A stretch of 64,000 nt of DNA from Clostridium sp. TW13. GTDB lineage: Bacteria > Bacillota > Clostridia > Clostridiales > Clostridiaceae. How positions within the stretch are numbered: the first letter of the stretch is position 1; the number at the start of each line of letters is the position of its first letter. Shown one piece after another: positions 1 through 64,000 of this stretch. The position numbers were made by a program, and so were the translations under genes. The stretch lies in the NCBI RefSeq assembly GCF_024345225.1, contig NZ_BROD01000001.1, positions 248,001 to 312,000 of the forward strand, written 5' to 3'. The notes beneath the pieces are model-generated. The model saw only the letters and a program-made list of their open reading frames with translations. It had not been told where the DNA came from and did not search any database.

Positions 1-1781
1 TAACAGCAGAAGATGATTTTACTTTAGATGAAAAAGCAAATGCTGTTATGCTTACAGATGCAGGTGTAGCTAAGGCAGAAAAAGCTTTTGGAGTTGAAAA
101 TTATGCTGATGCTGAGAATATGGAACTTCAACATTATTTAACTCAAGCATTAAAAGCAAATTACATGATGAAGCTAGATAAAGACTACATGGTTAAAGAT
201 GGAGAAGTTATAATTGTAGATGAGTTTACAGGAAGACTAATGGAAGGTAGAAGATACTCTGATGGTTTACATCAAGCTATTGAAGCTAAAGAGGGTGTAA
301 AGGTAGAAAGAGAATCTAAAACTTTAGCTACAATTACATTCCAAAATTATTTTAGAATGTATAAAAAATTAGCAGGTATGACTGGTACAGCTTTAACAGA
401 AGAAAATGAATTTAGAGAAATTTATGGATTGGATGTTATAGTAATTCCTACGCATAGACCAGTTGTCAGAACTGATTTACCAGACTTAATCTATACAACT
501 CAACGTGGTAAATTAAATGCTATTGTTGATGATATAGCTGAAACAAATAAGAAAGGTCAACCGGTTCTAGTTGGTACTACAAGTATTGAAAAGTCAGAAG
601 CTTTATCAAAATTACTTAGTAAAAAGGGCGTTAAGCATAGAGTTTTAAATGCTAAATTCCATGAACAGGAAGCAGATATTATATCTCATGCAGGAGAACT
701 TGGGACTGTTACAATAGCTACTAACATGGCTGGTAGAGGTACTGATATTAAACTTGGTGAAGGTGTAGTAGAAGTTGGAGGACTTAAGATTATAGGTACT
801 GAAAGACATGAGTCTAGAAGAATAGATAATCAGCTTAGAGGACGTTCAGGACGTCAAGGAGATCCAGGTGAATCAAGATTCTATATTTCTTTAGAAGATG
901 ATTTAATGAGAATATTTGGTGGAGAAAGACTACAAGGTATTATTGGAAGCGGATTGGCTGAAGATGAAGCTATAGAAAGTAAGATGGTTACTAAATCTAT
1001 AGAGAATGCTCAAAAGAAGGTTGAAGGAAATAACTTTGATGTAAGAAAGACTTTACTTGGATATGATGATGTTATGAATAAGCAAAGAGAAGTTATATAT
1101 AGACAAAGATCTCAAGTACTTGAAGGTGAAAACTTAAAGGATCAAGTTCAAGGAATGGTTGAAGATATAATTGATTTTGCAGTAGATTCACATGTTACAG
1201 GTGTAGAGGATACCTTTAAGCAAGAATTGAAAAATTTAGTGGATTATTTAGAAGATATCTGTATCCCAGAAGGAATAGTAACAGTTGAAGAACTTGAAAA
1301 GATGCAAAAGAATGAAATGAAATCAAGATTCTTATCAGTTGCAAAAGAAGTTTATGCAGCAAAGGAAGCAGACTTTGGAGAAGAACAACTTAGAGAAATT
1401 GAAAGAGTAGTAATGCTTAAAGTTGTTGATACAAAGTGGATGGATAATATAGATGATATGGATCATCTAAAACAAGGAATAGGACTTAGAGCATATAAGC
1501 AACAAGATCCAACACAAGCATATCAATTTGAAGGTAGTGCTATGTTTGATGAAATGATACAAAATATTAAGACTGAAACAGTTAAAATGTTGTATCACGT
1601 TCAAATAGAGCATGCTCCTGAAAGAGAAAGAGTTGTAGAAGAAACTTCAACAAACTATGGTGATGATGGAAGCACAAAGAAAAAACCTATAAAGAAGGAA
1701 GACAAAATAGGAAGAAATGATTTGTGTCCATGTGGCAGTGGTAAGAAGTATAAGAATTGCCATGGAAGAGAAGTATTATAA
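1..1781 (+). CDS. secA: Protein translocase ATPase SecA, 5' end cut by window
   Basis: SecA is the ATP-driven motor that pushes unfolded preproteins through SecYEG at the inner face of the membrane. The reading frame is open from base 3, so the gene starts before the window and roughly the first 240 of about 835 residues are missing. Visible parts include the VDEFTGR segment near base 220, the second RecA-like domain with [13 protein letters not shown] near base 725 and the Q-rich [11 protein letters not shown] helicase motif near base 840. The last 20 or so residues form the zinc-binding tail [13 protein letters not shown] strong terminator follows at once. prfB lies next, the usual Firmicutes order. 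Confidence 0.98.
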
Positions 1782-1785
1782 AAAT

Positions 1786-1809
1786 AAAAAAGGGCTTAGC
1801 CCTTTTTTT
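1786..1809 (+). terminator. Rho-independent terminator after secA
   Basis: The stem AAAAAGGGC / GCCCTTTTT with loop TTA is followed by a T-run, five bases after the secA stop codon. Confidence 0.9.
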
Positions 1810-1891
1810 ATTGCAAAATAATTAGGGATATTTTTTTAATTTAGTGTTACAATGTTAATATTGGTTATAATAAATTAAATGAGGTGATAAT

Positions 1892-2999
1892 ATGTTGCTT
1901 GAAATTGAAAATCAAATTAGCAAGCTTAAGAACATAGAGCAAACATTAGAAGAAATGAGGGATTCACTTTGACATTTCAGCTATAGAAAAGAAAGTATCT
2001 GAGCTGGAATTTAAAATGCAAGAACCAGAGTTTTGGAATGATGCCAATGCTGCAACTGAAATTACAAAGCAAACAAAGCAACTAAAGGATAAGGTTCAAA
2101 GGTATAAGGATCTTTTTCAAAGAATAGAGGATGTTCAAGTTTTGGCTGAGATTTCTGAAGAGGATGATTCTGAAACAAATAAAGAAATTCTTGAAGAAAT
2201 AAATAATATCATTTCAGAGGTTGAACAATTTAAGATAGAAACCATGTTATCAGGAGCATATGATAGCAACAATGCTATAGTAACCTTCCATACTGGAGTT
2301 GGTGGAGCTGATGCGAATGATTGGACAGAGATGTTATTCAGAATGTATCTGCGCTATTGTGAGAAAAAAGGTTATGATGTGGAGGTAATAGAAAACCTAC
2401 CTGGTGATGAAGCTGGTATAAAAAGTGCTACAATAAAGGTTAAAGGAATTTATGCTTATGGATATTTGAAAGCTGAGAAGGGAATTCATAGACTTGTAAG
2501 AATTTCACCTTTTAATGCTAATGGAAAGCGACAAACATCTTTTGCATCAATAGAAGTATTGCCTGAGCTTACTAAAGATCAAGATATTGAAATAAATCCT
2601 GTAGATTTAAGAATTGATACCTATAGATCTAGTGGAGCTGGTGGGCAACATGTAAATAAGACTGAATCTGCAATTAGAATTACCCACATTCCAACAGGTA
2701 TAGTTGTAAGTTGCCAAAACGAAAGAAGTCAATATTCTAATAAAGATACCGCAATGGAAATGCTAAAATCTAAACTCATAGAATTAAAAGAAAGAGCACA
2801 TAAGGAAAAGATAGAAGACTTAACTGGAGAGTTAAAGGATATGGGCTGGGGAAGTCAGATAAGATCTTATGTATTTCATCCTTACTCTATGGTTAAGGAT
2901 CATAGAACTTTAGTTGAAACATCCAATGTGACTGCAGTTATGGATGGAGATATAGATTTATTTATAATTGCATTTTTGAAGAGTCAAAATTCTTTATAA
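1892..2999 (+). CDS. prfB: Peptide chain release factor 2, with programmed +1 frameshift
   Basis: RF2 releases the peptide at UGA and UAA codons on the ribosome. Translation starts at ATG 1892, after GAGGTGATAA, and reads 26 codons to an in-frame TGA at 1970-1972. The site CTT-TGA-C at 1967-1973 is the classical autoregulatory slip site, and a Shine-Dalgarno-like AGGGA lies just upstream at 1958-1962. Skipping one T continues the protein in the frame ending at 2999, giving about 368 residues, the family's normal length. The SPF anticodon-like motif is near base 2505 and the catalytic GGQ is encoded at 2640-2648. A naive caller would give only the second frame from 2016. Confidence 0.97.
1967..1973 (+). 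promoter_or_regulatory. RF2 programmed +1 frameshift site
   Basis: CTTTGAC places a UGA codon at the slip point. When RF2 is scarce the ribosome pauses and shifts +1, so RF2 limits its own synthesis. The stimulatory AGGGA stands five bases upstream. Confidence 0.95.
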
Positions 3000-3201
3000 A
3001 TTAAGCAATGGCTAAGTAATAATATATGTAATTAAGAACTTTAAATTTAGAATAAAAACCGTACAGAGTTAAATTAAATTGTCTATAAGAGGTTTTTACA
3101 AGAAATATGTTTGATTTTTGGATTTTTTTATGATAATCTATAATAGTTCTATAAAAACATTGTTTATTTTTTAACTATATATAATGATTATGGAGGAAAA
3201 T

Positions 3202-3864
3202 ATGAAAGAAATTAACTTGAAATTATTCTTAAAGAAATTTATATTTTTCTTTGTAGGTCTTTGGATAATACAACTTGGAGTGGCTCTTTTCCTAGGTGCC
3301 AATATAGGATCAGATCCATTTACAGTATTTACTCAAGGACTTTCAAAGGTAGTGGGTGTTACTCCAGGACAAAGTAACATGATTATAACAGGAGTATTAT
3401 TTGTTATATTAGCAATAATAGACAGAACTTATATAAATATAGGAACATTTTTATCAGTTCTTTTAGCAGGACAATTTATTGATTTAAGCGTAAAAATGGT
3501 ATCAGTGATTCCATTTAAAGACCTTGGACTAATAGTTAACTGTTTAGTTTTAGTAGTTGGATGTATAATAATTGGAATAGGTTTTTCAATATTAAAAGCT
3601 TCTAATTTAGGAGTTGCACCTAATGATGTACTTGTGCTTATGTTAGTTGATAAAACTAAAGTAGAATATCGTTGGGTTAGAATGACATATGATGTACTAG
3701 TTTTTGTAGTAGGATTTTTCCTTGGTGGAGTAGTTGGTGTAGGTACAATAATAGTAGCTGGACTGACAGGCCCATGTATTCAATTCTTTATGCCTAAACT
3801 TGAAAAGGTTGTTAAGGCAATATTAAAAGAAGAAACAGAAACAGGTTTGAAAAAATCTGCTTAA
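3202..3864 (+). CDS. YczE/YitT-family integral membrane protein
   Basis: This is a protein of about 220 residues with around five hydrophobic segments. It resembles the YczE/YyaS/YitT membrane proteins, whose transport or regulatory role is poorly defined. The pattern is a first membrane helix followed by LGANIGSDPFTVFTQGLS, and a later internal echo, ASNLGVAPNDVLVLML. I chose ATG 3202 because GGAGG at 3192-3196 is correctly spaced for it; an upstream ATG at 3184 overlaps that site. It stands alone between prfB and tex, with a terminator after it. The substrate cannot be read from the sequence. Confidence 0.75.
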   Translation: MKEINLKLFLKKFIFFFVGLWIIQLGVALFLGANIGSDPFTVFTQGLSKVVGVTPGQSNMIITGVLFVILAIIDRTYINIGTFLSVLLAGQFIDLSVKMVSVIPFKDLGLIVNCLVLVVGCIIIGIGFSILKASNLGVAPNDVLVLMLVDKTKVEYRWVRMTYDVLVFVVGFFLGGVVGVGTIIVAGLTGPCIQFFMPKLEKVVKAILKEETETGLKKSA

Positions 3865-3925
3865 GATTAAGTTATAGATAACAATGGATAAATAGATGAA
3901 TTACTATAGTATGAAAATACTTTTA

Positions 3926-3974
3926 AGAGAGATGTTTTTAGGTGATACACCTAAATGCATCTCTTGATTTTTTA
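3926..3974 (+). terminator. Terminator-like hairpin downstream of the YczE-type gene
   Basis: AAGAGA...TTTAGGTG pairs with CACCTAAA...TCTCTT around the loop ATA, and the stem is followed by GATTTTTTT. Confidence 0.75.
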
Positions 3975-4086
3975 TGACAATAATAATAATAAATTTTATA
4001 TAGAACTAAGGAAGATAAACCTTATTTGCAATAAATATGATAAGCATTATAATAAGAAATAGACATTTAAATTTTAGGAGGCCTTT

Positions 4087-6246
4087 ATGGAAAAGATAAT
4101 AGAGATATTAGCAAAAGAATTAGAAATAAGAGTAAGTCAAGTAGAGAATGTAATTAAACTGCTTGATGATGGAAATACAGTCCCTTTTATAGCTAGATAT
4201 AGAAAGGAACAAACTGGTGGATTAAGTGATGATGTACTAAGAAAATTATTTGAGAGATTAACATATTTAAGAAACCTAGAAGGAAGAAAAGAAGATGTAA
4301 CAAGGCTTATAGAGGAGCAAGGAAAGCTTACAGATGAGTTATCAAAAGCTATAAATAATGCTAAAACATTAACTGAAATTGAAGATTTGTATAGACCATA
4401 TAAGCAAAAGAAAAGAACAAGAGCTACTATAGCTGTGGAAAAGGGATTATCACCATTAGCAGAATTAATATATTCAGCAGAATTTAAAGGTGATATAGAA
4501 AGTGAAGTACAAAAATATATAGATGAAGAAAAGGGTGTTAACTCCAAAGAGGAAGCATTGGCTGGAGCTATGGATATAATAAGTGAAAAGATATCTGATG
4601 AAGCAAGCTTTAGAAAGTACATTAGGGAGATTGTTCAAAGAGAAGGAATTATAGAAACAAAAGGTGGAAGCGATGAACCAACCCCATATGAAATGTATTA
4701 TGAATATAGTGAAGCTGTAAGAAATATTCCTTCTCATAGAATTCTTGCTATTAACAGAGGGGAAAAAGAAAAAGTTCTATCAGTTAAAGTAACGGCTCCA
4801 GAAGATAAACTAATTCAATATTTATTAAATAAGTGTTTAAAAGGTAATGAAGTTACTGATAAATATGTTGAGTTATCAGTTAGAGATTCGTTTAAGAGAC
4901 TTATCTATCCATCAATAGAAAGAGAAATAAGAAGTGAGCTTACTGATATAGGAGAAGAAGGGGCTATAAATATATTTAAGGCTAATCTTAAAGCATTACT
5001 AATGCAATCACCTATAAAAGGTAAGGTGGTTATGGGATATGATCCTGGTTTTAGAACAGGCTGTAAGGTTGCTGTTTTGGATGATACAGGAAAGTTTTTA
5101 GAGAAGGCTACAGTTTATCCTACTGTACCAAAGAGTGATGTGGAAGGGACTGTGAAAACTCTAAAAGAATTAATTTATAAATATGATGTAGATGTTATTT
5201 CTTTAGGAAATGGTACAGCAAGCAGAGAATCAGAGGAAGTAATAGCTAGAATTTTAAGTGAAGTCAAAAGAGAAAAGGGCAAGGAAATATACTATGTAAT
5301 AGTTTCAGAGGCTGGGGCATCAGTATACTCAGCGTCAGAACTTGCAGCAAAGGAATATCCTGATTTAGATGTAACCATAAGAGGAGCAATATCTATAGGA
5401 AGAAGACTGCAAGACCCACTAGCTGAACTTGTGAAGATTGATCCAAAGTCTATAGGGGTAGGACAGTATCAACATGATGTAACTCCAAAGAAGCTGGATG
5501 AATCATTAAAAGGAATAGTTGAAGACTGTGTTAATAATGTAGGAGTAGATTTAAATGTAGCAACTCCATCTTTACTTAGTTATATAGCAGGTATTAACCC
5601 ATCTATTGCAGCAAACGTTGTAGCTTATAGAGAAGAAAATGGCAAATTTAAGAACCGAAAAGAATTGTTAAAAGTAAAGAGACTTGGACAAAAAGCTTTT
5701 GAGCAATGTGCTGGTTTCTTAAGGGTTGCTGAAAGTAATGAAATATTAGATAATACTTCTGTTCATCCAGAATCTTATGATGCTACTAAACAACTTATCA
5801 ACAAATTAGGGTATAGCGAAGAAGATATAAGAAATGGAGCTATACAAAGTATTGATGCTAAAGTAAATGAACTTGGCATTAAAAAGTTGTCAGAGGAACT
5901 ATCAATTGGTGAACTTACCCTTAAAGATATAATAAAAGAACTTAAGAAGCCAGGAAGAGATCCAAGAGAAGAACTTCCAAAACCAATACTAAAATCCGGT
6001 GTTTTAGATATTAAAGACTTAAAACCAGGCATGATGTTAATGGGGACTGTAAGAAATGTTTCTGATTTTGGTGCTTTTGTAGATATTGGAGTTCATCAAG
6101 ATGGATTGGTGCATAAAAGTCAAATGGCAGATAGATTTGTTAAACATCCATTAGATATAGTGAGTGTAGGCGACATCATTGAAGTAAGAGTGCTCGAAAT
6201 TGATGAAAAAAGACATAGAATAGCATTATCAATGAAGAAGGAATAA
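4087..6246 (+). CDS. tex: Tex family RNA-binding transcription accessory protein
   Basis: Tex is a cytoplasmic nucleic-acid-binding protein related to eukaryotic Spt6, linked to transcription and RNA handling. The 719 residues match the usual length. The order is an N-terminal helical Tex region (about 1-190), a YqgF/RNase H-like fold near 315-450 with YDPGFRTGCKVAVLD, a helix-hairpin-helix stretch (INPSIAANVVAYREENG) near 500-560, and a C-terminal S1 domain from about 640 (GTVRNVSDFGAFVDIGVHQD). AGGAGG stands just before ATG 4087. It appears monocistronic. Confidence 0.95.
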   Translation: MEKIIEILAKELEIRVSQVENVIKLLDDGNTVPFIARYRKEQTGGLSDDVLRKLFERLTYLRNLEGRKEDVTRLIEEQGKLTDELSKAINNAKTLTEIEDLYRPYKQKKRTRATIAVEKGLSPLAELIYSAEFKGDIESEVQKYIDEEKGVNSKEEALAGAMDIISEKISDEASFRKYIREIVQREGIIETKGGSDEPTPYEMYYEYSEAVRNIPSHRILAINRGEKEKVLSVKVTAPEDKLIQYLLNKCLKGNEVTDKYVELSVRDSFKRLIYPSIEREIRSELTDIGEEGAINIFKANLKALLMQSPIKGKVVMGYDPGFRTGCKVAVLDDTGKFLEKATVYPTVPKSDVEGTVKTLKELIYKYDVDVISLGNGTASRESEEVIARILSEVKREKGKEIYYVIVSEAGASVYSASELAAKEYPDLDVTIRGAISIGRRLQDPLAELVKIDPKSIGVGQYQHDVTPKKLDESLKGIVEDCVNNVGVDLNVATPSLLSYIAGINPSIAANVVAYREENGKFKNRKELLKVKRLGQKAFEQCAGFLRVAESNEILDNTSVHPESYDATKQLINKLGYSEEDIRNGAIQSIDAKVNELGIKKLSEELSIGELTLKDIIKELKKPGRDPREELPKPILKSGVLDIKDLKPGMMLMGTVRNVSDFGAFVDIGVHQDGLVHKSQMADRFVKHPLDIVSVGDIIEVRVLEIDEKRHRIALSMKKE

Positions 6247-6303
6247 TAGATTAGAGGTCTAATAAGTAAGCTTCATTAAAAGTATTGATTTATACATTTT
6301 TAT

Positions 6304-6330
6304 TCAAGGAATAACAGTTTTCTCCGATAT
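6304..6330 (+). promoter_or_regulatory. Candidate SigD (FliA-type) promoter for the first PocR chemoreceptor
   Basis: TCAA at 6304-6307, a 15-base spacer and TCCGATAT at 6323-6330 fit the motility sigma consensus TAAA-N15-GCCGATAT. It lies 33 bases before the start codon of a chemotaxis-type gene, which fits its known regulon. Confidence 0.55.
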
Positions 6331-6362
6331 ATTACTCATAAAAGGGTAAGGAGGAATTAATT

Positions 6363-7409
6363 ATGATAAGTATACGTGAGGATAATACTGTAGATCTAGA
6401 AAAGTTGGAGATTAAGGATGTAATAGATATAGAACTATTACAAAGATTTCAAGACAATTTTGCTATAGGAATTAACTGCGCTAGTGTTACAGTAGATGCA
6501 AAAGGGCAGCCAGTAACAAAACCTAGTTCTTATACAAACTATTGCCTTAATCTTGTTCAGTCAACCCAAAAGGGTAGTGATAGGTGTGCTGCATCTCATC
6601 ATAGAATGGGAGAAGAAGCAGCAAGGCTTGGAAAACCTTATGTAGGATTGTGTCATGCTGGGCTTGTAGATTTTGCAGCTCCTATTATTGTAGAAGGAAA
6701 ACTTTTAGGTACAGTTTTAGGTGGCCAAATGCACACTGAAGAAGTTGACAGACAAAGTTTTATTGAAATTGCTAATGAAATAGATGTAGATTCTAAAGTT
6801 ATGGCAGATGCAGCGGAAGAAGTAGGAAGAACTCATATGGAAAATATAGAAGCTGCTGCAGATGTATTGTTTGCTATAGTGAATTCTTTTGCTAAAAATG
6901 GATATAATGAAATTAAACTAAAGACTTTATCAAAGAGATTAAGCAATAATTTTATGCAAGTATCAGCTTCTATAGAGGAACTTTCAGCATCAGCAGCGGA
7001 TATAAGTTCTCAGCAAGAGCAGTTAAACGAAGCAATATCTGAAGTTGGTGCAATTACTGATCAAATTAATTCTATTCTTGATGCTATAAAGAATATAGCA
7101 AATCAAACAAAGATGCTAGGATTAAATGCTTCAATTGAAGCAGCTCGTGCAGGAGAAGTAGGAAAAGGATTTGCAGTAGTTGCATCTGAAATAAAGAAGT
7201 TATCTGAAAACTCTAAGGAAACAGCAAATGAAATAGCTAAATTAACTAATACAATACAAGAATCCGTTAAAAGCACTATGAAAAATTCACAAACTACATT
7301 AGAAACTACAAAAGAACAATCTAAAGCTATGGAAGAAGTGAATATGAATATTCAAGATTCAGTACACATCGCAGATCAGCTAGATAATATTGTTGAGGGT
7401 GTGAATTAA
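6363..7409 (+). CDS. Soluble PocR-domain methyl-accepting chemotaxis protein (copy 1)
   Basis: This is a 348-residue cytoplasmic sensor with no membrane segment or signal peptide. Residues about 15-165 form a PocR-type ligand domain, with the cysteine-containing motifs [29 protein letters not shown] and [14 protein letters not shown]. These domains are thought to bind small organic ligands or metals. Residues about 185-345 are the MCP signalling coiled coil, with the CheA/CheW-contacting tip [26 protein letters not shown] precedes ATG 6363. A strong terminator follows, so the gene is its own unit. The next gene is a close paralogue. Confidence 0.9.
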
Positions 7410-7445
7410 AACACTTTAAAAAAGAATATTTACATAGTTTTTTAT

Positions 7446-7482
7446 AAAAGTCCCTGATATATTTAATATATCAGGGACTTTT
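7446..7482. terminator. Strong symmetrical terminator between the PocR receptors
   Basis: A 17-base stem (AAAAGTCCCTGATATAT with its complement) closes on a short loop with T-runs at the right flank. Confidence 0.9.
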
Positions 7483-7544
7483 ATGCAAAGATTAATATAA
7501 GAATTTTTGTGTTTAAATATAGAATGAATAGATAGATATATAAT

Positions 7545-7551
7545 GTCGAAA
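7545..7551 (+). promoter_or_regulatory. Candidate Spo0A box
   Basis: TGTCGAA matches the Spo0A-box core exactly. It lies about 50 bases upstream of the -35 of the second PocR receptor. A 7-base match can be chance, so this is only a candidate. Confidence 0.35.
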
Positions 7552-7600
7552 AAAATACTTGTATACATGTACAAATTTGAAATTTACCATAAAAAATTAA

Positions 7601-7629
7601 ATGACATTAAAGAAATGGTGTATTATAAT
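7601..7629 (+). promoter_or_regulatory. SigA-type promoter for the second PocR receptor
   Basis: ATGACA at 7601-7606, 17 bases and TATAAT at 7624-7629 make a good housekeeping promoter about 45 bases before the start codon. The first copy instead shows a SigD-like promoter. Confidence 0.65.
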
Positions 7630-7674
7630 TAAGTTAGATTTGTACGATTATAAATAAAGCGGGGGGAACTTATT

Positions 7675-8721
7675 ATGATACATATTTTAGAAGATAATAC
7701 GATCGACATGGACAAGCTAGAAATAACAGACATTATAGATATAGAATTATTACAAAGATTTCAAGATAACTTTGCTGTAGGAATTAATTGTGCTAGTGTT
7801 ACAGTAGACAAAAATGGTAAACCAGTAACTAAGCCAAGTTCTTACACAAAGTTTTGTGACAGATTTGTACATTCAACTAAAAAAGGAGATGACAGATGTG
7901 CTGCATCCCATAATAGGATGGGAGAAGAGGCAGCTAGAACTGGTAAACCATACGTAGGTTTTTGCCATGCAGGGCTTATTGATTTTGCAGCACCTATTAT
8001 TGTAGAAGGAAAGCTCTTAGGAACTGTTTTAGGTGGACAAATGCTTACAGAAAAGCCTGATAGACAAACTTACATACAAATTGGAAATGAGATAGATGTA
8101 AATGCTGAAGCTATGGCAGATGCAGCAGAGCAAGTAAAAATTACTCAAATGAAGAATATAGAAGCGGCAGCAGATGTATTATTTATAATAGCAAATTCTT
8201 TTGCTAAGAATGGTTTTAATGAAATAAAGTTAAAAACATTATCAAAGAGATTAAGCAATAACTTTATGCAAGTATCAGCATCTATAGAAGAACTTTCAGC
8301 GTCAGCAGCAGATATAAGTGCTCAACAAGAGCAATTAAATGAATCTATATCTGAAGTTGGAGCAATTACTGATGAAATTAATTCTATTCTTGATGCTATA
8401 AAAAATATAGCAAATCAAACAAAGATGTTAGGATTAAATGCTTCAATTGAGGCAGCTCGTGCTGGAGAAGTAGGAAAAGGATTTGCAGTAGTTGCATCTG
8501 AAATAAAGAAGTTATCTGAAAATTCAAAGGAAACAGCGAATGAGATTGCTAAATTAACTAACACTATCCAAGAATCTGTTAAAGGGACCATGAAAAATTC
8601 ACAAAGTACATTAGAAACTACAAAAGAGCAGTCTAAAGCTATGGAAGAAGTGAATATGAATATCCAAGATTCAGTGCACATTGCTGACCAGTTAGATAAT
8701 ATGGTCGATAACATGAGATAA
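7675..8721 (+). CDS. Soluble PocR-domain methyl-accepting chemotaxis protein (copy 2)
   Basis: This tandem paralogue of the gene at 6363 also has 348 residues, the same domain order and no membrane helix. The signalling half (about 185-345) is nearly identical to copy 1. The PocR half differs more, for example [20 protein letters not shown] against [20 protein letters not shown]. This suggests one conserved output with shifted ligand preference, which is inference. The start ATG follows GCGGGGGGAAC. It ends shortly before the riboflavin leader. Both proteins should sit in cytoplasmic or polar receptor arrays with CheA/CheW, none of which is in the window. Confidence 0.9.
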
Positions 8722-8757
8722 ATGGTGGACATTGAAGCATATTAATACAAAACAAGC

Positions 8758-8786
8758 TTGTACAAATTTATTTTTTGTTGTATAAT
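8758..8786 (+). promoter_or_regulatory. SigA promoter of the ribU leader
   Basis: TTGTAC at 8758-8763, a 17-base spacer and TATAAT at 8781-8786 lie about 20 bases before the FMN aptamer. Confidence 0.75.
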
Positions 8787-8802
8787 TTAAGAAAAGTTAA
8801 TA

Positions 8803-8916
8803 GATATCTTCAGGGCGGAGTGTAAGTCTCCACCGGTGGTAAAGCCCACGAGCAATTAATTGCATGATTCGGTGTAATTCCGAAGCCGACAGTATAGTCT
8901 GGATGAAAGAAGATGA
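8803..8916 (+). ncRNA. FMN riboswitch (RFN element) aptamer
   Basis: Conserved blocks of the RFN element are present in order: ATCTTCAGGGCGGAGTG, CTCCACCGGTGGTAAAGCCC, ACGAGC, GATTCGGTGTAATTCCG, AAGCCGACAGTATAGTC and GGATGAAAGAAGAT. FMN binding should favour the downstream terminator and switch off ribU. Confidence 0.95.
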
Positions 8917-8951
8917 TGAATAAGTATAATTTGTACAGTTATTCTGACGTA

Positions 8952-8990
8952 TAACCCCTGATGTATTTTCGTATATCAGGGGTTTATTTT
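8952..8990 (+). terminator. Expression-platform terminator of the FMN riboswitch
   Basis: AACCCCTGATGTA pairs with TATATCAGGGGTT and is followed by TTTATTTT. It stands between aptamer and ribU, as expected for transcription attenuation. Confidence 0.85.
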
Positions 8991-9071
8991 ATGAAATAAT
9001 ATAAAATAATTCTTTAAGGTTTTTTGAGAAGATAATTCTATTAACTATCAAATAATCAGGAGGAATGAATA

Positions 9072-9647
9072 ATGAAAAAGAACAACACAAATACTATGGT
9101 AAAAATAGGAGTGTTTACAGCAGTGGCAGTAGTGCTTATGTATTTTAGCTTTCCACTACCTATATTTCCAGCTTTCTTAAGATTTGATTTTAGTGATATG
9201 CCAGCACTTATAGGAAGTTTTGCCTTAGGTCCAGTAGCAGGGGTACTCATAGAATTATTAAAGAATGTAATAAATGTAGTTATCAAAGGGTCTTATAGTA
9301 TGTTAATTGGAGAATTTGCTAATTTTGCTGTAGGAGCTGTTTGGGTTTTTACTGCAGGATACATTTATAAGAAAAATAAAACAAAGAAGATGGCAGTAAT
9401 GTCTTTATTAGTATCAGTTGTTGTAATGTCTGTATTTGGATCATTGCTAAACTATTTTGTACTTTTACCAATGTACACAAAGGCATTTCATATGGAGTTT
9501 GGAAACTTAGCAGTTTATGCATCTACAGTAATGCTACCATTTAACTTACTAAAAGGTGCAATTACTTCAATAGTTACTTTCCCATTATATAAAGCAGTAT
9601 CAGTTGCTTTAAAGTTAGAAGCACCAGCAAAAAAAATTATGGGGTAA
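9072..9647 (+). CDS. ribU: Riboflavin ECF transporter substrate-binding subunit RibU
   Basis: RibU is the membrane S-component that binds riboflavin and works with the shared EcfA/EcfA'/EcfT energising module, whose genes are not in this window. The 191 residues have about five to six hydrophobic segments and the family pattern FPLPIFPAFLRFDFSDMPAL near residues 27-45. A long GPVAGVLIELLKNVINVV helix follows. AGGAGG lies before ATG 9072. The upstream FMN riboswitch is direct support for the substrate. It is monocistronic, with a terminator after it. Confidence 0.93.
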   Translation: MKKNNTNTMVKIGVFTAVAVVLMYFSFPLPIFPAFLRFDFSDMPALIGSFALGPVAGVLIELLKNVINVVIKGSYSMLIGEFANFAVGAVWVFTAGYIYKKNKTKKMAVMSLLVSVVVMSVFGSLLNYFVLLPMYTKAFHMEFGNLAVYASTVMLPFNLLKGAITSIVTFPLYKAVSVALKLEAPAKKIMG

Positions 9648-9676
9648 AAAAAGAAAATTTTTAATAATATCATAAG

Positions 9677-9710
9677 CCTCTATTGAATTTATACCAATGG
9701 AGGTTTTTTT
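9677..9710 (+). terminator. Terminator after ribU
   Basis: CCTCTATTG pairs with CAATGGAGG (one G-U pair) and is followed by TTTTTTT. Confidence 0.85.
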
Positions 9711-9867
9711 ATGTCTAATATCCTACTTTTATTAAATATAATTATAGAACTAGTTACAATTGGAGAAACCCATGGAAATGTGACCTTTATATACATAAAG
9801 GAGAATTGTATAATTTATAGAATTTAATAACCTATGAGAAAAATATTATTATGAAGGAGTTTTACAA

Positions 9868-10158
9868 ATGAATACAGGGAATATAATAAACTACATCAAT
9901 GAAAGAGCAGATTTATATCAAGAGGTCTTAAATGAATCAAAAAAAATAGTTAACCAAATTAATTCAAAAGTTAAATATCCATTAGATATTTATGGAGACG
10001 AGCCTTATGTTAAAATAGAAGTAGAAGGATTGGACAAGAAAATTGTTATAAATCCTGTGAAAGTAAAGGCAATAGCTGAGATTACAAATTGTACAATTGA
10101 TGAAGCTATTATTATGTTAATAGAAAAAGAATTAAAATTTGAAGAAGAACAAATATAA
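9868..10158 (+). CDS. Small hypothetical protein, 96 residues
   Basis: I do not recognise a family. It is an acidic soluble protein, with a helical N-terminus (NYINERADLYQEVLNESKK), a central strand-rich part (YVKIEVEGLDKKIVINPVKV) and a C-terminal helix (CTIDEAIIMLIEKELKFEEE). The start ATG follows AAGGAGTTTTACAA. Terminators flank it on both sides, so it is its own transcription unit. It could be a small nucleic-acid or protein-binding regulator, but nothing visible proves that. Confidence 0.7.
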   Translation: MNTGNIINYINERADLYQEVLNESKKIVNQINSKVKYPLDIYGDEPYVKIEVEGLDKKIVINPVKVKAIAEITNCTIDEAIIMLIEKELKFEEEQI

Positions 10159-10179
10159 TAAATAAACAGTGTTGAATAT

Positions 10180-10216
10180 AAAGGAGACGGTAATAATATT
10201 ATTTCAGTTTCCTTTT
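10180..10216 (+). terminator. Terminator after the 96-residue gene
   Basis: AAAGGAGAC pairs with GTTTCCTTT (one wobble), with a loop of about 18 bases. The trailing T-run is short. Confidence 0.65.
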
Positions 10217-10399
10217 ATATTTTGTGAAAGATTACATAAATAATTTATTACTTTTTGTAATATGTTATGTTATTTTAAGTAGAAAAAGAAATAATATTGT
10301 TTGTATAAATAATACATGATATGATACTAATGTAAAAGATGTTTGACGTAAAATAAAAAGCTAAATAAAATATATTTACATATTAGAAGGAGTGGTTCG

Positions 10400-11530
10400 A
10401 TGTGTAATGAATTAAACAATATCCAACCTCATGGAGAGCTTGGGATTATTGCTTTAGAAAGTTGTTCAAAGATAGGGAAAGAAATTAATCAATATTTAAG
10501 AAAGATAAGAGCTAACAGTGCTAATGATGATGAAGAAGAATCTTATCTAATAAATGTTGATGAAATTAGATTTTCTAATGGTGAAGGAAAAGTCAAGATT
10601 AAGGAAAGTGTAAGAGGAAAGGATATCTATATTCTATGTGATGTAGGAAATTATAATTGTACTTACAATATGTTTGGAATTGAAAATTATAAGGGTCCAG
10701 ATGAACATTTCCAAGATATAAAAAGAGTAGTATCTGCAATAAGTGGTAGAGCTAATAGAGTATCAGTAATAATGCCATTACTTTATGCATCAAGACAACA
10801 TAGAAGAAAGGGTAGAGAATCCTTAGATTGTGCAATTGCACTTCAAGAGTTAGAAAGATTGGGAGTAGATGAAATTATTACTTTTGATGTTCATGATCCT
10901 AATGTTCAAAATGCTATACCATTAACATCATTTGAAAATTTATATCCTACATATGAGATAATAAAGACATTCATCAAAGATGAAAGAAAAATAGAAATTG
11001 ACAAAAATAAGATGATAGTTATAAGTCCAGATACTGGAGCTATGGATAGAGCTATATACTATTCTACAATGTTAGGATTAGATATTGGTTTATTTTATAA
11101 GAGAAGAGATCATTCCACTATAGTAAAAGGCAAAAATCCAATAGTTCAACATGAGTATATTGGAAGAGATGTTGAAGGTCAAGATATATTAATAGTAGAT
11201 GATATAATTGCCTCTGGTGAATCTATATTAGATATAGCTGCCCAATTAAAGAAACGTGGAGCTAAAAGTATATATGCTGCAGCAACTTTTGCTTTCTTTA
11301 CAGAGGGAATAAATAAATTTGATAAATTCTATGAAGAAGGACTTATCGACAGAGTATATTCAACTAATTTAACTTACATACCAGAAAAAGTAAAGAACTC
11401 AAAATGGTTCAAAGAAGTAGATATGTCAGCATTTATGGCAGATATAATAGATACTCTTAATCACGATGGAAGTATGGCACCATTTTTTGACGCAACAAAG
11501 AGTATTACAGAACTTTTAGCTAAAAAATAA
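10400..11530 (+). CDS. prs: Ribose-phosphate pyrophosphokinase, long divergent form
   Basis: PRPP synthetase makes phosphoribosyl pyrophosphate from ribose-5-phosphate and ATP for nucleotide, His and Trp synthesis. The PRPP-binding loop ILIVDDIIASGES is near residue 270 and the flexible-loop region RQHRRKGRESLDCAIAL near 133. It has 376 residues against about 315 for the standard enzyme. Classical motifs are altered: FDVHDPNVQNAIPL replaces the DLHA..QIQGFF region, and SPDTGAMDRA replaces SPDxGGxxRA. It is therefore probably a second, specialised paralogue. AGAAGGAGTGG precedes ATG 10400. It stands alone between terminators. Confidence 0.88.
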   Translation: MCNELNNIQPHGELGIIALESCSKIGKEINQYLRKIRANSANDDEEESYLINVDEIRFSNGEGKVKIKESVRGKDIYILCDVGNYNCTYNMFGIENYKGPDEHFQDIKRVVSAISGRANRVSVIMPLLYASRQHRRKGRESLDCAIALQELERLGVDEIITFDVHDPNVQNAIPLTSFENLYPTYEIIKTFIKDERKIEIDKNKMIVISPDTGAMDRAIYYSTMLGLDIGLFYKRRDHSTIVKGKNPIVQHEYIGRDVEGQDILIVDDIIASGESILDIAAQLKKRGAKSIYAAATFAFFTEGINKFDKFYEEGLIDRVYSTNLTYIPEKVKNSKWFKEVDMSAFMADIIDTLNHDGSMAPFFDATKSITELLAKK

Positions 11531-11540
11531 TTTAAATGAT

Positions 11541-11586
11541 AAAAAAAGGAGAGTTACTATGTATTTAGAGTAACCCTCCTTTTTTA
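11541..11586. terminator. Bidirectional terminator between prs and the lipase gene
   Basis: AAAAAAGGAG-GTTACT pairs with AGTAAC-CTCCTTTTTT with one mismatch. The A-run and T-run on either side serve both converging genes. Confidence 0.85.
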
Positions 11587-11622
11587 TAGTATGATTATTT
11601 TTATTTTCAAAAGAACTTTTGC

Positions 11623-12927
11623 TTATTTAGGTAGGCTTGTCAACATTTTAGCCCAACTAACAAATTTATTTTGAAGATAATTGTGATATAGTGGTTGATT
11701 TTGTCCAACAACTTCAATATGATCTATATTTTGAATTTCACCTAAGTAGTTCCAAACGCCTTTTTGAGGAATTCCATTATAATTTACAACTTTATCTTGA
11801 GAGCCTTCATGAGGAGCGATAGCAGATCTAACACTTACAATTCCATCATTTCTCCACCAATCACTATTGACAACTACTTCTCCTGGAGTGTAGTTAGTAT
11901 AACGTCCCATATATAATGAACTTTTTAACATAAGTGGATTCATATTTAAATTAGGAACTTGGTGACCGGATACTAAATCTCTGTGAGTATCAACGCAAGC
12001 AATTGAAAAATAATATATATCATCTTGAGCTTTTACCCAGCTATTCAATTCTTTAGCACCTTTTTGAGATAAATCCCAAACACTTAAGTCAGTAGTCTTT
12101 CCCCAAATACTGCTTGAGAATACTCTATGGCAATAGGATGAGAAAGATTCATCAGTTTGTTTCTTTAATCCCCATTGATCCATCTTAAAATCAAAGCAAG
12201 GGTTACTAGAATTTAATATACCTGTATTAGCAGCTAGAGCACAGAAAACTTGATGAAAGTATGGTTCGATACTAAGTTGTTCTTCATCTTGTTGACTACC
12301 ATCATGAGGAGTAGCTATAGTAGTTATACTATCTATCCAATGCTTTCCGCCAGTGAATAGAGGGCTTGTATTTACACTAGACATTTTCATTTCGTCAGGG
12401 TCTCCATTTTCTAATAATTGTGCTAGTACTCTGATTGTTTCTCCACCCATACTATGTCCCACTAGATGGATCTTTTTAAGTTCATTATCGTTTGAGTAAG
12501 TACCAAATTCAGGATAAGCACCTGGAAAAGTTCTACCATAACGTGCATGTCCATATTTTTTTGAGTGTGCTTCACCATAATCTACAGTACCACCTTTTAA
12601 GTAGGCATATAATTCACAGGCTCTGTCCCAGTTACTAGATATTGAGCCTAAAGTAGGTGTGAAAACTGTATAACCTTTGGAAGTCAATAGATCCTTTAAA
12701 CTTGATTTGCCACCCCAATAATTGATGCCAAAAAGTTCATCATTACCCCAACCAAAAAGTCCGTGCATCATAACAATTGGGTATTTATTATTTAATTTTT
12801 CTAAAGAATTAAGTTGAGAAGTTGAGTGTTTGCTAGTAGTACTAGCGAAGGCATAAGAAGGAAGTAAAAATACCAAAGACAAACATAAAAAACAGGATAA
12901 AATTGTTCTTTTAATTGATTTTTTCAT
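11623..12927 (-). CDS. Secreted triacylglycerol lipase, family I.5-like
   Basis: This is an exported alpha/beta hydrolase that should split triglyceride esters outside the cell. A signal peptide (KKSIKRTILSCFLCLSLVFL...YAFA) occupies about residues 1-29. The oxyanion motif PIVMMHGLFGWG starts near residue 50 and the nucleophile elbow GHSMGG places Ser at about 159. SSNWDRACELYAYLKGGTVD and the AHSKKYGHARYGR histidines match the Zn-binding insertion of Geobacillus and staphylococcal lipases. The length of 434 fits. AAGGAGATATTTGCT precedes ATG 12927. It is monocistronic, and a 20-base palindrome lies upstream. Confidence 0.92.
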   Translation of the reverse strand: MKKSIKRTILSCFLCLSLVFLLPSYAFASTTSKHSTSQLNSLEKLNNKYPIVMMHGLFGWGNDELFGINYWGGKSSLKDLLTSKGYTVFTPTLGSISSNWDRACELYAYLKGGTVDYGEAHSKKYGHARYGRTFPGAYPEFGTYSNDNELKKIHLVGHSMGGETIRVLAQLLENGDPDEMKMSSVNTSPLFTGGKHWIDSITTIATPHDGSQQDEEQLSIEPYFHQVFCALAANTGILNSSNPCFDFKMDQWGLKKQTDESFSSYCHRVFSSSIWGKTTDLSVWDLSQKGAKELNSWVKAQDDIYYFSIACVDTHRDLVSGHQVPNLNMNPLMLKSSLYMGRYTNYTPGEVVVNSDWWRNDGIVSVRSAIAPHEGSQDKVVNYNGIPQKGVWNYLGEIQNIDHIEVVGQNQPLYHNYLQNKFVSWAKMLTSLPK

Positions 12928-13043
12928 AGCAAATATCTCCTTAATATTAAAATTTGTACTGATGAGTATAGTATAACATTTACATGAAGAAATGGTAAAT
13001 AACAGTAAAACCTTATAAACACTTGAAAAATGACTTTATGTTA

Positions 13044-13063
13044 TTTGTACTAGCTAGTACAAA
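13044..13063. promoter_or_regulatory. Perfect 20-base palindrome with TTTGTACTAG half-sites
   Basis: TTTGTACTAG is followed directly by its exact complement CTAGTACAAA. It lies in the divergent region, 117 bases from the lipase start and 181 from the methylase start, and looks like an operator for an unidentified dimeric regulator. A half-site TTTGTACT lies at 12953-12960, close to the lipase start. Confidence 0.5.
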
Positions 13064-13143
13064 AAATAGTTAATTATTTCTCCAATTTACGTTAAAATTA
13101 AGAATAATTTGATATTAGTTGTAGATAGTGTAGAAAAATATTA

Positions 13144-13200
13144 TTTTTTATTCTTTAGGATATTATAATAAAAATGAATTTGTGGATAACTTATAAAAAA
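13144..13200 (+). repeat. R1 intergenic repeat, full copy with DnaA-box consensus
   Basis: This copy has the core TTCTTTAGGATATTATAATA at 13151, then AATTTGTGGATAACTTATAA. It includes TGTGGATAA at 13181-13189, the exact complement of TTATCCACA. It matches the copy at 17742 over about 50 bases with few differences. Confidence 0.8.
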
Positions 13201-13244
13201 TGTTATTATTAGTATTGAGTATTAGAAGAAGAGGATATAGTTTT

Positions 13245-14171
13245 ATGAATAAAGAATTTTTTTATGTCGTTAATTACCCTGTATATGAGGAAAGCTTATG
13301 TAGAATGGAAATGAGGACTTTGTTTGGAGTAAATTTAACTAGAAAATATTTTTTTTCTGATAAGTATATAAATTTATCTAGGAGTCCATTTATAAAGGAT
13401 ATGATATCAGTACTTTATATTGCTGATGATATTAGTGATATATTGGATAGAATTGCACAAGATAAAGTTTCTTATGAGAAATTTAAAGTATTCTATATAA
13501 AACATGATAAAGAGGATATTGATTATGAAGAAAGAATAAGGGCAGTAAGAGATGTAGGATATCTTATAACAGGAACACCAGATATTCATAATCCTGAAGT
13601 TAAACTTGGAATATCTAAGGTAGATGGAAAGTGGATATTTGGAATATATGCAAGAAATGATTTTAAGTGGCATGAACATGATGAGAAGCCTAATTCCTAT
13701 TCCAATTCATTAAGTGTGAAAATGGCAAGGTCTATAGTTAATATTGCTGTCGGCAATGATTTGAACAATAAACTAGTAGATCCATGTTGTGGAGTTGGTA
13801 CTGTAGTAATAGAGGCATTGTCAATGAACATTAAAGCAGTTGGTTATGAGATAAACAAAAATGTATCAGAAGATGCTAAAAGGAATTTGAAATATTTTGG
13901 ATACAAGAATGTTATTATTAATGAAGATATGCATAAGATAAATGATAAATATAATGTTGCTATAATTGACATTCCATATGGACTTTTTACACCGACTACT
14001 TTAGCAGATCAGTTAAAGATAATTAATACAGCTCGTAGAATTTGTGAAAAGCTTGTGATAGTTACATTTGAGAATATGAATGAGTATATTATTGATGCTG
14101 GATTTAATATTAAAGATGAATGTGTTGCATGCAAAGGAAGATTTAAAAGATATATAAGTTTATGTGAATAA
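13245..14171 (+). CDS. TRM11/THUMP-type SAM-dependent RNA methylase-like protein
   Basis: This is a predicted nucleic-acid methyltransferase of about 308 residues. The SAM-binding motif VDPCCGVGTVVIEAL is near residue 180 and the acidic strand motif AVGYEINKNVSEDAKRNL follows. The catalytic N-type motif reads DIPYG rather than the usual DPPYG, a visible change of one proline. I chose ATG 13245 (MNKEFFYVVNYP) because the upstream start at 13200 lies within the repeat and lacks a ribosome site. The likely substrate is tRNA or rRNA by family analogy. It is a single gene with no obvious partner. Confidence 0.8.
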   Translation: MNKEFFYVVNYPVYEESLCRMEMRTLFGVNLTRKYFFSDKYINLSRSPFIKDMISVLYIADDISDILDRIAQDKVSYEKFKVFYIKHDKEDIDYEERIRAVRDVGYLITGTPDIHNPEVKLGISKVDGKWIFGIYARNDFKWHEHDEKPNSYSNSLSVKMARSIVNIAVGNDLNNKLVDPCCGVGTVVIEALSMNIKAVGYEINKNVSEDAKRNLKYFGYKNVIINEDMHKINDKYNVAIIDIPYGLFTPTTLADQLKIINTARRICEKLVIVTFENMNEYIIDAGFNIKDECVACKGRFKRYISLCE

Positions 14172-14344
14172 ATCTAGGGCATTTTCTGAAACAAGATTTA
14201 TAATATAAAAATATTGAAAAGAAAAATAAAATATAGAAATAATAAAATGTATAAGAAATATATAACATTATGGTGAATACATAACTAGAGAAAGTACAGC
14301 TAATAATATTAATGATAATATTATTATAGAAAGAAGTGATTAGT

Positions 14345-14533
14345 TTGAAAGCATTCGTAGATAAAGGTACTTGTATAGCTTGTGGGATGTGTGCGAGCAT
14401 TTGTCCAGAAGTTTTTGAAATTGAGGATGATGGAAAAGCAGCCTTAATTGTTGATGAGGTTTCAGACAAAAATGAACACGCCTGTATTGAGGCTACTGAT
14501 AATTGTCCAGTAGGAGCAATTACTACAAAATAA
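14345..14533 (+). CDS. Small [4Fe-4S] ferredoxin, TTG start
   Basis: This is a 62-residue cytoplasmic electron carrier. Cys10, Cys13 and Cys16 (CIACGMC) plus Cys54 (CP) can ligate one [4Fe-4S] cluster. Cys20 and Cys47 are the spare pair often seen in single-cluster ferredoxins. I prefer the TTG start at 14345, giving MKAFVDKGTC, the usual clostridial N-terminus. The in-frame GTG at 14336 would lie inside AAGTGAT, which looks like the ribosome site. A terminator follows. Its redox partner cannot be told from context. Confidence 0.92.
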   Translation: MKAFVDKGTCIACGMCASICPEVFEIEDDGKAALIVDEVSDKNEHACIEATDNCPVGAITTK

Positions 14534-14565
14534 AAATTTGGAATCAGAGATATTTATAATCAAAG

Positions 14566-14616
14566 GGAGCTTGTAGTTATTTAAATAAACAAATAGTTAC
14601 AAGCTCTAATTTTTTC
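14566..14616 (+). terminator. Terminator after ferredoxin
   Basis: GAGCTTGTAGTTATTT pairs with AAATAGTTACAAGCTC and is followed by TAATTTTTTC. Confidence 0.85.
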
Positions 14617-14765
14617 TTTACATAAACCGAATAGGGGTATATAGTATAATGTAGAATTTGGTTTAAATTTAAAATAAAAACTTTAGTAAGTATTAACATA
14701 TATGTTATTATAAGGTTATATAATTTATTAGTGACTTAAATGTTAATAAAAGGGGGAAAATAAAA

Positions 14766-15449
14766 GTGAGGCATAAATTATCAAGCGTTTTATGGGGACT
14801 AGCATTTATCATAGCAGGTGTGGGCTTTGCTGGAAATTCATTAAATTGGTGGGATTTTCATTTATTTTTTGCAGGATGGTGGACTTTATTTATTATAATA
14901 CCTTGCGCAATAAGTATTTTAGAAAACGGATTTCGTACAGCAAATAGTATTGGATTATTAGTTGGAGTTATTTTGTTGTTATCTGAACAACATGTTATTG
15001 ACAATCATATAGTTGGCAAGCTACTTTGGCCTGTAGTACTAATATTAATTGGTCTTTCTATAATCCTTGGAGGTAGTGGAAGAAAACATAAGATTTCAGC
15101 TACAATTAATCATGACAATGCTAAAGGAAAGCCAGAATATACAACTATTTTTAGTAAACAAGAAGTTAATTTTTCACAAGAAGTATTTCCAGGAGCTAAT
15201 TTAACATCTATATTTGGTGGATTTAGTGTTAATCTATCTGGAGCATATGTTGAAAAAGATGTTGTAATTGATATTACCACAATTTTTGGAGGAGTTGAAG
15301 TTATTGTTCCACCAGATGTGACAGTAGTTGTGTCTAGTACTCCAATATTTGGTGGCGTATCAAATCACACAAGACAAAGCAAATCTGAAAATAGTCCAGT
15401 TATTTATATTAATGCTACATGTATATTTGGTGGAGTTGACATAAGATAA
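14766..15449 (+). CDS. LiaF-like membrane protein with IFGG repeats
   Basis: The 227-residue protein has an N-terminal membrane region of about four helices (residues 5-100). A C-terminal beta-type domain carries the motif IFGG four times (SIFGGFSV, TIFGGVEV, PIFGGVSN, CIFGGVDI), the hallmark of the LiaF/DUF2154 C-terminal domain. In Bacillus, LiaF restrains the cell-envelope stress kinase LiaS, but no LiaSR pair is adjacent here. Translation begins at GTG 14766 after AAAGGGGGAAAATAAAA. It is a single-gene unit. A role in envelope stress or membrane-protein control is inference. Confidence 0.8.
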   Translation: MRHKLSSVLWGLAFIIAGVGFAGNSLNWWDFHLFFAGWWTLFIIIPCAISILENGFRTANSIGLLVGVILLLSEQHVIDNHIVGKLLWPVVLILIGLSIILGGSGRKHKISATINHDNAKGKPEYTTIFSKQEVNFSQEVFPGANLTSIFGGFSVNLSGAYVEKDVVIDITTIFGGVEVIVPPDVTVVVSSTPIFGGVSNHTRQSKSENSPVIYINATCIFGGVDIR

Positions 15450-15466
15450 CTAAATTGTTAAATGCT

Positions 15467-15504
15467 AAATAGAAATCCTCATGTCTTTTTGAGGATTTCT
15501 ATTT
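15467..15504. terminator. Hairpin terminator after LiaF-like gene
   Basis: A perfect 15-base stem (AAATAGAAATCCTCA with its complement) has an 8-base loop. The T-run is weak on both sides. Confidence 0.7.
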
Positions 15505-15584
15505 AGTATTTGGAAATAAATAACGAGTGAAAGAGAGTTATTTATTTTATTAGTGAATTCAAATGTGGGAGGAGAATGGTTTTT

Positions 15585-16439
15585 ATGGATATAAAAGGGG
15601 TTATTAGGGTTTTGATTTCAAACGATATAGTTAAACATATTTGTAACTATGATCAGCTTGCAGGGGAACACAAAAACAAAATATGGCTAATTGAAAAGGA
15701 AGATAATAAGAAAATAATAGTTAAAATAAGTGATGAGGTTAGCATTGATAATGAAGTGAAATTTTTAGATTTTTATAGAGAAATAGATGTATTTCCTAAT
15801 GTTATATATCATAATTCTAAGAAACGCCTTCTATGTTATGAATATATACAAGGAGATATAAAATTAAATATAGATAGTATGGAATTGCTTAGAGACATAA
15901 TTCTTATAGCAAAAGCATATAAAATATGTGATTCGGATGGTTATGGATATTTGAAAAAGTTGGAGGATTACAGGCAATTTTTTATGAATTCAATTTTTCA
16001 ATCAAGTAAAAGAATAAAGACGTTAATTGATTATCAAGATTATATGATGGTAAAGCATAAAATAGAGTTAATCACATCAGAAGAAAGACATGTAGATAAA
16101 TATTTATTGCATGGTGATTTTGGAATAAATAATTGTGTGTTTAGAAACAAAAAGTTAGTTGGCGTTGTAAATTCAGCCTCGATTGTTGGAGAACCTATAT
16201 ATGATGTGATCTACGCTTTGTGTTCAAATATTAGATTCTTATCATCAGTTGGAGTGAATAACATATATTTAGCTTTATCAGATTTGGGTTATTCAAAGGA
16301 TGTTATAAATGCATACCTTATTGTAGTGTTGTACATACGAATTGGTACATGTATAAAGTATGATTCATATGATTTACAAGATTATCTAAAGTTTTGGGAA
16401 GATAATTTTAGTAACAGTAATAAGTTAGTTTTAAAATAA
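15585..16439 (+). CDS. APH/choline-kinase-fold protein with altered active site
   Basis: About 284 residues show the aminoglycoside/choline phosphotransferase fold. There is an ATP-lysine strand (KKIIVKIS), the helix glutamate (NEVKFL) and the catalytic loop LLHGDFGINN near residue 180. The second metal-binding aspartate, normally in a VIDxx strand, is replaced by Asn in VVNSASIVGEPIYDV, so activity may be lost or changed. I use ATG 15585 because GGAGGAG at 15568-15574 is well spaced for it. It ends 13 bases before the Fe-alcohol dehydrogenase, probably as one operon. The substrate is unknown. Confidence 0.75.
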   Translation: MDIKGVIRVLISNDIVKHICNYDQLAGEHKNKIWLIEKEDNKKIIVKISDEVSIDNEVKFLDFYREIDVFPNVIYHNSKKRLLCYEYIQGDIKLNIDSMELLRDIILIAKAYKICDSDGYGYLKKLEDYRQFFMNSIFQSSKRIKTLIDYQDYMMVKHKIELITSEERHVDKYLLHGDFGINNCVFRNKKLVGVVNSASIVGEPIYDVIYALCSNIRFLSSVGVNNIYLALSDLGYSKDVINAYLIVVLYIRIGTCIKYDSYDLQDYLKFWEDNFSNSNKLVLK

Positions 16440-16452
16440 GGAGAAAAAGTAT

Positions 16453-17667
16453 ATGATTTGGACAATAAAAAAAGCCTATTACAGATCAGCTCAAGCTATA
16501 CTTAGGACAGGAATAAAATTTGTTAAATTTAAAGAACCACAATTAATTTTAGGAGCAGGAACCATAAATAAACTACCTGATGTAATAAAGGATAAGCAAA
16601 TTAGTAAGGTAATGATTATTGTAAGTAAAACAATAAATAAATCTGGGTTGTTAGATGAATTTTACACAAAATTATCAGAGAATAATATTCAATATGAAGT
16701 CTATGATAGTGTTAAACCTAATCCTACTATAGATAATATAGAGGAATGTTTAAATGTTTATAAACAAAAAAATTGTGTTGCAATTGTAACAATTGGCGGC
16801 GGATCTCCAATTGATTGTGCTAAGGTTGTTGCTGCAAGAGCAGCAAATAACAATTTAAAAATACAGGATTTAAGAGGTTTCCAAAAAGTTAAGAATCCTA
16901 TACCTCCAATTTTTGCTGTACCAACAACAGCAGGAAGTGGTTCTGAAGTTACTGTAGCTGCTGTTGTTACTGATTCAGAAACTCATGAGAAATATGCTAT
17001 TTCAGATTTAAAATTCATCCCAGATTATGTTGTATTAGATCCTGAATTAACAGTAGGGGTTCCACCAAGTCTCACAGCTTCAACAGGTATGGATGCACTA
17101 ACTCATGCTATTGAAGCTTATATAGGTAAAAATGGAACAGCGTTTACTGATGATAAAGCTAGAAATGCAACTAAAATGATAATTGATAACTTAGAGAATG
17201 TTTATAAGGATGGAAAGGATGTGGAAAAGCGTAATGCTATGCTATTGGCTTCGAATTATGCTGGAGCTGCATTTACAAGAGCATATGTTGGTTATGTTCA
17301 TGCCATTGCTCATAGTATAGGTGGATTGTATGGAGTAGCTCATGGTCTTGCAAATGCTATAATTCTTCCTAAAGTATTAGAATTTTATGGAGAGTCAGCT
17401 TATGATAAGTTATCTGAGCTTGCTATATATGCAAACTTGGGGACTAAGGACCAGGATAAAAAAGATTTAGCTATTAAGTTAATTGAAAAGATTAAGCTTA
17501 TGAACAAAAATATGAATATACCTCAAGGAATAAAAGAAATAAAAGAAGAGGACATACCTCTAATCGCAAAAAGAGCTATGAAGGAAGGAAATCCAGGATA
17601 TCCAGTACCTAAAATTATGAGTATTAGGGAATGCGAGGAGTTCTTAAGAAATTTAAAGATAAAATAA
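16453..17667 (+). CDS. Iron-containing alcohol dehydrogenase
   Basis: This 404-residue cytoplasmic group III dehydrogenase interconverts aldehydes or ketones and alcohols with NAD(P)H. The nucleotide motif GGGSPIDCAK is near residue 116 and the family signature PTTAGSGSEVTVAAVVTD near 156. Metal-site elements are DALTHAIEAY near 215 and HAIAHSIGGLYGVAHG near 280, with histidines in place. An N-terminal extension of about 30 residues (IWTIKKAYYRSAQAILRTG) precedes the domain. AAGGAGAAAAAGTAT stands before ATG 16453. It follows the kinase-like gene closely. The physiological substrate is not shown by the sequence. Confidence 0.93.
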   Translation: MIWTIKKAYYRSAQAILRTGIKFVKFKEPQLILGAGTINKLPDVIKDKQISKVMIIVSKTINKSGLLDEFYTKLSENNIQYEVYDSVKPNPTIDNIEECLNVYKQKNCVAIVTIGGGSPIDCAKVVAARAANNNLKIQDLRGFQKVKNPIPPIFAVPTTAGSGSEVTVAAVVTDSETHEKYAISDLKFIPDYVVLDPELTVGVPPSLTASTGMDALTHAIEAYIGKNGTAFTDDKARNATKMIIDNLENVYKDGKDVEKRNAMLLASNYAGAAFTRAYVGYVHAIAHSIGGLYGVAHGLANAIILPKVLEFYGESAYDKLSELAIYANLGTKDQDKKDLAIKLIEKIKLMNKNMNIPQGIKEIKEEDIPLIAKRAMKEGNPGYPVPKIMSIRECEEFLRNLKIK

Positions 17668-17703
17668 TATTACTCATTTAATATATATACAGACGTAAGA
17701 AAG

Positions 17704-17745
17704 AAGTTGAGTTACAACGCATATTGCCAGTAACTCAATTTTTTT
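17704..17745 (+). terminator. Terminator after Fe-alcohol dehydrogenase
   Basis: GTTGAGTTAC pairs with GTAACTCAAT around a 14-base loop and is followed by a T-run. Confidence 0.85.
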
Positions 17746-17797
17746 GTTCTTTAGGATACTATAATAAAATCAAATTTGTGGATAACTTATAAAAAAA
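17742..17797 (+). repeat. R1 intergenic repeat, full copy with DnaA-box consensus
   Basis: Directly after the terminator T-run stands TTCTTTAGGATACTATAATA, then TTTGTGGATAACTTATAA. TGTGGATAA at 17777-17785 is at the same internal offset as in the copy at 13144. Confidence 0.8.
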
Positions 17798-17924
17798 GCT
17801 ATTTGATTAGGATTTGTATCAAGAAAGAATAAAAAATAAATTATATTCGCCTGCTAAGTTTTTCTCACATTCGTTCGAAAAGACAGATGCGTAAAAAATA
17901 AATTTAATTTATACTAACTTTAAT

Positions 17925-17939
17925 TGAAAATCATTATCA
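17925..17939. promoter_or_regulatory. Fur-box-like site upstream of the Nramp gene
   Basis: TGAAAATCATTATCA matches the 7-1-7 Fur consensus TGATAATNATTATCA at all fixed bases but one. It overlaps a possible -35 (TTGAAA at 17924), 56 bases before the start codon. Iron-dependent repression is the natural reading. Confidence 0.65.
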
Positions 17940-17994
17940 ATTATGTTACTGTTAATATAAAGGGTATAGTATTTAGAAAAAGGAAGTGAAGGGT

Positions 17995-19242
17995 GTGAAA
18001 ACAAATTTTGAATTAAATGAAGGGAAGAGTAAATTTAATAAAAAAGAATTCTTAAAGTATGTTGGACCAGGAATTTTAGTTACTGTAGGATTTATTGATC
18101 CAGGAAATTGGGCATCTAATATTGCAGCTGGATCAGGTTTTGGATATAGATTACTTTGGATTGTAACTTTAGCTACTATAATGTTAATAGTATTACAGCA
18201 TAATGCAGCACATTTAGGAATAGTTACAGGATTGTGCATTTCTGAGGCAGTTAACAAATATATAAAACCAACTATAGCTAGGGGGATAACAGTGACAGCT
18301 ATGCTTGCAGCTGTAGGTACATCTATGGCTGAGATTTTAGGAGCATCTATTGCACTAAAAATGTTATTTAACATACCAACAAAGATAGGAGGTTTAATTT
18401 CAGCTGCACTTATATTGTTTATGTTGTTTTCAAATTCATATAAAAAGATTGAGAAGGTTATAATTGGATTTGTTTCAGTAATTGGTATAGCATTTATATT
18501 TGAGACTATGTTAGTAGATGTTAATTGGAAAGAAGTATTTACAAATTCAATAATTCCATCAATTCCCAAAGGAGCATTACCAATAGTAATGAGTATTTTA
18601 GGAGCAGTAGTAATGCCACATAACTTATTTCTACATTCAGAAGTAATTCAAAGCCGCAAGTGGAATTTAAAAGATAAATTCATAATGGAAAAACAACTTA
18701 AATATGAATTTCTTGATACTATAATATCAATGGTGATAGGTTTTGTAATAAATAGTGCAATGATTTTGGTAGCCATAACTTTCTTTCAAAAAGGAATTAA
18801 AGTAACAGAACTTGAACAGGCTCAGATAATGTTAAAACCTTTGTTAGGAAATGCGGCATCAATAATTTTTGCTACAGCTTTATTGTTTGCAGGAATAGCT
18901 TCTTCAATTACAGCAGGAATGGCAGGTGGATCCATCTTTGCAGGATTGTTTGGAGAGGAATATGATATAAATAGAAAGCAAACTAAAATAGGTGTTGCTA
19001 TAACTATAATTTGTGCTCTAATAATAATATTTTTCATACAAAATCCATTTAATGGACTTGTATACTCACAAATGTTATTGAGTGTACAATTACCAATAAC
19101 AATTTTTGCTCAAATATATTTAACTTCATCTAAGAAGGTTATGGGAGAATATAAGAATTCGTTAATTGATAGTATTCTTCTTTGGATAATTGGAATTATA
19201 GTTACAATATTAAATATTATGCTACTTTTTAACAGTTTATAG
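17995..19242 (+). CDS. Nramp-family divalent metal (Mn2+/Fe2+) transporter
   Basis: This is a proton-coupled importer of ferrous iron or manganese in the cytoplasmic membrane, with about 11 hydrophobic segments in about 415 residues. The first helix has the metal-binding motif DPGN (FIDPGNWASN) and the sixth has AVVMPHNLFLHS, both intact, which supports transition-metal transport rather than a magnesium or orphan variant. I favour GTG 17995 after AAGGAAGTGAAGG; an in-frame GTG at 17986 overlaps the ribosome site. The upstream Fur-like box suggests iron control. It is monocistronic. Confidence 0.92.
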   Translation: MKTNFELNEGKSKFNKKEFLKYVGPGILVTVGFIDPGNWASNIAAGSGFGYRLLWIVTLATIMLIVLQHNAAHLGIVTGLCISEAVNKYIKPTIARGITVTAMLAAVGTSMAEILGASIALKMLFNIPTKIGGLISAALILFMLFSNSYKKIEKVIIGFVSVIGIAFIFETMLVDVNWKEVFTNSIIPSIPKGALPIVMSILGAVVMPHNLFLHSEVIQSRKWNLKDKFIMEKQLKYEFLDTIISMVIGFVINSAMILVAITFFQKGIKVTELEQAQIMLKPLLGNAASIIFATALLFAGIASSITAGMAGGSIFAGLFGEEYDINRKQTKIGVAITIICALIIIFFIQNPFNGLVYSQMLLSVQLPITIFAQIYLTSSKKVMGEYKNSLIDSILLWIIGIIVTILNIMLLFNSL

Positions 19243-19515
19243 AAGAGGTATTGGTGATATTTTATTTATTAATCATTTTATACCATGAGGATTTAACTGA
19301 AATTTTTATGTTTGTGATTGGAAAATACAAAAAAACAATATATAATTATGCTTATGGCCATTTTTAGTGCAAGGTTTAATTATAATAAGATAAATAATGT
19401 ATATGTAATAATGTAATAATATTTAATATAGGATATAAGAAAAATTATAGTTGAGATTTTCAAATACTATCTTCAATAAATAAAATACAAAAGAAAATAA
19501 GTTAGAAGGTGCATT

Positions 19516-21321
19516 ATGCTTTCATTTATAGAGAAAAAGATTAATACAATTACTAAAATAAATCAAAGAAATAGACTTAAAATTGAATGCATTAAAATTT
19601 GTTTAATATATGCTTTGATGGGATTTTGCTGGGTTTATTTTTCTGATAAGTTGGCGAATATTCTGGTTAGTAATAAAAAATTATTGCTACTTATACATAC
19701 TTACAAAGGAGTATTATTTATAATCATTACTTCAGTAATACTTTACTCATTATTGAAAAATCTTTTAAAAAAAATTAACTCCGCAGAAAATAAGCTTAAT
19801 GAAAGTTACAAGCAGATATCTGAAGTCAATCGAGAACTTGAGGCTTATGTATATCAATTGACTTCATCAGAAGAAGAATTAAGAGAAAAATATAAACAAA
19901 TAATAGAAAATGAAAAGAAGTTAAGTATCAGTGAAGAAAAGAATAGTGCTATTGTTAAAGCAATACCTGATTTATTGTTTATTATCGACAATGAAGGAAA
20001 TTATATAGATTGTATAACTAATGATGAGAGTCTTTTATTTTTACCTAGGAAGGACTTAATTGATAAGAACATTTTAGATATAATTCCTAAGGAGATATCT
20101 GAAGCTGCATATAAGATGATACAATCAGTACTTAAATCTGGAGAAATGCAGAACTTTGAATATATTCTTGAAATATCAGGAGAAGCAAAGTGGTTTGAGA
20201 TGAGAATGGTAAAGAACAATGAAGAGCAGATATTAGCTATAATAAGGGATATAAGTAAGCGAAAAGAAATGGAGTATACTTTAGAATATTTGAGTTATCA
20301 TGATCAATTAACAGGGCTATATAATAGGAGATTTTTTGAAAGTGAGTTGAGACGATTAGACGCTGAATGTTATTTACCTTTATCAATTATTATGGCTGAT
20401 GTTAATGGTCTAAAACTAGTGAATGATTCTTTTGGTCATGGCACTGGGGATGAACTTCTTAGAAAAGTAGTGGAAGTTATGAAAAATGGATGTCGTGAGG
20501 GAGATATTCTAGCAAGACTAGCAGGGGATGAATTCGTAATTCTATCGCCTAAAACAGAAGCTTTTGAAGCTGAGCAGATAGTTAAAGACATTAAAGCTTT
20601 AGCATTAAAAGAGAAAGTACGATCTGTAGATATTTCTGTATCTTTAGGATACGAAACCAAAAATAATATAGGACAAAAGATTGAAGAAGTATTAAAAAAA
20701 GCAGAAGATCATATGTATAGAAAAAAGTTATTAGAAAGTCCAACCATGAGAGGAAAAACTGTAAATGCTATAATTACCGCACTTCATGAAAAAAACAAGA
20801 GAGAAGAACAGCATTCTCATAGGACTTCAGAGTTATGTGAATCTATGGGTCAAGTACTCGGATTGCCTGAGGATGAAATTGAAGAACTTAAAACAGCAGG
20901 ATTATTGCATGATATAGGGAAAATAGCTATAGAAGAAAATATACTCAATAAGGAAGCTAGATTAACTGAAGAAGAAATGCAGCAAATAATGAAACATCCA
21001 GAGATAGGATATAGAATACTTAGTACAGTAAATGAACTTTCAGAATTAGCTGAATATGTGCTGGCTCATCATGAAAGGTGGGATGGAACAGGATACCCGA
21101 AAGGATTAAAAGGTGATAGAATTCCGCTTCAATCAAGAATTATTGCAATAGCAGATTCTTATGATGCTATGATTAGCAAAAGAAGTTATCGTGATGCATT
21201 ACCGGAGGAAGTTGCTATTAATGAACTAAAGTTAAACTCAGGTAAGAAATTTGATCCAAAGCTTACTAGAATATTTATTGAAAAAGTGTTACATAAGTCA
21301 TTTGATAAAATTTATATATAG
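19516..21321 (+). CDS. Membrane-anchored PAS-GGDEF-HD-GYP protein (c-di-GMP turnover)
   Basis: The 601-residue signalling protein has two N-terminal membrane helices (about 25-45 and 55-80), a coiled coil (about 80-140) and a PAS domain (about 140-250). A GGDEF domain (about 260-410) reads RLAGDEF, a variant that is often active. An HD-GYP domain (about 425-590) has LLHDIGK, HHERWDGTGYP and IADSYDAM. The halves would make and break cyclic di-GMP, so the net output depends on the PAS signal. AGAAGGTG precedes ATG 19516. It is monocistronic with a terminator. The ligand is unknown. Confidence 0.92.
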   Translation: MLSFIEKKINTITKINQRNRLKIECIKICLIYALMGFCWVYFSDKLANILVSNKKLLLLIHTYKGVLFIIITSVILYSLLKNLLKKINSAENKLNESYKQISEVNRELEAYVYQLTSSEEELREKYKQIIENEKKLSISEEKNSAIVKAIPDLLFIIDNEGNYIDCITNDESLLFLPRKDLIDKNILDIIPKEISEAAYKMIQSVLKSGEMQNFEYILEISGEAKWFEMRMVKNNEEQILAIIRDISKRKEMEYTLEYLSYHDQLTGLYNRRFFESELRRLDAECYLPLSIIMADVNGLKLVNDSFGHGTGDELLRKVVEVMKNGCREGDILARLAGDEFVILSPKTEAFEAEQIVKDIKALALKEKVRSVDISVSLGYETKNNIGQKIEEVLKKAEDHMYRKKLLESPTMRGKTVNAIITALHEKNKREEQHSHRTSELCESMGQVLGLPEDEIEELKTAGLLHDIGKIAIEENILNKEARLTEEEMQQIMKHPEIGYRILSTVNELSELAEYVLAHHERWDGTGYPKGLKGDRIPLQSRIIAIADSYDAMISKRSYRDALPEEVAINELKLNSGKKFDPKLTRIFIEKVLHKSFDKIYI

Positions 21322-21372
21322 AGTTAACAAATATGCTTATATTATAGTTTTAAACAACTTAAATGAATGAAG

Positions 21373-21412
21373 AAAGTTGATGTTTGTAAATATAAAAACA
21401 TCAACTTTTTAG
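21373..21412 (+). terminator. Terminator after the GGDEF/HD-GYP gene
   Basis: AAAGTTGATGTTT pairs with AAACATCAACTTT and is followed by TTAGTTTT. Confidence 0.85.
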
Positions 21413-21483
21413 TTTTACAGCCAAAATTATTTGTTGGATATGAGACTTAGAAAAATATAAACTTTAGAAAGTACATAAAAATA

Positions 21484-21536
21484 TTGACTATATCCAATAT
21501 TGGGTGCAATATAGAATTGTAGTCAATATTGGATAG
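21484..21536 (+). promoter_or_regulatory. Promoter of padR with two overlapping operator-like sites
   Basis: TTGACT at 21484 is a likely -35. TATCCAATATTGGGTG at 21491-21506 covers the spacer and AGTCAATATTGGATAG at 21521-21536 lies just after the -10 region. Both are imperfect versions of the perfect palindrome at 22293, so PadR autorepression is likely. Confidence 0.65.
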
Positions 21537-21547
21537 GAGCGAAAAAA

Positions 21548-22246
21548 GTGATAAAAGTACTAATTTTATATTATTTAAGTCTTAAACCAACTCATGGGTA
21601 TGAAATTCAAAGATTCATACAGATAAATCATATGGACAAATGGACGAAAATACAATCTGGATCAATATATTATGCTATAAATAAGCTTCAAAAAGAGAAA
21701 TTAATTATTTTGAAAGAGGAATATGGTTTTAGTTCGAAGGCTAGAAGAATTTATGAAATAACTGATAAGGGTAGAGAAGAATTAAAGAACTTTGTTGAAA
21801 AGGAATTAGATAATGAAATTTTCCCAAGTGGTTCAGATAAATTCATAATTTATCCATTATTAAACACTCTTGATAAGCAAAGTATGATTTTGCATATTAA
21901 TAATCATATCAATAAATTAGAAGAAAAGATTTCTTATTTAAAGGATTGGGAGAAAATAAAAATTAATAATAAAAGTCTTGGTGTTGAGAGAATTTCTTTT
22001 GAAATGATGATTTCAAATCTTGAGTATCAAATAAAATGGCATGAAGCACTTATTGAACAAATAGATCAATGTATCAATGTAAGTAAGGATATATCAAATC
22101 TTATTTCTAAATTTGATTTTTCAAATGCTGAAGCCATAGAAAGTTCAACTAGTGATTCTATTGAAAAATTGAAACAAGAAATTCTAAATAATCCTGAACA
22201 GGCATCAGAAAAACTTGATGAGTTAATCAGAAAACTTAGTAAATAG
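21548..22246 (+). CDS. PadR-family transcriptional regulator
   Basis: This is a DNA-binding repressor of the PadR winged-helix type (residues about 1-85: ILYYLSLKPTHGYEIQRFI, SGSIYYAINKLQKEKLI, YEITDKGREELKNFV). A helical C-terminal dimerisation and sensing region of the PadR_4 sort follows (90-200), and the length of 232 residues is typical for this long subgroup. It starts at GTG 21548 after ATAGGAGCG. Operator-like sites at its promoter and a perfect one before the next flavoprotein gene indicate a two-gene regulon. The inducer is probably a small aromatic or electrophile, which is inference. Confidence 0.9.
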   Translation: MIKVLILYYLSLKPTHGYEIQRFIQINHMDKWTKIQSGSIYYAINKLQKEKLIILKEEYGFSSKARRIYEITDKGREELKNFVEKELDNEIFPSGSDKFIIYPLLNTLDKQSMILHINNHINKLEEKISYLKDWEKIKINNKSLGVERISFEMMISNLEYQIKWHEALIEQIDQCINVSKDISNLISKFDFSNAEAIESSTSDSIEKLKQEILNNPEQASEKLDELIRKLSK

Positions 22247-22292
22247 TAATTTATCCTATTCTATTTAGGAATAGGATAAAAAAATAATAGTG

Positions 22293-22310
22293 CTATCCAA
22301 CGTTGGATAG
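22293..22310. promoter_or_regulatory. Perfect 18-base palindrome, probable PadR operator
   Basis: CTATCCAAC is followed by its exact complement GTTGGATAG, immediately before the ribosome site of the flavoprotein gene. The same core is found twice at the padR promoter. Confidence 0.7.
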
Positions 22311-22324
22311 TGGGAGGGATAAAA

Positions 22325-23143
22325 ATGAAAATAGTTATATTAATGGGAAGTCCAAGAAAGAAAGATAGTTTAAATGTATGCAAGGAAATAGAAAAAAGGT
22401 TAGGAAGTGATGATATTACTTATGACTATATTTTTCTAAAAGATTATGATATTCAAGATTGTAAAGGCTGTGGAATATGTTTTAAAAAGAGTGAATTACT
22501 TTGTCCATGCAAAGATGATATATATAAAATACGAAAAAGGTTAATAGAAGCTGATGGGATTATCTTTGCAACACCAGTGTATGCCTACCAAGTGCCAGCT
22601 CCTTTAAAAAGAATTATAGATAGAATGGCATTTTTATTTCATCGCCAAGAATTAGTTGGCAAACCAACTTTGATAGTAGTTACAAGTGATGGAGGTGGAC
22701 ATAAGCAAGTAAGTAAGTATATGAAAATGACTGTAAGTGGATGGGGATGTAATTTAATTGGGAGCATAAATATTATTTCTCCAATGTATTTTGATGATAA
22801 GAACAATGTTTCTGCTTGGGGATATGATGAATATTACCATACTAAGATGCTTTCTATGATAAATAAAAGTACGGATGAATTCAAGAAAATACTTCATAGT
22901 GATGTTCGCAAAGTGCCTTCATTTTATGATATCTTTATGTTCAATTGTTTGAGAAGCAAAACTTTTACCTCTCAAGCAGATTATGATTTTTGGAAGGAAA
23001 AAGGATGGCTAGATTCTAATTATTTTTATGAAACAAAATTAAATATTGCCAAAAAAGTTTTTGGAGCTATATTTAAAGGATTTATTAATTTAGCTGGCAA
23101 AAGGTTGAAAAATAAAATATCTAATGTTAATAAAAGTGTTTAA
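22325..23143 (+). CDS. NAD(P)H-dependent flavodoxin-fold oxidoreductase
   Basis: About 272 residues: a flavodoxin-like, FMN-binding reductase of the multimeric flavodoxin/NAD(P)H oxidoreductase group. The phosphate-binding loop VILMGSPRKKDSLN is at residues 4-17. The cysteine motif CKGCGICFKKSELLCPC is near residues 45-60, and FATPVYAYQVPAPLKRIIDR near 82 is the flavin-contact region. The tail beyond residue 180 is longer than in small quinone reductases. ATG 22325 follows GGGAGGG; the GTG at 22310 lies within the operator. PadR upstream probably controls it. A detoxifying role toward quinones or nitro compounds is inference. Confidence 0.85.
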   Translation: MKIVILMGSPRKKDSLNVCKEIEKRLGSDDITYDYIFLKDYDIQDCKGCGICFKKSELLCPCKDDIYKIRKRLIEADGIIFATPVYAYQVPAPLKRIIDRMAFLFHRQELVGKPTLIVVTSDGGGHKQVSKYMKMTVSGWGCNLIGSINIISPMYFDDKNNVSAWGYDEYYHTKMLSMINKSTDEFKKILHSDVRKVPSFYDIFMFNCLRSKTFTSQADYDFWKEKGWLDSNYFYETKLNIAKKVFGAIFKGFINLAGKRLKNKISNVNKSV

Positions 23144-23154
23144 TTTGACTAAAT

Positions 23155-23213
23155 AAAAAAACTATAATGGGATAGTTGATTTTAAGGTAGTAATTATCAC
23201 ATTATAGTTTTTT
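23155..23213. terminator. Bidirectional terminator between the flavoprotein and 2H genes
   Basis: AAAAAACTATAATG and its exact complement CATTATAGTTTTTT flank a loop of about 30 bases. Confidence 0.8.
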
Positions 23214-23226
23214 GCGTTTAGAAAGT

Positions 23227-23736
23227 TTATTCAAGAGTAAATGAAAATTCTATTATTGAATTCTCATTTGAATCAATATTTTCTACATATATTCTATCAA
23301 TTACTGTTTCAAAAATTTCGTCATAATAATTTAATTCATCAAGTGCTTTATTGAAATCTTTTTGATCAGGTAGCATCCCTACAGTTAAATGAGGACAGTA
23401 TGTTACCTTTCTCCATAAGAAAGTTCCTAAAATTCCACTATATAGTTTGTCATGTAGTTCTATTATAGTATCATTTCCTTTTTTTACATTAAGGAATAAA
23501 TAACCATCCTTATAATCACCTGTAATACCTCTTAATTGAATGTTAAATTTTTTCATGCCTTTTAATGACTTATTGAAATGTTCTTTTAGTTCATCAGTAG
23601 AAAGATCACTTTCAAATGGAAAGACTATAGAAATATGAGGTGCAATGTAATTTGCAAGTGGATCGTATTTTTCTCTTATATTATCTATTAAATTAATGTT
23701 ATCAAACTTCGGAAATAAAATTGCTGCTCTTTTCAA
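23227..23736 (-). CDS. 2H phosphoesterase (2'-5' RNA ligase-like, YjcG-type)
   Basis: About 169 residues with the two catalytic His-x-Ser/Thr motifs of the 2H fold. These are PHISIVFP near residue 34 and PHLTVG near 116, in the two-lobed arrangement. Such proteins hydrolyse 2',5' or cyclic phosphodiester bonds in RNA or nucleotides; the exact substrate is unknown. I choose TTG 23736 (MKRAAILFPKF) because AGGAG abuts the upstream GTG at 23745 and is well spaced for the TTG. It converges on the flavoprotein gene and is divergent from the TetR gene. Confidence 0.8.
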   Translation of the reverse strand: MKRAAILFPKFDNINLIDNIREKYDPLANYIAPHISIVFPFESDLSTDELKEHFNKSLKGMKKFNIQLRGITGDYKDGYLFLNVKKGNDTIIELHDKLYSGILGTFLWRKVTYCPHLTVGMLPDQKDFNKALDELNYYDEIFETVIDRIYVENIDSNENSIIEFSFTLE

Positions 23737-23790
23737 AAAAATCACTCCTAATATGTAATTTATAGTATTATAACATCAACTTGGACTTTG

Positions 23791-23810
23791 TGTATATTAA
23801 TTGTTATACA
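23791..23810. promoter_or_regulatory. Dyad at the promoter of the TetR gene
   Basis: TGTATA and TATACA flank an 8-base centre. The dyad overlaps the presumed -10 downstream of TTGGAC at 23781, which fits autorepression. The arms are short. Confidence 0.4.
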
Positions 23811-23884
23811 TTATTTACAAAATAGGCTTGAATTTAGAAAGTGAGAGTGATAACATATGTTATTTTATGATTGGAGATGAGGAT

Positions 23885-24463
23885 ATGCCACCAAAGGCAG
23901 AGATAACAAGAGAAAAAGTTCTTAATGAAGCATTTGATATTGTACGAGAGCAAGGAATGGATGCACTGACTGCTAGGAATTTGGCTCAAAGAATTAAGTG
24001 TTCTACACAACCTATTTATAGTGTATGTGGTAATATGGATCAACTAAAAGAAGATGTATATAATCAAGCAATTGATTTTGCACTTAGCAACATGAGAAGT
24101 TACGAGAATGAACACAATAGTCCGGCTTTAAATCTAGGATTAGGTTATTTGCAATTTGCACGAAATGAAAAGCAACTCTATAAAACTGTATATTTATCAG
24201 GATATAAAAGTTTTGATTTGAATCAAGATAAGTTTATTGGAGAAGAAATGTTTACTGCTTCTATGCGGCACAGTAAAAGATTAAATAAAATTGATGAGAA
24301 AATCCTCAGAAAGATTTATTTGAAGTTATCAATATATATAATCGGAATAGCCACAATGATAAATACAGATACAATAAAGATAAGCATTGATGAAGCAAGT
24401 AATATGGTTACAGATATGTACGAGATTCTTCTTGCCAGTGAGAATATAACAAGGAATGATTAG
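23885..24463 (+). CDS. TetR/AcrR-family transcriptional regulator
   Basis: About 192 residues. The N-terminal helix-turn-helix (AEITREKVLNEAFDIVREQG, ALTARNLAQRIKCSTQPIYSVCGNMDQLKEDVYNQAI) occupies residues 5-60 and a helical ligand domain follows. I choose ATG 23885 (MPPKAEITREKV) because GGAGATGAGGAT precedes it; the longer frame from a TTG at 23801 has no ribosome site. The next gene is a small-molecule kinase, which it may control. The ligand is unknown. Confidence 0.88.
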   Translation: MPPKAEITREKVLNEAFDIVREQGMDALTARNLAQRIKCSTQPIYSVCGNMDQLKEDVYNQAIDFALSNMRSYENEHNSPALNLGLGYLQFARNEKQLYKTVYLSGYKSFDLNQDKFIGEEMFTASMRHSKRLNKIDEKILRKIYLKLSIYIIGIATMINTDTIKISIDEASNMVTDMYEILLASENITRND

Positions 24464-24527
24464 AAAAACAATTATGGTACTTTGTTTGAATTAAAAAGAG
24501 CAAAGAATAAAAGGAGTGGAGAATATT

Positions 24528-25400
24528 ATGAATTCTTTATTAGGAAAGTGTATTGGGCAAGGTGGGTGTGCAGAAGTTTTTGAATGGGGGGAGGATAGAG
24601 CGATAAAATTATTCCGTTCTAATATTGATGAATATGCAGTAAATAAGGAATATAATAATATGGTTGTAGCCTGGAAAAGTGGACTTCCAACATATAGACC
24701 ATATGAAAGAATAGATTTAGATGGAAGACTGGGTATAATTTATGAAAGAATTATTGGACAATCATTTATGGAGAGATTTATACAAGAGGATATTATTTTT
24801 AATGATATGAAAAGTAATCTTACAGAGGAGGATAAAAAGTTACTTGATTGTAAAGATAACGATATTCGTACTACTGCAAGAATTTTATATGAAATTCACC
24901 AAAAAAGTATTGATGGGATGCCAAATCAAATTGAAGATATAAAAGGAAATATTTCACGACCAGCTTACTTATCAGAAGAAGAAAAGTGTAAGATTTATAA
25001 TTATATAGATACACTACCAATTAAGAACTGTCTTTGTCATGGTGATCCTAATCCAGGAAACTTCATCATGAGAGATGATAAACCAGTTATTATTGATTGG
25101 ATGGATGCTGCCACAGGAAATCCTGCTGCTGACATTGCTCAATATGTTATTATGATGAGATATGCTGTTTTGCCGCCAGAAACTCCACAGAATTTTGTTA
25201 ATTATCTTCACTTAATAAGAGAATTTGTGATCGATATGTTTCTTGATGAATACATGAAAATATCAGGTATGAAATATGAAGAAATCCAGCAATGGATGTT
25301 GCCTATGATTGCAGCTAAACTTCATGCAGACGCAATATGTGATGAAGAAAAAAAGACACTTATTAATGTGCTTAGAGAAAAGTTGAAGTATATTTCATAA
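24528..25400 (+). CDS. APH-family small-molecule kinase (TIGR02172-like)
   Basis: About 290 residues of the aminoglycoside phosphotransferase/choline kinase fold. It has a glycine-rich entry (LLGKCIGQGGCAEVFEWGE), the catalytic loop LCHGDPNPGNFI near residue 170 and the intact metal aspartate VIIDWMDAATGNPAADIAQY. Unlike the protein at 15585, all catalytic residues are present. It is closer to the clostridial kinase-like group TIGR02172 than to true resistance enzymes, so drug phosphorylation should not be assumed. ATG 24528 follows AAAGGAGTGGAG; a GTG at 24516 is the alternative. It follows the TetR gene closely. Confidence 0.82.
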   Translation: MNSLLGKCIGQGGCAEVFEWGEDRAIKLFRSNIDEYAVNKEYNNMVVAWKSGLPTYRPYERIDLDGRLGIIYERIIGQSFMERFIQEDIIFNDMKSNLTEEDKKLLDCKDNDIRTTARILYEIHQKSIDGMPNQIEDIKGNISRPAYLSEEEKCKIYNYIDTLPIKNCLCHGDPNPGNFIMRDDKPVIIDWMDAATGNPAADIAQYVIMMRYAVLPPETPQNFVNYLHLIREFVIDMFLDEYMKISGMKYEEIQQWMLPMIAAKLHADAICDEEKKTLINVLREKLKYIS

Positions 25401-25403
25401 GTT

Positions 25404-25469
25404 TAAGCATCTGAAGATAAATAGAGTTATATCCATAACATATAAATCTAGGTAAATTCAGATGCATTA
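25404..25469 (+). repeat. R2 hairpin repeat, copy 1
   Basis: The arms are TTTAAGCATCTGAAGATAAA and ATTCAGATGCATTA, with the inner core ACATATAAATCTAGG. It is in the sense orientation 112 bases upstream of the methyltransferase gene. Confidence 0.65.
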
Positions 25470-25580
25470 TTGACAGCTAGTATAAAATATTTACATTAGT
25501 TAGTATTGAAGTGGTAATAATGTTAATATAAAATAGATGAGATAAGAAAAATTATATTTAAGCAGGAGATAATACGCAAA

Positions 25581-26399
25581 ATGGATAGTTCAAAGCAAGA
25601 AGCTGATTTTAATGGTGAAGACAGAGTGTGCATTGATAAAAATCATGAATCATGGAGCAGCGAGACTTATGATGCATGGATAAATAGATTTGGTGACCCA
25701 CAAGAAGCAATTAAGAAAATTATCAAGGATCCAACAAAGATGATTTCAAATCTTTATGCTGAATTTGGTGATGTCAAAGGAAAAAAAATAATGAATTTGA
25801 TGGGGTCCAATGGTACTAAGGCTGTATCTTTAGCTTTGCTAGGGGCAGAAGTAACTGTAGTAGATTTTTCAGAAGCTAATAAGCGATATGCATTAAAGTT
25901 AGCAGAAGAAGGTGGAGTAAAGATAGAATACATTTTATCGGATGTACTTAAGCTGACAGAAGAGCAGCTGTCAGGTGACTATGATATTGTATTTGCTGAA
26001 ATGGGAATATTGCATTATTTCTTAGATCTAAAGCCATTTGTAGAGGTTGTTCGCAAGCTATTAAAGGATGGGGGCAGATTCGTTATTAGAGATTTTCATC
26101 CTGTTTCAACTAAGCTAATAACTTCGAGAGGTTCAACAGCAAAAGTACGTAAGCATAAGGTAACTGGTGATTATTTTGATATATCTTTAATAGAGAAGGA
26201 AGTGTCATTTTCAAAGTATTCAACTGACCATGAAAATGTACAAAAGGTGTTATTACGAAGATGGAATTTAGGTGAAATAGTTACTAGCGTAGCAAGTGGA
26301 GGATTGAGAATAAGAAGTTTAAAAGAAGAACCAAACTTATCCTCTGAGGTTTTTGATAAAGGGATTCCAAAAACTTTTACTATTGTAGCAGAAAAATAA
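25581..26399 (+). CDS. Class I SAM-dependent methyltransferase
   Basis: The 272-residue protein has a Rossmann-type methyltransferase core. A weakened motif I (KKIMNLMGSNGTKAVSLALLG) lies at about residues 65-87, the acidic loop VTVVDFSEANKRYA near 95, and the motif IV-V region IVFAEMGILHYFLDLKPFVE near 135. Motif I lacks the usual GxGxG, having MGSNG. Substrate unknown. An R2 repeat stands upstream. AGGAG lies 13 bases before ATG 25581, rather far. No partner gene is evident. Confidence 0.78.
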   Translation: MDSSKQEADFNGEDRVCIDKNHESWSSETYDAWINRFGDPQEAIKKIIKDPTKMISNLYAEFGDVKGKKIMNLMGSNGTKAVSLALLGAEVTVVDFSEANKRYALKLAEEGGVKIEYILSDVLKLTEEQLSGDYDIVFAEMGILHYFLDLKPFVEVVRKLLKDGGRFVIRDFHPVSTKLITSRGSTAKVRKHKVTGDYFDISLIEKEVSFSKYSTDHENVQKVLLRRWNLGEIVTSVASGGLRIRSLKEEPNLSSEVFDKGIPKTFTIVAEK

Positions 26400-26558
26400 A
26401 ATATACAAATATAAAATTATTGTTTTATGAATGTAGTAAGTTATTGAATATAGAATTTATTATTATTAGAATATGATAGGAATAATTAAATAGAAGAATA
26501 GATATAAATGTGTATGAGTATGGCACGATAATTAATACTATGGAAGGGAGTGAATAAA

Positions 26559-27122
26559 ATGGTAGAACAAGCCATATCGCATGGGATCATAGTTAATTTG
26601 TATAAAAAGAAACCTAAAAAAGACAATGAAGGCAGGCTTATTTTTAAAAAAAGTGGTGTATTTTTATTTACTGGCTTAATTTTAGTTATACTATTTTCTT
26701 CTGTGGCTGCTTTGATGGGATACTATGTTCCTGAAATTATGAGTGAAGGTAGCATTGATAGTAGCATGACAGATCTATTTTATATCTGTGGATATTCAAT
26801 AACAGGATTATTTATATTAATTGGAGTTTGGGAAATTACTATATTCTTCAAATTTAAAATAATAGTTTCCAAGGAAGAAATAACATGCAAAAAAATTTTT
26901 TCAACTCAAACTTTGATGTTAGTGGAGATAGAAACAATTACTTTTTCTAATAGGAGTGCTTTGATTTTTAGAGGGCCTCATTCTAAGATTGCTTTTGGAA
27001 ACTTTACTTCAGGGTTGTTAGCAATGGTAGGATTTATTGAAGAAAATATACCAGAATATAAATTTGAAAAAGCTGTCCCAAAAGCTAAGAAAATGCTGAG
27101 ATGTAATGGAATAGACTGCTAA
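26559..27122 (+). CDS. Two-helix membrane protein with PH-like tail, unknown function
   Basis: About 187 residues, no firm family. A short cytoplasmic N-terminus is followed by two hydrophobic segments (GVFLFTGLILVILFSSVAAL and FYICGYSITGLFILIGVW). A strand-rich tail (FKIIVSKEEITCKKIFSTQT, TITFSNRSALIFRG) resembles bacterial PH-like domains. ATG 26559 follows GGAAGGGAGTG; a GTG at 26550 overlaps that site. It is a single gene closed by a terminator. A role in membrane surface assembly is only a guess from topology. Confidence 0.7.
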   Translation: MVEQAISHGIIVNLYKKKPKKDNEGRLIFKKSGVFLFTGLILVILFSSVAALMGYYVPEIMSEGSIDSSMTDLFYICGYSITGLFILIGVWEITIFFKFKIIVSKEEITCKKIFSTQTLMLVEIETITFSNRSALIFRGPHSKIAFGNFTSGLLAMVGFIEENIPEYKFEKAVPKAKKMLRCNGIDC

Positions 27123-27126
27123 AAGA

Positions 27127-27167
27127 AGGTTACATGACTAGGATGTTTAGTTATGTAACTTTTTTTA
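27127..27167 (+). terminator. Terminator after the two-helix membrane protein gene
   Basis: AGGTTACATGACTA pairs with TAGTTATGTAACTT, followed by TTTTTTT. Confidence 0.85.
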
Positions 27168-27190
27168 TTCTTAGGGATATTATAAACAGT
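27161..27190 (+). repeat. R1 intergenic repeat, partial copy
   Basis: The T-run of the terminator leads into ATTCTTAGGGATATTATAAA, the first part of the R1 core. The DnaA-box part is absent. Confidence 0.5.
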
Positions 27191-27491
27191 CGCCTGTGAT
27201 CTTTTTATTAGACATATTCAAGAAGTTTAAATATCTAATTTAACGATGATAGATAGCAAAAGTTAATAGATTGTACACAACTTGTAAACGGTATTATACA
27301 AAATTCCACCTTATTCAACAAAAATACAGTATTTCCAACCCTTGCATATAGATTATAGAGTCGTATAATAGGAATGTAATTAATTACATAAGCTTTTTTA
27401 AACGATTCACTACGTAGAGAATCTATAATTAGAAACAAATGTACAATTCTAGTAATCTATTTATAATTAAACCAAACAAGGGGGAAAGTAT
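27191..27491. other. Intergenic stretch before the secreted protease
   Basis: About 300 bases, AT-rich, without a credible gene. The protease ribosome site AAGGGGGAAAG is at the end. I see no clear promoter hexamer pair or riboswitch. Confidence 0.5.
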
Positions 27492-30400
27492 ATGCAAAAA
27501 TTTAAACGAATAACTTCAATATTAACAGTATTATCATTTATAGCTTTAGCAAGTCCATTTCAAGGCAAAGCAGTTTATGCAGCTGAGAAAAATAGAAGTA
27601 GCGTAAATATGGTTTCAAGCAAAAACAATAATGATGTACCATCTAAAAAAAGTAATTATGGAGTTAAAGCACCTACAAAAGAAGAAAAGGCATGGATGGA
27701 TAAAAATATGATAAAAACGACTAAGGTAGACTTGAACTCCTTAGCGCACCAGAGAAAAAGCAATGAGAAAAATAAGGCTAGTGAATTAAGAACAGATAGA
27801 ATTAATTCATTAAGTAAAAGTGCTGCTAATGAGAACGCTACTTCAGAATTACCAAGTTCAGCTGATAATAGTACATTGAAGTACTTTCCTACAATCGGAA
27901 ATCAGGGAAGTTTGGGAACCTGTGCTAGTTTTGCTACCACATATTATCAAATGTCATATACATTGAATTTTGATCGTAATAAAGATGCTAAAAATGATCC
28001 AAATAATTTAAATAAGTATTCACCTAAATGGACTTATAATTTTGTTAATGGTATAAATAATAATGGTAGCAGTATAAGTGGAAATTATCGAATAATGCAA
28101 GAGAATGGTGTTCCTTCCTTAGCAGATTATCCATATTCACCTGATACAGTTCCTGAAACAAACTATAGAGCATGGCCAACCAATGCCTCTATATATAAAA
28201 CTGCTATGAAAAATAGAATTGATGAATCTGGATATGTGACTATAGGAGATAATTCAACTAAAACACCAATTACTTCACCAAGTGATTCACATTTAAATGA
28301 AGTAAAATCATTACTAGCAAATGGTAAAGTTCTAACCTTTACTACTTATATTTTTTCATGGAACACTTCGGATTACGTAGTAAAAGATGATCCATCCACA
28401 ACATTAGATGATGATTATGTAGGACAATCTATATGTGCCTGGGAAAACAGAACACAGGATGGTGGACATGCCATGACTGTTGTGGGATATAATGATAATA
28501 TCTGGGTGGATTTAAATAAGGATGGAAAAGTAGAACCAGGTGAAAAAGGTGCTTTTAAGATTGCAAATTCATGGGGAACTGATTGGGGAAACAAAGGATT
28601 TATGTGGATTTCATACGATGCGTTGAATGAGGTATCTAGTGTTAACAATAATCCTTCAGGGACAAGCAGAATGCCTGTTTTTGATAGTAATACACTATAC
28701 TGGATTTCAGTAAAACCAAGCACTTATACACCAAAGGTTATGGCACAATTTACTTTAAATACTTCAAAGAGAGATCAAATTATCACTAAATTTAATTTAG
28801 ATGGAAATAAAGATACAGATATAAATTTTAGACCTGGAATTTTACTTATCAATGGTGGAGATTTTTCCTTTGATGGAACAGCTAATGCCTGTGATTCTAG
28901 CTTTGTTATTGATTTAACTAGCCTTTTAGACAAAGCAGATAAAAAAGACTTTTTATCCCATAAGTGGGGAGTAGAAATTTCTGATACATCAAAAGATGGT
29001 TCACCGCTGACAATAAAGGATTTTAAAATTATTGATAATTCAACTTCGAATGAGTATACAGCACCTATTTCTATGCCTACAATACTTGATGGAAATATGA
29101 CAAAGTTCTGTGTAAATTCGGTGAATATTGCAGCTCCTACTAATTTACATTCTGATTCTCAAACTTTAACTTCGATACATTTATCTTGGACTCCATCTTC
29201 TACAAGTTCAGTTGTAGGATATGATATATATGAATCAGGCCAAAAAATGTGGACAAGTACAAAACCAGAATTTACTGTAGATAATCTGACACCAGGTGAA
29301 TCTCATGATTTTTCAGTTTTAGCATATGATGCTGATGGGAATTATTCAATACTATCAAATTCTATAGAAGTATCAACCTTACAGGATAATATACCTCCAA
29401 CCACGCCAACAAATTTAATTTGTACAAGCAAATCAAGTAAGTCAGTAAGTTTAAGTTGGAGTCCATCTACTGATAACTATAAAGTTCGTTATCATGTTTA
29501 CCGTTTAGGAAAAACTCATCTATATACAATTCCTGCTCTAGTTGCAGATACAACTGATACCAAGACTACTGATGAATCAGTCAATTCTAATTCTGAGTAT
29601 ACCTATTATGTGGAAGCTTATGACGGATATAATTGTTCACAAAGTAGCAATAATTTAAACGTAACTACAGACGCAAGTAAATCAACTATCTACTACAAGA
29701 GCGCTGCTGGAAGAAATAATATACATTATTGTATTGATGGAACATGGACAGCAGTTCCAGGTAAGCTTATGAGTGATTCAACGTATTCTGGATATAAAGA
29801 ATATACAATAGATCTTGGCTCTGATAATAGTGCAAAGGTATGCTTTAATTTAAATGGAGGTAATTGGGATAATAACAATTCTAACAATTACACTGTGGGA
29901 GAAGGTAATTGGACAATTGATGGAGATACTCACACAATGACACAAGACGTTCCACAAATTAAAGATAGTATCACAGCACCAAGTAATCTTACAGCTACAA
30001 ATACCACTGATTCATCAGTTACACTTACATGGAATGAATCTAAAGTGATAGGAAGTAAGTATGTAGCAGGTTATGGCATCTACAGAGATGATAAGTTAAT
30101 TGGATTGTCTATCGGTGCAACAAGCTATACAGACACTAATATCTCACCAAAGAATACAAAGTATAACTATTATGTAAGAGCACTTGATTCGATGAATAAT
30201 CCTATTTCAGACAAGAGTAATACTATTACTGTTGGTGGAGAAGTAGGAAATGTTGTTACAATTTATTATAAACAAGGGTATTCAACACCATATATTCATT
30301 ATTGTGTTGATGGGGGTTCTTGGACTTCAGTTCCTGGAGTAAAAATACCTACATCTGATATAGCTGGATATAATAAAATAACAATAGATCTTGGAATGGC

Positions 30401-30614
30401 TGCAAAGTTACAAGCTTGCTTCAATGATGGGAATGGAAAGTGGGATAATAATCAAGGTAAGAATTATACTTTCCAAGCTGGAACTTACACTTTTGTTCCA
30501 GGTTCTAATGGAGCATCAGGAACTATTACTAAGGGTGGACCTGTAAATCAGGGAATATCAAAATTTATTTCGATGCTCGGTGACAATATTTTTAGCAGTA
30601 TAAAAGCGGCTTAA
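27492..30614 (+). CDS. Secreted papain-like (C1) protease with FnIII and starch-binding-like modules
   Basis: The 1040-residue protein has a signal peptide (1-30, ending VYA) and a linker or pro-region to about 120. The C1 peptidase domain has catalytic Cys144 (GNQGSLGTCASFATT, with Gln138), His326 (GGHAMTVVGY) and Asn359 (ANSWGTDWGNKGF). Three fibronectin III domains lie near 547-632, 636-727 and 827-914. Two copies of an aromatic-rich module lie near 729-815 and 919-1012 (TIYYK...IHYC.DG.W..VPG, then WDNN...NYT), resembling CBM25/26 starch binders. No cell-wall anchor is seen. It probably acts outside the cell on protein at a polysaccharide surface. Confidence 0.88.
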   Translation: MQKFKRITSILTVLSFIALASPFQGKAVYAAEKNRSSVNMVSSKNNNDVPSKKSNYGVKAPTKEEKAWMDKNMIKTTKVDLNSLAHQRKSNEKNKASELRTDRINSLSKSAANENATSELPSSADNSTLKYFPTIGNQGSLGTCASFATTYYQMSYTLNFDRNKDAKNDPNNLNKYSPKWTYNFVNGINNNGSSISGNYRIMQENGVPSLADYPYSPDTVPETNYRAWPTNASIYKTAMKNRIDESGYVTIGDNSTKTPITSPSDSHLNEVKSLLANGKVLTFTTYIFSWNTSDYVVKDDPSTTLDDDYVGQSICAWENRTQDGGHAMTVVGYNDNIWVDLNKDGKVEPGEKGAFKIANSWGTDWGNKGFMWISYDALNEVSSVNNNPSGTSRMPVFDSNTLYWISVKPSTYTPKVMAQFTLNTSKRDQIITKFNLDGNKDTDINFRPGILLINGGDFSFDGTANACDSSFVIDLTSLLDKADKKDFLSHKWGVEISDTSKDGSPLTIKDFKIIDNSTSNEYTAPISMPTILDGNMTKFCVNSVNIAAPTNLHSDSQTLTSIHLSWTPSSTSSVVGYDIYESGQKMWTSTKPEFTVDNLTPGESHDFSVLAYDADGNYSILSNSIEVSTLQDNIPPTTPTNLICTSKSSKSVSLSWSPSTDNYKVRYHVYRLGKTHLYTIPALVADTTDTKTTDESVNSNSEYTYYVEAYDGYNCSQSSNNLNVTTDASKSTIYYKSAAGRNNIHYCIDGTWTAVPGKLMSDSTYSGYKEYTIDLGSDNSAKVCFNLNGGNWDNNNSNNYTVGEGNWTIDGDTHTMTQDVPQIKDSITAPSNLTATNTTDSSVTLTWNESKVIGSKYVAGYGIYRDDKLIGLSIGATSYTDTNISPKNTKYNYYVRALDSMNNPISDKSNTITVGGEVGNVVTIYYKQGYSTPYIHYCVDGGSWTSVPGVKIPTSDIAGYNKITIDLGMAAKLQACFNDGNGKWDNNQGKNYTFQAGTYTFVPGSNGASGTITKGGPVNQGISKFISMLGDNIFSSIKAA

Positions 30615-30627
30615 TAGAAATTTAAAC

Positions 30628-30676
30628 AAAAAACTGTTGCATAGTTTTATATAATAAATTGTGCAGCAGCTTTTTA
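30628..30676. terminator. Terminator between the protease and DUF1284 genes
   Basis: AAAAAACTGTTGCATA pairs with TGTGCAGCAG plus the following T-run, usable from both sides. Confidence 0.7.
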
Positions 30677-30705
30677 TTCTTTAGGAAATTATAATAAAGT
30701 CAGAT
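30671..30705 (+). repeat. R1 intergenic repeat, partial copy
   Basis: TTTTTATTCTTTAGGAAATT and then ATAATAAAGTCA follow the terminator T-run directly. The 3' half with the DnaA box is missing. Confidence 0.55.
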
Positions 30706-30717
30706 AGGTAAAAAATT

Positions 30718-31098
30718 TTATTTATAAATGGCTTCACATATAGATAGCCATTCACAATCTACACAAACTTCATTAAGTTTATTCACTTTTAAAATATTAT
30801 CTTGAACCTTCTTTTTAAAATCTTTCCAATACAGTATATCACCAGTTTTAAGATTACATAATTTTAAACATTGATTATCATAAGATTCTGGCTTTTGTCC
30901 AGACAAACAAGTATTTTCTTGATTGTTGGGGCAAAAACTACAAATTTTATCTACTCCTACAGTTAGTGTAATTTTAGAGTTTTCATTACTCTCTAATAGG
31001 TTAATAGTTTTTCTCATATTTTCCACAAAGTCTTTGCTATAACCTTTTCCTATAAAATGTTGAATGCAAAGTCCATGGTGAGGTCTCAAATTAATCAT
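30718..31098 (-). CDS. DUF1284 cysteine-rich protein
   Basis: This 126-residue cytoplasmic protein of the DUF1284 family has nine cysteines. They include ICSFCPNNQENTC, CLKLC and VCVDCEWLSIC, so a metal or iron-sulfur centre is likely. The family is often annotated as a predicted iron-sulfur-binding protein without known function. The N-terminus INLRPHHGLCIQHF, with its HHGLC motif, is the most conserved part. It stands alone between the secreted protease and repeat R3. No visible partner gives a role. Confidence 0.82.
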   Translation of the reverse strand: MINLRPHHGLCIQHFIGKGYSKDFVENMRKTINLLESNENSKITLTVGVDKICSFCPNNQENTCLSGQKPESYDNQCLKLCNLKTGDILYWKDFKKKVQDNILKVNKLNEVCVDCEWLSICEAIYK

Positions 31099-31220
31099 AT
31101 CTAATCTCCAATCAGTATATTATTTCTAATTTTAAATTCCACTTTAAAGTTATTTTATTATGTTTAAGAATGTTTTGTTTTGCTAGCTAAAGTACCATAT
31201 ATTTATATAGTATAAATGCG

Positions 31221-31328
31221 TATAGAACTATTCCACTTAAATGTTGGTAGAAAAGTGCTATATTTTGTCGGGAAAATGTCGAATTTTTGCAGCTTGGACA
31301 CCAACATTCTGATGGAACAGTTCCATAT
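31221..31328 (+). repeat. R3 hairpin repeat, copy A, with Spo0A-box core
   Basis: The outer arms TATAGAACTATTCCA and TGGAACAGTTCCATA have two mismatches. The inner stem AATGTTGGT / ACCAACATT is perfect. The loop contains TGTCGAA at 31277-31283 and a degenerate TGTCGGG at 31266. Confidence 0.75.
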
Positions 31329-31526
31329 ACAACCTAATAATTATATTTATGCTCATTACCAAGGCAGCTTTTATTAATATTATTATCATACAATTGTTCT
31401 TGAATAGCTATCATAAAAATAAATTTTTAAATCATTAAGTTTATAACGATTAATTCACTGCAATATATCACAAATTATATTTTTGTAGTTATATATTTAC
31501 ATAAAAAAACATATATGTTACCATAT

Positions 31527-31573
31527 ATTAAACAGTGTTTAATAAAAGTACGCTGTTTAATAAATGCTATAAT
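31527..31573 (+). promoter_or_regulatory. Promoter with TetR-type dyads for the flavodoxin operon
   Basis: ATTAAACAGTGTTTAAT at 31527-31543 is a near-perfect dyad (mismatch only at the centre). A second half-site GCTGTTTAATAA follows at 31552-31563. An extended -10, TGCTATAAT, ends at 31573. Binding by the operon's own TetR would block the promoter. Confidence 0.6.
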
Positions 31574-31641
31574 TGTTCATAAACTTAGTTAAAATGCGGA
31601 TTATATTTCAAACTGTAAAAATTGTATGTATGAGGTGTGAG

Positions 31642-32199
31642 ATGAAAAGAGGGTTAAAAGTTTTAGGAAAAGTATTTATAGGTTTTATAGTACTAATAAT
31701 CGCAGTAGTTTTAGGTTTTTCTTGGTTTGTAAAAGCAAATAATAAGGATTATGGTGATCATAATCAAATATTAAAGTCAGAAAGACAAAATGCAAAAAAA
31801 GCCTTAGTAGTATATCAACCATCAAGGGGCAAGACTACAAATAAGATTGCTGAGAGCTTAGCAAAAGGAATTAATCAGTCAGGTTATGAAGTTACAATTA
31901 ACTATCCAGGAAAGCATATGTCTAAGGATATTTCTCAGTATTCAATTGTTGTTTTTGGTTCTCCTGTGTATATCGGACAAACTTCAACTACTTTATCTGA
32001 TTATATGAAGTCTATAAAAATTTCTGATACCCAAAAAGTACTTGTATTTGTAACCGGCGGTGAATTAAGTAATGGTGAATTAGACAAAGTTGAGACACAA
32101 CTTGGCAGCAGAAAAGCTACTGAAAAAGTAGGATTTAAAAATGGGGAAAAGGATGAAAGTAAAGCTTATGAGATAGGAAAGAAGATTGGAGCAGAGTAG
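31642..32199 (+). CDS. Membrane-anchored flavodoxin-domain protein
   Basis: About 185 residues. One N-terminal membrane helix (VFIGFIVLIIAVVLGFSWFV, about 10-30) is followed by a flavodoxin-like domain. That domain has ALVVYQPSRGKTTNKIAESLA as its FMN-phosphate loop and VVFGSPVYIGQTSTTLSDYM as its second flavin contact. I choose ATG 31642 after GAGGTGTGAG rather than the upstream ATG at 31573, which lies in the promoter region. The TetR gene starts four bases after its stop. Electron transfer at the membrane is inference. Confidence 0.82.
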   Translation: MKRGLKVLGKVFIGFIVLIIAVVLGFSWFVKANNKDYGDHNQILKSERQNAKKALVVYQPSRGKTTNKIAESLAKGINQSGYEVTINYPGKHMSKDISQYSIVVFGSPVYIGQTSTTLSDYMKSIKISDTQKVLVFVTGGELSNGELDKVETQLGSRKATEKVGFKNGEKDESKAYEIGKKIGAE

Positions 32200-32202
32200 A
32201 CT

Positions 32203-32817
32203 ATGGGAATAACAGAAAGAAGACAAATGGAAAAAGAAATCATAATGAAGAAGATAATAGATGCAGCTAATGAAATATTGATTGAGGAAGGGTACGAAAA
32301 GTTATCAATTAGAAAGATAGCAAACAAAATAGAGTATTCTCCAGGTATTATTTATCACTACTTTAAAGATAAAGCTGAAATAGTAACATGCATTGTTGAT
32401 GAGGGGTATAAAAATATATTGAAATGTGTAGGTAAGGAGCCTATAGATATAGAAGAACCAGAAAAAACTATAGAAAATAATTTAAGGAGTTATATTGAAC
32501 TTATGTTAAAAACTCCACAGCGGTTTAAAGCTATTTTGATGAGTGATATAGAATCAGTTCAGCAAAAAGTAAATATACTGCACAAAGGAGTTTCAAAGGA
32601 AAGAAGTAGTATACAAGGGTTGTGTAAAGTTATTGAGTTAGGAATAGAAAGAGGTAGATTTAGGGATATAGATGCTGAGCTTACTGCACAAATTTTTTGG
32701 ACATCAACCCATGGGCTTGTGTCTAGGTTGGTAATGGAAAAAAATATATCAGAGCAGCAAAAGGAAAGACTTATAGATCATCATTTTAAGATGCTTATTA
32801 ACGGAATTATGAAATAA
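32203..32817 (+). CDS. TetR-family regulator between two flavodoxin genes
   Basis: The 204-residue protein has a helix-turn-helix domain at about residues 12-60 (KIIDAANEILIEEGYEKLSI, RKIANKIEYSPGIIYHYFKD). The C-terminal ligand domain has a TetR_C-like pattern (ELTAQIFWTSTHGLVSRLVM). It begins four bases after the first flavodoxin stop, and the second flavodoxin begins 15 bases after its own stop, so the three are one operon. The operator candidates at 31527-31563 suggest autorepression. The signal is unknown. Confidence 0.87.
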   Translation: MGITERRQMEKEIIMKKIIDAANEILIEEGYEKLSIRKIANKIEYSPGIIYHYFKDKAEIVTCIVDEGYKNILKCVGKEPIDIEEPEKTIENNLRSYIELMLKTPQRFKAILMSDIESVQQKVNILHKGVSKERSSIQGLCKVIELGIERGRFRDIDAELTAQIFWTSTHGLVSRLVMEKNISEQQKERLIDHHFKMLINGIMK

Positions 32818-32831
32818 AGGGAGGATTCAAA

Positions 32832-33308
32832 ATGAGAACATTAATTGTTTATGGAACCAAACATGGTACAGCAGAAAAATGTAGTGAAATTTTAAAGAAT
32901 AAGTTACAGGGGGAAGTGGTGTTAGTTAATATAAAAAAGCAAACTATACCTGATGTAGCTTCATTTGATAAGGTTATAATTGGAGGTTCAATATATGCAG
33001 GACAGATTCAGAAAGAAATAAAACAATTCTGCCTAGAAAATCTTAGTGTATTAAAAAACAAAAAGCTTGGCTTCTTTATATGCGGTATGAGTGATAAGGA
33101 TTTTGAGACTTTGGTAAAGAATTATTATCCTAATGAGTTATTAAGTAAAGCTGCTACAGTAAAACATTTTGGGGGAGAGTTAATCTTAAAGAAAATGAAT
33201 TTCTTTGAGAAGTTAATCATGAAGATAGTTTCTAAGACAAATGAGGATACATCAACACTTTCAGAAGAAAATATTAATGAATTTGCTCAATCAATAAATA
33301 AAGAATAG
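32832..33308 (+). CDS. Flavodoxin-domain protein (HemG/flavodoxin_5-like)
   Basis: The 158-residue soluble protein has an FMN-binding loop (LIVYGTKHGTAEKCSEILK) and a second loop (DKVIIGGSIYAGQIQKEIKQF). This is the flavodoxin_5 pattern also seen in HemG-type protoporphyrinogen oxidase. A basic helix near 125-140 (KKMNFFEKLIMKIVSK) could touch the membrane. AAGGGAGGATTCAAA precedes ATG 32832. It completes the flavodoxin-TetR-flavodoxin operon. Heme-pathway involvement is possible but unsupported by neighbours. Confidence 0.82.
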   Translation: MRTLIVYGTKHGTAEKCSEILKNKLQGEVVLVNIKKQTIPDVASFDKVIIGGSIYAGQIQKEIKQFCLENLSVLKNKKLGFFICGMSDKDFETLVKNYYPNELLSKAATVKHFGGELILKKMNFFEKLIMKIVSKTNEDTSTLSEENINEFAQSINKE

Positions 33309-33376
33309 AGTGAATTTATATTTAGTATTAAAAGATGGTTTAAATGAGAAATAATAAAAATAATGGGAGGGTTATT

Positions 33377-34255
33377 GTGGGAGAGGATAATGATAAAAGT
33401 TTGCATATAATTACTATTATTATAATTGTATTGAGTATTTTAACATCATCAATAGGTCTTTTGTATGAAACGGGAGGAAAAGCATTCAATTTTGTGAATC
33501 AATATGGTGATACAGTGAAAATATATGGAAGTGGATTGTATGCACGTGATTCGTATTTTATGGCACCTATATTTCGGGGAACAGATTTTGCAATCATATG
33601 TGTTGCCATTCCAATCTTAATACTAGCATTGATACTAGATATCAAGAAGAGAAAATTGAAAAATCGATTGTTCTTAATGTCAGTAATTTCTTTATTTACT
33701 TACTATTCTGCAAGTATAGCATTTGGAGTAACTTATAATATATTACACCTAGTATATATTGCACTTTTTTCAGCCAGTGTTTTTGGATTAATTATTGCAA
33801 TTTCAAGTATGGATAAAAAGCAGATAGTAGAGAATATGGGGGAGGAATTGCCACTTAAAGGAATATATATATTCTTAACTTTCGTAGCAATTACACTTAT
33901 TGTAGCTTGGCTTCCAGACATCATTAATTCACTAGTATTGGGTCGTTCTTTAGAATTAATTGAAGTTTATACAACACAAATCACATATGTTTTAGATATG
34001 GGGCTTATTGCTCCTACTGCTGTGATTTGCTTATTTCAATTGAAAAAGCGAAATGCAATGGGATATGTTTTATTAGAGTTGCTATTGACAGTATGCAGTA
34101 TTATTGGGATAATGCTACCAATTCAAACCGTATTTCAGATAGTAGCAGGAATATCACTTCCAATTGGAGCTATCATAACAAAGATGGCAATATTTACGAT
34201 ACTAGCACTCTTTGCATTATATTTTAATATAAAGTTTTTTAAGAACATGAAATAA
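33377..34255 (+). CDS. Polytopic membrane protein, unknown function (first of two)
   Basis: About 292 residues and about eight hydrophobic segments; I do not recognise a family. The first helix (IITIIIIVLSILTSSIGLLY) is followed by an outer loop with GDTVKIYGSGLYARDSYFMAPIFRG. GTG 33377 is preferred because GGGAGGG lies just before it; the ATG at 33344 has no ribosome site. It may be read with the flavodoxin operon, which ends 68 bases upstream. No catalytic motif is visible. Confidence 0.7.
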   Translation: MGEDNDKSLHIITIIIIVLSILTSSIGLLYETGGKAFNFVNQYGDTVKIYGSGLYARDSYFMAPIFRGTDFAIICVAIPILILALILDIKKRKLKNRLFLMSVISLFTYYSASIAFGVTYNILHLVYIALFSASVFGLIIAISSMDKKQIVENMGEELPLKGIYIFLTFVAITLIVAWLPDIINSLVLGRSLELIEVYTTQITYVLDMGLIAPTAVICLFQLKKRNAMGYVLLELLLTVCSIIGIMLPIQTVFQIVAGISLPIGAIITKMAIFTILALFALYFNIKFFKNMK

Positions 34256-34298
34256 TAAAATACAATAGTTTTTATGAGTTTTTTGCAGTACGAAAGCA

Positions 34299-34320
34299 GA
34301 TGTAATAAATTTATTACATC
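34299..34320. promoter_or_regulatory. Perfect 22-base palindrome upstream of the second membrane protein gene
   Basis: GATGTAATAAA is followed by its exact complement TTTATTACATC. No T-run follows on either strand, so an operator is more likely than a terminator. It lies 66 bases before the next start codon. Confidence 0.5.
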
Positions 34321-34385
34321 TCAAAAGTGCTTGTGAATTATGTATAGTTAGATTTAAGAATTATAAATTAGTTTGGAGGGGAGTA

Positions 34386-35243
34386 ATGAAGACAAAATGT
34401 ATAAGTACAAAGAAGGCAATTGTAATAAATATAGTTACAGTTATAACTTGTACTATTTTGGCGATAATTATTCATGCTATTCTGCCAGCAGCAGTAGATG
34501 CAACAAAGTTTGATAGTATTCTTGTTAAATGGTTTGGCTTTCCTGCAATAGCAATGTTTTATTTTATTGTGCTATTTACGCAATGTGCCATAGCAGTAGG
34601 ATATATAGGTAGAAGAACAAAGTTGTCTAAATTACAAGCTGGTATTAGATTTGGAATATCCTTTGCAATGATTTATTTGATTGGAATGCAAGAAGTTGTA
34701 ATTGGAGGTTCTCCTTTTTCAATCTGGGGAATTGAGTTTGTAAAGTATCAATTTATTATGGGAGTAGGAGATGGGATACCTGCAATATTACTATGTTTCA
34801 CCATTACTCTTTTTACATTAAGTAATAATAAGAGTAGTAATGAGATTGAAAAATTACACGTAACTAAAAAGATTAAGGCAATTCTAATTATTGCAATAGG
34901 TATTCTTATAGGGAGAACAATTGGTTATGAAAGTGGGTTTATAACCAATGATACTTCTTTATATCCAATTGAATGCTATTTATGGACAGTATTATTTGGA
35001 TTATTCATGGGATGTATTTATGTGATTTTATATCCTTTATTAGCATTTGAAAAAAAGCATTACCGTATAGCATTAAGGTTTGTATCAACTATTGGAGCAA
35101 ATTGGATAATATTTAATTGCTTTATGGGATTAATAACGAAAGGTATTATGCCTCAAATGCTTTTTAGGAGTGTTGTAGATGTTGTAATCTTATTTGTTTC
35201 TGCAATTGCAATAGATAAATATATCATTAGTTTGCGAAATTAA
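34386..35243 (+). CDS. Polytopic membrane protein, unknown function (second of two)
   Basis: The 285-residue protein has about eight membrane segments and no family I can name. Notable stretches are IIIHAILPAAVDATKFDSIL after the first helix and MQEVVIGGSPFSIWGIEF in a middle loop. AGGGGAG precedes ATG 34386. It follows the unrelated membrane protein at 33377 with the 22-base palindrome between them, so it may be regulated on its own. A terminator-like hairpin follows. Function cannot be inferred. Confidence 0.7.
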   Translation: MKTKCISTKKAIVINIVTVITCTILAIIIHAILPAAVDATKFDSILVKWFGFPAIAMFYFIVLFTQCAIAVGYIGRRTKLSKLQAGIRFGISFAMIYLIGMQEVVIGGSPFSIWGIEFVKYQFIMGVGDGIPAILLCFTITLFTLSNNKSSNEIEKLHVTKKIKAILIIAIGILIGRTIGYESGFITNDTSLYPIECYLWTVLFGLFMGCIYVILYPLLAFEKKHYRIALRFVSTIGANWIIFNCFMGLITKGIMPQMLFRSVVDVVILFVSAIAIDKYIISLRN

Positions 35244-35292
35244 TATAGTGCACAACTCATATTGTTCGTTAAAAACTGAATACTTAAATATA

Positions 35293-35332
35293 AAAAAGCA
35301 TGTTAAATTTATATTATTAGCATGCTTCTTCT
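35293..35332 (+). terminator. Terminator-like hairpin after the membrane protein gene
   Basis: AAGCATG-TTAA pairs with TTAG-CATGCTT and is followed by CTTCT; the T-run is weak. Confidence 0.55.
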
Positions 35333-35450
35333 ATTGAAAAAATGGTTGTAAAAATCATTGTAATTTTAAGACTGTGATACTTTTAGTAGAAAATTAGGTA
35401 TAATATAGTTAACTATTTTTGTATTTGTATAAGGGGAGTTATGAAATAAC

Positions 35451-36152
35451 ATGAATAATAAGATATTAATTATAGAAGATGATAAGTCTATCAGTGAGAT
35501 GGTGAAAGATTATTTAATCAAGGATGGTTTTTCAGTGGATACTGCCTTTGATGGTGAAGAGGGAGTTGAAAAATTTTTAAGAGGCAATTTTGACATGATA
35601 ATTCTTGATATCATGATGCCTAAGCTTGATGGAATGGAAGTACTTAGAATAATCAGAGAAAAGAGTTTGATACCTGTGCTTATAATGTCTGCTAAGGATA
35701 CTGATGTGGACAAGGCTCTAGGTCTTGGTTTTGGTGCTGATGATTATATATCCAAGCCTTTTTCAATGATAGAACTTTCTGCAAGAATAAAGGCATCTAT
35801 TAGAAGGGCTACAAAATACTCAAATACAATTGAAAAGGAAGAAATAAAGATAATTAAATTTGGTAATTTAACTATAGATTTAGATAACTTTTTAGTAAGT
35901 AAAAATAATGAGAATATACAGCTTACTTCCAAAGAATTTGAGATATTAAAATTATTTATTCAAAATCCAAGTAGAGTTTTTACAAAGGCACAAATTTATT
36001 CTTTTATATGGGGAGAAGAATATTATGGTGATGAGAATGTTATAAATGTGCACATGAGAAGAATAAGAGAAAAAATTGAGGATGATCCTTCGAACCCTAA
36101 ATATATAAAAACTCTTTGGGGTATAGGCTACAAGCTTGGTGATGTAAAATGA
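35451..36152 (+). CDS. OmpR-type response regulator
   Basis: The 233-residue protein has a receiver domain at residues 1-120. It contains the acidic pocket ED near 10, phospho-acceptor Asp53 (ILDIMMPK), the switch region PVLIMSA and Lys in SKPFSM. A winged-helix output domain occupies 130-230 (LTSKEFEILKLFIQNPSRVF, WGEEYYGDENVINVHMRRIR). The stop overlaps the histidine kinase start by four bases, so the two are translationally coupled. By context it should control the downstream ABC/CPBP genes. Confidence 0.95.
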   Translation: MNNKILIIEDDKSISEMVKDYLIKDGFSVDTAFDGEEGVEKFLRGNFDMIILDIMMPKLDGMEVLRIIREKSLIPVLIMSAKDTDVDKALGLGFGADDYISKPFSMIELSARIKASIRRATKYSNTIEKEEIKIIKFGNLTIDLDNFLVSKNNENIQLTSKEFEILKLFIQNPSRVFTKAQIYSFIWGEEYYGDENVINVHMRRIREKIEDDPSNPKYIKTLWGIGYKLGDVK

Positions 36153-37081
36153 TAGTATTATATTTAATTATTTTTATATTAGCTTGTATAATTTTATTTC
36201 AGTATAGAAGAAATAAAGAAAATAGTAAGAGTCTAATTTATATTAAAGAAAAGCTTCATGAAATAATGAAAGAGCAGTCAGATGAAAAAGTAATGGTGGT
36301 TTCAGGAGATTCAGCAACTAAGGAGATGCTTGTAGAAGTTAACAAACTATTAGAATTTAACCAAAAGATCCTAGTGGATTATAGAAAAAAAGAGATATCT
36401 ATGAGAAAGATGTTATCAAATATTTCTCATGATTTGAAAACACCCCTTACTGTTATATTAGGATATATAGAAACTTTAAATATGCAACAAGACTTAAGTG
36501 TTGAAGAGAGACAAGTATTGCTTTCAAAGGTACAAGATAAAACACTTGAAATAGTGAAGCTTATAAATAAGTTTTTTGACCTGTCAAAGCTTGAATCAGG
36601 TGATAAGGAGATTCCTATTACTAGAGTAAACATGAATGAAGTTTGTAGAAAAAATATATTGAATTATTATGATATGTTAACCAGCAAGCAAATGGATGTA
36701 AATATAGATATTCCAGAAATCAATATTTATGCAAGAGGAAATCAAGAAGCCCTAGATAGAATATTGAATAATTTAATATCCAATTCAATTAAGTACGGAA
36801 GTAGCGGAAGAGTTTTGGGGTTAGGATTAAGATGTGATGAAGAATTTGTATATGTGGATATTTGGGACAAAGGAAAAGGCATAGAAGAAAAAGAGCAGGA
36901 TAAGGTGTTTGAAAGAATGTACACTCTTGAGGACTCAAGAAATAAAGAGTATGAAGGTAGTGGACTTGGTCTCACAATAACAAAAAGGCTTGTAGAAAAG
37001 CTTGGTGGAGAAATTCTGCTTATCAGCAAACCATATGAGAAGACGACATTTACAGTTAAACTTCAAAAAATAACTTATTAG
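36149..37081 (+). CDS. Sensor histidine kinase with minimal input region
   Basis: The 310-residue kinase has one N-terminal membrane helix (1-18) and no extracellular sensor. A short coiled region leads to HisKA with His94 (NISHDLKTPLTVILGY). The ATPase domain carries the N-box LNNLISNSIKYG, the G1 box DKGKGIEEKE and the G2 box GSGLGLTITKRLVE. Such short kinases often sense through a partner transporter, as in antimicrobial-peptide detoxification modules. It is coupled to the response regulator by a four-base overlap. Confidence 0.93.
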   Translation: MIVLYLIIFILACIILFQYRRNKENSKSLIYIKEKLHEIMKEQSDEKVMVVSGDSATKEMLVEVNKLLEFNQKILVDYRKKEISMRKMLSNISHDLKTPLTVILGYIETLNMQQDLSVEERQVLLSKVQDKTLEIVKLINKFFDLSKLESGDKEIPITRVNMNEVCRKNILNYYDMLTSKQMDVNIDIPEINIYARGNQEALDRILNNLISNSIKYGSSGRVLGLGLRCDEEFVYVDIWDKGKGIEEKEQDKVFERMYTLEDSRNKEYEGSGLGLTITKRLVEKLGGEILLISKPYEKTTFTVKLQKITY

Positions 37082-37169
37082 CTTAGTAATAAATAATTAG
37101 CTAAAAAGATAAAATTCTAGGTTCTTTGTGCTAACTTTTATAAAAATATATAATAATCGAAAAGGAAAG

Positions 37170-37200
37170 AGGACGTGCTTTTGCTACAGAGGCATGTCCT
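37170..37200 (+). terminator. Hairpin after the histidine kinase gene
   Basis: AGGACGTGC pairs with GCATGTCCT (one G-U pair) around a 13-base loop. It is followed by TTAAAATTT, a weak T-tract, so termination may be partial. Confidence 0.5.
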
Positions 37201-37207
37201 TAAAATT

Positions 37208-37373
37208 TAAGACACTTGAGAATAAATAATAAGTTGAAATATGCAACAGGTATTTTTAGTTGCACAAGAAAGTATGTTTTACAGATAGAAATCTTTCCAA
37301 GAGTTCTGTCTACACAGTATAACTGAAAATAGACTAGAATATAAACATATGTACCTTCAGGTGCTCAAACTTA
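37208..37373 (+). repeat. R2 hairpin repeat, copy 5, divergent with enlarged loop
   Basis: Ends TTTAAGACACTTGAGAATAA and ATGTACCTTCAGGTGCTCAA match the R2 arms. The core ATATAAACATATG is kept, but about 110 extra bases separate the halves. It is 85 bases upstream of the ABC ATPase gene in sense orientation. Confidence 0.4.
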
Positions 37374-37457
37374 AGATTTTTGTAAGATTTGATTAATAAA
37401 AAAGATAATTACCAGCTGTAAAATAAAAAATGTAATAAAGCTGAGAGGAGCGATAAC

Positions 37458-38381
37458 ATGGAATATGTATTACGAACTACTAAACTTACTAAAATATTCA
37501 ATGGTAAGGATTGTGTGTCAGATGTAAATATTAATATAAAAAAAGGTGAAATTTACGGACTTTTAGGACCTAATGGTGCAGGTAAAACTACAATAATGAG
37601 GATGATAACAAATTTGATTAAGCCTACAGCTGGAGAAATTGAAATCTTGGGAGAAAAGCTTACAAATGAATCTTATGAAGTGTTTAAAAGAATTGGTGCT
37701 ATTATTGAATATCCTGTGTTTTATGACAAGCTTACAGCAAGAGAAAATCTTGAACTCCATCTAGAGTATCTTGGATATTATGATAAAAGTGCTATAGATA
37801 AGGCACTAAAACTTGTAGAGTTAGAAGATACAGGGAGTAAAAAAGTTAAGGATTTTTCACTTGGAATGAAGCAAAGGCTTGGAATTGCAAGAGCAATTAG
37901 TACAAAGCCAGAATTTCTTATATTGGATGAACCAATAAATGGACTTGATCCTGTTGGAATTAGAAAAGTAAGAGAGCTTCTTAAAATGCTTAGTAGAGAG
38001 TACGGGATGACAATTTTGCTTTCAAGTCATATATTAAGTGAAATGGAGAAGATTGCAGATACAATAGGGATACTTGATAATACCAAACTAGTTAAGGAAG
38101 TTCCTGTTGAAGCTATAAGAAACGCCAATACAGAGTATGTTGAAATAATTACATCAGATTTAAGAAAAGCCTGTTATGTACTTTCTAATGACTTAGGTAT
38201 ATCTAACTTTAAATTGTTAGATGATGACTGTATAAGAATATACGACTTGAATTTATCTCAAAATCAAATTTCAAAGGCATTAATCTTAAGTGGTGTAAAT
38301 ATCGAGTCCATCCTTAGAAAGAAGAGTTCTCTTGAAGATTATTTCATAAAAACATTGGAGGAGGATGCAAAAAATGCTTAA
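37458..38381 (+). CDS. ABC transporter ATPase, LanF/BcrA-like
   Basis: The 307-residue ATP-binding subunit has Walker A GPNGAGKTT near residue 36, signature SLGMKQRLGIARAI near 135 and Walker B FLILDEP near 155. A C-terminal extension of about 90 residues is typical of lantibiotic-immunity and bacitracin-export ATPases. GAGAGGAGCGATAAC precedes ATG 37458. Its last bases overlap the permease start. With the two-component pair and CPBP protein it forms a peptide-resistance or immunity-type module. Confidence 0.9.
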   Translation: MEYVLRTTKLTKIFNGKDCVSDVNINIKKGEIYGLLGPNGAGKTTIMRMITNLIKPTAGEIEILGEKLTNESYEVFKRIGAIIEYPVFYDKLTARENLELHLEYLGYYDKSAIDKALKLVELEDTGSKKVKDFSLGMKQRLGIARAISTKPEFLILDEPINGLDPVGIRKVRELLKMLSREYGMTILLSSHILSEMEKIADTIGILDNTKLVKEVPVEAIRNANTEYVEIITSDLRKACYVLSNDLGISNFKLLDDDCIRIYDLNLSQNQISKALILSGVNIESILRKKSSLEDYFIKTLEEDAKNA

Positions 38382-39063
38382 TTTAATAAGGCTTGAACTT
38401 AAAAAGAATAAGATAGGTGGTACTATTAAAGATGGTATAATAACAACAGGGATAACAACAGCGGCTATGCTATTTTGCATGTATATAGCCTTTTTTCAGG
38501 ATGGTGATAAAGGTGTATTTAATAATTTTAATGATATAGCAAAAGTATTTGTTAGAAGTGTTTATATTATTTTTGCAGGGGTACTTATTTCAAACTTTGT
38601 TATGGATGAGTACAACAATAAAACTATAAATTTAATGTTCATGTATCCTATAAAAAGGAAGAAAATTATGGCTGCAAAGTTTATTGTAGTTGTGGGATTT
38701 ATTTTTGTAGCAATGTTAGCATCAAATCTTTTTATGCACGGAGTGTTTTATGTAGCTAATATATTTTCTAAGGTTACAAGTGCTAGTGCATTCTCAATTA
38801 GCATGCACTCATTTATTGATATAGTAATAGATGCAGCCTTAAACTCAATATTAAGTTTAATACCAGTTTATTTTGCAGTTAGAAAGAAAAAGAGAGGACT
38901 AGTAATAGTAACTTCAATAATAATGACTTCACTGCTTAATAGTGGTAATGAACAATTTAGGCTAGCATCAATTGTAATTGTTCCATGTATTTTATCAGTA
39001 GTAGGAATATTAATTGCATATTTATCTATAAGAGATATAGAAAAGAAGGATTTACCAAACTAA
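38374..39063 (+). CDS. ABC-2 type permease, LanE/G-like
   Basis: About 229 residues and six hydrophobic segments, matching small lantibiotic-immunity permeases. A conserved inner stretch is NFVMDEYNNKTINLMFMYPIKRKKIMAAKF, the coupling region with the ATPase. GGAGGAGG is well spaced for ATG 38374; the ATG at 38365 is an alternative. It overlaps the upstream ATPase gene, so the two are coupled. Only one permease gene is present where LanEG systems often have two; it may form a homodimer. Confidence 0.85.
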   Translation: MLNLIRLELKKNKIGGTIKDGIITTGITTAAMLFCMYIAFFQDGDKGVFNNFNDIAKVFVRSVYIIFAGVLISNFVMDEYNNKTINLMFMYPIKRKKIMAAKFIVVVGFIFVAMLASNLFMHGVFYVANIFSKVTSASAFSISMHSFIDIVIDAALNSILSLIPVYFAVRKKKRGLVIVTSIIMTSLLNSGNEQFRLASIVIVPCILSVVGILIAYLSIRDIEKKDLPN

Positions 39064-39091
39064 CTGCAAGTTTGAAGGAGAGAATATTATC

Positions 39092-39898
39092 ATGAACGAA
39101 AAAAGTTATTCGAAAATTTACATTGTGGCTGTGCTTTTAGCTACCTGGATTGTATCTTTTGCTCTATTTATTGATGCAAATATAGGAATTAAATATTTTT
39201 CGCTTCTTATGTTTATTCCAGGTGGATTAGCTGTGCTTTTTAATTGGATTCAGTATAAAGATAAAAACAAAATATATGAGTGCTTCAAAAACAAGATGAA
39301 TATGAAAGCAATGCTATTTGGTATATTGTATCCCATAGTGTTTTTAATTGTTTGTGGATTGCTGGCAGAGGTTATGGGTGTTGGACATTTGACTAATGCA
39401 AAGATTCCTGTAATAAGAGATATTATAGTTATACTTATATCAGTGATACTTACATTGCCAGCTGCACTAGGAGAGGAGTATGGTTGGAGGGGATATCTTC
39501 TTCCAAAGTTGACTCAAGAGCATGGTAAAACTAAAGCTACAATTATAGTTGGTATAGTGTGGGCATTGTTTCATGCACCAGTAGTATTTTTACTTGGACA
39601 AGCAACAGGAATGTCAAATCCACTTTTACTATGTGTATTTCAAGCTATAGCGGCTTTTACTTATAGCTTCCCATCTTCATATTGTTTCTATTTATCAAAA
39701 AATATAGTTCCAGTTTTATTTATACATTCTGTATGGAATTCTATAAACGTTATGCTGTTAGGAGATATTTATGTAAATAGAAAAGGAATTATTGAAGGTA
39801 ATTTAATTGGGATTAATGGAGAAGGAATCTTAGGAGCAATTATGGGGGTAATACTGATATTTTTCTTCATAAGAAAATTTGAAAGAAGTGAACAGTAG
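39092..39898 (+). CDS. CPBP-family (CAAX/Abi) intramembrane metalloprotease
   Basis: The 268-residue protein has about eight membrane segments. The CPBP motifs are intact: EEYGWRGYLLPKL near residue 128, WALFHAPVVF near 164 and HSVWNS near 212. These give the glutamates and histidines of the active site. Family members are frequently coded with bacteriocins and act in self-immunity. It starts 28 bases after the permease gene, after AAGGAGAGAATATTATC. It is probably the last gene of the operon, before a strong terminator. Confidence 0.88.
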   Translation: MNEKSYSKIYIVAVLLATWIVSFALFIDANIGIKYFSLLMFIPGGLAVLFNWIQYKDKNKIYECFKNKMNMKAMLFGILYPIVFLIVCGLLAEVMGVGHLTNAKIPVIRDIIVILISVILTLPAALGEEYGWRGYLLPKLTQEHGKTKATIIVGIVWALFHAPVVFLLGQATGMSNPLLLCVFQAIAAFTYSFPSSYCFYLSKNIVPVLFIHSVWNSINVMLLGDIYVNRKGIIEGNLIGINGEGILGAIMGVILIFFFIRKFERSEQ

Positions 39899-39911
39899 CA
39901 ATAAAGAGTAT

Positions 39912-39950
39912 AAAAATCCTCTAGGGGTTTAACCTAGAGGATTTTGTTTT
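39912..39950. terminator. Bidirectional terminator after the CPBP gene
   Basis: AAAAATCCTCTAGG and CCTAGAGGATTTT form a perfect stem on loop GGTTTAA, with T-runs on both outer strands. Confidence 0.9.
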
Positions 39951-39984
39951 AAGCAGAAATAAATTATTATTAATATTTGTATAT

Positions 39985-40923
39985 CTATTTCTTTTTAATA
40001 TCGTAAGTTATTTTAGCAGTCATTTTCATTGGGACTTTTATATCTTGAGGGATAAGACTGCTTTTTAGCATTTGCATCTCGCCACTCATATTTTCAGTTA
40101 CTTCACCGCTTTGTAATAAACCGTTACTCTTATTTATTTTTACAGTTCCTGTAGAAGTACCAGTTAAATTAATATTAGATTTTATACCCATAATATCTAT
40201 TGGAGTACCTTTAGTATCAGCAGTGATATTTGATTGTTGGTTTAAAGATACTTCTGAACTGTCATTGCTTAAAAGTTTAAATGTATTATCAACAGTTATA
40301 GGAAAAACAGTTTTAATATCATATTTTTTGTTCCAAGTATCATCTTTCTTTACAGCCTTATCTGGATAAATGTCCATTGATTGTTGAACCATTGACTTTA
40401 TTGCATCATCACCAAAACTTCTAGTTAATGAAGACTTAAGTGTTTCTTTTTGAGCATCAGGCACATTAACTTTATCTAAAATTGAGTTAATTAAATCTGT
40501 TACACCTTTTATTTCTAATAACTTACCTTTATTAGTCATCTTTACTGTAAAAGACTTTCCGATGATTCCTTTGTAAACTTCATTTAATGGATTGCTTTCA
40601 TCAGCCTTTGTAGAATCATAGGTCATTGATTGACCATTTGAAGTGGCTGACATTTTCATTGAATCATATTTATATTCGATTGTGACATTTTTATCCTTAT
40701 CAACATCTTTTACGTCCATTAATAAGTTCATATCAACAGTTTGGTTTGTTGCCATTTGTTGAGTTCCTAAAGTCATAGTCATATCTTGGTTTGTGACTTC
40801 GTGGATAACATACTTATCCCCATTTTTAATATTGATGCTTAAATCTAAATCTTTAGTACATCCACTAAAAGCAAGCAACATAGTAGCTATGCTTAGTGTT
40901 GAAATTACTTTTTTGAATTTCAA
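39985..40923 (-). CDS. DUF6263-like lipoprotein, TTG start
   Basis: About 312 residues. A lipoprotein signal (MKFKKVISTLSIATMLLAFSGC) places lipid-modified Cys near residue 22, so the protein should sit on the outer face of the membrane. The rest is strand-rich, with repeated KMTxKG and VTIEYKYDSMKM patterns typical of DUF6263. I choose TTG 40923 because AGGAGG is seven bases away; the ATG upstream at 41007 would bury the signal peptide. Monocistronic; function unknown. Confidence 0.75.
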   Translation of the reverse strand: MKFKKVISTLSIATMLLAFSGCTKDLDLSINIKNGDKYVIHEVTNQDMTMTLGTQQMATNQTVDMNLLMDVKDVDKDKNVTIEYKYDSMKMSATSNGQSMTYDSTKADESNPLNEVYKGIIGKSFTVKMTNKGKLLEIKGVTDLINSILDKVNVPDAQKETLKSSLTRSFGDDAIKSMVQQSMDIYPDKAVKKDDTWNKKYDIKTVFPITVDNTFKLLSNDSSEVSLNQQSNITADTKGTPIDIMGIKSNINLTGTSTGTVKINKSNGLLQSGEVTENMSGEMQMLKSSLIPQDIKVPMKMTAKITYDIKKK

Positions 40924-41268
40924 ATCAATTCCTCCTTTTATAACTTTAATAACATTTTTAGTAAAACTAAACAAATGAATTATATCAGAATAGAAGATAA
41001 GATACAAATAGAAATTAAAGCAATTATTGGTATTGGATTTGAAATTTATAGGGTTAAGATACTAAAATTATGCTATTACTAGCAATATCAGTGCTTTTCT
41101 CCGATGCATTATTTTTAGGGATATGATTGAAGGTGCAGTTTTACTATAAATATTTATATATGTTTATATTTTTATGGGTAAATGTTTTTATAGATTTATA
41201 GTTGGTGTTATAAATTTCAATATACTCTAGATTAATCCGTGACATTATAGAATAATTAAATATATTAT
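40924..41268. other. Intergenic region between lipoprotein and phosphoesterase genes
   Basis: About 345 AT-rich bases with no gene I can support. TTTTCTCCGATGC near 41096 recalls a SigD -10 but has no TAAA at the right distance. Confidence 0.5.
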
Positions 41269-41310
41269 TTGCAACAATAATTAACATGTGAGAATTTATT
41301 TATGTTGCAA
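41269..41310 (+). promoter_or_regulatory. Hairpin abutting the phosphoesterase ribosome site
   Basis: TTGCAACA pairs with TGTTGCAA across about 26 bases, ending three bases before AGGAGG. It could tune translation or stabilise the mRNA. Confidence 0.35.
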
Positions 41311-41328
41311 TAAGGAGGATGTTCCAAA

Positions 41329-42207
41329 ATGAAATTAGCATTGCTTGGAGATATTCATAGTAATTATATTGCATTGGAAAAGTGTTTAACTCATTGTGAA
41401 GAAGTTAGAGTAAATGGGTTTGTATTTTTAGGAGATTATATCAGTGATTGTCCACATCCACAGAAAACCATGGAATTGATAAAAAAAGTATCAGAAAAAT
41501 ATAAAACTTGGTTTATTAGAGGAAACAGAGAGGATTATCAAATTAATTATGAGAATGGAGTGTATGCTGATTGGCATAATGGTTCTAGTAGTGGATCTTT
41601 GCTATATACATATGAAAATCTAAAGCAACAGGATATGGATTTCTTTAAAGCATGTCCAATTACAATGAAAGTATCTATTGAAGGAGCTCCTGAATTTACA
41701 ATCTGTCATGGTTCTTTAAATTCAACAACTGAGTTTTTGAACGTAGGCAGCAAAGAAGCAGAGGAAAATCTTAGACAGTGCGAAACAAATTTACTTATTT
41801 GTGGTCATACACATAGACAGGGAATATTTAATTTTGAAGGTAAGATGCTCATAAATCCAGGTTCAGTAGGAGTACCTTTAAGTTCTAATGGTAAGTCACA
41901 ATTTGCAATTTTGCATTGTGATAATGAATTTTATCAGCCAGAATTAATTTCGCTTGATTATGATATTGAAAGAACAATTGAGGAATATACACAAAGTGAT
42001 TTAGTAGAGAGGGCACCTATATTTTCAAAAATTATAATGCATGAAATAAAGACAGGAAATAATCTTCTACCTGAAGTTATAGAAAAAGCAAAAGAACTTG
42101 CGTTAATAAGTGATAGAGAAGTAGATCACTGTGATATACCAGAAAAGTACTGGGAAGAAGCTTATAATATAATTTTTCATGTTAATAAAGAAATTAAGCA
42201 GTGCTAA
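41329..42207 (+). CDS. Calcineurin-like metallophosphoesterase (YfcE/MJ0936-type)
   Basis: The 292-residue protein has the metal-binding motifs in order. These are GDIHSN (Asp8, His10), FLGDYI, RGNRED (a GNRE form of GNHE), CHGS and GHTHRQ, followed by NPGSVGVPL. It probably hydrolyses a phosphodiester or nucleotide; the substrate is unknown. The C-terminal third (about 200-292) is an added helical part beyond the minimal fold. AAGGAGGATGTTCCAAA precedes ATG 41329. Single gene. Confidence 0.88.
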   Translation: MKLALLGDIHSNYIALEKCLTHCEEVRVNGFVFLGDYISDCPHPQKTMELIKKVSEKYKTWFIRGNREDYQINYENGVYADWHNGSSSGSLLYTYENLKQQDMDFFKACPITMKVSIEGAPEFTICHGSLNSTTEFLNVGSKEAEENLRQCETNLLICGHTHRQGIFNFEGKMLINPGSVGVPLSSNGKSQFAILHCDNEFYQPELISLDYDIERTIEEYTQSDLVERAPIFSKIIMHEIKTGNNLLPEVIEKAKELALISDREVDHCDIPEKYWEEAYNIIFHVNKEIKQC

Positions 42208-42219
42208 TAATTATTCTAA

Positions 42220-42249
42220 TGTATACTTAACTATCTTTAGCAAATAATA
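42220..42249 (+). promoter_or_regulatory. Candidate SigG promoter for splB
   Basis: TGTATA at 42220, a 17-base spacer and AATAATA at 42243 fit the forespore sigma-G pattern TGHATA / CATWHTA at all but one position. SplB is forespore-expressed in Bacillus. Confidence 0.45.
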
Positions 42250-42322
42250 GTTAGAAAAATAGACATAAGAAGAAAGGGGACAGAAAAAGCAGCTTATTTT
42301 AAGTTGTTTTTTAGTGAAAGAT

Positions 42323-43345
42323 ATGTTTGTACCTAAAAGAATTATATTTGAGAAAGATGTTTTGGAGTTTGAAGTAGCGAGGAAAATTCTTAATAAGTTT
42401 AAAGACAATACTAGCATTGAGATAATTAATTTAAGTTCCAATAAACTTAAACAACATATACCAGGTGAGGATTTATTCTCTCAATATAGAGAAGGTAAGA
42501 AGACTTTGGTGGTTGGCACTAAGAAGAGTTTAAAGTTTCAATCTTGTAAACCATCAGCTCACTATCAACTTCCATTGGTGTCAGGGTGTATGGGGCAGTG
42601 TGAGTATTGTTATTTAAATACAATGCTTGGAGATAAGCCTTTTGTGAGGATTCATGCAAATACAGATGAAATTCTTCATCAAGCTCAGAAATATATAGAT
42701 GAAAGATTACTAGAGATAACTATATTTGAGGGTGCAGCTACATCTGACCCTATACCTGTGGAACCTTATACTCATTCTTTGGAGAAGGCAATAAACTTTT
42801 TTGGTAGTAGTGAAAATGGAAGGTTTAGATTTGTAACAAAATTTAGTGATGTAGATTCTCTTCTTAACTTGAAGCATAACGGTCATACAGAAATAAGATT
42901 TAGTATTAACACTTCCGCAGTTATAAATCAATATGAGCATTTTACAGCTTCTCGTGACAAAAGAATAGAAGCTAGTATTAAGGCTGCTAGTGCTGATTAT
43001 CCTATAGGATTTCTGATTGCGCCTGTTTTCATTTATCCTAATTGGAAAGATGAATATCATGATTTATTATTAGAACTAAAGAGTAAGCTTCCAACTGATT
43101 TAAAATTCCCTGTGACATTTGAAATTATATCTCATCGTTATACCACTATAGCTAAAAATAGAATACTTGATATATTCCCAGAAAGTGAATTGCCAATGAA
43201 GGATGAAGATCGTAAGTTCAAATTTGGACAGTTTGGATATGGGAAGTATGTTTATCCAAAAGAGAATCTAGAAGAGATAAAACAATTCTTTAAGGAGGAG
43301 ATAGAAACATTATTCAGCAATAAAGAAGTAAAGTATATTATTTAA
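42323..43345 (+). CDS. splB: Spore photoproduct lyase, radical SAM
   Basis: SplB repairs the UV lesion spore photoproduct (5-thyminyl-5,6-dihydrothymine) in germinating spores, using SAM and a [4Fe-4S] cluster. The about 340-residue length fits. The radical SAM cluster motif is CMGQCEYC (Cys89, 93, 96 from this start), close to the positions in Bacillus SplB. LVSGCMGQCEYCYLNT and FSINTSAVINQYEHFTASRD are characteristic blocks. ATG 42323 is chosen; a GTG at 42314 and weak ribosome sites leave doubt. A SigG-like promoter upstream supports sporulation expression. Confidence 0.9.
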   Translation: MFVPKRIIFEKDVLEFEVARKILNKFKDNTSIEIINLSSNKLKQHIPGEDLFSQYREGKKTLVVGTKKSLKFQSCKPSAHYQLPLVSGCMGQCEYCYLNTMLGDKPFVRIHANTDEILHQAQKYIDERLLEITIFEGAATSDPIPVEPYTHSLEKAINFFGSSENGRFRFVTKFSDVDSLLNLKHNGHTEIRFSINTSAVINQYEHFTASRDKRIEASIKAASADYPIGFLIAPVFIYPNWKDEYHDLLLELKSKLPTDLKFPVTFEIISHRYTTIAKNRILDIFPESELPMKDEDRKFKFGQFGYGKYVYPKENLEEIKQFFKEEIETLFSNKEVKYII

Positions 43346-43353
43346 GAAGCTAT

Positions 43354-43385
43354 AAAAAAGTGCAAATACAATTTGTGCTTTTTTT
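43354..43385 (+). terminator. Terminator after splB
   Basis: AAAAGTGCAAAT pairs with ATTTGTGCTTTT using two G-U pairs, followed by more T. Confidence 0.7.
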
Positions 43386-43648
43386 ATATAACTCTATTAT
43401 CAAGAATAGTTTAAAAGAAAGACTAAAATAAAACCTAAAGGTTTAAAAAGGATATCTTATAATTAATAAAAAGATACTATTAAGTAACAATGTGGTACTA
43501 TTATACTATATTGGTTAGGTGCTACAAAAAAGTATATAAGAAGATGATAAGGAATCAAAATAAATAGCAAATATTAGAATTTTTTATTAAATGGTTTACT
43601 ATAATATACATAAGGGATTAAATAATTATACTTAGGGGTGATGTAGGA
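43386..43648. other. Intergenic stretch before the radical SAM gene
   Basis: AT-rich, with no gene or recognisable RNA. The ribosome site GGGGTGATG lies at its end. Confidence 0.5.
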
Positions 43649-44740
43649 ATGAACACTGATTTTAATTTAGCTGATTATTTGAACAAGGGAATTGAGAATG
43701 TTGTAAGAGGACTTGTAAAAGCATCTTTTAATAAGCCAAAAGAAATAGCCTTTGTTTTAAAGTATGCAATATCAAGTAAAGAGGCTAAAAATAGAAGACA
43801 AAGCTTGGCAAGAAGAGGAGAAAATGTTCCTGTATTTTTAATTTCAAGCATAACTAGTAGTTGTAACTTATTTTGTAAGGGGTGTTATGCAAGAGCAAAT
43901 CAATCTTGTGGAGAAGGTGTCAATAAAAAACAATTATCCAGTAAAAGATGGGAAGAAATCTTTAATGAGGCTAATGAATTAGGTGTTTCATTTATTCTTC
44001 TTGTTGGTGGTGAACCTTTAATGAGAAGAGAGGTTATAGAAAAAGCAGCAGGAGTGAAGGATATTATTTTTCCTATATTCACTAATGGAACAATGCTTAA
44101 TGATGATTATTTAAAAATATTTGATAATAGTAGAAATCTTGTGCCTATTATTAGTATAGAGGGAGATAAGTTTCAAACTGATAATAGACGTGGGGAAGGT
44201 ACGTATGATATTTTAATGCAGACTATGGACAAGCTTAAAGAAAGGGGAATTTTGTATGGAGCTTCTGTAACTGTTACCACTGAGAATGTTGGAACTGTTA
44301 CAGATGAAGTATTTTTTGAAAAACTATATGATAAGGGATGTAGAGCGTTGCTATTTGTGGAGTATGTTCCTGTAATTGAATCAACAAAATCTTTGGCTCC
44401 AACTGATGTTGAACGTAAAATACTAGAAAATAAGATTGAAGAGCTTAGAGAAAAGTATGTAAATTCTGTTTTTGTTTCTTTTCCTGGGGATGAAAAATAT
44501 TCAGAAGGATGTCTTGCAGCAGGAAGAGGTTTCTTTCATATAAATGTAGATGGAGCGGCAGAACCATGTCCATTTTCACCTTATTCAGATACAAATTTAG
44601 GGGAGGTTTCTTTAAGACAAGCACTAAAATCTCCGCTATTTAAAAAACTTAATGCAACAGGTATGTTAGTGGGAGAACATGATGGTGGGTGTCTTCTGTT
44701 TCAGAAAGAAAATGAAGTTAAAAGTATGCTTGTGAAATAA
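43649..44740 (+). CDS. Radical SAM protein with SPASM-like tail, substrate unknown
   Basis: The 363-residue protein has a [4Fe-4S] motif CNLFCKGC (Cys72, 76, 79) in SSCNLFCKGCYARANQSC, then the glycine-rich SAM contact LLVGGEPLMR near 115. The tail has EGCLAAGRGFFHINVDGAAEPCPFSPY and a late Cys (GGCLLF), like SPASM-type auxiliary cluster regions but short. A preceding 60-residue helical segment is unusual. No precursor peptide gene is visible nearby, so a peptide-maturase role is unproven. Its own unit with a terminator. Confidence 0.82.
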   Translation: MNTDFNLADYLNKGIENVVRGLVKASFNKPKEIAFVLKYAISSKEAKNRRQSLARRGENVPVFLISSITSSCNLFCKGCYARANQSCGEGVNKKQLSSKRWEEIFNEANELGVSFILLVGGEPLMRREVIEKAAGVKDIIFPIFTNGTMLNDDYLKIFDNSRNLVPIISIEGDKFQTDNRRGEGTYDILMQTMDKLKERGILYGASVTVTTENVGTVTDEVFFEKLYDKGCRALLFVEYVPVIESTKSLAPTDVERKILENKIEELREKYVNSVFVSFPGDEKYSEGCLAAGRGFFHINVDGAAEPCPFSPYSDTNLGEVSLRQALKSPLFKKLNATGMLVGEHDGGCLLFQKENEVKSMLVK

Positions 44741-44761
44741 GTTAATAAATTAAAAGATTGA

Positions 44762-44805
44762 ATAAGTGCATTGGTTAGAAAAAATCTAATCAATGCACTT
44801 ATTTA
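44762..44805. terminator. Strong terminator after the radical SAM gene
   Basis: AAGTGCATTGGTTAGA pairs with TCTAATCAATGCACTT with a short A-loop, followed by ATTTAATTT. Confidence 0.8.
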
Positions 44806-44974
44806 ATTTGGTTTAAGTTTAAATTAAAAAAGCATGAATTATATTGAGTATTTATTAATCAAATAATCGAAAAATGTTGAAAATGATAAAAATTTAAAGT
44901 AAAATGTAATTCGATTTAAAATGTATTAATAAATGTAGAATATTTTAGAAAAAGGTTTAAAATTAGGGGGGAAT

Positions 44975-46666
44975 ATGAATAGGTTTGGTGCTAAGGTTTT
45001 TAAAATGATAATGGCAACATTGAGTCTTATGGTAATAGCTATACTTTTAGTTAATTACTTTATGTTTGTTAAATTTGAAAAGGATTTAACAAACACAGCT
45101 AGTAAATGCATATCTGAACTTAAGAACTCAATTGATGGAAGTAAATTAGAGAAAGTTATATTAGATAAATCAACTGGGAGCGAAGAATATAAAGAATTAT
45201 TAGCTTCAATGGAGTCAGCTAAATCTAAAAGTGCAGCTAGAAATTTCTATACACTTATGAAGGTAAATGACACTAATTCTAAGTTTTTGGTTGATGTATC
45301 TGTAGATCCTTCGAATTTCTTGGAGGAGTATCAGCAGGATAAAGAAATGAATAGAGCTTTTAGTGGACAAACTGTAGTTTCTAGTAAGTCTATAACAGAT
45401 GAATATGGTACCTTTATTTCTGCATATGCTCCAATAAAAAATGCTCAAGGAAATGTTGTGGCAATTGCTGGAGTTGATATCGATTCAAGTATGTTTGAGA
45501 ATATTAGGAGTACTTTATTTAAAACTGTAATTATTACATTGGTAGTTGTGAGTATTATGGTTTTTGTAGGAGTTTATGTGTTTTCAAAAAAATTAGGGCA
45601 AGACATTATGAAAATAAAGCATTCTCTAGGTAAAATGAGTGCTGGAGATTTTACTGAGAATATAAATATAAGAACAAAGGATGAAATTGAGGATATAGCT
45701 CGATCAATCAATAGTGTTCAGAATTCGCTGAAGAATTTGATTAGTAATGTATCAACAACAACTAATGATATGGATAATGTGATAGAAGTTGTTAATGGAA
45801 AAGTTAAGCTTCTAAATACTGATGTAGAAGAAGTTTCAGCTACTACAGAAGAATTAGCAGCTAATATGGAGGAAACAGCAGCATCTGCAGAAGAGATGTT
45901 TGCAACTTCACATGAAATGGAGAATGCAATTAATACTATAGACCAGAAGTCTCGACAGGGGATACATAGAGCAGTAGAAATAGGTGAAAAAGCTAAAAAT
46001 TTAAAGGAGACTTCGGAAAAAAACAGAAAAGAAGTTACTGACGTATTTACAAAAACTGAAGTTTTGGTAAGACAAGCTATTGAGAAAACAAAAGCAGTAG
46101 AGCAAATAAATGTGTTATCTGATTCAATACTTGAAATAACATCACAAACTAATCTACTAGCATTAAATGCAGCAATAGAGGCTGCAAGGGCAGGAGAAGC
46201 TGGCAAAGGGTTTAGCGTAGTAGCTGAAGAAATAAGAACTTTGGCAGAACAATCTAGCGATACAATAAGTGAAATACAAAAAACAACAGAAATTATAGTT
46301 TCTTCAGTTTCAGAGTTAACCAGAAGTTCTAGTGATCTAATTGATTTTATAAAAGAAGCTATATTAAATGATTATGAAACATTGGTTAACACAAGTAATG
46401 AATATAATAAAGATGCTATTTATTATAAGGAATATTCACAAAATTTAAGTGATATTTCAAAGGAAATTTTACTATCAGTAAGTGATATGGTAAAAACTAT
46501 AGAGGGTGTAACTATAGCAGCTAGTGAAGGTGCTGATGGGACTATGCATATTGCTAATAGAGTATCAGGAATAAATGAGAAGTCCAATGATGTACTGGAG
46601 GAAGTAATTATAGTTAAAAGAAGTTCTGAGAGATTAACAGAGGAAATGTCTAAGTTTAAAATGTAA
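44975..46666 (+). CDS. Transmembrane methyl-accepting chemotaxis protein
   Basis: The 563-residue receptor has membrane helix 1 (about 10-30) and an extracytoplasmic Cache-like sensor (about 31-185; [40 protein letters not shown]). Membrane helix 2 (about 186-210) and HAMP (to about 262) follow. The MCP signalling coil has the tip [29 protein letters not shown] precedes ATG 44975. Ligand unknown; Cache domains usually bind small metabolites. No other chemotaxis gene adjoins. Confidence 0.93.
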
Positions 46667-46705
46667 TAAGAATAAGAATAAGAAAAAATATATTTATTAT
46701 ATAAG

Positions 46706-46746
46706 AAAGTGAGCCTTTAGTAAGACGAGTACTAAAGGCTCACTTT
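46706..46746. terminator. Bidirectional terminator between the MCP and asd genes
   Basis: AAAGTGAGCCTTTAGTA and its exact complement form a 17-base stem on loop AGACGAG. Confidence 0.9.
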
Positions 46747-46774
46747 CATTAAAAATTGATGTCTTGGTTAGGCA

Positions 46775-47860
46775 TTATTTCGCAGTAATGTATCCCATAG
46801 CTGTTAATAGTTCAGCAGAAAGAACTCCGCCACCAGCTGCTCCACGTAGAGTATTGTGAGAAAGACCTACGAATTTGTAATCATATACCTTGTCTTCTCT
46901 TAATCTACCCATAGTGATTCCCATACCATTTTCATAATCTCTGTCTAGATTAGGTTGAGGTCTGTTTGGTTCCTCAAAATAGTGTAGGAATTTCTTTGGT
47001 GCACTTGGAAGATTTAATACTATTTCAGGAGCTTTATAATTTTCCCAAGCTTCGATTATTTGTTCTTTTGTAGGTTTTTTCTTGAAGTTTACAAAAACAG
47101 CTGCAAGATGTCCATCAGATACAGGAACTCTTATGCATTGTGTTGTAATAACAGGATTAGTAGCATTTACAATCTTGCCATCTTCAATTGAACCCCAAAT
47201 TTTTAAAGGTTCATTTTCGCTCTTTTCTTCTTCACCATCTATAAATGGTATAACATTATCAATTATTTCAGGGAATTCTTTAAATGTCTTTCCAGATCCA
47301 GATATAGCTTGGTAAGTACAAGCTAATATAAGTTCAGGTTCGAATTCCATTAATGCATTTATAGGAGGAACATAACTTTGAATAGAGCAGTTAGGTTTTA
47401 CAGCTATAAAGCCTCTCTTTGTGCCTAAACGCTTCTTTTGAACTTCTATAATTTTTGCATGATCTGAATTTATTTCTGGTACTATAACAGGTACATCAGG
47501 TTCATTTCTATTAGCTGAGTTATTAGAAACTACAGGAGTTTCATGTTTTGCATATTCTTCTTCAAGAAGCTTTGTTTCCTTCTTGCTTAATGAAACAGCA
47601 CAGAAAACAAAGTCAACCATGTTACAGATTTCTTCAACTTCAGAAGCATCTTTTACTACAAGTTTTTTAAATTTATCAGGAAGGGGGGATGCCATCTTCC
47701 ATCTATTTTTAACTGCTTCTTCATAGGTAAGTCCAGCAGAACTTTTGCTGGCAGCAACCACAACAACTTCAAACCAAGGATGATTTTCTAAGAGACATAG
47801 GAACCTTTGACCAACCATACCAGTTGCACCTATAACCCCAACTTTTAATTTGGTATCCAT
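46775..47860 (-). CDS. asd: Aspartate-semialdehyde dehydrogenase
   Basis: Asd reduces aspartyl phosphate to aspartate semialdehyde with NADPH, on the way to lysine/diaminopimelate, threonine and methionine. The 361 residues show the Rossmann motif GVIGATGMVGQRF, the active-site cysteine in KPNCSIQSYVPP and the catalytic His region RVPVSDGHLAAVF. The sequence is the archaeal/fungal-type form rather than the usual Gram-negative type. GAGGTGATATTAC precedes ATG 47860. R2 repeat copy 2 lies in its leader. A LysR gene is divergent. Confidence 0.95.
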   Translation of the reverse strand: MDTKLKVGVIGATGMVGQRFLCLLENHPWFEVVVVAASKSSAGLTYEEAVKNRWKMASPLPDKFKKLVVKDASEVEEICNMVDFVFCAVSLSKKETKLLEEEYAKHETPVVSNNSANRNEPDVPVIVPEINSDHAKIIEVQKKRLGTKRGFIAVKPNCSIQSYVPPINALMEFEPELILACTYQAISGSGKTFKEFPEIIDNVIPFIDGEEEKSENEPLKIWGSIEDGKIVNATNPVITTQCIRVPVSDGHLAAVFVNFKKKPTKEQIIEAWENYKAPEIVLNLPSAPKKFLHYFEEPNRPQPNLDRDYENGMGITMGRLREDKVYDYKFVGLSHNTLRGAAGGGVLSAELLTAMGYITAK

Positions 47861-47898
47861 GTAATATCACCTCATAATTATATTTTATTATCATATGC

Positions 47899-47970
47899 CT
47901 TAGGTATCTAAAAGCAAATAGGTTTATATGCTAGCATATTTCGATTTTCTATTTATTTTCATATACCTTA
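47899..47970 (-). repeat. R2 hairpin repeat, copy 2, in the asd leader
   Basis: On the minus strand the arms are AAGGTATATGAAAATAAATA and TTGCTTTTAGATACCTAA, with the core AGCATATAAACCTA. It lies 39-110 bases before the asd start, in the sense orientation. Confidence 0.65.
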
Positions 47971-48062
47971 TCTATTAATAATATGATATCATTAAGATAT
48001 GTATTAGTAAAATTGATAATTTTGATTAAAACATTCAATAATTTTGATAAGGAGAATGAACT

Positions 48063-48944
48063 ATGGATTTTAGACAGCTTAAAGCATTTATAACTATAAG
48101 TGAACTTCAAAGTTTTACTGCAGCAGCCAGTGAAATGGGATACGCCCAATCAACAGTAACAACACAGATTAAGCTGCTTGAAGATGAATTAGGAGTAAAG
48201 CTATTTGAAAGAATGGGGAAGACAACTTCATTAACTCACGAAGGAAAAAAGCTTTTGCCTTATGCAAAGCAAATGATTAAATTATCAGATGACATGAAAA
48301 ATGTTGTATTCAATGAAAAGAGGCCAACAGGAACTCTTACCATAGGAGCAGCTGAATCCTTATGTGTATTACGTCTTCCGGAAATACTAAAAAAATATCG
48401 AAGTCTTTATCCAGACGTAGAGGTGTCAATGAAATTTGGAAGCTGTTCTGTTTTCAGAGATATGCTGAGAGATAATGCAATTGATGTAGCTTTTTCTCTT
48501 GGAAGAAAAATAGATAATGAAGAGTTTATAGCAGATGTAGAGTTTAATGAAACTATGTTGTTATTAACTTATCCAGGGCATCCGTTAATAAACAAAAAAG
48601 AAATAACTCCAAAAGATATTGAGGGAGAGCCTCTTATATTAACTGAATCAGGATGTAGTTACAGAATGGCTTTTGAAAAGATTCTTAGTGAGCATGACGT
48701 AAAGCCTAATTTAGTTCTTGAGACAGGAAGTGTACAAGCGATTAAACAATTTACCATGAGTGGACTTGGAATAACTCTTTTGCCTAAAATTGCTGTAGAA
48801 GAGGAATTAGCTAATGGAAGACTTATACCGCTTAATTGGGTGGGACCAGGCTTTGGGATAGTTTCACAGGTTTTGTATCATAAAGATAAATGGATGTCTC
48901 CAGCACTTAAAGCATTTCTTGATTTGTCGAGAGATATAATGTGA
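48063..48944 (+). CDS. LysR-family transcriptional regulator
   Basis: The 293-residue protein has an N-terminal winged helix (MDFRQLKAFITISELQSFTA, AQSTVTTQIKLLEDELGVKL). The periplasmic-binding-type effector domain (about 90-290) includes GTLTIGAAESLCVLRLP. It resembles CysL/CynR/YeiE-type regulators. TAAGGAGAATGAACT precedes ATG 48063. Divergence from asd with about 200 bases between suggests a possible control link, but that stretch is largely filled by R2. Confidence 0.93.
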   Translation: MDFRQLKAFITISELQSFTAAASEMGYAQSTVTTQIKLLEDELGVKLFERMGKTTSLTHEGKKLLPYAKQMIKLSDDMKNVVFNEKRPTGTLTIGAAESLCVLRLPEILKKYRSLYPDVEVSMKFGSCSVFRDMLRDNAIDVAFSLGRKIDNEEFIADVEFNETMLLLTYPGHPLINKKEITPKDIEGEPLILTESGCSYRMAFEKILSEHDVKPNLVLETGSVQAIKQFTMSGLGITLLPKIAVEEELANGRLIPLNWVGPGFGIVSQVLYHKDKWMSPALKAFLDLSRDIM

Positions 48945-49027
48945 GTATATGACTAACTTTATTTTGATGAATATATTGTAATTATATCAATTGGTAATGG
49001 TATGTTATATGGTATTCTGCAAATGTG

Positions 49028-49135
49028 TATAGAAGTATTCCATCTAAATGTTGGTAGAATTTTGAAAGGAAATGTCGAAAACAATGTCGAAGTTTTGTAA
49101 GTTGTCCACCAACATTTTAATGGAATAGTTACATA
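49028..49135 (+). repeat. R3 hairpin repeat, copy B, with two Spo0A-box cores
   Basis: The outer arms TATAGAAGTATTCCA and TGGAATAGTTACATA have three mismatches. The inner stem AATGTTGGT / ACCAACATT is perfect. TGTCGAA occurs at 49073-49079 and 49085-49091. Elsewhere between 48945 and 49347 I see nothing coding. Confidence 0.75.
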
Positions 49136-49347
49136 TGTGTTTATATTTTTAAATATATAGTCTCTATCAAGATAGATAAGTTCTAATTAATTATTACTGC
49201 TTACTTTTATGTATCATTCACTTACAAATAACTTCAACTTTGATAAATAATATTTCTTATATAAAGAATTTCTTTAGAGGCATTATTTGTAATCTTACAT
49301 TAGTGTGATATAATGGTAAAAATACATTGATGGTAGGGGGCGGAAAA

Positions 49348-50118
49348 ATGCTTAAAAAAAGAGAATATCCAATATTGGAATTTGATACCTGTAAAAAATC
49401 ATTTACAGAACCTTCAGAATTGATTAAGCCAATTGATATTCCAGAATGTTGTGTAATAACTTTTTTTAGAGAAGTTGTTGAGAAGAAAAATGAGAATGGA
49501 GAATTGAAATTAATTGCAGAGTTAAAATCTGAAACATTAACCATTCCAGTCTATGAAACAATGTATGAAGGAAAAAGAGTTGCACTCACTTTAGGGTTTG
49601 TTGGTGCAGCAGCATCAGCAGCAGTGTTTGAAGAATTGATAGCTTTTGGGGCAAAAAAGTTTATAGTTTGTGGAGGTGCTGGTGTTCTTCAAAAGGATAT
49701 TGCTGTTGGAAATATAGTATTACCTATAGCAGCTATAAGAGATGAGGGATTATCTTATCATTACCTTGAGCCATCAAGAGAAGTTGAAGCAAATAAGCAT
49801 GCTATACAAGTTATTGAGAATGAATTTATCAACGATGGAATTAAATATATCAAGGCAAAAACATGGACAACAGATGCTATCTACAGAGAAACAAGAGACA
49901 AGATAGCCTTAAGAGTATCTGAAGGCTGTGTAACAGTAGAAATGGAGGCAGCAGCATTTTTTGCTGTAGCACAATTTAGAAAGGTCATTTTAGGTCAAAT
50001 ATTATATGGTGGAGATGACCTAAGCGGAGAAGCATGGGATCTTAGAAATTGGAATTCAAGAAAAGATACTAGGGAGAACTTAGTAGATTTATCTATGAAG
50101 ATTTGTCTCAAATTATAG
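49348..50118 (+). CDS. Nucleoside phosphorylase family protein
   Basis: About 256 residues of the PNP/UDP phosphorylase fold, which splits a nucleoside with phosphate. The conserved core TLGFVGAAASAAVFEELIAFG is followed by KFIVCGGAGVL, and the ribose-contact region reads CVTVEMEAAAFFAVA, with a metal/ribose Glu pair. Base specificity is unclear; uridine phosphorylase-like is most likely. I choose ATG 49348 after GGGGGCGG; the upstream ATG at 49327 overlaps it. Single gene with a terminator, converging on hsp20. Confidence 0.85.
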   Translation: MLKKREYPILEFDTCKKSFTEPSELIKPIDIPECCVITFFREVVEKKNENGELKLIAELKSETLTIPVYETMYEGKRVALTLGFVGAAASAAVFEELIAFGAKKFIVCGGAGVLQKDIAVGNIVLPIAAIRDEGLSYHYLEPSREVEANKHAIQVIENEFINDGIKYIKAKTWTTDAIYRETRDKIALRVSEGCVTVEMEAAAFFAVAQFRKVILGQILYGGDDLSGEAWDLRNWNSRKDTRENLVDLSMKICLKL

Positions 50119-50203
50119 GTTATACCAACAATGAAAAGATTATAGTTGTAGATAAGAATGATGTAAATCAGATTATTGGACTTACGTCAGATAGTAGGAA
50201 TGG

Positions 50204-50232
50204 TAAAGGGGTGATGTACCCCTTTATTTTTC
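50204..50232. terminator. Bidirectional terminator between phosphorylase and hsp20 genes
   Basis: TAAAGGGGT and ACCCCTTTA form a perfect stem, followed by TTTTTCTT on the plus strand. Confidence 0.85.
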
Positions 50233-50733
50233 TTCATAGCTATCAACATCAATTATTATTGGTGATTTTTCATCATTTACCTGAGTAGGTTTCTTTTTAG
50301 GCAATGTTAAGAATAAGGTATCTTCTTCAAACGTAGCTCTAATACTATTTTTATCTATCTCTTCTACATCAAATGATTTTACCATATTTCCGTTAGTGTA
50401 GACCATGCTAATAAATGAACTACTTTCATTTTTATAGAAGTGATTCTGCCTAATGGTTAAAATCACTTTGTTTTTTTCAAAATCTATCCTCATATCATTA
50501 GGTGATACTCCAGGCAAATAACCTTTTATTATATAACAATCACCATAGTCTTTTATTTCTATTTCATATGAGTCTTCGGTTTCAGCGTCGTTATCATCAA
50601 AGTTGTTTGATAGCATATAATTTGTTGCACCGTCTAAAAAAATATTATTAAATAGCTGGTTAAAAATATCTATATTATTAAACATAAGAGAGGGTATTCT
50701 GTTCAAGTAAAGACCTCCAATAAACATGTTCAT
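50224..50733 (-). CDS. Small heat-shock protein, Hsp20 family
   Basis: The 169-residue protein is an ATP-independent holdase chaperone that binds unfolding proteins. The alpha-crystallin domain spans about residues 55-150 (EIEIKDYGDCYIIKGYLPGV, NKVILTIRQNHFY, SIRATFEEDTLFLTLPKKK). The C-terminal IIIDV can serve as the I-x-I/V oligomer hook. A variable N-terminal arm precedes it. GGAGGTCTTTACTTGAAC is found before or around the start. No CIRCE element is seen upstream. Single gene. Confidence 0.88.
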   Translation of the reverse strand: MNMFIGGLYLNRIPSLMFNNIDIFNQLFNNIFLDGATNYMLSNNFDDNDAETEDSYEIEIKDYGDCYIIKGYLPGVSPNDMRIDFEKNKVILTIRQNHFYKNESSSFISMVYTNGNMVKSFDVEEIDKNSIRATFEEDTLFLTLPKKKPTQVNDEKSPIIIDVDSYEEK

Positions 50734-50914
50734 TAATATATATGTATTATCTATTTTTATATTTGCTACTAATTTATAGAAGAGAAGTTAAACTTGATGG
50801 TATTGAAGTTATATAAGGTCTAAATTGTATGCTCCATCAATGGTAGCAAGTACAGTAGACTGAAAAATGTATTTTATTTATTGTAATATATATAATTTTA
50901 TACTGATTTTCATA

Positions 50915-51139
50915 TTATTCATTATTAAGTTTTCTCTTTTGTAAGTTCATAAGAATTAATCCAACAATAAATGTAGTAACAAATACTAATAAAATTGCAG
51001 CAAAGCCTATGCTAAAACCGTCTTTATGAACAACAAAAACTTTTAATATATCAATATGAAATACATAACCAATAACATAGTATATTGTTGTTATTAATAA
51101 AACAAGTATATAGGCTATGAGTCTTTCATTTTTCTCCAT
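50915..51139 (-). CDS. Small two-helix membrane protein, unknown
   Basis: About 74 residues with two hydrophobic segments (LIAYILVLLITTIYYVIGYV and IGFAAILLVFVTTFIVGLIL) and a short charged tail. ATG 51139 is favoured, with AGGTGGG upstream; a TTG at 51145 is possible. I recognise no family. Small size and hydrophobicity leave open a regulator of a membrane complex, but context gives no support. Confidence 0.55.
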   Translation of the reverse strand: MEKNERLIAYILVLLITTIYYVIGYVFHIDILKVFVVHKDGFSIGFAAILLVFVTTFIVGLILMNLQKRKLNNE

Positions 51140-51346
51140 AATCAATTATCCCACCTAAAATAATATTTACAAGTCTATATACAATTATACCCATTTTGAA
51201 TTTTATATGCAAATCAGAAAGGTGGTTTTTCCTTAAAAATAACTTAAGAATAACTTAAAATTATCTTAAAAGTTTATTATAATTAAATGTTATAGCAAAA
51301 TAATACCAAGTAAGTTAATATCAGATAGATTTAATTGAAGATTAAG

Positions 51347-51973
51347 TTAATTATCCTTATAGACGCTGGTTCTTATTATATTGATGTATTTATTATATTC
51401 TTCTTGTATGAAATCTCTATTTTCTAATATTTTTTTATAATCAGATTTATACAAAGTAGTGATTTGCTTGCTAAAGCCTTCTCCTATAAATAAAAGCATA
51501 TTGAAAACAACTTGTACATCGATGCCAGATTTAAATTTACTAAAGTCAAGTTCGTCTAAAAGTAGTTTGTTGCTAAGAACTACATATTTATCGTATTCTG
51601 ATTGTAGCTCCTTTTTAAAATCTTCAAATTTGGTTCCGAAGGATTCTAAAAGTATATTGCTTTCTTCAGGATATTGAAGAGTAAGCTTTAATTTAGCAGC
51701 AGAAACTTGGGAGATACGTTCAAAAAAATCTGGAGATAAATTTTTTATATCTTCTAGCAATATAGGAGTAAGAAAATCCAAAACTTTTTTTACTACAAAG
51801 ATATATAGATTTCTCTTATTTCCAAAGTAATTAAACAGAGTTCCTTTTGAAATATCTATAGAATTGACTATTTTATTTGTTGAAGCTAAATCATAACCAT
51901 TCTTAGAAAATTCAGCTAGGGCAGCCTTATATATTACCGCTTCTTTATCCCCTGGTATTTTTATTTCACTCAT
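51347..51973 (-). CDS. TetR-family regulator of the adjacent ABC transporter
   Basis: The 208-residue protein has a helix-turn-helix at about residues 12-58 (AVIYKAALAEFSKNGYDLAS, TNKIVNSIDISKGTLFNYFG). A helical effector domain with a YcdC/TetR_C-like pattern follows. It is the last gene of an ATPase-permease-regulator operon; its start is three bases after the permease stop. The dyad TTGACCA/TGGTCAA at 53786 is the likely operator, so it should repress its own operon until an effector arrives. Confidence 0.9.
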   Translation of the reverse strand: MSEIKIPGDKEAVIYKAALAEFSKNGYDLASTNKIVNSIDISKGTLFNYFGNKRNLYIFVVKKVLDFLTPILLEDIKNLSPDFFERISQVSAAKLKLTLQYPEESNILLESFGTKFEDFKKELQSEYDKYVVLSNKLLLDELDFSKFKSGIDVQVVFNMLLFIGEGFSKQITTLYKSDYKKILENRDFIQEEYNKYINIIRTSVYKDN

Positions 51974-51976
51974 TTA

Positions 51977-52783
51977 CTAAAAGTCCCTTCTATCATAAAC
52001 TAATTTTCCTGCCAATAGAGAGATTAAAGCTGTTAAGACCATAGCAAGTATATGAGAGAAATTAAGAGATTTGTTAACTACTAAGGCTGTTGTATCAACA
52101 TAACTATAAAAGTTATAATCCTTTAAGAAACTAAAAGTATCTGCTAAATTTCCAACTACATAAAGTAAATAGAAACCAAAAACAACACCCAAAGAGATAC
52201 CAATAGAAGCTCTAGTTTTTGTACAGAATATTGATAAGAAATAGCAGATGTATCCAAAAGCTAGCTCAAGAAGATATGGAGATAAAGCAAGTAAAAACAC
52301 AACTTTGTTATTTACTGCACTTCCACTGGCAAATGAATATATACCTACAGCTACTGTTCCACCTATTATTACATTAAATAAAGTTATTAATATCAAGAAG
52401 CTTATTGCTTTTGCAAAGTAAACCTCACTTCTTGAGATTGGCTTAGATAATAAATATTCGCTAGTTTTTTGATCATATTCCTTAACAAGTAATGATGAAG
52501 CAAGGTTGCAAGCATATACTGAACCTATCAAAATAACTGACAGATGTCCTTTACTGGCATAAAAACCTTCAATAGATGTCATATCTAGATTGTCCATCCC
52601 AAAGGCCTTTAAAAGAGCTTTAGGCATAGAGGCCATAACTGAGTTTAGGTTAGCCATATCATCTTTCATTGACACATAACTTACTAACATCATTAAAACT
52701 ATAGCAACAATTACTAATGTCCAGATTATAAATCCTTTTAAATTTGCTTTTAATTCTCTTTTAATTATTGGTAACATCAGCAT
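51977..52783 (-). CDS. ABC-2 type permease
   Basis: The 268-residue integral membrane protein has about six helices. It shows the ABC-2 pattern, with a first helix after LPIIKRELKANLKGF and the coupling stretch YDQKTSEYLLSKPISRSEVYFAK. Its start overlaps the ATPase stop by one base, so the two are coupled. The cargo is unknown; TetR control suggests drug or lipid export, by inference. Confidence 0.88.
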   Translation of the reverse strand: MLMLPIIKRELKANLKGFIIWTLVIVAIVLMMLVSYVSMKDDMANLNSVMASMPKALLKAFGMDNLDMTSIEGFYASKGHLSVILIGSVYACNLASSLLVKEYDQKTSEYLLSKPISRSEVYFAKAISFLILITLFNVIIGGTVAVGIYSFASGSAVNNKVVFLLALSPYLLELAFGYICYFLSIFCTKTRASIGISLGVVFGFYLLYVVGNLADTFSFLKDYNFYSYVDTTALVVNKSLNFSHILAMVLTALISLLAGKLVYDRRDF

Positions 52784-53655
52784 TACTCCTTTTCATAGTA
52801 TTTTAAGAATATTTCTTCAAGACTTGGATTTTCTATAGTTAGATCCTTAAAATTACAGGTTAATAGCTTATTTAAAAGTGTTTTCTCATCTCCGTTATAA
52901 GTAAAGGAAATTTTATTCTTATCTCTTTTATAGTCAAATATATTTGCAAAGTTTTCAAGAGTAGTATCCTTTGTTGTCAATGAAACCTTTTTAAGGTTAA
53001 TTTCTCTTAGTTTATCTACTTCTTCAACCTTGATTAGCTTTCCATCCTTTATTATTCCTACCTTATCACAAAGTCTTTGAACTTCACTAAGTACATGGGC
53101 AGAGTAGATTATGGTTTTTCCTTGCTGTTTTAAGTCCTCTAGAATTTGAAAAAACTCTTCTTGGATTAGCGGGTCAAGACCACCTGTAGCTTCATCAAAT
53201 ATAAATAAATCTCCGCCAGATAATAAGGCATCTATTATTCCAACCTTTTTTCTATTTCCGTAGGATAGATCCTCAATTCTTTTATTTAAATCAAGGTTCA
53301 ATCTTTCAGCGAGAGGCTCTATCTCCATAGATTTAGTTTTATATAATTCCTTTGAATAATTTAGCACATCAATAACCTTCATTTCTCCATAAAAATTACA
53401 TTCAGAAGGTAAATATCCTATGCGTTTTCTAAGCTTTTTTTCATTGCCATCTATTGGCTGATCAAAAATTTTAATAGAACCGCTGGTTTTCTTTATAAGA
53501 CCTAATATGCATCTTAAGGTAGTAGATTTACCAGCTCCATTTGGACCTATTAGACCAAAGACTTCTCCTTTTTTTACATCAAAAGAAACTTCAGATAAAG
53601 CTAGATGCTTTCCATAGTATTTTACAAGACTGTTTATTGATAATACATTTGGCAT
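52783..53655 (-). CDS. ABC transporter ATPase
   Basis: The 290-residue ATPase has Walker A GPNGAGKST near residue 38, a signature degenerate to LSYGNRKKVGIIDALL near 130 and Walker B LFIFDEATGG near 150. The signature deviates from LSGGQ. GAGGAATCAATT precedes ATG 53655. It is first in an operon with the permease and TetR genes. An R2 repeat fills its leader and the probable TetR operator is further upstream. Confidence 0.9.
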   Translation of the reverse strand: MPNVLSINSLVKYYGKHLALSEVSFDVKKGEVFGLIGPNGAGKSTTLRCILGLIKKTSGSIKIFDQPIDGNEKKLRKRIGYLPSECNFYGEMKVIDVLNYSKELYKTKSMEIEPLAERLNLDLNKRIEDLSYGNRKKVGIIDALLSGGDLFIFDEATGGLDPLIQEEFFQILEDLKQQGKTIIYSAHVLSEVQRLCDKVGIIKDGKLIKVEEVDKLREINLKKVSLTTKDTTLENFANIFDYKRDKNKISFTYNGDEKTLLNKLLTCNFKDLTIENPSLEEIFLKYYEKE

Positions 53656-53670
53656 AATTGATTCCTCCTT

Positions 53671-53744
53671 ATTAGGTATCTGAAAGTAGATAGGTTTATA
53701 TGCTAGTATATTTGGACTAGTTACTTATTTCTAAATATCTTAAG
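53671..53744 (-). repeat. R2 hairpin repeat, copy 3, in the ABC-operon leader
   Basis: On the minus strand the arms are TTAAGATATTTAGAAATAAG and TCTACTTTCAGATACCTAAT, with the core AGCATATAAACCTA. It ends 15 bases before the ATPase start, in the sense orientation, next to the ribosome site. Confidence 0.65.
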
Positions 53745-53785
53745 CTATGTTTTTAGTAATTACACTTTATGTTTGTCTATATGTG

Positions 53786-53801
53786 TTGACCATGTGGTCA
53801 A
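53786..53801. promoter_or_regulatory. Probable TetR operator of the ABC-TetR operon
   Basis: TTGACCA and TGGTCAA are perfect 7-base arms on a 2-base centre, a common TetR/AcrR operator type. It overlaps a TTGACC -35 candidate on the minus strand. Confidence 0.6.
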
Positions 53802-54035
53802 TTAAAGCTTAGCACTAAATTTTTGTATTTGCAAGAGATATAAATTTTAATTTAATGAAATTTATAATATATTTGCGCAGCCATAAAATTAAATCTGTTT
53901 ATTTAATATTTTAGGGAAGAGTTAGACACTAAATGTAGGATGGATGTTAAAAATTATTATTGTTGACTATTAGAAGAATGTACTTGGTTAAATATCTATG
54001 CGTATATGCATAAACAGTATGTTTATAAAAACGTG

Positions 54036-54121
54036 TATAGAACTATTCCACTTAAATGTTGGTAGAAAAATGTCGAATTTTTGTAACTTGTCCACCAACA
54101 TTATTATGGAATAGTTCTATA
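54036..54121 (+). repeat. R3 hairpin repeat, copy C, best preserved
   Basis: The outer arms TATAGAACTATTCCA / TGGAATAGTTCTATA are perfectly complementary, as is the inner AATGTTGGT / ACCAACATT. The loop places TGTCGAA (54071-54077) between A- and T-runs that can pair. Confidence 0.8.
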
Positions 54122-54490
54122 TGGGTGATAGTTAGTATGTGAAACTTGCAATAAGTCTAGAGGATACTGTTAGGACTATATAGCTATTAGTTAATACCAG
54201 AATAATTGTTAGTTAATAAATATAGTCTTGGTGTTATATGGATGAAAGTTAATACCTTAATATTAAATGATAACTTCTTAGTTCTTTTAGTTTTAGGACT
54301 ATATACATGATAGTTAATAGATAGCAGCTAGCAATAATAGACTATTATCAAACTGCAGAATATTATTATAGCCGTATTTACTATAAAAAATAAATATTTG
54401 TAAAAGATAAATATAATAATATAATAGAATACATAAACTAAACATTCAGATTAATAAATTTAGAAAGAGGTGGGGTAATATTAGCTTATT
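54122..54490. other. Long AT-rich intergenic region with short recurring motifs
   Basis: No gene is visible. AGTTAATA occurs about four times and AGGACTATATA twice. Together with R2 and R3 this makes the 855-base gap between the ABC and CorC genes the repeat-richest in the window. Confidence 0.45.
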
Positions 54491-54510
54491 TTTATAAGTC
54501 TAATAGATTT

Positions 54511-55800
54511 ATGGAAGAAATAATTAAAATACTTGCAATAGCGGTTTTAGTTTTAATAAATGGCTTTTTCACAGCAAGTGAATTTGCAATGGTAAAGATA
54601 CGTAATTCAAGAATAGATACCTTGGTTGCTGAAGGGAGTGGAAAGGCTAAGCATGCCAAGACCGTAAAAGATAATTTGAATTCTTGCCTTTCAGCCTGCC
54701 AGTTAGGTATAACGTTATGTTCTCTTGGTTTAGGATGGATGGGAGAATCAACAATAACAGAACTAATATTACCAGTTATGAAGCTGTTAGGGTTAAGTGA
54801 AAGTATTATACATACAATATCATTTGCTATATCATTTTTCTTAGTGACAATGATAGAAGTTGTAATTGGAGAGTTAGTTCCTAAAGCTCTTGCATTATAT
54901 AATACTGAGACAATAATGTTAAATACATCTTTATTGTTATTAGTATTTTATAAAATAATGTATCCAATAATATTTTTCTTTAATGCAAGCACAAATGTTT
55001 TTCTTAAGCCTTTTGGATATTCTCAAGCAGACGAGATTGCTGATCCACATACAGGAGAAGAGATACGTATGCTCATAGAGGAAAGTTACCAAAGTGGGTT
55101 AATTGATGAGAGCGAACAAAAGCTTGTGGATAATGTCTTTGATTTTGGAGATAAACTTGTTAGAGAAGTAATGGTGCCAAGAACAGATATGTGCTGTATT
55201 TATAAAGATGATTCCGAAGAAGAGGTCTTTAAAATAGTAAGTGAGGAAGGGTTTACAAGGTTTCCCGTGTGTGGTAAGGATAAAGATGATATCCTAGGTT
55301 TTATACATATAAAGGATTTGTATAATCAAAGCTATACACAAAACAAGTATGATTTAGATGAAATAACAAGAAAAATATTATATATTCCAGAGACAATTTC
55401 TATAAGCAGATTATTAGAAAAACTTAAAAAAGATAAGATTCAAATTGCAATAGTAATGGATGAGTATGGTGGAACTTCAGGTCTTGTAACGATTGAAGAC
55501 ATACTTGAAGAGATTGTTGGGGATATCCAAGATGAGTTTGATGAAGAAACTCAAGAAATAAGAAAATTAGCAGAAGGAGAGTATTTGGTAAAGGCTATTG
55601 TTCCCATTGATGAAATCAACGAATTTTTCAATATAGAAATTGAACATGAAGGTTTTGATAGTATTGGTGGATGGTTATACAATAAGCTCGGAGCATCAAT
55701 CCAAGTAGATAAAACTATCACCTTTGAAAATTACAGTTTTACTGTTTCTGAAATGGATAAATTAAGAGTGGTAAGCTTGGTTGTAAAGCAACTTTCATAG
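54511..55800 (+). CDS. CNNM/CorC-HlyC family membrane protein with CBS pair
   Basis: The 429-residue protein has a DUF21/CNNM membrane domain (about 1-190; LINGFFTASEFAMVKIRNSR). A CBS pair (about 205-335; REVMVPRTDMCCIY, AIVMDEYGGTSGLVTIEDIL) and a C-terminal CorC_HlyC domain (about 350-425) follow. Such proteins are linked to magnesium or cobalt efflux; the hemolysin label is historical. The only good ribosome site, GAGGTGGGG near 54468, is too far from ATG 54511. No in-frame ATG, GTG or TTG lies between, so the start is somewhat unclear. Confidence 0.9.
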   Translation: MEEIIKILAIAVLVLINGFFTASEFAMVKIRNSRIDTLVAEGSGKAKHAKTVKDNLNSCLSACQLGITLCSLGLGWMGESTITELILPVMKLLGLSESIIHTISFAISFFLVTMIEVVIGELVPKALALYNTETIMLNTSLLLLVFYKIMYPIIFFFNASTNVFLKPFGYSQADEIADPHTGEEIRMLIEESYQSGLIDESEQKLVDNVFDFGDKLVREVMVPRTDMCCIYKDDSEEEVFKIVSEEGFTRFPVCGKDKDDILGFIHIKDLYNQSYTQNKYDLDEITRKILYIPETISISRLLEKLKKDKIQIAIVMDEYGGTSGLVTIEDILEEIVGDIQDEFDEETQEIRKLAEGEYLVKAIVPIDEINEFFNIEIEHEGFDSIGGWLYNKLGASIQVDKTITFENYSFTVSEMDKLRVVSLVVKQLS

Positions 55801-55894
55801 GAGTTATAATCTTGTTCTGGCGTAAATAAATTAATAGATTGTGATTTGCCCAAAGAACAAGTGTATTGATAATTTAAATATTAATAAGAGTTAA

Positions 55895-55941
55895 AGAATG
55901 GTATAAACCTTAGATAATAAGGGATGTATCATTCTTTTTTT
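55895..55941 (+). terminator. Terminator after the CorC-type gene
   Basis: AGAATGGTA pairs imperfectly with TGTATCATTCT across about 25 bases, followed by TTTTTTT. Confidence 0.65.
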
Positions 55942-55983
55942 GTTTGGTATGTGAGATTTTTACCAAAAAAATTCAGGTTTATA

Positions 55984-56033
55984 TTGACAAATAGTATATA
56001 AAGATTATACTGTATATATATAGTATATACAGT
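55984..56033 (+). promoter_or_regulatory. Promoter and YtrA-type operator of the GntR-ABC operon
   Basis: TTGACA at 55984, 16 bases and TATACT at 56006 form the promoter. ACTGTATATA at 56009-56018 and its exact complement TATATACAGT at 56024-56033 form a dyad with a 5-base centre over the -10 and start site. Confidence 0.8.
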
Positions 56034-56069
56034 AATTACACATAGAAACAAATTGATAGTGAGGTAAAC

Positions 56070-56453
56070 ATGAGAGTAGTAATTTCAAACAGTGCAGGTG
56101 TTCCAATTTATGAGCAAATAAAAGAACAGATAAAGAGTGCTATTCTTAGTGGAGAAGTTAAAGAAGGAGAAATGCTGCCATCAATTAGGCAGTTAGCTCG
56201 TGATTTAAAAATAAGTGTAATAACCACTACTAGAGCATATAACGATTTACAGAGTGAAGGGTTCGTTTCCAATGTTCAAGGCAAAGGATGCTATGTCTTG
56301 CCTCAAAACAATGAGATGATAAGAGAACAATTATTAAGAGAGATAGAAGAATCATTCACCTCAGCAATTAGTTCAGCTAAAGTTGCTAAATTAACTAAAG
56401 CAGAATTGAAAGAAATGTTTGATGTAATGTTAGAGGAGGATAAATATGAATAA
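56070..56453 (+). CDS. GntR-family regulator, YtrA subgroup
   Basis: The 127-residue repressor has a GntR winged helix (residues 10-75; VPIYEQIKEQIKSAILSGEV, MLPSIRQLARDLKISVITTT, GFVSNVQGKGCYV). Only a short helical tail follows, as in YtrA regulators. These autoregulate ABC operons that respond to cell-wall antibiotics in Bacillus. It overlaps the ATPase start by eight bases. The dyad at the promoter supports autorepression. Confidence 0.93.
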   Translation: MRVVISNSAGVPIYEQIKEQIKSAILSGEVKEGEMLPSIRQLARDLKISVITTTRAYNDLQSEGFVSNVQGKGCYVLPQNNEMIREQLLREIEESFTSAISSAKVAKLTKAELKEMFDVMLEEDKYE

Positions 56454-57300
56454 TGTTTTAGAACTAAGCAATGTAAGAAAAGAATTTAAAGAGTTTTCAA
56501 TTAAGGATATATCATTTTCTGTTGAAAAAGGTTATATAATGGGCTTTATAGGTCCAAATGGAGCAGGAAAAACAACCACTATAAAATTAATTCTTAATAT
56601 GCTAAAGAAAAATAGTGGAAGTATTAAATTATTTGGGCTTGATCATATAAATGATGAAGAAGAAATAAAGGAAGATGTGGCTGTGGTCTTTGATAAACCG
56701 TATTATCTTGATGATTGGAATCTGTCAGATGTAGAGAGAGCAGTAAAGATGTTTCATAAAAGATGGGACAGTAGAGTTTACGATAAATATCTTAAAGAAT
56801 TTGGTTTATCAAGAGAGAAGAAGGTTAAGGAACTTTCAAAAGGAATGCAGATGAAGCTTATGATAGCCGTAGCCTTTTCTCATGATGCTAAACTTCTCAT
56901 TTTAGACGAGCCTACAGGTGGTCTTGATCCTGTGGCTAGAGATGAATTTTTAGACTTTTTAAGCAGTTATATTGAAGAGGGAGACAGAAGTGTACTGTTT
57001 TCAACTCATATAACTTCAGATTTAGAGAAGATAGCAGATTATATTACCTATTTAAGAGATGGACAAATAATATTTACTGGGACAAAGGATGAATTGCTTG
57101 AAAAATACTGCATCATAAAAGGTGCGAAAGAAGATATAAATGAAGAGCAAGCAAAGAATATTATAGGTATCAGACATCATCATACTGGTTTTGAAGGGTT
57201 GATAGATGTAAGTAAATTAGCAGGATTCTCAAATAAAATAATAACTGATAAAGCTACTTTAGATGATATTATGATTTTTATGAATAAAGGAGGAAAGTAA
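56446..57300 (+). CDS. ABC transporter ATPase, YtrB-like
   Basis: The 284-residue ATPase has Walker A GPNGAGKTT near residue 36, signature LSKGMQMKLMIAVAF near 132 and Walker B LLILDEPTGGLDP near 152. The low-complexity insert VFDKPYYLDDWNLSDVERAV after the Q-loop is typical of the YtrB/YhcH group. It is translationally coupled to the regulator upstream, and the permease starts two bases after its stop. The physiological cargo is unknown. Confidence 0.9.
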   Translation: MNNVLELSNVRKEFKEFSIKDISFSVEKGYIMGFIGPNGAGKTTTIKLILNMLKKNSGSIKLFGLDHINDEEEIKEDVAVVFDKPYYLDDWNLSDVERAVKMFHKRWDSRVYDKYLKEFGLSREKKVKELSKGMQMKLMIAVAFSHDAKLLILDEPTGGLDPVARDEFLDFLSSYIEEGDRSVLFSTHITSDLEKIADYITYLRDGQIIFTGTKDELLEKYCIIKGAKEDINEEQAKNIIGIRHHHTGFEGLIDVSKLAGFSNKIITDKATLDDIMIFMNKGGK

Positions 57301-57301
57301 A

Positions 57302-57976
57302 ATGGATAAAACTCTTAAGTTTGCATTTTTAGATGCATTAATGCTTAAACCTTATTTTAAGAAAAATATTATTTTAATTCTAGTATTGCCTATATTTATT
57401 GCAGCGACAACTCAAAATTTAATTATGATAATTACCATGATGTTTATGTTGACAGTGATTTTTTGTTCATATCCATTTGCTTTAAATGAAAAAAATGATA
57501 TTGATAAGTTTTATGGAAGTCTCGCGATAAATAAAAACAAGATAGTTAGTGGAAGATACTTATTTTCTTTAATGTTAGCTGTCATTTCAGTGATTCTATC
57601 TATAATATATTTATTTGGTTTTAGTTTCTTTGTTAAAAATGTACCTGAAGCAGGAGAAATAGTTTTTACTGTTGGTGTAGGATTTTTATTATTTTCAATA
57701 TTTATGGCTATTCAGATGCCTATATATTATAAATTAGGTTATTCTAAAGCTAAGCTTTGGGTCATGGCACCATTTTTCTTCATTGCATTTTCAGCAGGAG
57801 CTTTATCAAAATTATTTATTGGCAATATAGACTTGCAAAAGAAGTTTTTTGCTGTTGGAAAATATATAGAGAATAATTCTGCTCTTTCAAGTATTATTTT
57901 AGTTTTAGCAGGATTGCTAATAATGGAGATATCACTTATAATATCTCAAAGTATATATAGAAAAAAGGACTTTTAG
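57302..57976 (+). CDS. ABC-2 permease partner of the YtrB-like ATPase
   Basis: The 224-residue membrane protein has about six helices and an ABC-2 membrane type-2 pattern (ALNEKNDIDKFYGSLAINKNKIVSGRYLFSL as coupling stretch). GGAGGAAAGTAAA precedes ATG 57302. It sits between the ATPase and a small membrane protein in one operon. The short length is usual for this subgroup, which probably dimerises. Confidence 0.87.
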   Translation: MDKTLKFAFLDALMLKPYFKKNIILILVLPIFIAATTQNLIMIITMMFMLTVIFCSYPFALNEKNDIDKFYGSLAINKNKIVSGRYLFSLMLAVISVILSIIYLFGFSFFVKNVPEAGEIVFTVGVGFLLFSIFMAIQMPIYYKLGYSKAKLWVMAPFFFIAFSAGALSKLFIGNIDLQKKFFAVGKYIENNSALSSIILVLAGLLIMEISLIISQSIYRKKDF

Positions 57977-57993
57977 TTAGGAGTTACAGATTT

Positions 57994-58296
57994 ATGAATA
58001 ACTTTTTTATTAAACTACTATCACTTGTATTACCAATGATAATAAGTAACATTATTTATCTTAAAGCTGATAAAAAGTATAATGTAACAGAAAAATTGAG
58101 TTCTAAATTGCGTATAAAGAAAGAATGGATGGCATTTAGCTCTATATGGTTATTACTTATTATTATGATAATTATAGGAGCATTGGGTATATATGTGATT
58201 GATATTCCCGAAATATTATATTTCATATTTGTAGGAATTGGAGGGGGTATTGTTAACGGAATGAATATTCCTAATAAAGTTAATCAAAAAGAATAA
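57994..58296 (+). CDS. Small three-helix membrane protein at the end of the GntR-ABC operon
   Basis: The 100-residue protein has three hydrophobic segments (LLSLVLPMIISNIIYL, FSSIWLLLIIMIIIGALGIY, ILYFIFVGIGGGIVNGM). No known family. It follows the permease by 17 bases with TTAGGAGTTACAG, so it is probably co-expressed. It may be an accessory subunit of the transporter, by position only. Confidence 0.65.
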   Translation: MNNFFIKLLSLVLPMIISNIIYLKADKKYNVTEKLSSKLRIKKEWMAFSSIWLLLIIMIIIGALGIYVIDIPEILYFIFVGIGGGIVNGMNIPNKVNQKE

Positions 58297-58374
58297 CCTG
58301 TTTACAAACAAATATGAAAGAGTATAATGAGATTTATAAATGCAAGGAAAAGGAAAGTAACTTTAAGAATACTT

Positions 58375-58426
58375 TAAGCATCTGAAAATAAATAGCATAT
58401 AAACCTATGTACTTTTAGATGCATTA
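58375..58426 (+). repeat. R2 hairpin repeat, copy 4, just before the metG T-box
   Basis: The arms AAGCATCTGAAAATAAATAG and TGTACTTTTAGATGCATTA flank the core CATATAAACCTA. It is the most compact copy. It ends where the T-box begins. Confidence 0.65.
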
Positions 58427-58672
58427 CAGAGAGTTCCTGTTGGTGAGATGGAATAAGGGATATTAAAGTGAAAATGGCCTTGGAGCAGTGCACCGAGATT
58501 GTAATGATTTAGGCTGCAACGGGTTCACCCGTTATAGTGATAGAGTATAATTACATCATTTGTAACGTACTTGAAGAGGTCTATATAGTGATATATAGAT
58601 AAAGTAGGATGGTAACACGAAGTTTAACTCTCGTTCCTAGGACATATGGTCTTAGGTTCGGGAGTTTTTTTA
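58427..58672 (+). ncRNA. T-box leader (methionine-type) of metG
   Basis: Stem I starts with AGAGAGTTCCTGTTGGTGAG, and a possible AUG specifier lies at 58504. The T-box core AGGATGGTAACACG is at 58606-58619, with TGGT for pairing to the uncharged tRNA end. The competing terminator is at 58627-58672. Uncharged tRNA-Met should permit readthrough. Confidence 0.88.
58627..58672 (+). terminator. T-box terminator hairpin
   Basis: AACTCTCG...CCTAGGAC pairs with GGTCTTAGG...CGGGAGTT, followed by TTTTTTT. Confidence 0.85.
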
Positions 58673-58705
58673 TTGTTTAGGATATTACAATAAAATCACA
58701 TATTT
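58667..58705 (+). repeat. R1 intergenic repeat, partial copy
   Basis: TTTTTATTGTTTAGGATATT and ACAATAAAATCA follow the T-box T-run directly, before the metG ribosome site. Confidence 0.55.
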
Positions 58706-58722
58706 TAAGGAGGTAATTGATT

Positions 58723-60345
58723 ATGAATATTTTAATTGGAGGAGCTTGGCCTTATGCTAATGGGTCATTGCATATCGGTCATTTAGCAGCATTATTACCA
58801 GGGGATGTAATAGCAAGATATTATAGAGCGAAGGGGGATAATGTACTTTATGTTTCAGGAAGTGACTGTCATGGAACACCTATATCAATAAGAGCTAAAA
58901 ATGAAAATAAGTCACCAAAGAGTATTGCTGATAAGTATCATGCAGAATTTAAAGCTTGCTTTGATAAGTTGAATTTTTCTTATGATTGCTACACAAGAAC
59001 TGATGATGAGCATCATAAAAATGAGGTGAGAAGAATACTGAAGGAGTTATCTGATAATGGCCTAATTTATGAAAATAAAGTAGAGCAGTTGTATTGTGAA
59101 CATTGCAATCAATTTTTACCAGATAGATATGTAGAGGGAGTATGTCCTCATTGTGGCAGCATAGCAAGGGGAGACCAATGTGACAATTGTTCATCGTTAC
59201 TAGATCCATTAGAGTTGTCTGATAGACGATGTAAACTTTGTGGAAATGAACCTGTGGTGAAAGAAGGAAAGCAGTTATACTTTGCATTATCAAAGTTTGA
59301 AGATGAATTGAGAGAACATGTAGAAAAATCAAAGGGTAAATGGAGAGTAAATGCAATAAACAATACAGAGAGATATATAAAAGAAGGTCTTATTGATAGA
59401 GCTGTATCAAGAGATTTACCGTTAGGTATTGATATACCTATAGAAGGTTTTGAAGATAAAAAGGTGTATGTATGGATAGATGCAGTTCTTGGATATTACA
59501 CTGTAAGTAAAAAGTGGGGAGAAGAAAACAATAAGAGTTGGGAAGATTTTTGGAATGAAGAAAGTGTTTCTTACTATATTCATGGCAAAGATAATATTCC
59601 ATTTCACTCAATTATCTTACCAGCACTTTTAAGTGGTATAGGATGCAAAAAGAAGCCAGATAGAATTATATCAAGCGAATACGTAACGCTAGAAGGAAGA
59701 AAAATATCTACAAGTAACAATTGGGCAGTGTGGGTACCTTATCTTATAGAAAAATATAATAGTGACTTATTAAGGTATTTCTTTATAGCTAATGCACCAG
59801 AAAAGAGGGATGCTGATTTTTCTTGGAGGGAATTTATAAAAAATAATAATGGGGAGCTTTTAGGTGCTTATGGAAACCTTGTTAATAGAACTTTAGCATT
59901 TTCAAAGAAATACTTTGATAATAAGGTGCCAGAAGGAAATGTAGAGGAAGATATTAAAGTTAATATAGAAAATTTATATAAAAGCGTAGGGGAAGATGTA
60001 GAAGAGGGTAATTTAAAGATAGCAATAGATAACATTTTTTCATTCATAAGAAATATTAATAAATACTTTGATGAAAAGGCTCCTTGGATAGGTATAAGGA
60101 ATAATATAGACGAATGTAAAAATACAATTTATAATTGTTGCTTTGCTATAATTAATATTGCTAATATCTTAGAGTCATTCTTACCTGAGACTTCAGGGAA
60201 AGTAAAGCAATGGTTGGGTTGTAATGAAAACAAATGGAGTATTATAGATTTAGATGGAAGTACGGAGATTGGAGATTTTTCGGTATTATTTGAAAGATTA
60301 GATACAAAGTTAATTGATGAAGAATTAGAAAAGTTAAAGAGATAA
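58723..60345 (+). CDS. metG: Methionyl-tRNA synthetase, short form with KISTS
   Basis: It charges tRNA-Met with methionine. About 540 residues: HIGH motif at 17-20 (LHIGHLAAL) and a zinc region with four CxxC pairs near 125-180 (CEHC, CPHC, CDNC, CKLC). The KMSKS position reads GRKISTSN near 325. It has no C-terminal EMAP-like tRNA-binding domain, unlike the common 640-residue clostridial enzyme, so it may be a second MetRS. I choose ATG 58723 after AAGGAGGTAATTGATT; the frame extends to a TTG at 58717. T-box controlled. Confidence 0.92.
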   Translation: MNILIGGAWPYANGSLHIGHLAALLPGDVIARYYRAKGDNVLYVSGSDCHGTPISIRAKNENKSPKSIADKYHAEFKACFDKLNFSYDCYTRTDDEHHKNEVRRILKELSDNGLIYENKVEQLYCEHCNQFLPDRYVEGVCPHCGSIARGDQCDNCSSLLDPLELSDRRCKLCGNEPVVKEGKQLYFALSKFEDELREHVEKSKGKWRVNAINNTERYIKEGLIDRAVSRDLPLGIDIPIEGFEDKKVYVWIDAVLGYYTVSKKWGEENNKSWEDFWNEESVSYYIHGKDNIPFHSIILPALLSGIGCKKKPDRIISSEYVTLEGRKISTSNNWAVWVPYLIEKYNSDLLRYFFIANAPEKRDADFSWREFIKNNNGELLGAYGNLVNRTLAFSKKYFDNKVPEGNVEEDIKVNIENLYKSVGEDVEEGNLKIAIDNIFSFIRNINKYFDEKAPWIGIRNNIDECKNTIYNCCFAIINIANILESFLPETSGKVKQWLGCNENKWSIIDLDGSTEIGDFSVLFERLDTKLIDEELEKLKR

Positions 60346-60606
60346 AAAGATAAATATAACCTTATTTATCAATAAAGAAATAGTAAAGCCTAAGAACATT
60401 ATGCTTTATAACAATGTAGCACATTCATATATCAAAGTAAAAAGTTTAAAGAATAGAGAACCAATGTATGTGCAACATGTGTGATATTATGCAAATTATG
60501 TTATAATAGGTTTGTGAAAAAATATAATATAATAAACAATAGTAATTTATATTACTTAAAAATAATAATTTAGAGTATGATTTTAAAGAAGTAAGGTGAT
60601 TATTTA

Positions 60607-60903
60607 ATGAAAAAGAAAAAGATAAGGATAGAGGAGCAGGCAGAACTTTTATTAAATGAGTTTAAAGAAGTGTATGAACCTAAAAACAAAACTATTGATG
60701 AAATTATACTGGATGGGCAAAATAAATTGAGTAAAGGTCAAATTCCTCAAGTTGTTTTGCAACATTTGGTTGAGGCAATTTATAGGGTAGTTCTTATTGA
60801 AAAAGTTACTGTTGGAGATAAAGCCTATGAAATATTAAAAAACATAGATAAACTTTCAAGATCAAACGGTTGGCTGCCTTGTGGAATCTCAATTCGTTTA
60901 TAA
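60607..60903 (+). CDS. Small helical protein resembling bacteriocin immunity proteins
   Basis: The 98-residue soluble, mostly helical protein has a central part (DEIILDGQNKLSKGQIPQVV, LQHLVEAIYRVVLI, AYEILKNIDKLSRSNG). This recalls the four-helix EntA_Immun immunity family, whose usual size is about 90-105. The match is from memory of the pattern and is not certain. No bacteriocin precursor or transporter adjoins. TAAGGTGATTATTTA precedes ATG 60607. A strong terminator follows. Confidence 0.6.
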   Translation: MKKKKIRIEEQAELLLNEFKEVYEPKNKTIDEIILDGQNKLSKGQIPQVVLQHLVEAIYRVVLIEKVTVGDKAYEILKNIDKLSRSNGWLPCGISIRL

Positions 60904-60940
60904 AAATAATGCTACAGGACTTATTTCTTAATAGGAGTAT

Positions 60941-60971
60941 TATAGGTGGGGAATCCCACCTATAATTTTTT
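60941..60971. terminator. Bidirectional terminator before the rimI-tsaB-tsaE operon end
   Basis: TATAGGTGGG and CCCACCTATA form a perfect stem on loop GAAT, followed by ATTTTTT. It can end both converging units. Confidence 0.9.
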
Positions 60972-61030
60972 AGGCTATATTTCAATATTATGTTAAAATA
61001 TAGCTTTATAGTTTAATATTTACTACATGT

Positions 61031-61474
61031 CTAAATATCTCTATTCCACATTATTATGCAATCTTCTTTATTGTCTTCGTAGTATTGTTTTCTTATGCCC
61101 TCTTCCTTAAATCCAAAGCTAGAATATAATTTTTGAGCAACTAAGTTTGATTTTCTAACTTCTAATGTCATAGCTTGTGCGTTTTTACCTTTACATACAT
61201 TGATCATCTCTTCAAGGATTTTTGTACCAAGACGTTGGCCACGAAAATTAGGATGTATGGCAATGTTTGTTATATGACCTTCGTCAATAATTATCCACAT
61301 TCCTCCATATCCAATTGGCTTGTTATCCACAGTTGCAACTACGTAGTGTGCAAAAGTATTGTTTAATTCATTTATAAAAGATTCTTTGCTCCAAGGGGTA
61401 TGGAAGCTAAGCTTACTAATTTCTAAGATATCTTGAATATGATTTTTGTTCATAGGCACTAATTTAAATTCCAT
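61031..61474 (-). CDS. rimI: Ribosomal protein alanine N-acetyltransferase RimI
   Basis: About 147 residues of the GNAT fold. Acetyl-CoA contacts are visible in ITNIAIHPNFRGQRLGTKIL, and TLEVRKSNLVAQKLYSSFGF is the conserved late part. RimI acetylates the N-terminal alanine of ribosomal protein bS18. ATG 61474 is chosen, with GGAG seven bases before; it overlaps the tsaB end by 11 bases. tsaE-tsaB-rimI is a standard Firmicutes cluster. Confidence 0.93.
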   Translation of the reverse strand: MEFKLVPMNKNHIQDILEISKLSFHTPWSKESFINELNNTFAHYVVATVDNKPIGYGGMWIIIDEGHITNIAIHPNFRGQRLGTKILEEMINVCKGKNAQAMTLEVRKSNLVAQKLYSSFGFKEEGIRKQYYEDNKEDCIIMWNRDI

Positions 61475-62177
61475 TTGATAACTCCATTTTCTTATCATAT
61501 TCTCTTTCAGCTTGAGATTTTCTTAAGTAAATTGGTGTTACTGCATTTAAATCGTCACTAAATCCAGCATTAAGCAATTGAAGACCTATTTCTCCAAGTG
61601 ATGAAGCTTTGGCAAAAGAGTTTGAATTAGCAGCAAAATATATATTTTGCATATGTTCTTCAAGATAAGTTCTATATTTTTCTACTCCATCTCCAACAAA
61701 TATAACAGGCTCATTCATTTCAGTTAGCTTTTCAGCTAATTCAGAAATTGAAAAATGAGAGTGGTCAATTAGCTTTTCTAATTTGCCACCAACATTTTTA
61801 TAAAAGCATGTGTACACATTTTCTCTTAATGCATCCATGATAGGGCATATAATCCCTGAAAAATTTAATTCGTTAAAAGCTAAGCCGTCTAAAGATGATA
61901 CAGATATTAATGGTTTATTAGAACCCATACATAGTCCTTTAACAGTTGCCATACCTATTCTAAGTCCTGTAAATGAACCAGGTCCTTTTGAAACTACAAA
62001 TGCATCCACATCCTTAATTGTCAGGGCATTATCCTTTAATAAATTATCAATTAAACTCATCAATAATACAGAATGTTGTTTTTTATAGTTTAATGTGTAT
62101 TCTCCTAGTAGACCATCATCCTTAATTAATGCTACAGAGGCAGCACTGGTTGCAGATTCTACGCTTAAAATTAACAT
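61464..62177 (-). CDS. tsaB: tRNA t6A modification protein TsaB
   Basis: TsaB is the pseudo-enzyme partner of TsaD in forming N6-threonylcarbamoyl-adenosine at tRNA A37. The 237 residues have an ASKHA fold: LSVESATSAASVALIKDDG, then KKQHSVLLMSLIDNLL and VSKGPGSFTGLRIGMATVKG. It overlaps tsaE by seven bases and rimI by 11, so the three are co-translated. TsaD and TsaC are not in the window. Confidence 0.95.
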   Translation of the reverse strand: MLILSVESATSAASVALIKDDGLLGEYTLNYKKQHSVLLMSLIDNLLKDNALTIKDVDAFVVSKGPGSFTGLRIGMATVKGLCMGSNKPLISVSSLDGLAFNELNFSGIICPIMDALRENVYTCFYKNVGGKLEKLIDHSHFSISELAEKLTEMNEPVIFVGDGVEKYRTYLEEHMQNIYFAANSNSFAKASSLGEIGLQLLNAGFSDDLNAVTPIYLRKSQAEREYDKKMELSNGI

Positions 62178-62635
62178 CTTTCTAACTCCTTTAGATAAGA
62201 ATACTTATCTCCAAAATATTTTATGGTTATTTTTCTATGGTTATCTGAAAGCTCAGGAAGCTTTTGTATGTGTATATGAACGTATTCTTTTGGTATCAAT
62301 TCTTCAATATAATTTGCCCATTCAATTACACTAACTCCATCTCCAAATATATATTCATCAAAGCCAATAGCATATATTTCATCAGGATCATTAACCCTAT
62401 AAACATCGAAATGATATAGTATTAATCTTCCGCTATGGTATTCATTTACTATATTAAAAGTAGGACTGGTTATGTTGTCAGTTACCCCTAAGCCTTTTGC
62501 AATTCCTTTGGTAATATGAGTTTTGCCAGTGCCAAGATCTCCAGTAAGACAGAAAATATCAGAAGCTTTTGCAAGTGATCCTATTTTATTTCCAAGTTCA
62601 AAGGTATCTTGTACTGAATCTATAATAAATTCCAT
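62171..62635 (-). CDS. tsaE: tRNA t6A modification ATPase TsaE
   Basis: The 154-residue P-loop ATPase resets the TsaBD complex during t6A synthesis. Walker A is GDLGTGKTHITKGIA near residue 34, and the switch part TSPTFNIVNEYHSG and VIEWANYIEELIP follow. GAAAGGAGTGCTAAA precedes ATG 62635. It is the first gene of the tsaE-tsaB-rimI operon and is divergent from the ZnuA-like gene. Confidence 0.96.
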   Translation of the reverse strand: MEFIIDSVQDTFELGNKIGSLAKASDIFCLTGDLGTGKTHITKGIAKGLGVTDNITSPTFNIVNEYHSGRLILYHFDVYRVNDPDEIYAIGFDEYIFGDGVSVIEWANYIEELIPKEYVHIHIQKLPELSDNHRKITIKYFGDKYSYLKELERC

Positions 62636-62781
62636 TTTAGCACTCCTTTCTGAGTAAATAAAACATCATTTATTATTTTATCCAACTTTATATGAAATGA
62701 AAAGCGAAATTTGTAACTAATTTGATATTGAAAAATAAAACAATTAGATATAAAATGTTACCATAAGCGAGGTGCGAAATC

Positions 62782-63726
62782 GTGAAAAAAATCAATCTAA
62801 AAAAACTAACATTTATGTTCGTTTTCATAAATATATTTTTTTTTCTAGGATTAAATTATTATAAAATTGTTAGTCCTCAGATACAAGTAGAAGCAAATGA
62901 AGAAGTAAATGTTCAAAGCAATGCTGATAGAGATGTATATCTTAACATAATGACAACCAATAAATATCTTTATAATATGTGCAAGGATATAATTGGTGAT
63001 AAGCATAATTTATCTCTTATGTTTAATGATTGTAATGAAATGAAAAACTTTAATTTCACACAAAATTCAATAAACAGTGTATCAAAAATGGATATTTTTC
63101 TTTATATGGGCTTAGGAAATGAACCTTGGGCAGATAAGTTTATAGAAAACTTAAAAAAAGGAAAGGTAGGAATAGTGGATCTTTCCAGAGGAATTAAAGT
63201 GATAAATAGAAGCAAATCAACTTCATCTCAAGAGAAAGACAATATTCCTAATGAGTATTATTGGATAAGTCCAGAAGAACATAAGATAGCTTTATATAAT
63301 TTAAAAAGTGCTATAGAAGAAAAAGATATAAAAAACAAGGATATATATGAAAAGCAATATAATAATATAATAAAGGATATAGATAGTAAAAAAGATAAAT
63401 TAAAAAAGAGTGTTCAATCATTTAAAGGAAAATCTGTAGTTCTATTTGGTGATAATTTAGAATATTTGATTAATGGAATAGGAATAAATTATAATAAGAT
63501 TAGCGTGGATAACTCTGAGGATAAATTAAAGGAATTATTGAAGCAAATTGACAAGGATAATGGTATAATTATACTAGATAACTCAGAAAAGACAGATGCT
63601 CTAACAAAAGTATTAAATGAGTATAAGAATATAAAAATACTAGCGTTAAATACAGAAATTAAGGATAGTTACACTAAGTACTTGCAAGAGATCATTAATT
63701 CAATCCAAAACCTTAAGTTGGATTAA
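62782..63726 (+). CDS. ZnuA-like cluster A-I solute-binding protein lacking metal ligands
   Basis: The 314-residue protein has an N-terminal signal or anchor helix (about 8-28, KLTFMFVFINIFFFLGLNYY). Its outer domain follows the metal ABC transporter ZnuA/TroA fold (DIFLYMGLGNEPWADKFIEN, GKSVVLFGDNLEYLINGIGI). The histidine normally in DPHIWLSP is absent: the region reads NEYYWISPEEHK. The first and third histidines also lack clear counterparts, so metal binding is doubtful. No ABC subunits follow; a CBS protein does. GTG 62782 follows GAGGTGCG. Confidence 0.75.
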   Translation: MKKINLKKLTFMFVFINIFFFLGLNYYKIVSPQIQVEANEEVNVQSNADRDVYLNIMTTNKYLYNMCKDIIGDKHNLSLMFNDCNEMKNFNFTQNSINSVSKMDIFLYMGLGNEPWADKFIENLKKGKVGIVDLSRGIKVINRSKSTSSQEKDNIPNEYYWISPEEHKIALYNLKSAIEEKDIKNKDIYEKQYNNIIKDIDSKKDKLKKSVQSFKGKSVVLFGDNLEYLINGIGINYNKISVDNSEDKLKELLKQIDKDNGIIILDNSEKTDALTKVLNEYKNIKILALNTEIKDSYTKYLQEIINSIQNLKLD

Positions 63727-63767
63727 GTTATAGATAAATGATAAATTAATAAGGGGGCAAGATAATT

Positions 63768-64000
63768 ATGTTAGCAAAAACTATAATGATGAAAAAAAAT
63801 ATGCTGACAATAGTAAGTCCAAGTTTACCAATTGGGGAAGCACTAAAAGTGATGGAAACTGAGGGTTTATTATCAATACCAGTAGTAGATGGTAAGAATT
63901 TCAAGGGATCAATTGAAATTAATAAAATTTATGAAAAGTTTTTCACAGGAGATGAAGATAAGGATACTTTTTTAACTAATAATAAAGTAGAAGATTTCTT
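63768..64000 (+). CDS. CBS-domain protein, 3' end cut by window
   Basis: The visible part begins MLAKTIMMKKNMLTIVSPSL and continues as a CBS domain (LPIGEALKVMETEGLLSIPV, then VVDGKNFKGSIEINKIYEKF). CBS domains bind adenosyl nucleotides and regulate enzymes or channels. AAGGGGGCAAGATAATT precedes ATG 63768. It lies 41 bases after the ZnuA-like gene, so one operon is possible. The C-terminal domain and true function lie outside. Confidence 0.8.
   Translation, partial: MLAKTIMMKKNMLTIVSPSLPIGEALKVMETEGLLSIPVVDGKNFKGSIEINKIYEKFFTGDEDKDTFLTNNKVEDF

Follow-up and report, generated by a model that had tools for sequence, protein, structure and literature searches.

An intergenic hairpin family of Clostridium sp. 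TW13 resembling joined transposon ends and its link to degenerate IS1595-type genes

In the REPIN/RAYT system, inverted doublets that form hairpins are present in many intergenic copies, have strongly conserved arms, and lie next to a gene encoding their cognate, transposase-derived protein (PMC3116915). RAYTs are tyrosine transposases (Y1, IS200/IS605-type) and are described as single-copy and not self-mobile (PMC3116915). The hairpin family of Clostridium sp. TW13 described here, R3, is like REPIN/RAYT in each of these features of the hairpins. Unlike RAYTs, the R3-linked protein is of the IS1595 type, with a predicted integrase-like fold, and is not a tyrosine transposase. Unlike the single-copy RAYT gene, three R3 gene units are 94.7-97.2% identical and have an exact common left end. 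REPIN/RAYT is the closest known analogue of R3, but a protein of another class and a multicopy gene place R3 outside it.

The R3 system also resembles the IS1595 family (PMC8101967), with a zinc ribbon, a predicted RNase H-like fold and a profile match for two of the three proteins scanned; in relatives from genus g13, inverted ends flank the gene as in that family. It departs from the family in that the R3-linked proteins lack catalytic residues, no 8-bp duplication was seen, the ends start with TATAG, and the TW13 unit combines a full hairpin at its left side with a right side that lacks an inverted repeat. MITEs of bacteria, for example the Correia element (PMC10969869), are like R3 short, non-coding and intergenic, with inverted ends and many copies. 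In contrast to these, R3 is little more than its two arms and a 30-base loop, only one end is recognisable in its gene-bearing relative, and the R3-linked protein is degenerate. The literature searched held no description of a hairpin family paired with an IS1595-type protein, which is not proof that none exists. R3 is best explained, with a probability of about three in four, as a miniature mobile element composed of two inverted transposon ends of the form TATAG...AAATGTTGGT, derived from an IS1595 lineage.

Anatomy, distribution and ends of R3

The window, a stretch of 64,000 nucleotides of TW13 DNA, contains three R3 copies (Table 1). An earlier note on this DNA described three features common to them, namely outer arms of 15 bp, an inner stem of 9 bp and a loop with TGTCGAA, all of which are present. 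As it also stated, the copy at 49028 carries TGTCGAA twice, 12 bases apart, and pairing is perfect in the copy at 54036 whereas the outer arms of the other two contain mismatches. The stem-loop pattern was matched 0 times in 100 shuffles and is far beyond chance. The fold predicted for the 54036 copy has an energy of -31.7 kcal/mol, with z -7.6 (RNA parameters) and z -8.8 (DNA parameters) relative to shuffled controls. Past this copy, window 54107-54340 contains loosely repeated units GGACTATATA..GATAGTTAATA that by eye look like the R3 right end plus flank.

Table 1. Coordinates of R3 copies and their parts (window positions unless a contig is named)
Feature	Position	Strand	Remark
R3 copy, 86 bp	54036-54121	+	Perfectly paired; covariance model's best score, 119 bits
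Outer left arm TATAGAACTATTCCA	54036-54050	+	Transposon-end-like
Inner stem, left side AATGTTGGT	54055-54063	+	Part common to transposon ends of another genus
Loop TGTCGAA	54071-54077	+	Spo0A-box core by sequence
Loop CTTGTCC	54087-54093	+	Conserved equally to TGTCGAA; GGACAA when read from right end
Inner stem, right side ACCAACATT	54094-54102	+	
Outer right arm TGGAATAGTTCTATA	54107-54121	+	
R3 copy, 107 bp	31221-31327	+	Loop insertion, mismatched outer arms; TGTCGAA at 31277-31283
R3 copy, 108 bp	49028-49135	+	TGTCGAA at 49073 and 49085; mismatched outer arms
R3 copies with nested relative of the ATGAAACTCCTCTTCCTAAAGTCAGATGAGTACTCA family	L147:4001-4222; G000:C1:2762705-2762874, 67362-67519, 2926169		

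A genome-wide search revealed that the family is much larger than the three copies first noticed. A DNA search together with a covariance model built from 32 copies placed R3 at 70 distinct places on the 4.55-Mb chromosome, whereas the search of the 89-kb second contig yielded none. Most copies are 86-87 bp long; longer ones (96-120 bp, with a maximum of 222 bp) contain loop duplications or inserts. Copies are concentrated at 0-0.9 and 2.27-3.47 Mb and are absent from 3.48-4.49 Mb. All 70 are intergenic, with none inside an ORF of more than 100 aa. The flanking genes are both forward at 24 copies, both reverse at 23, convergent at 14 and divergent at nine, and the orientation of R3 relative to them is random.

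The earlier note had suggested a MITE, and the mobile nature implied by that suggestion is supported by the behavior of the ends, since identity among copies is about 0.9 up to the TATA ends and close to background beyond them. Mean pairwise identity among copies is 0.88-0.95 in arms and stems, 0.42-0.44 over the first 13 bases of the flanks and 0.31-0.34 farther out. Because identity drops there, the boundary of R3 can be placed at TATA, and the adjoining bases show a weak preference or remnant. R3 has several of the properties by which MITEs are recognised: it is short and non-coding, has terminal inverted repeats and is present in 70 copies. Variable direct repeats flanking the copies were not found, either at 2-12 bp or at 2-9 bp with offsets up to 40. 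No empty site was found in the congener, where synteny reaches approximately window 48941 and stops short of the R3 site. Two pairs of copies 3.4-4.3 kb apart, 3222679/3226933 and 444650/448001 (G000:C1), have alike flanks, near-identical on the right side in the former, and therefore resemble products of local duplication more than those of separate insertions.

At the DNA level R3 was not found in 38 relatives, one congener included. Spread via phages or plasmids was rejected, because R3 had no match in plasmid and phage records and its exact pattern was absent from viral contigs. The pattern RTGTTGGTGGACAAGYTA gave 27 scattered single matches in viral contigs, a number that suggests chance, and a lone outer arm at 690386 was no better than the chance level of a reversed control pattern. 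Identity of R3 with an integron attC site was set aside, as R3 does not fit the GTT/AAC core pattern of such sites.

Several other features were observed. A second intergenic repeat family, ATGAAACTCCTCTTCCTAAAGTCAGATGAGTACTCA..., is modular, approximately 200-300 bp long and without a clear gene; it occurs about 30 times across the chromosome and the 89-kb contig together (L359, L360, L362 and L365, near 490-550). Four R3 copies are interrupted, all at one internal position, by a relative of this family. The 30-bp motif TTTTTTATTCTTTAGGATATTATAATAAAA has five intergenic copies in the window (13144-13173, 17740-17769, 27161-27190, 30670-30699 and 58666-58695) and is possibly a shared promoter or operator. 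The intergenic repeat TTAGGTATCTRAAAGYARATAGGTTTATATGCTAG is present in both orientations (window 47900-47970, 53672-53742 and 58393-58433), and an FMN riboswitch lies at window 8802-8918. A contig search with the CNNM/CBS protein neighbouring R3 matched distant species only.

The linked IS1595-type genes and proteins

Weak matches of the covariance model in other genera pointed to genus g13, which is rich in arms of the form TGTATTAAAAAAATGTTG and in which two inverted arms about 1.3 kb apart flank an IS1595-like gene. A search back with the g13 protein identified five homologues in TW13, plus one canonical IS1595 transposase whose ends differ from those of R3. R3 is present 110-122 bp upstream of all five IS1595-like genes, in the same orientation; the rough chance probability of R3 beside all five is 7e-14. 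The identity among the three similar gene units (R3 at 3185570, 2781427 and 3350390) extends over approximately 1,228 bp, begins at the first base of R3 and stops within the last codons of the gene, indicating that the stop codon is supplied by the flank. The flanks themselves are unrelated. These observations are direct evidence that a mobile unit of approximately 1.23 kb has R3 as its exact left boundary, and the duplication of this transposase unit further bears out the mobile nature of the hairpins.

The TW13 gene units have no recognisable right inverted repeat. A degenerate repeat at the gene end is plausible by eye in one unit and at chance level in the other four, and was rejected. No direct repeat or target-site duplication was seen beside the three recent units. 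With a full R3 on the left and no right inverted repeat, the gene-bearing unit of TW13 is not a normal IS. Related g13 genes have TATAGTATGCAATTATTTGTTAAATAAATGTTGGTAAT at the left, matched at the right by an inverted end, and GGACAA follows slightly farther in; inverted TATAG...AAATGTTGGT ends flank these genes on both sides. The hairpins of g13 carry the same arm as the resident g13 genes, and an end of this kind, AAAAAAGTGTTGGTAAT, is also present in a gene unit of g39. The R3 sequence is AATGTTGGTAGA when followed from its left side and AATGTTGGTGGACAAG when followed from its right side. R3 is therefore likely a left and a right transposon end joined together. For at least two g13 units the flanks are alike between two species, and the g13 system thus appears long-lived.

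The NCBIfam IS1595 profile scored 82.4, 82.5 and 64.2 bits against the three R3-linked proteins scanned, so that two are above the cut-off of 75 bits and the third is below it. Pfam DDE_Tnp_IS1595 had no match in the R3-linked proteins but does match the canonical resident copy. In an AlphaFold2 model of an R3-linked protein (mean pLDDT 75), residues 145-304 match the retroviral-integrase core (Z 11.4, 118 residues, 2.6 A; the PDB comparison was centred on residues 145-307), and the top families in Foldseek are the transposases Mos1 and ISCth4, with modest E-values. Catalytic residues were read from an alignment with ISCaje6, ISSag10, ISMsa1 and the canonical resident copy. In all five R3-linked proteins the second catalytic Asp is replaced by Ala and the third catalytic residue is lost; the first Asp is lost in one of the five. 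The R3-linked proteins thus retain a zinc ribbon and a predicted integrase-like fold but lack two or three catalytic residues. Other kinds of catalytic-residue loss are found in the congener and in genera g13, g37 and g39.

The reading frames of all five degenerate genes of TW13 are intact, and dN/dS is 0.16-0.24 in TW13 and 0.08-0.21 in g13, excluding comparisons that involve the 915056 gene. Purifying selection is acting on the degenerate IS1595-type genes. The five TW13 proteins and the protein of the congener form a clade with support of 0.997; the deep branches of the tree are unresolved, and catalytic-residue loss may therefore have arisen more than once. IS1595-like proteins without catalytic residues were also observed at L302, L303, L311, L313, L320, L341, L322-L337, L339 and L340. 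Such proteins appear to form a broader, unrecognised group in clostridial genera, most of the genomes concerned having several intact copies.

Constraint on the hairpin and alternative explanations

Among the 62 alignable R3 copies, conservation reaches 99.7% at the outer-arm bases TTCCA/TGGAA and 97.7% in the inner stem. In the loop, TGTCGAA has a mean conservation of 91.7%, the adjacent CTTGTCC 92.2% and the other bases 81.9%. The loose positions are mirrored between the arms, 8 and 10 on one side corresponding to 79 and 77 on the other. The same loose positions in both arms are the pattern expected from a protein that reads duplex DNA. In the 32-copy alignment, none of the 16 pairs is changed on both sides. 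Across the 62 alignable copies, pair 10/77 is Watson-Crick in 29, compared with 32 expected from independent columns. Because the two sides of the stem do not co-vary, recognition of each arm as duplex DNA by a protein is a better fit than RNA pairing. It is very improbable that R3 is an RNA hairpin at gene ends, serving as a terminator, mRNA stabiliser or RNase III substrate, despite the high stability of the predicted fold (z -7.6) and the location of 14 of the 70 copies between convergent genes. Besides the absence of compensatory changes, outer pairs break freely, yet invariant bases remain, and the orientation of R3 to genes is not fixed. R3 also has no Rfam match, and an RNA-level structure was rejected on this ground and on the lack of covariation.

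The loop raises a different question, as TGTCGAA is the core of the Spo0A box, in which Spo0A contacts G2, C4 and G5 (PMC3485338). The copies could be Spo0A sites or decoys, in which TGTCGAA is functional and the hairpin spreads sites or titrates Spo0A. In 565 kb of the genome, a sample biased toward R3 neighbourhoods, 44 of 48 perfect TGTCGAA sites are within R3. Outside R3, the motif was seen four times where 14.7 were expected, making it about four-fold rarer and the second lowest of 180 7-mers of the same composition; this scarcity would fit avoidance of a bound site. Since most perfect sites are in R3 and the motif is rare elsewhere, a decoy or titration role is conceivable. However, the loop comparison proposed in the earlier note does not single out TGTCGAA: it exceeds the remaining loop, but CTTGTCC is equally conserved, and the exact motif is present in only 43 of 70 copies. 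The contact bases G2, C4 and G5 are kept in 97, 90 and 90% of copies and have no special protection. The downstream gene is on the same strand at 33 of the 70 copies and divergent at nine, with no orientation or promoter bias, and the motif is absent from three related hairpins of other genera (L197-L199). Hence the proposal that R3 provides Spo0A sites was not upheld, and the Spo0A explanation as a whole is improbable. Given what look like joined transposon ends upstream of every copy of the transposase-like gene, R3 is a family of mobile DNA, perhaps with a domesticated partner protein, and not a set of sporulation switches. A further alternative accepts this mobility but treats R3 as an ordinary MITE moved in trans by a complete transposase, absent or unrecognised in TW13, with the degenerate genes as dying passengers. 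Two inverted ends, non-coding sequence, many intergenic sites, and the composite copies at several sites, which carry an additional insert between their arms, are all consistent with it. Dying passengers, however, do not fit five intact reading frames of five, low dN/dS in the measured pairs, R3 at all five degenerate genes, or related degenerate proteins in several intact copies in g13, g37 and g39 and one in the congener. This alternative appears unlikely.

Proposed origin and significance of the R3 system

If R3 consists of joined transposon ends of an IS1595-derived lineage, the IS1595-type protein would recognise the arms as duplex DNA via its N-terminal zinc ribbon/helix-turn-helix region. 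R3 would have spread through an end-recognising transposase, which may have been an earlier active relative or one acting non-standardly, and the stems may now be maintained as protein sites. The R3 copy upstream of each gene is probably also autoregulatory and a likely operator. As for the movement of the recent units, the acting enzyme could be elsewhere or lost, or the chemistry could differ from what the alignment suggests. We tentatively propose, as a possibility of somewhat less than even odds, a partnership of the REPIN kind in which an IS1595-type transposase takes the place of the tyrosine one: a catalytically dead, domesticated protein, retained in several clostridial genera, would bind intergenic hairpin families with arms that differ between genera in step with the ends of the resident gene.

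Were the protein a DNA-binding transposase remnant that still recognises dozens of dispersed hairpins, it would constitute a second, independent REP-type partnership. Such a partnership, if true, would be a route, open to testing, by which selfish DNA turns into a chromosome-wide regulator or nucleoid protein. It would also give a named origin to abundant clostridial intergenic hairpins that could pass for regulatory boxes.
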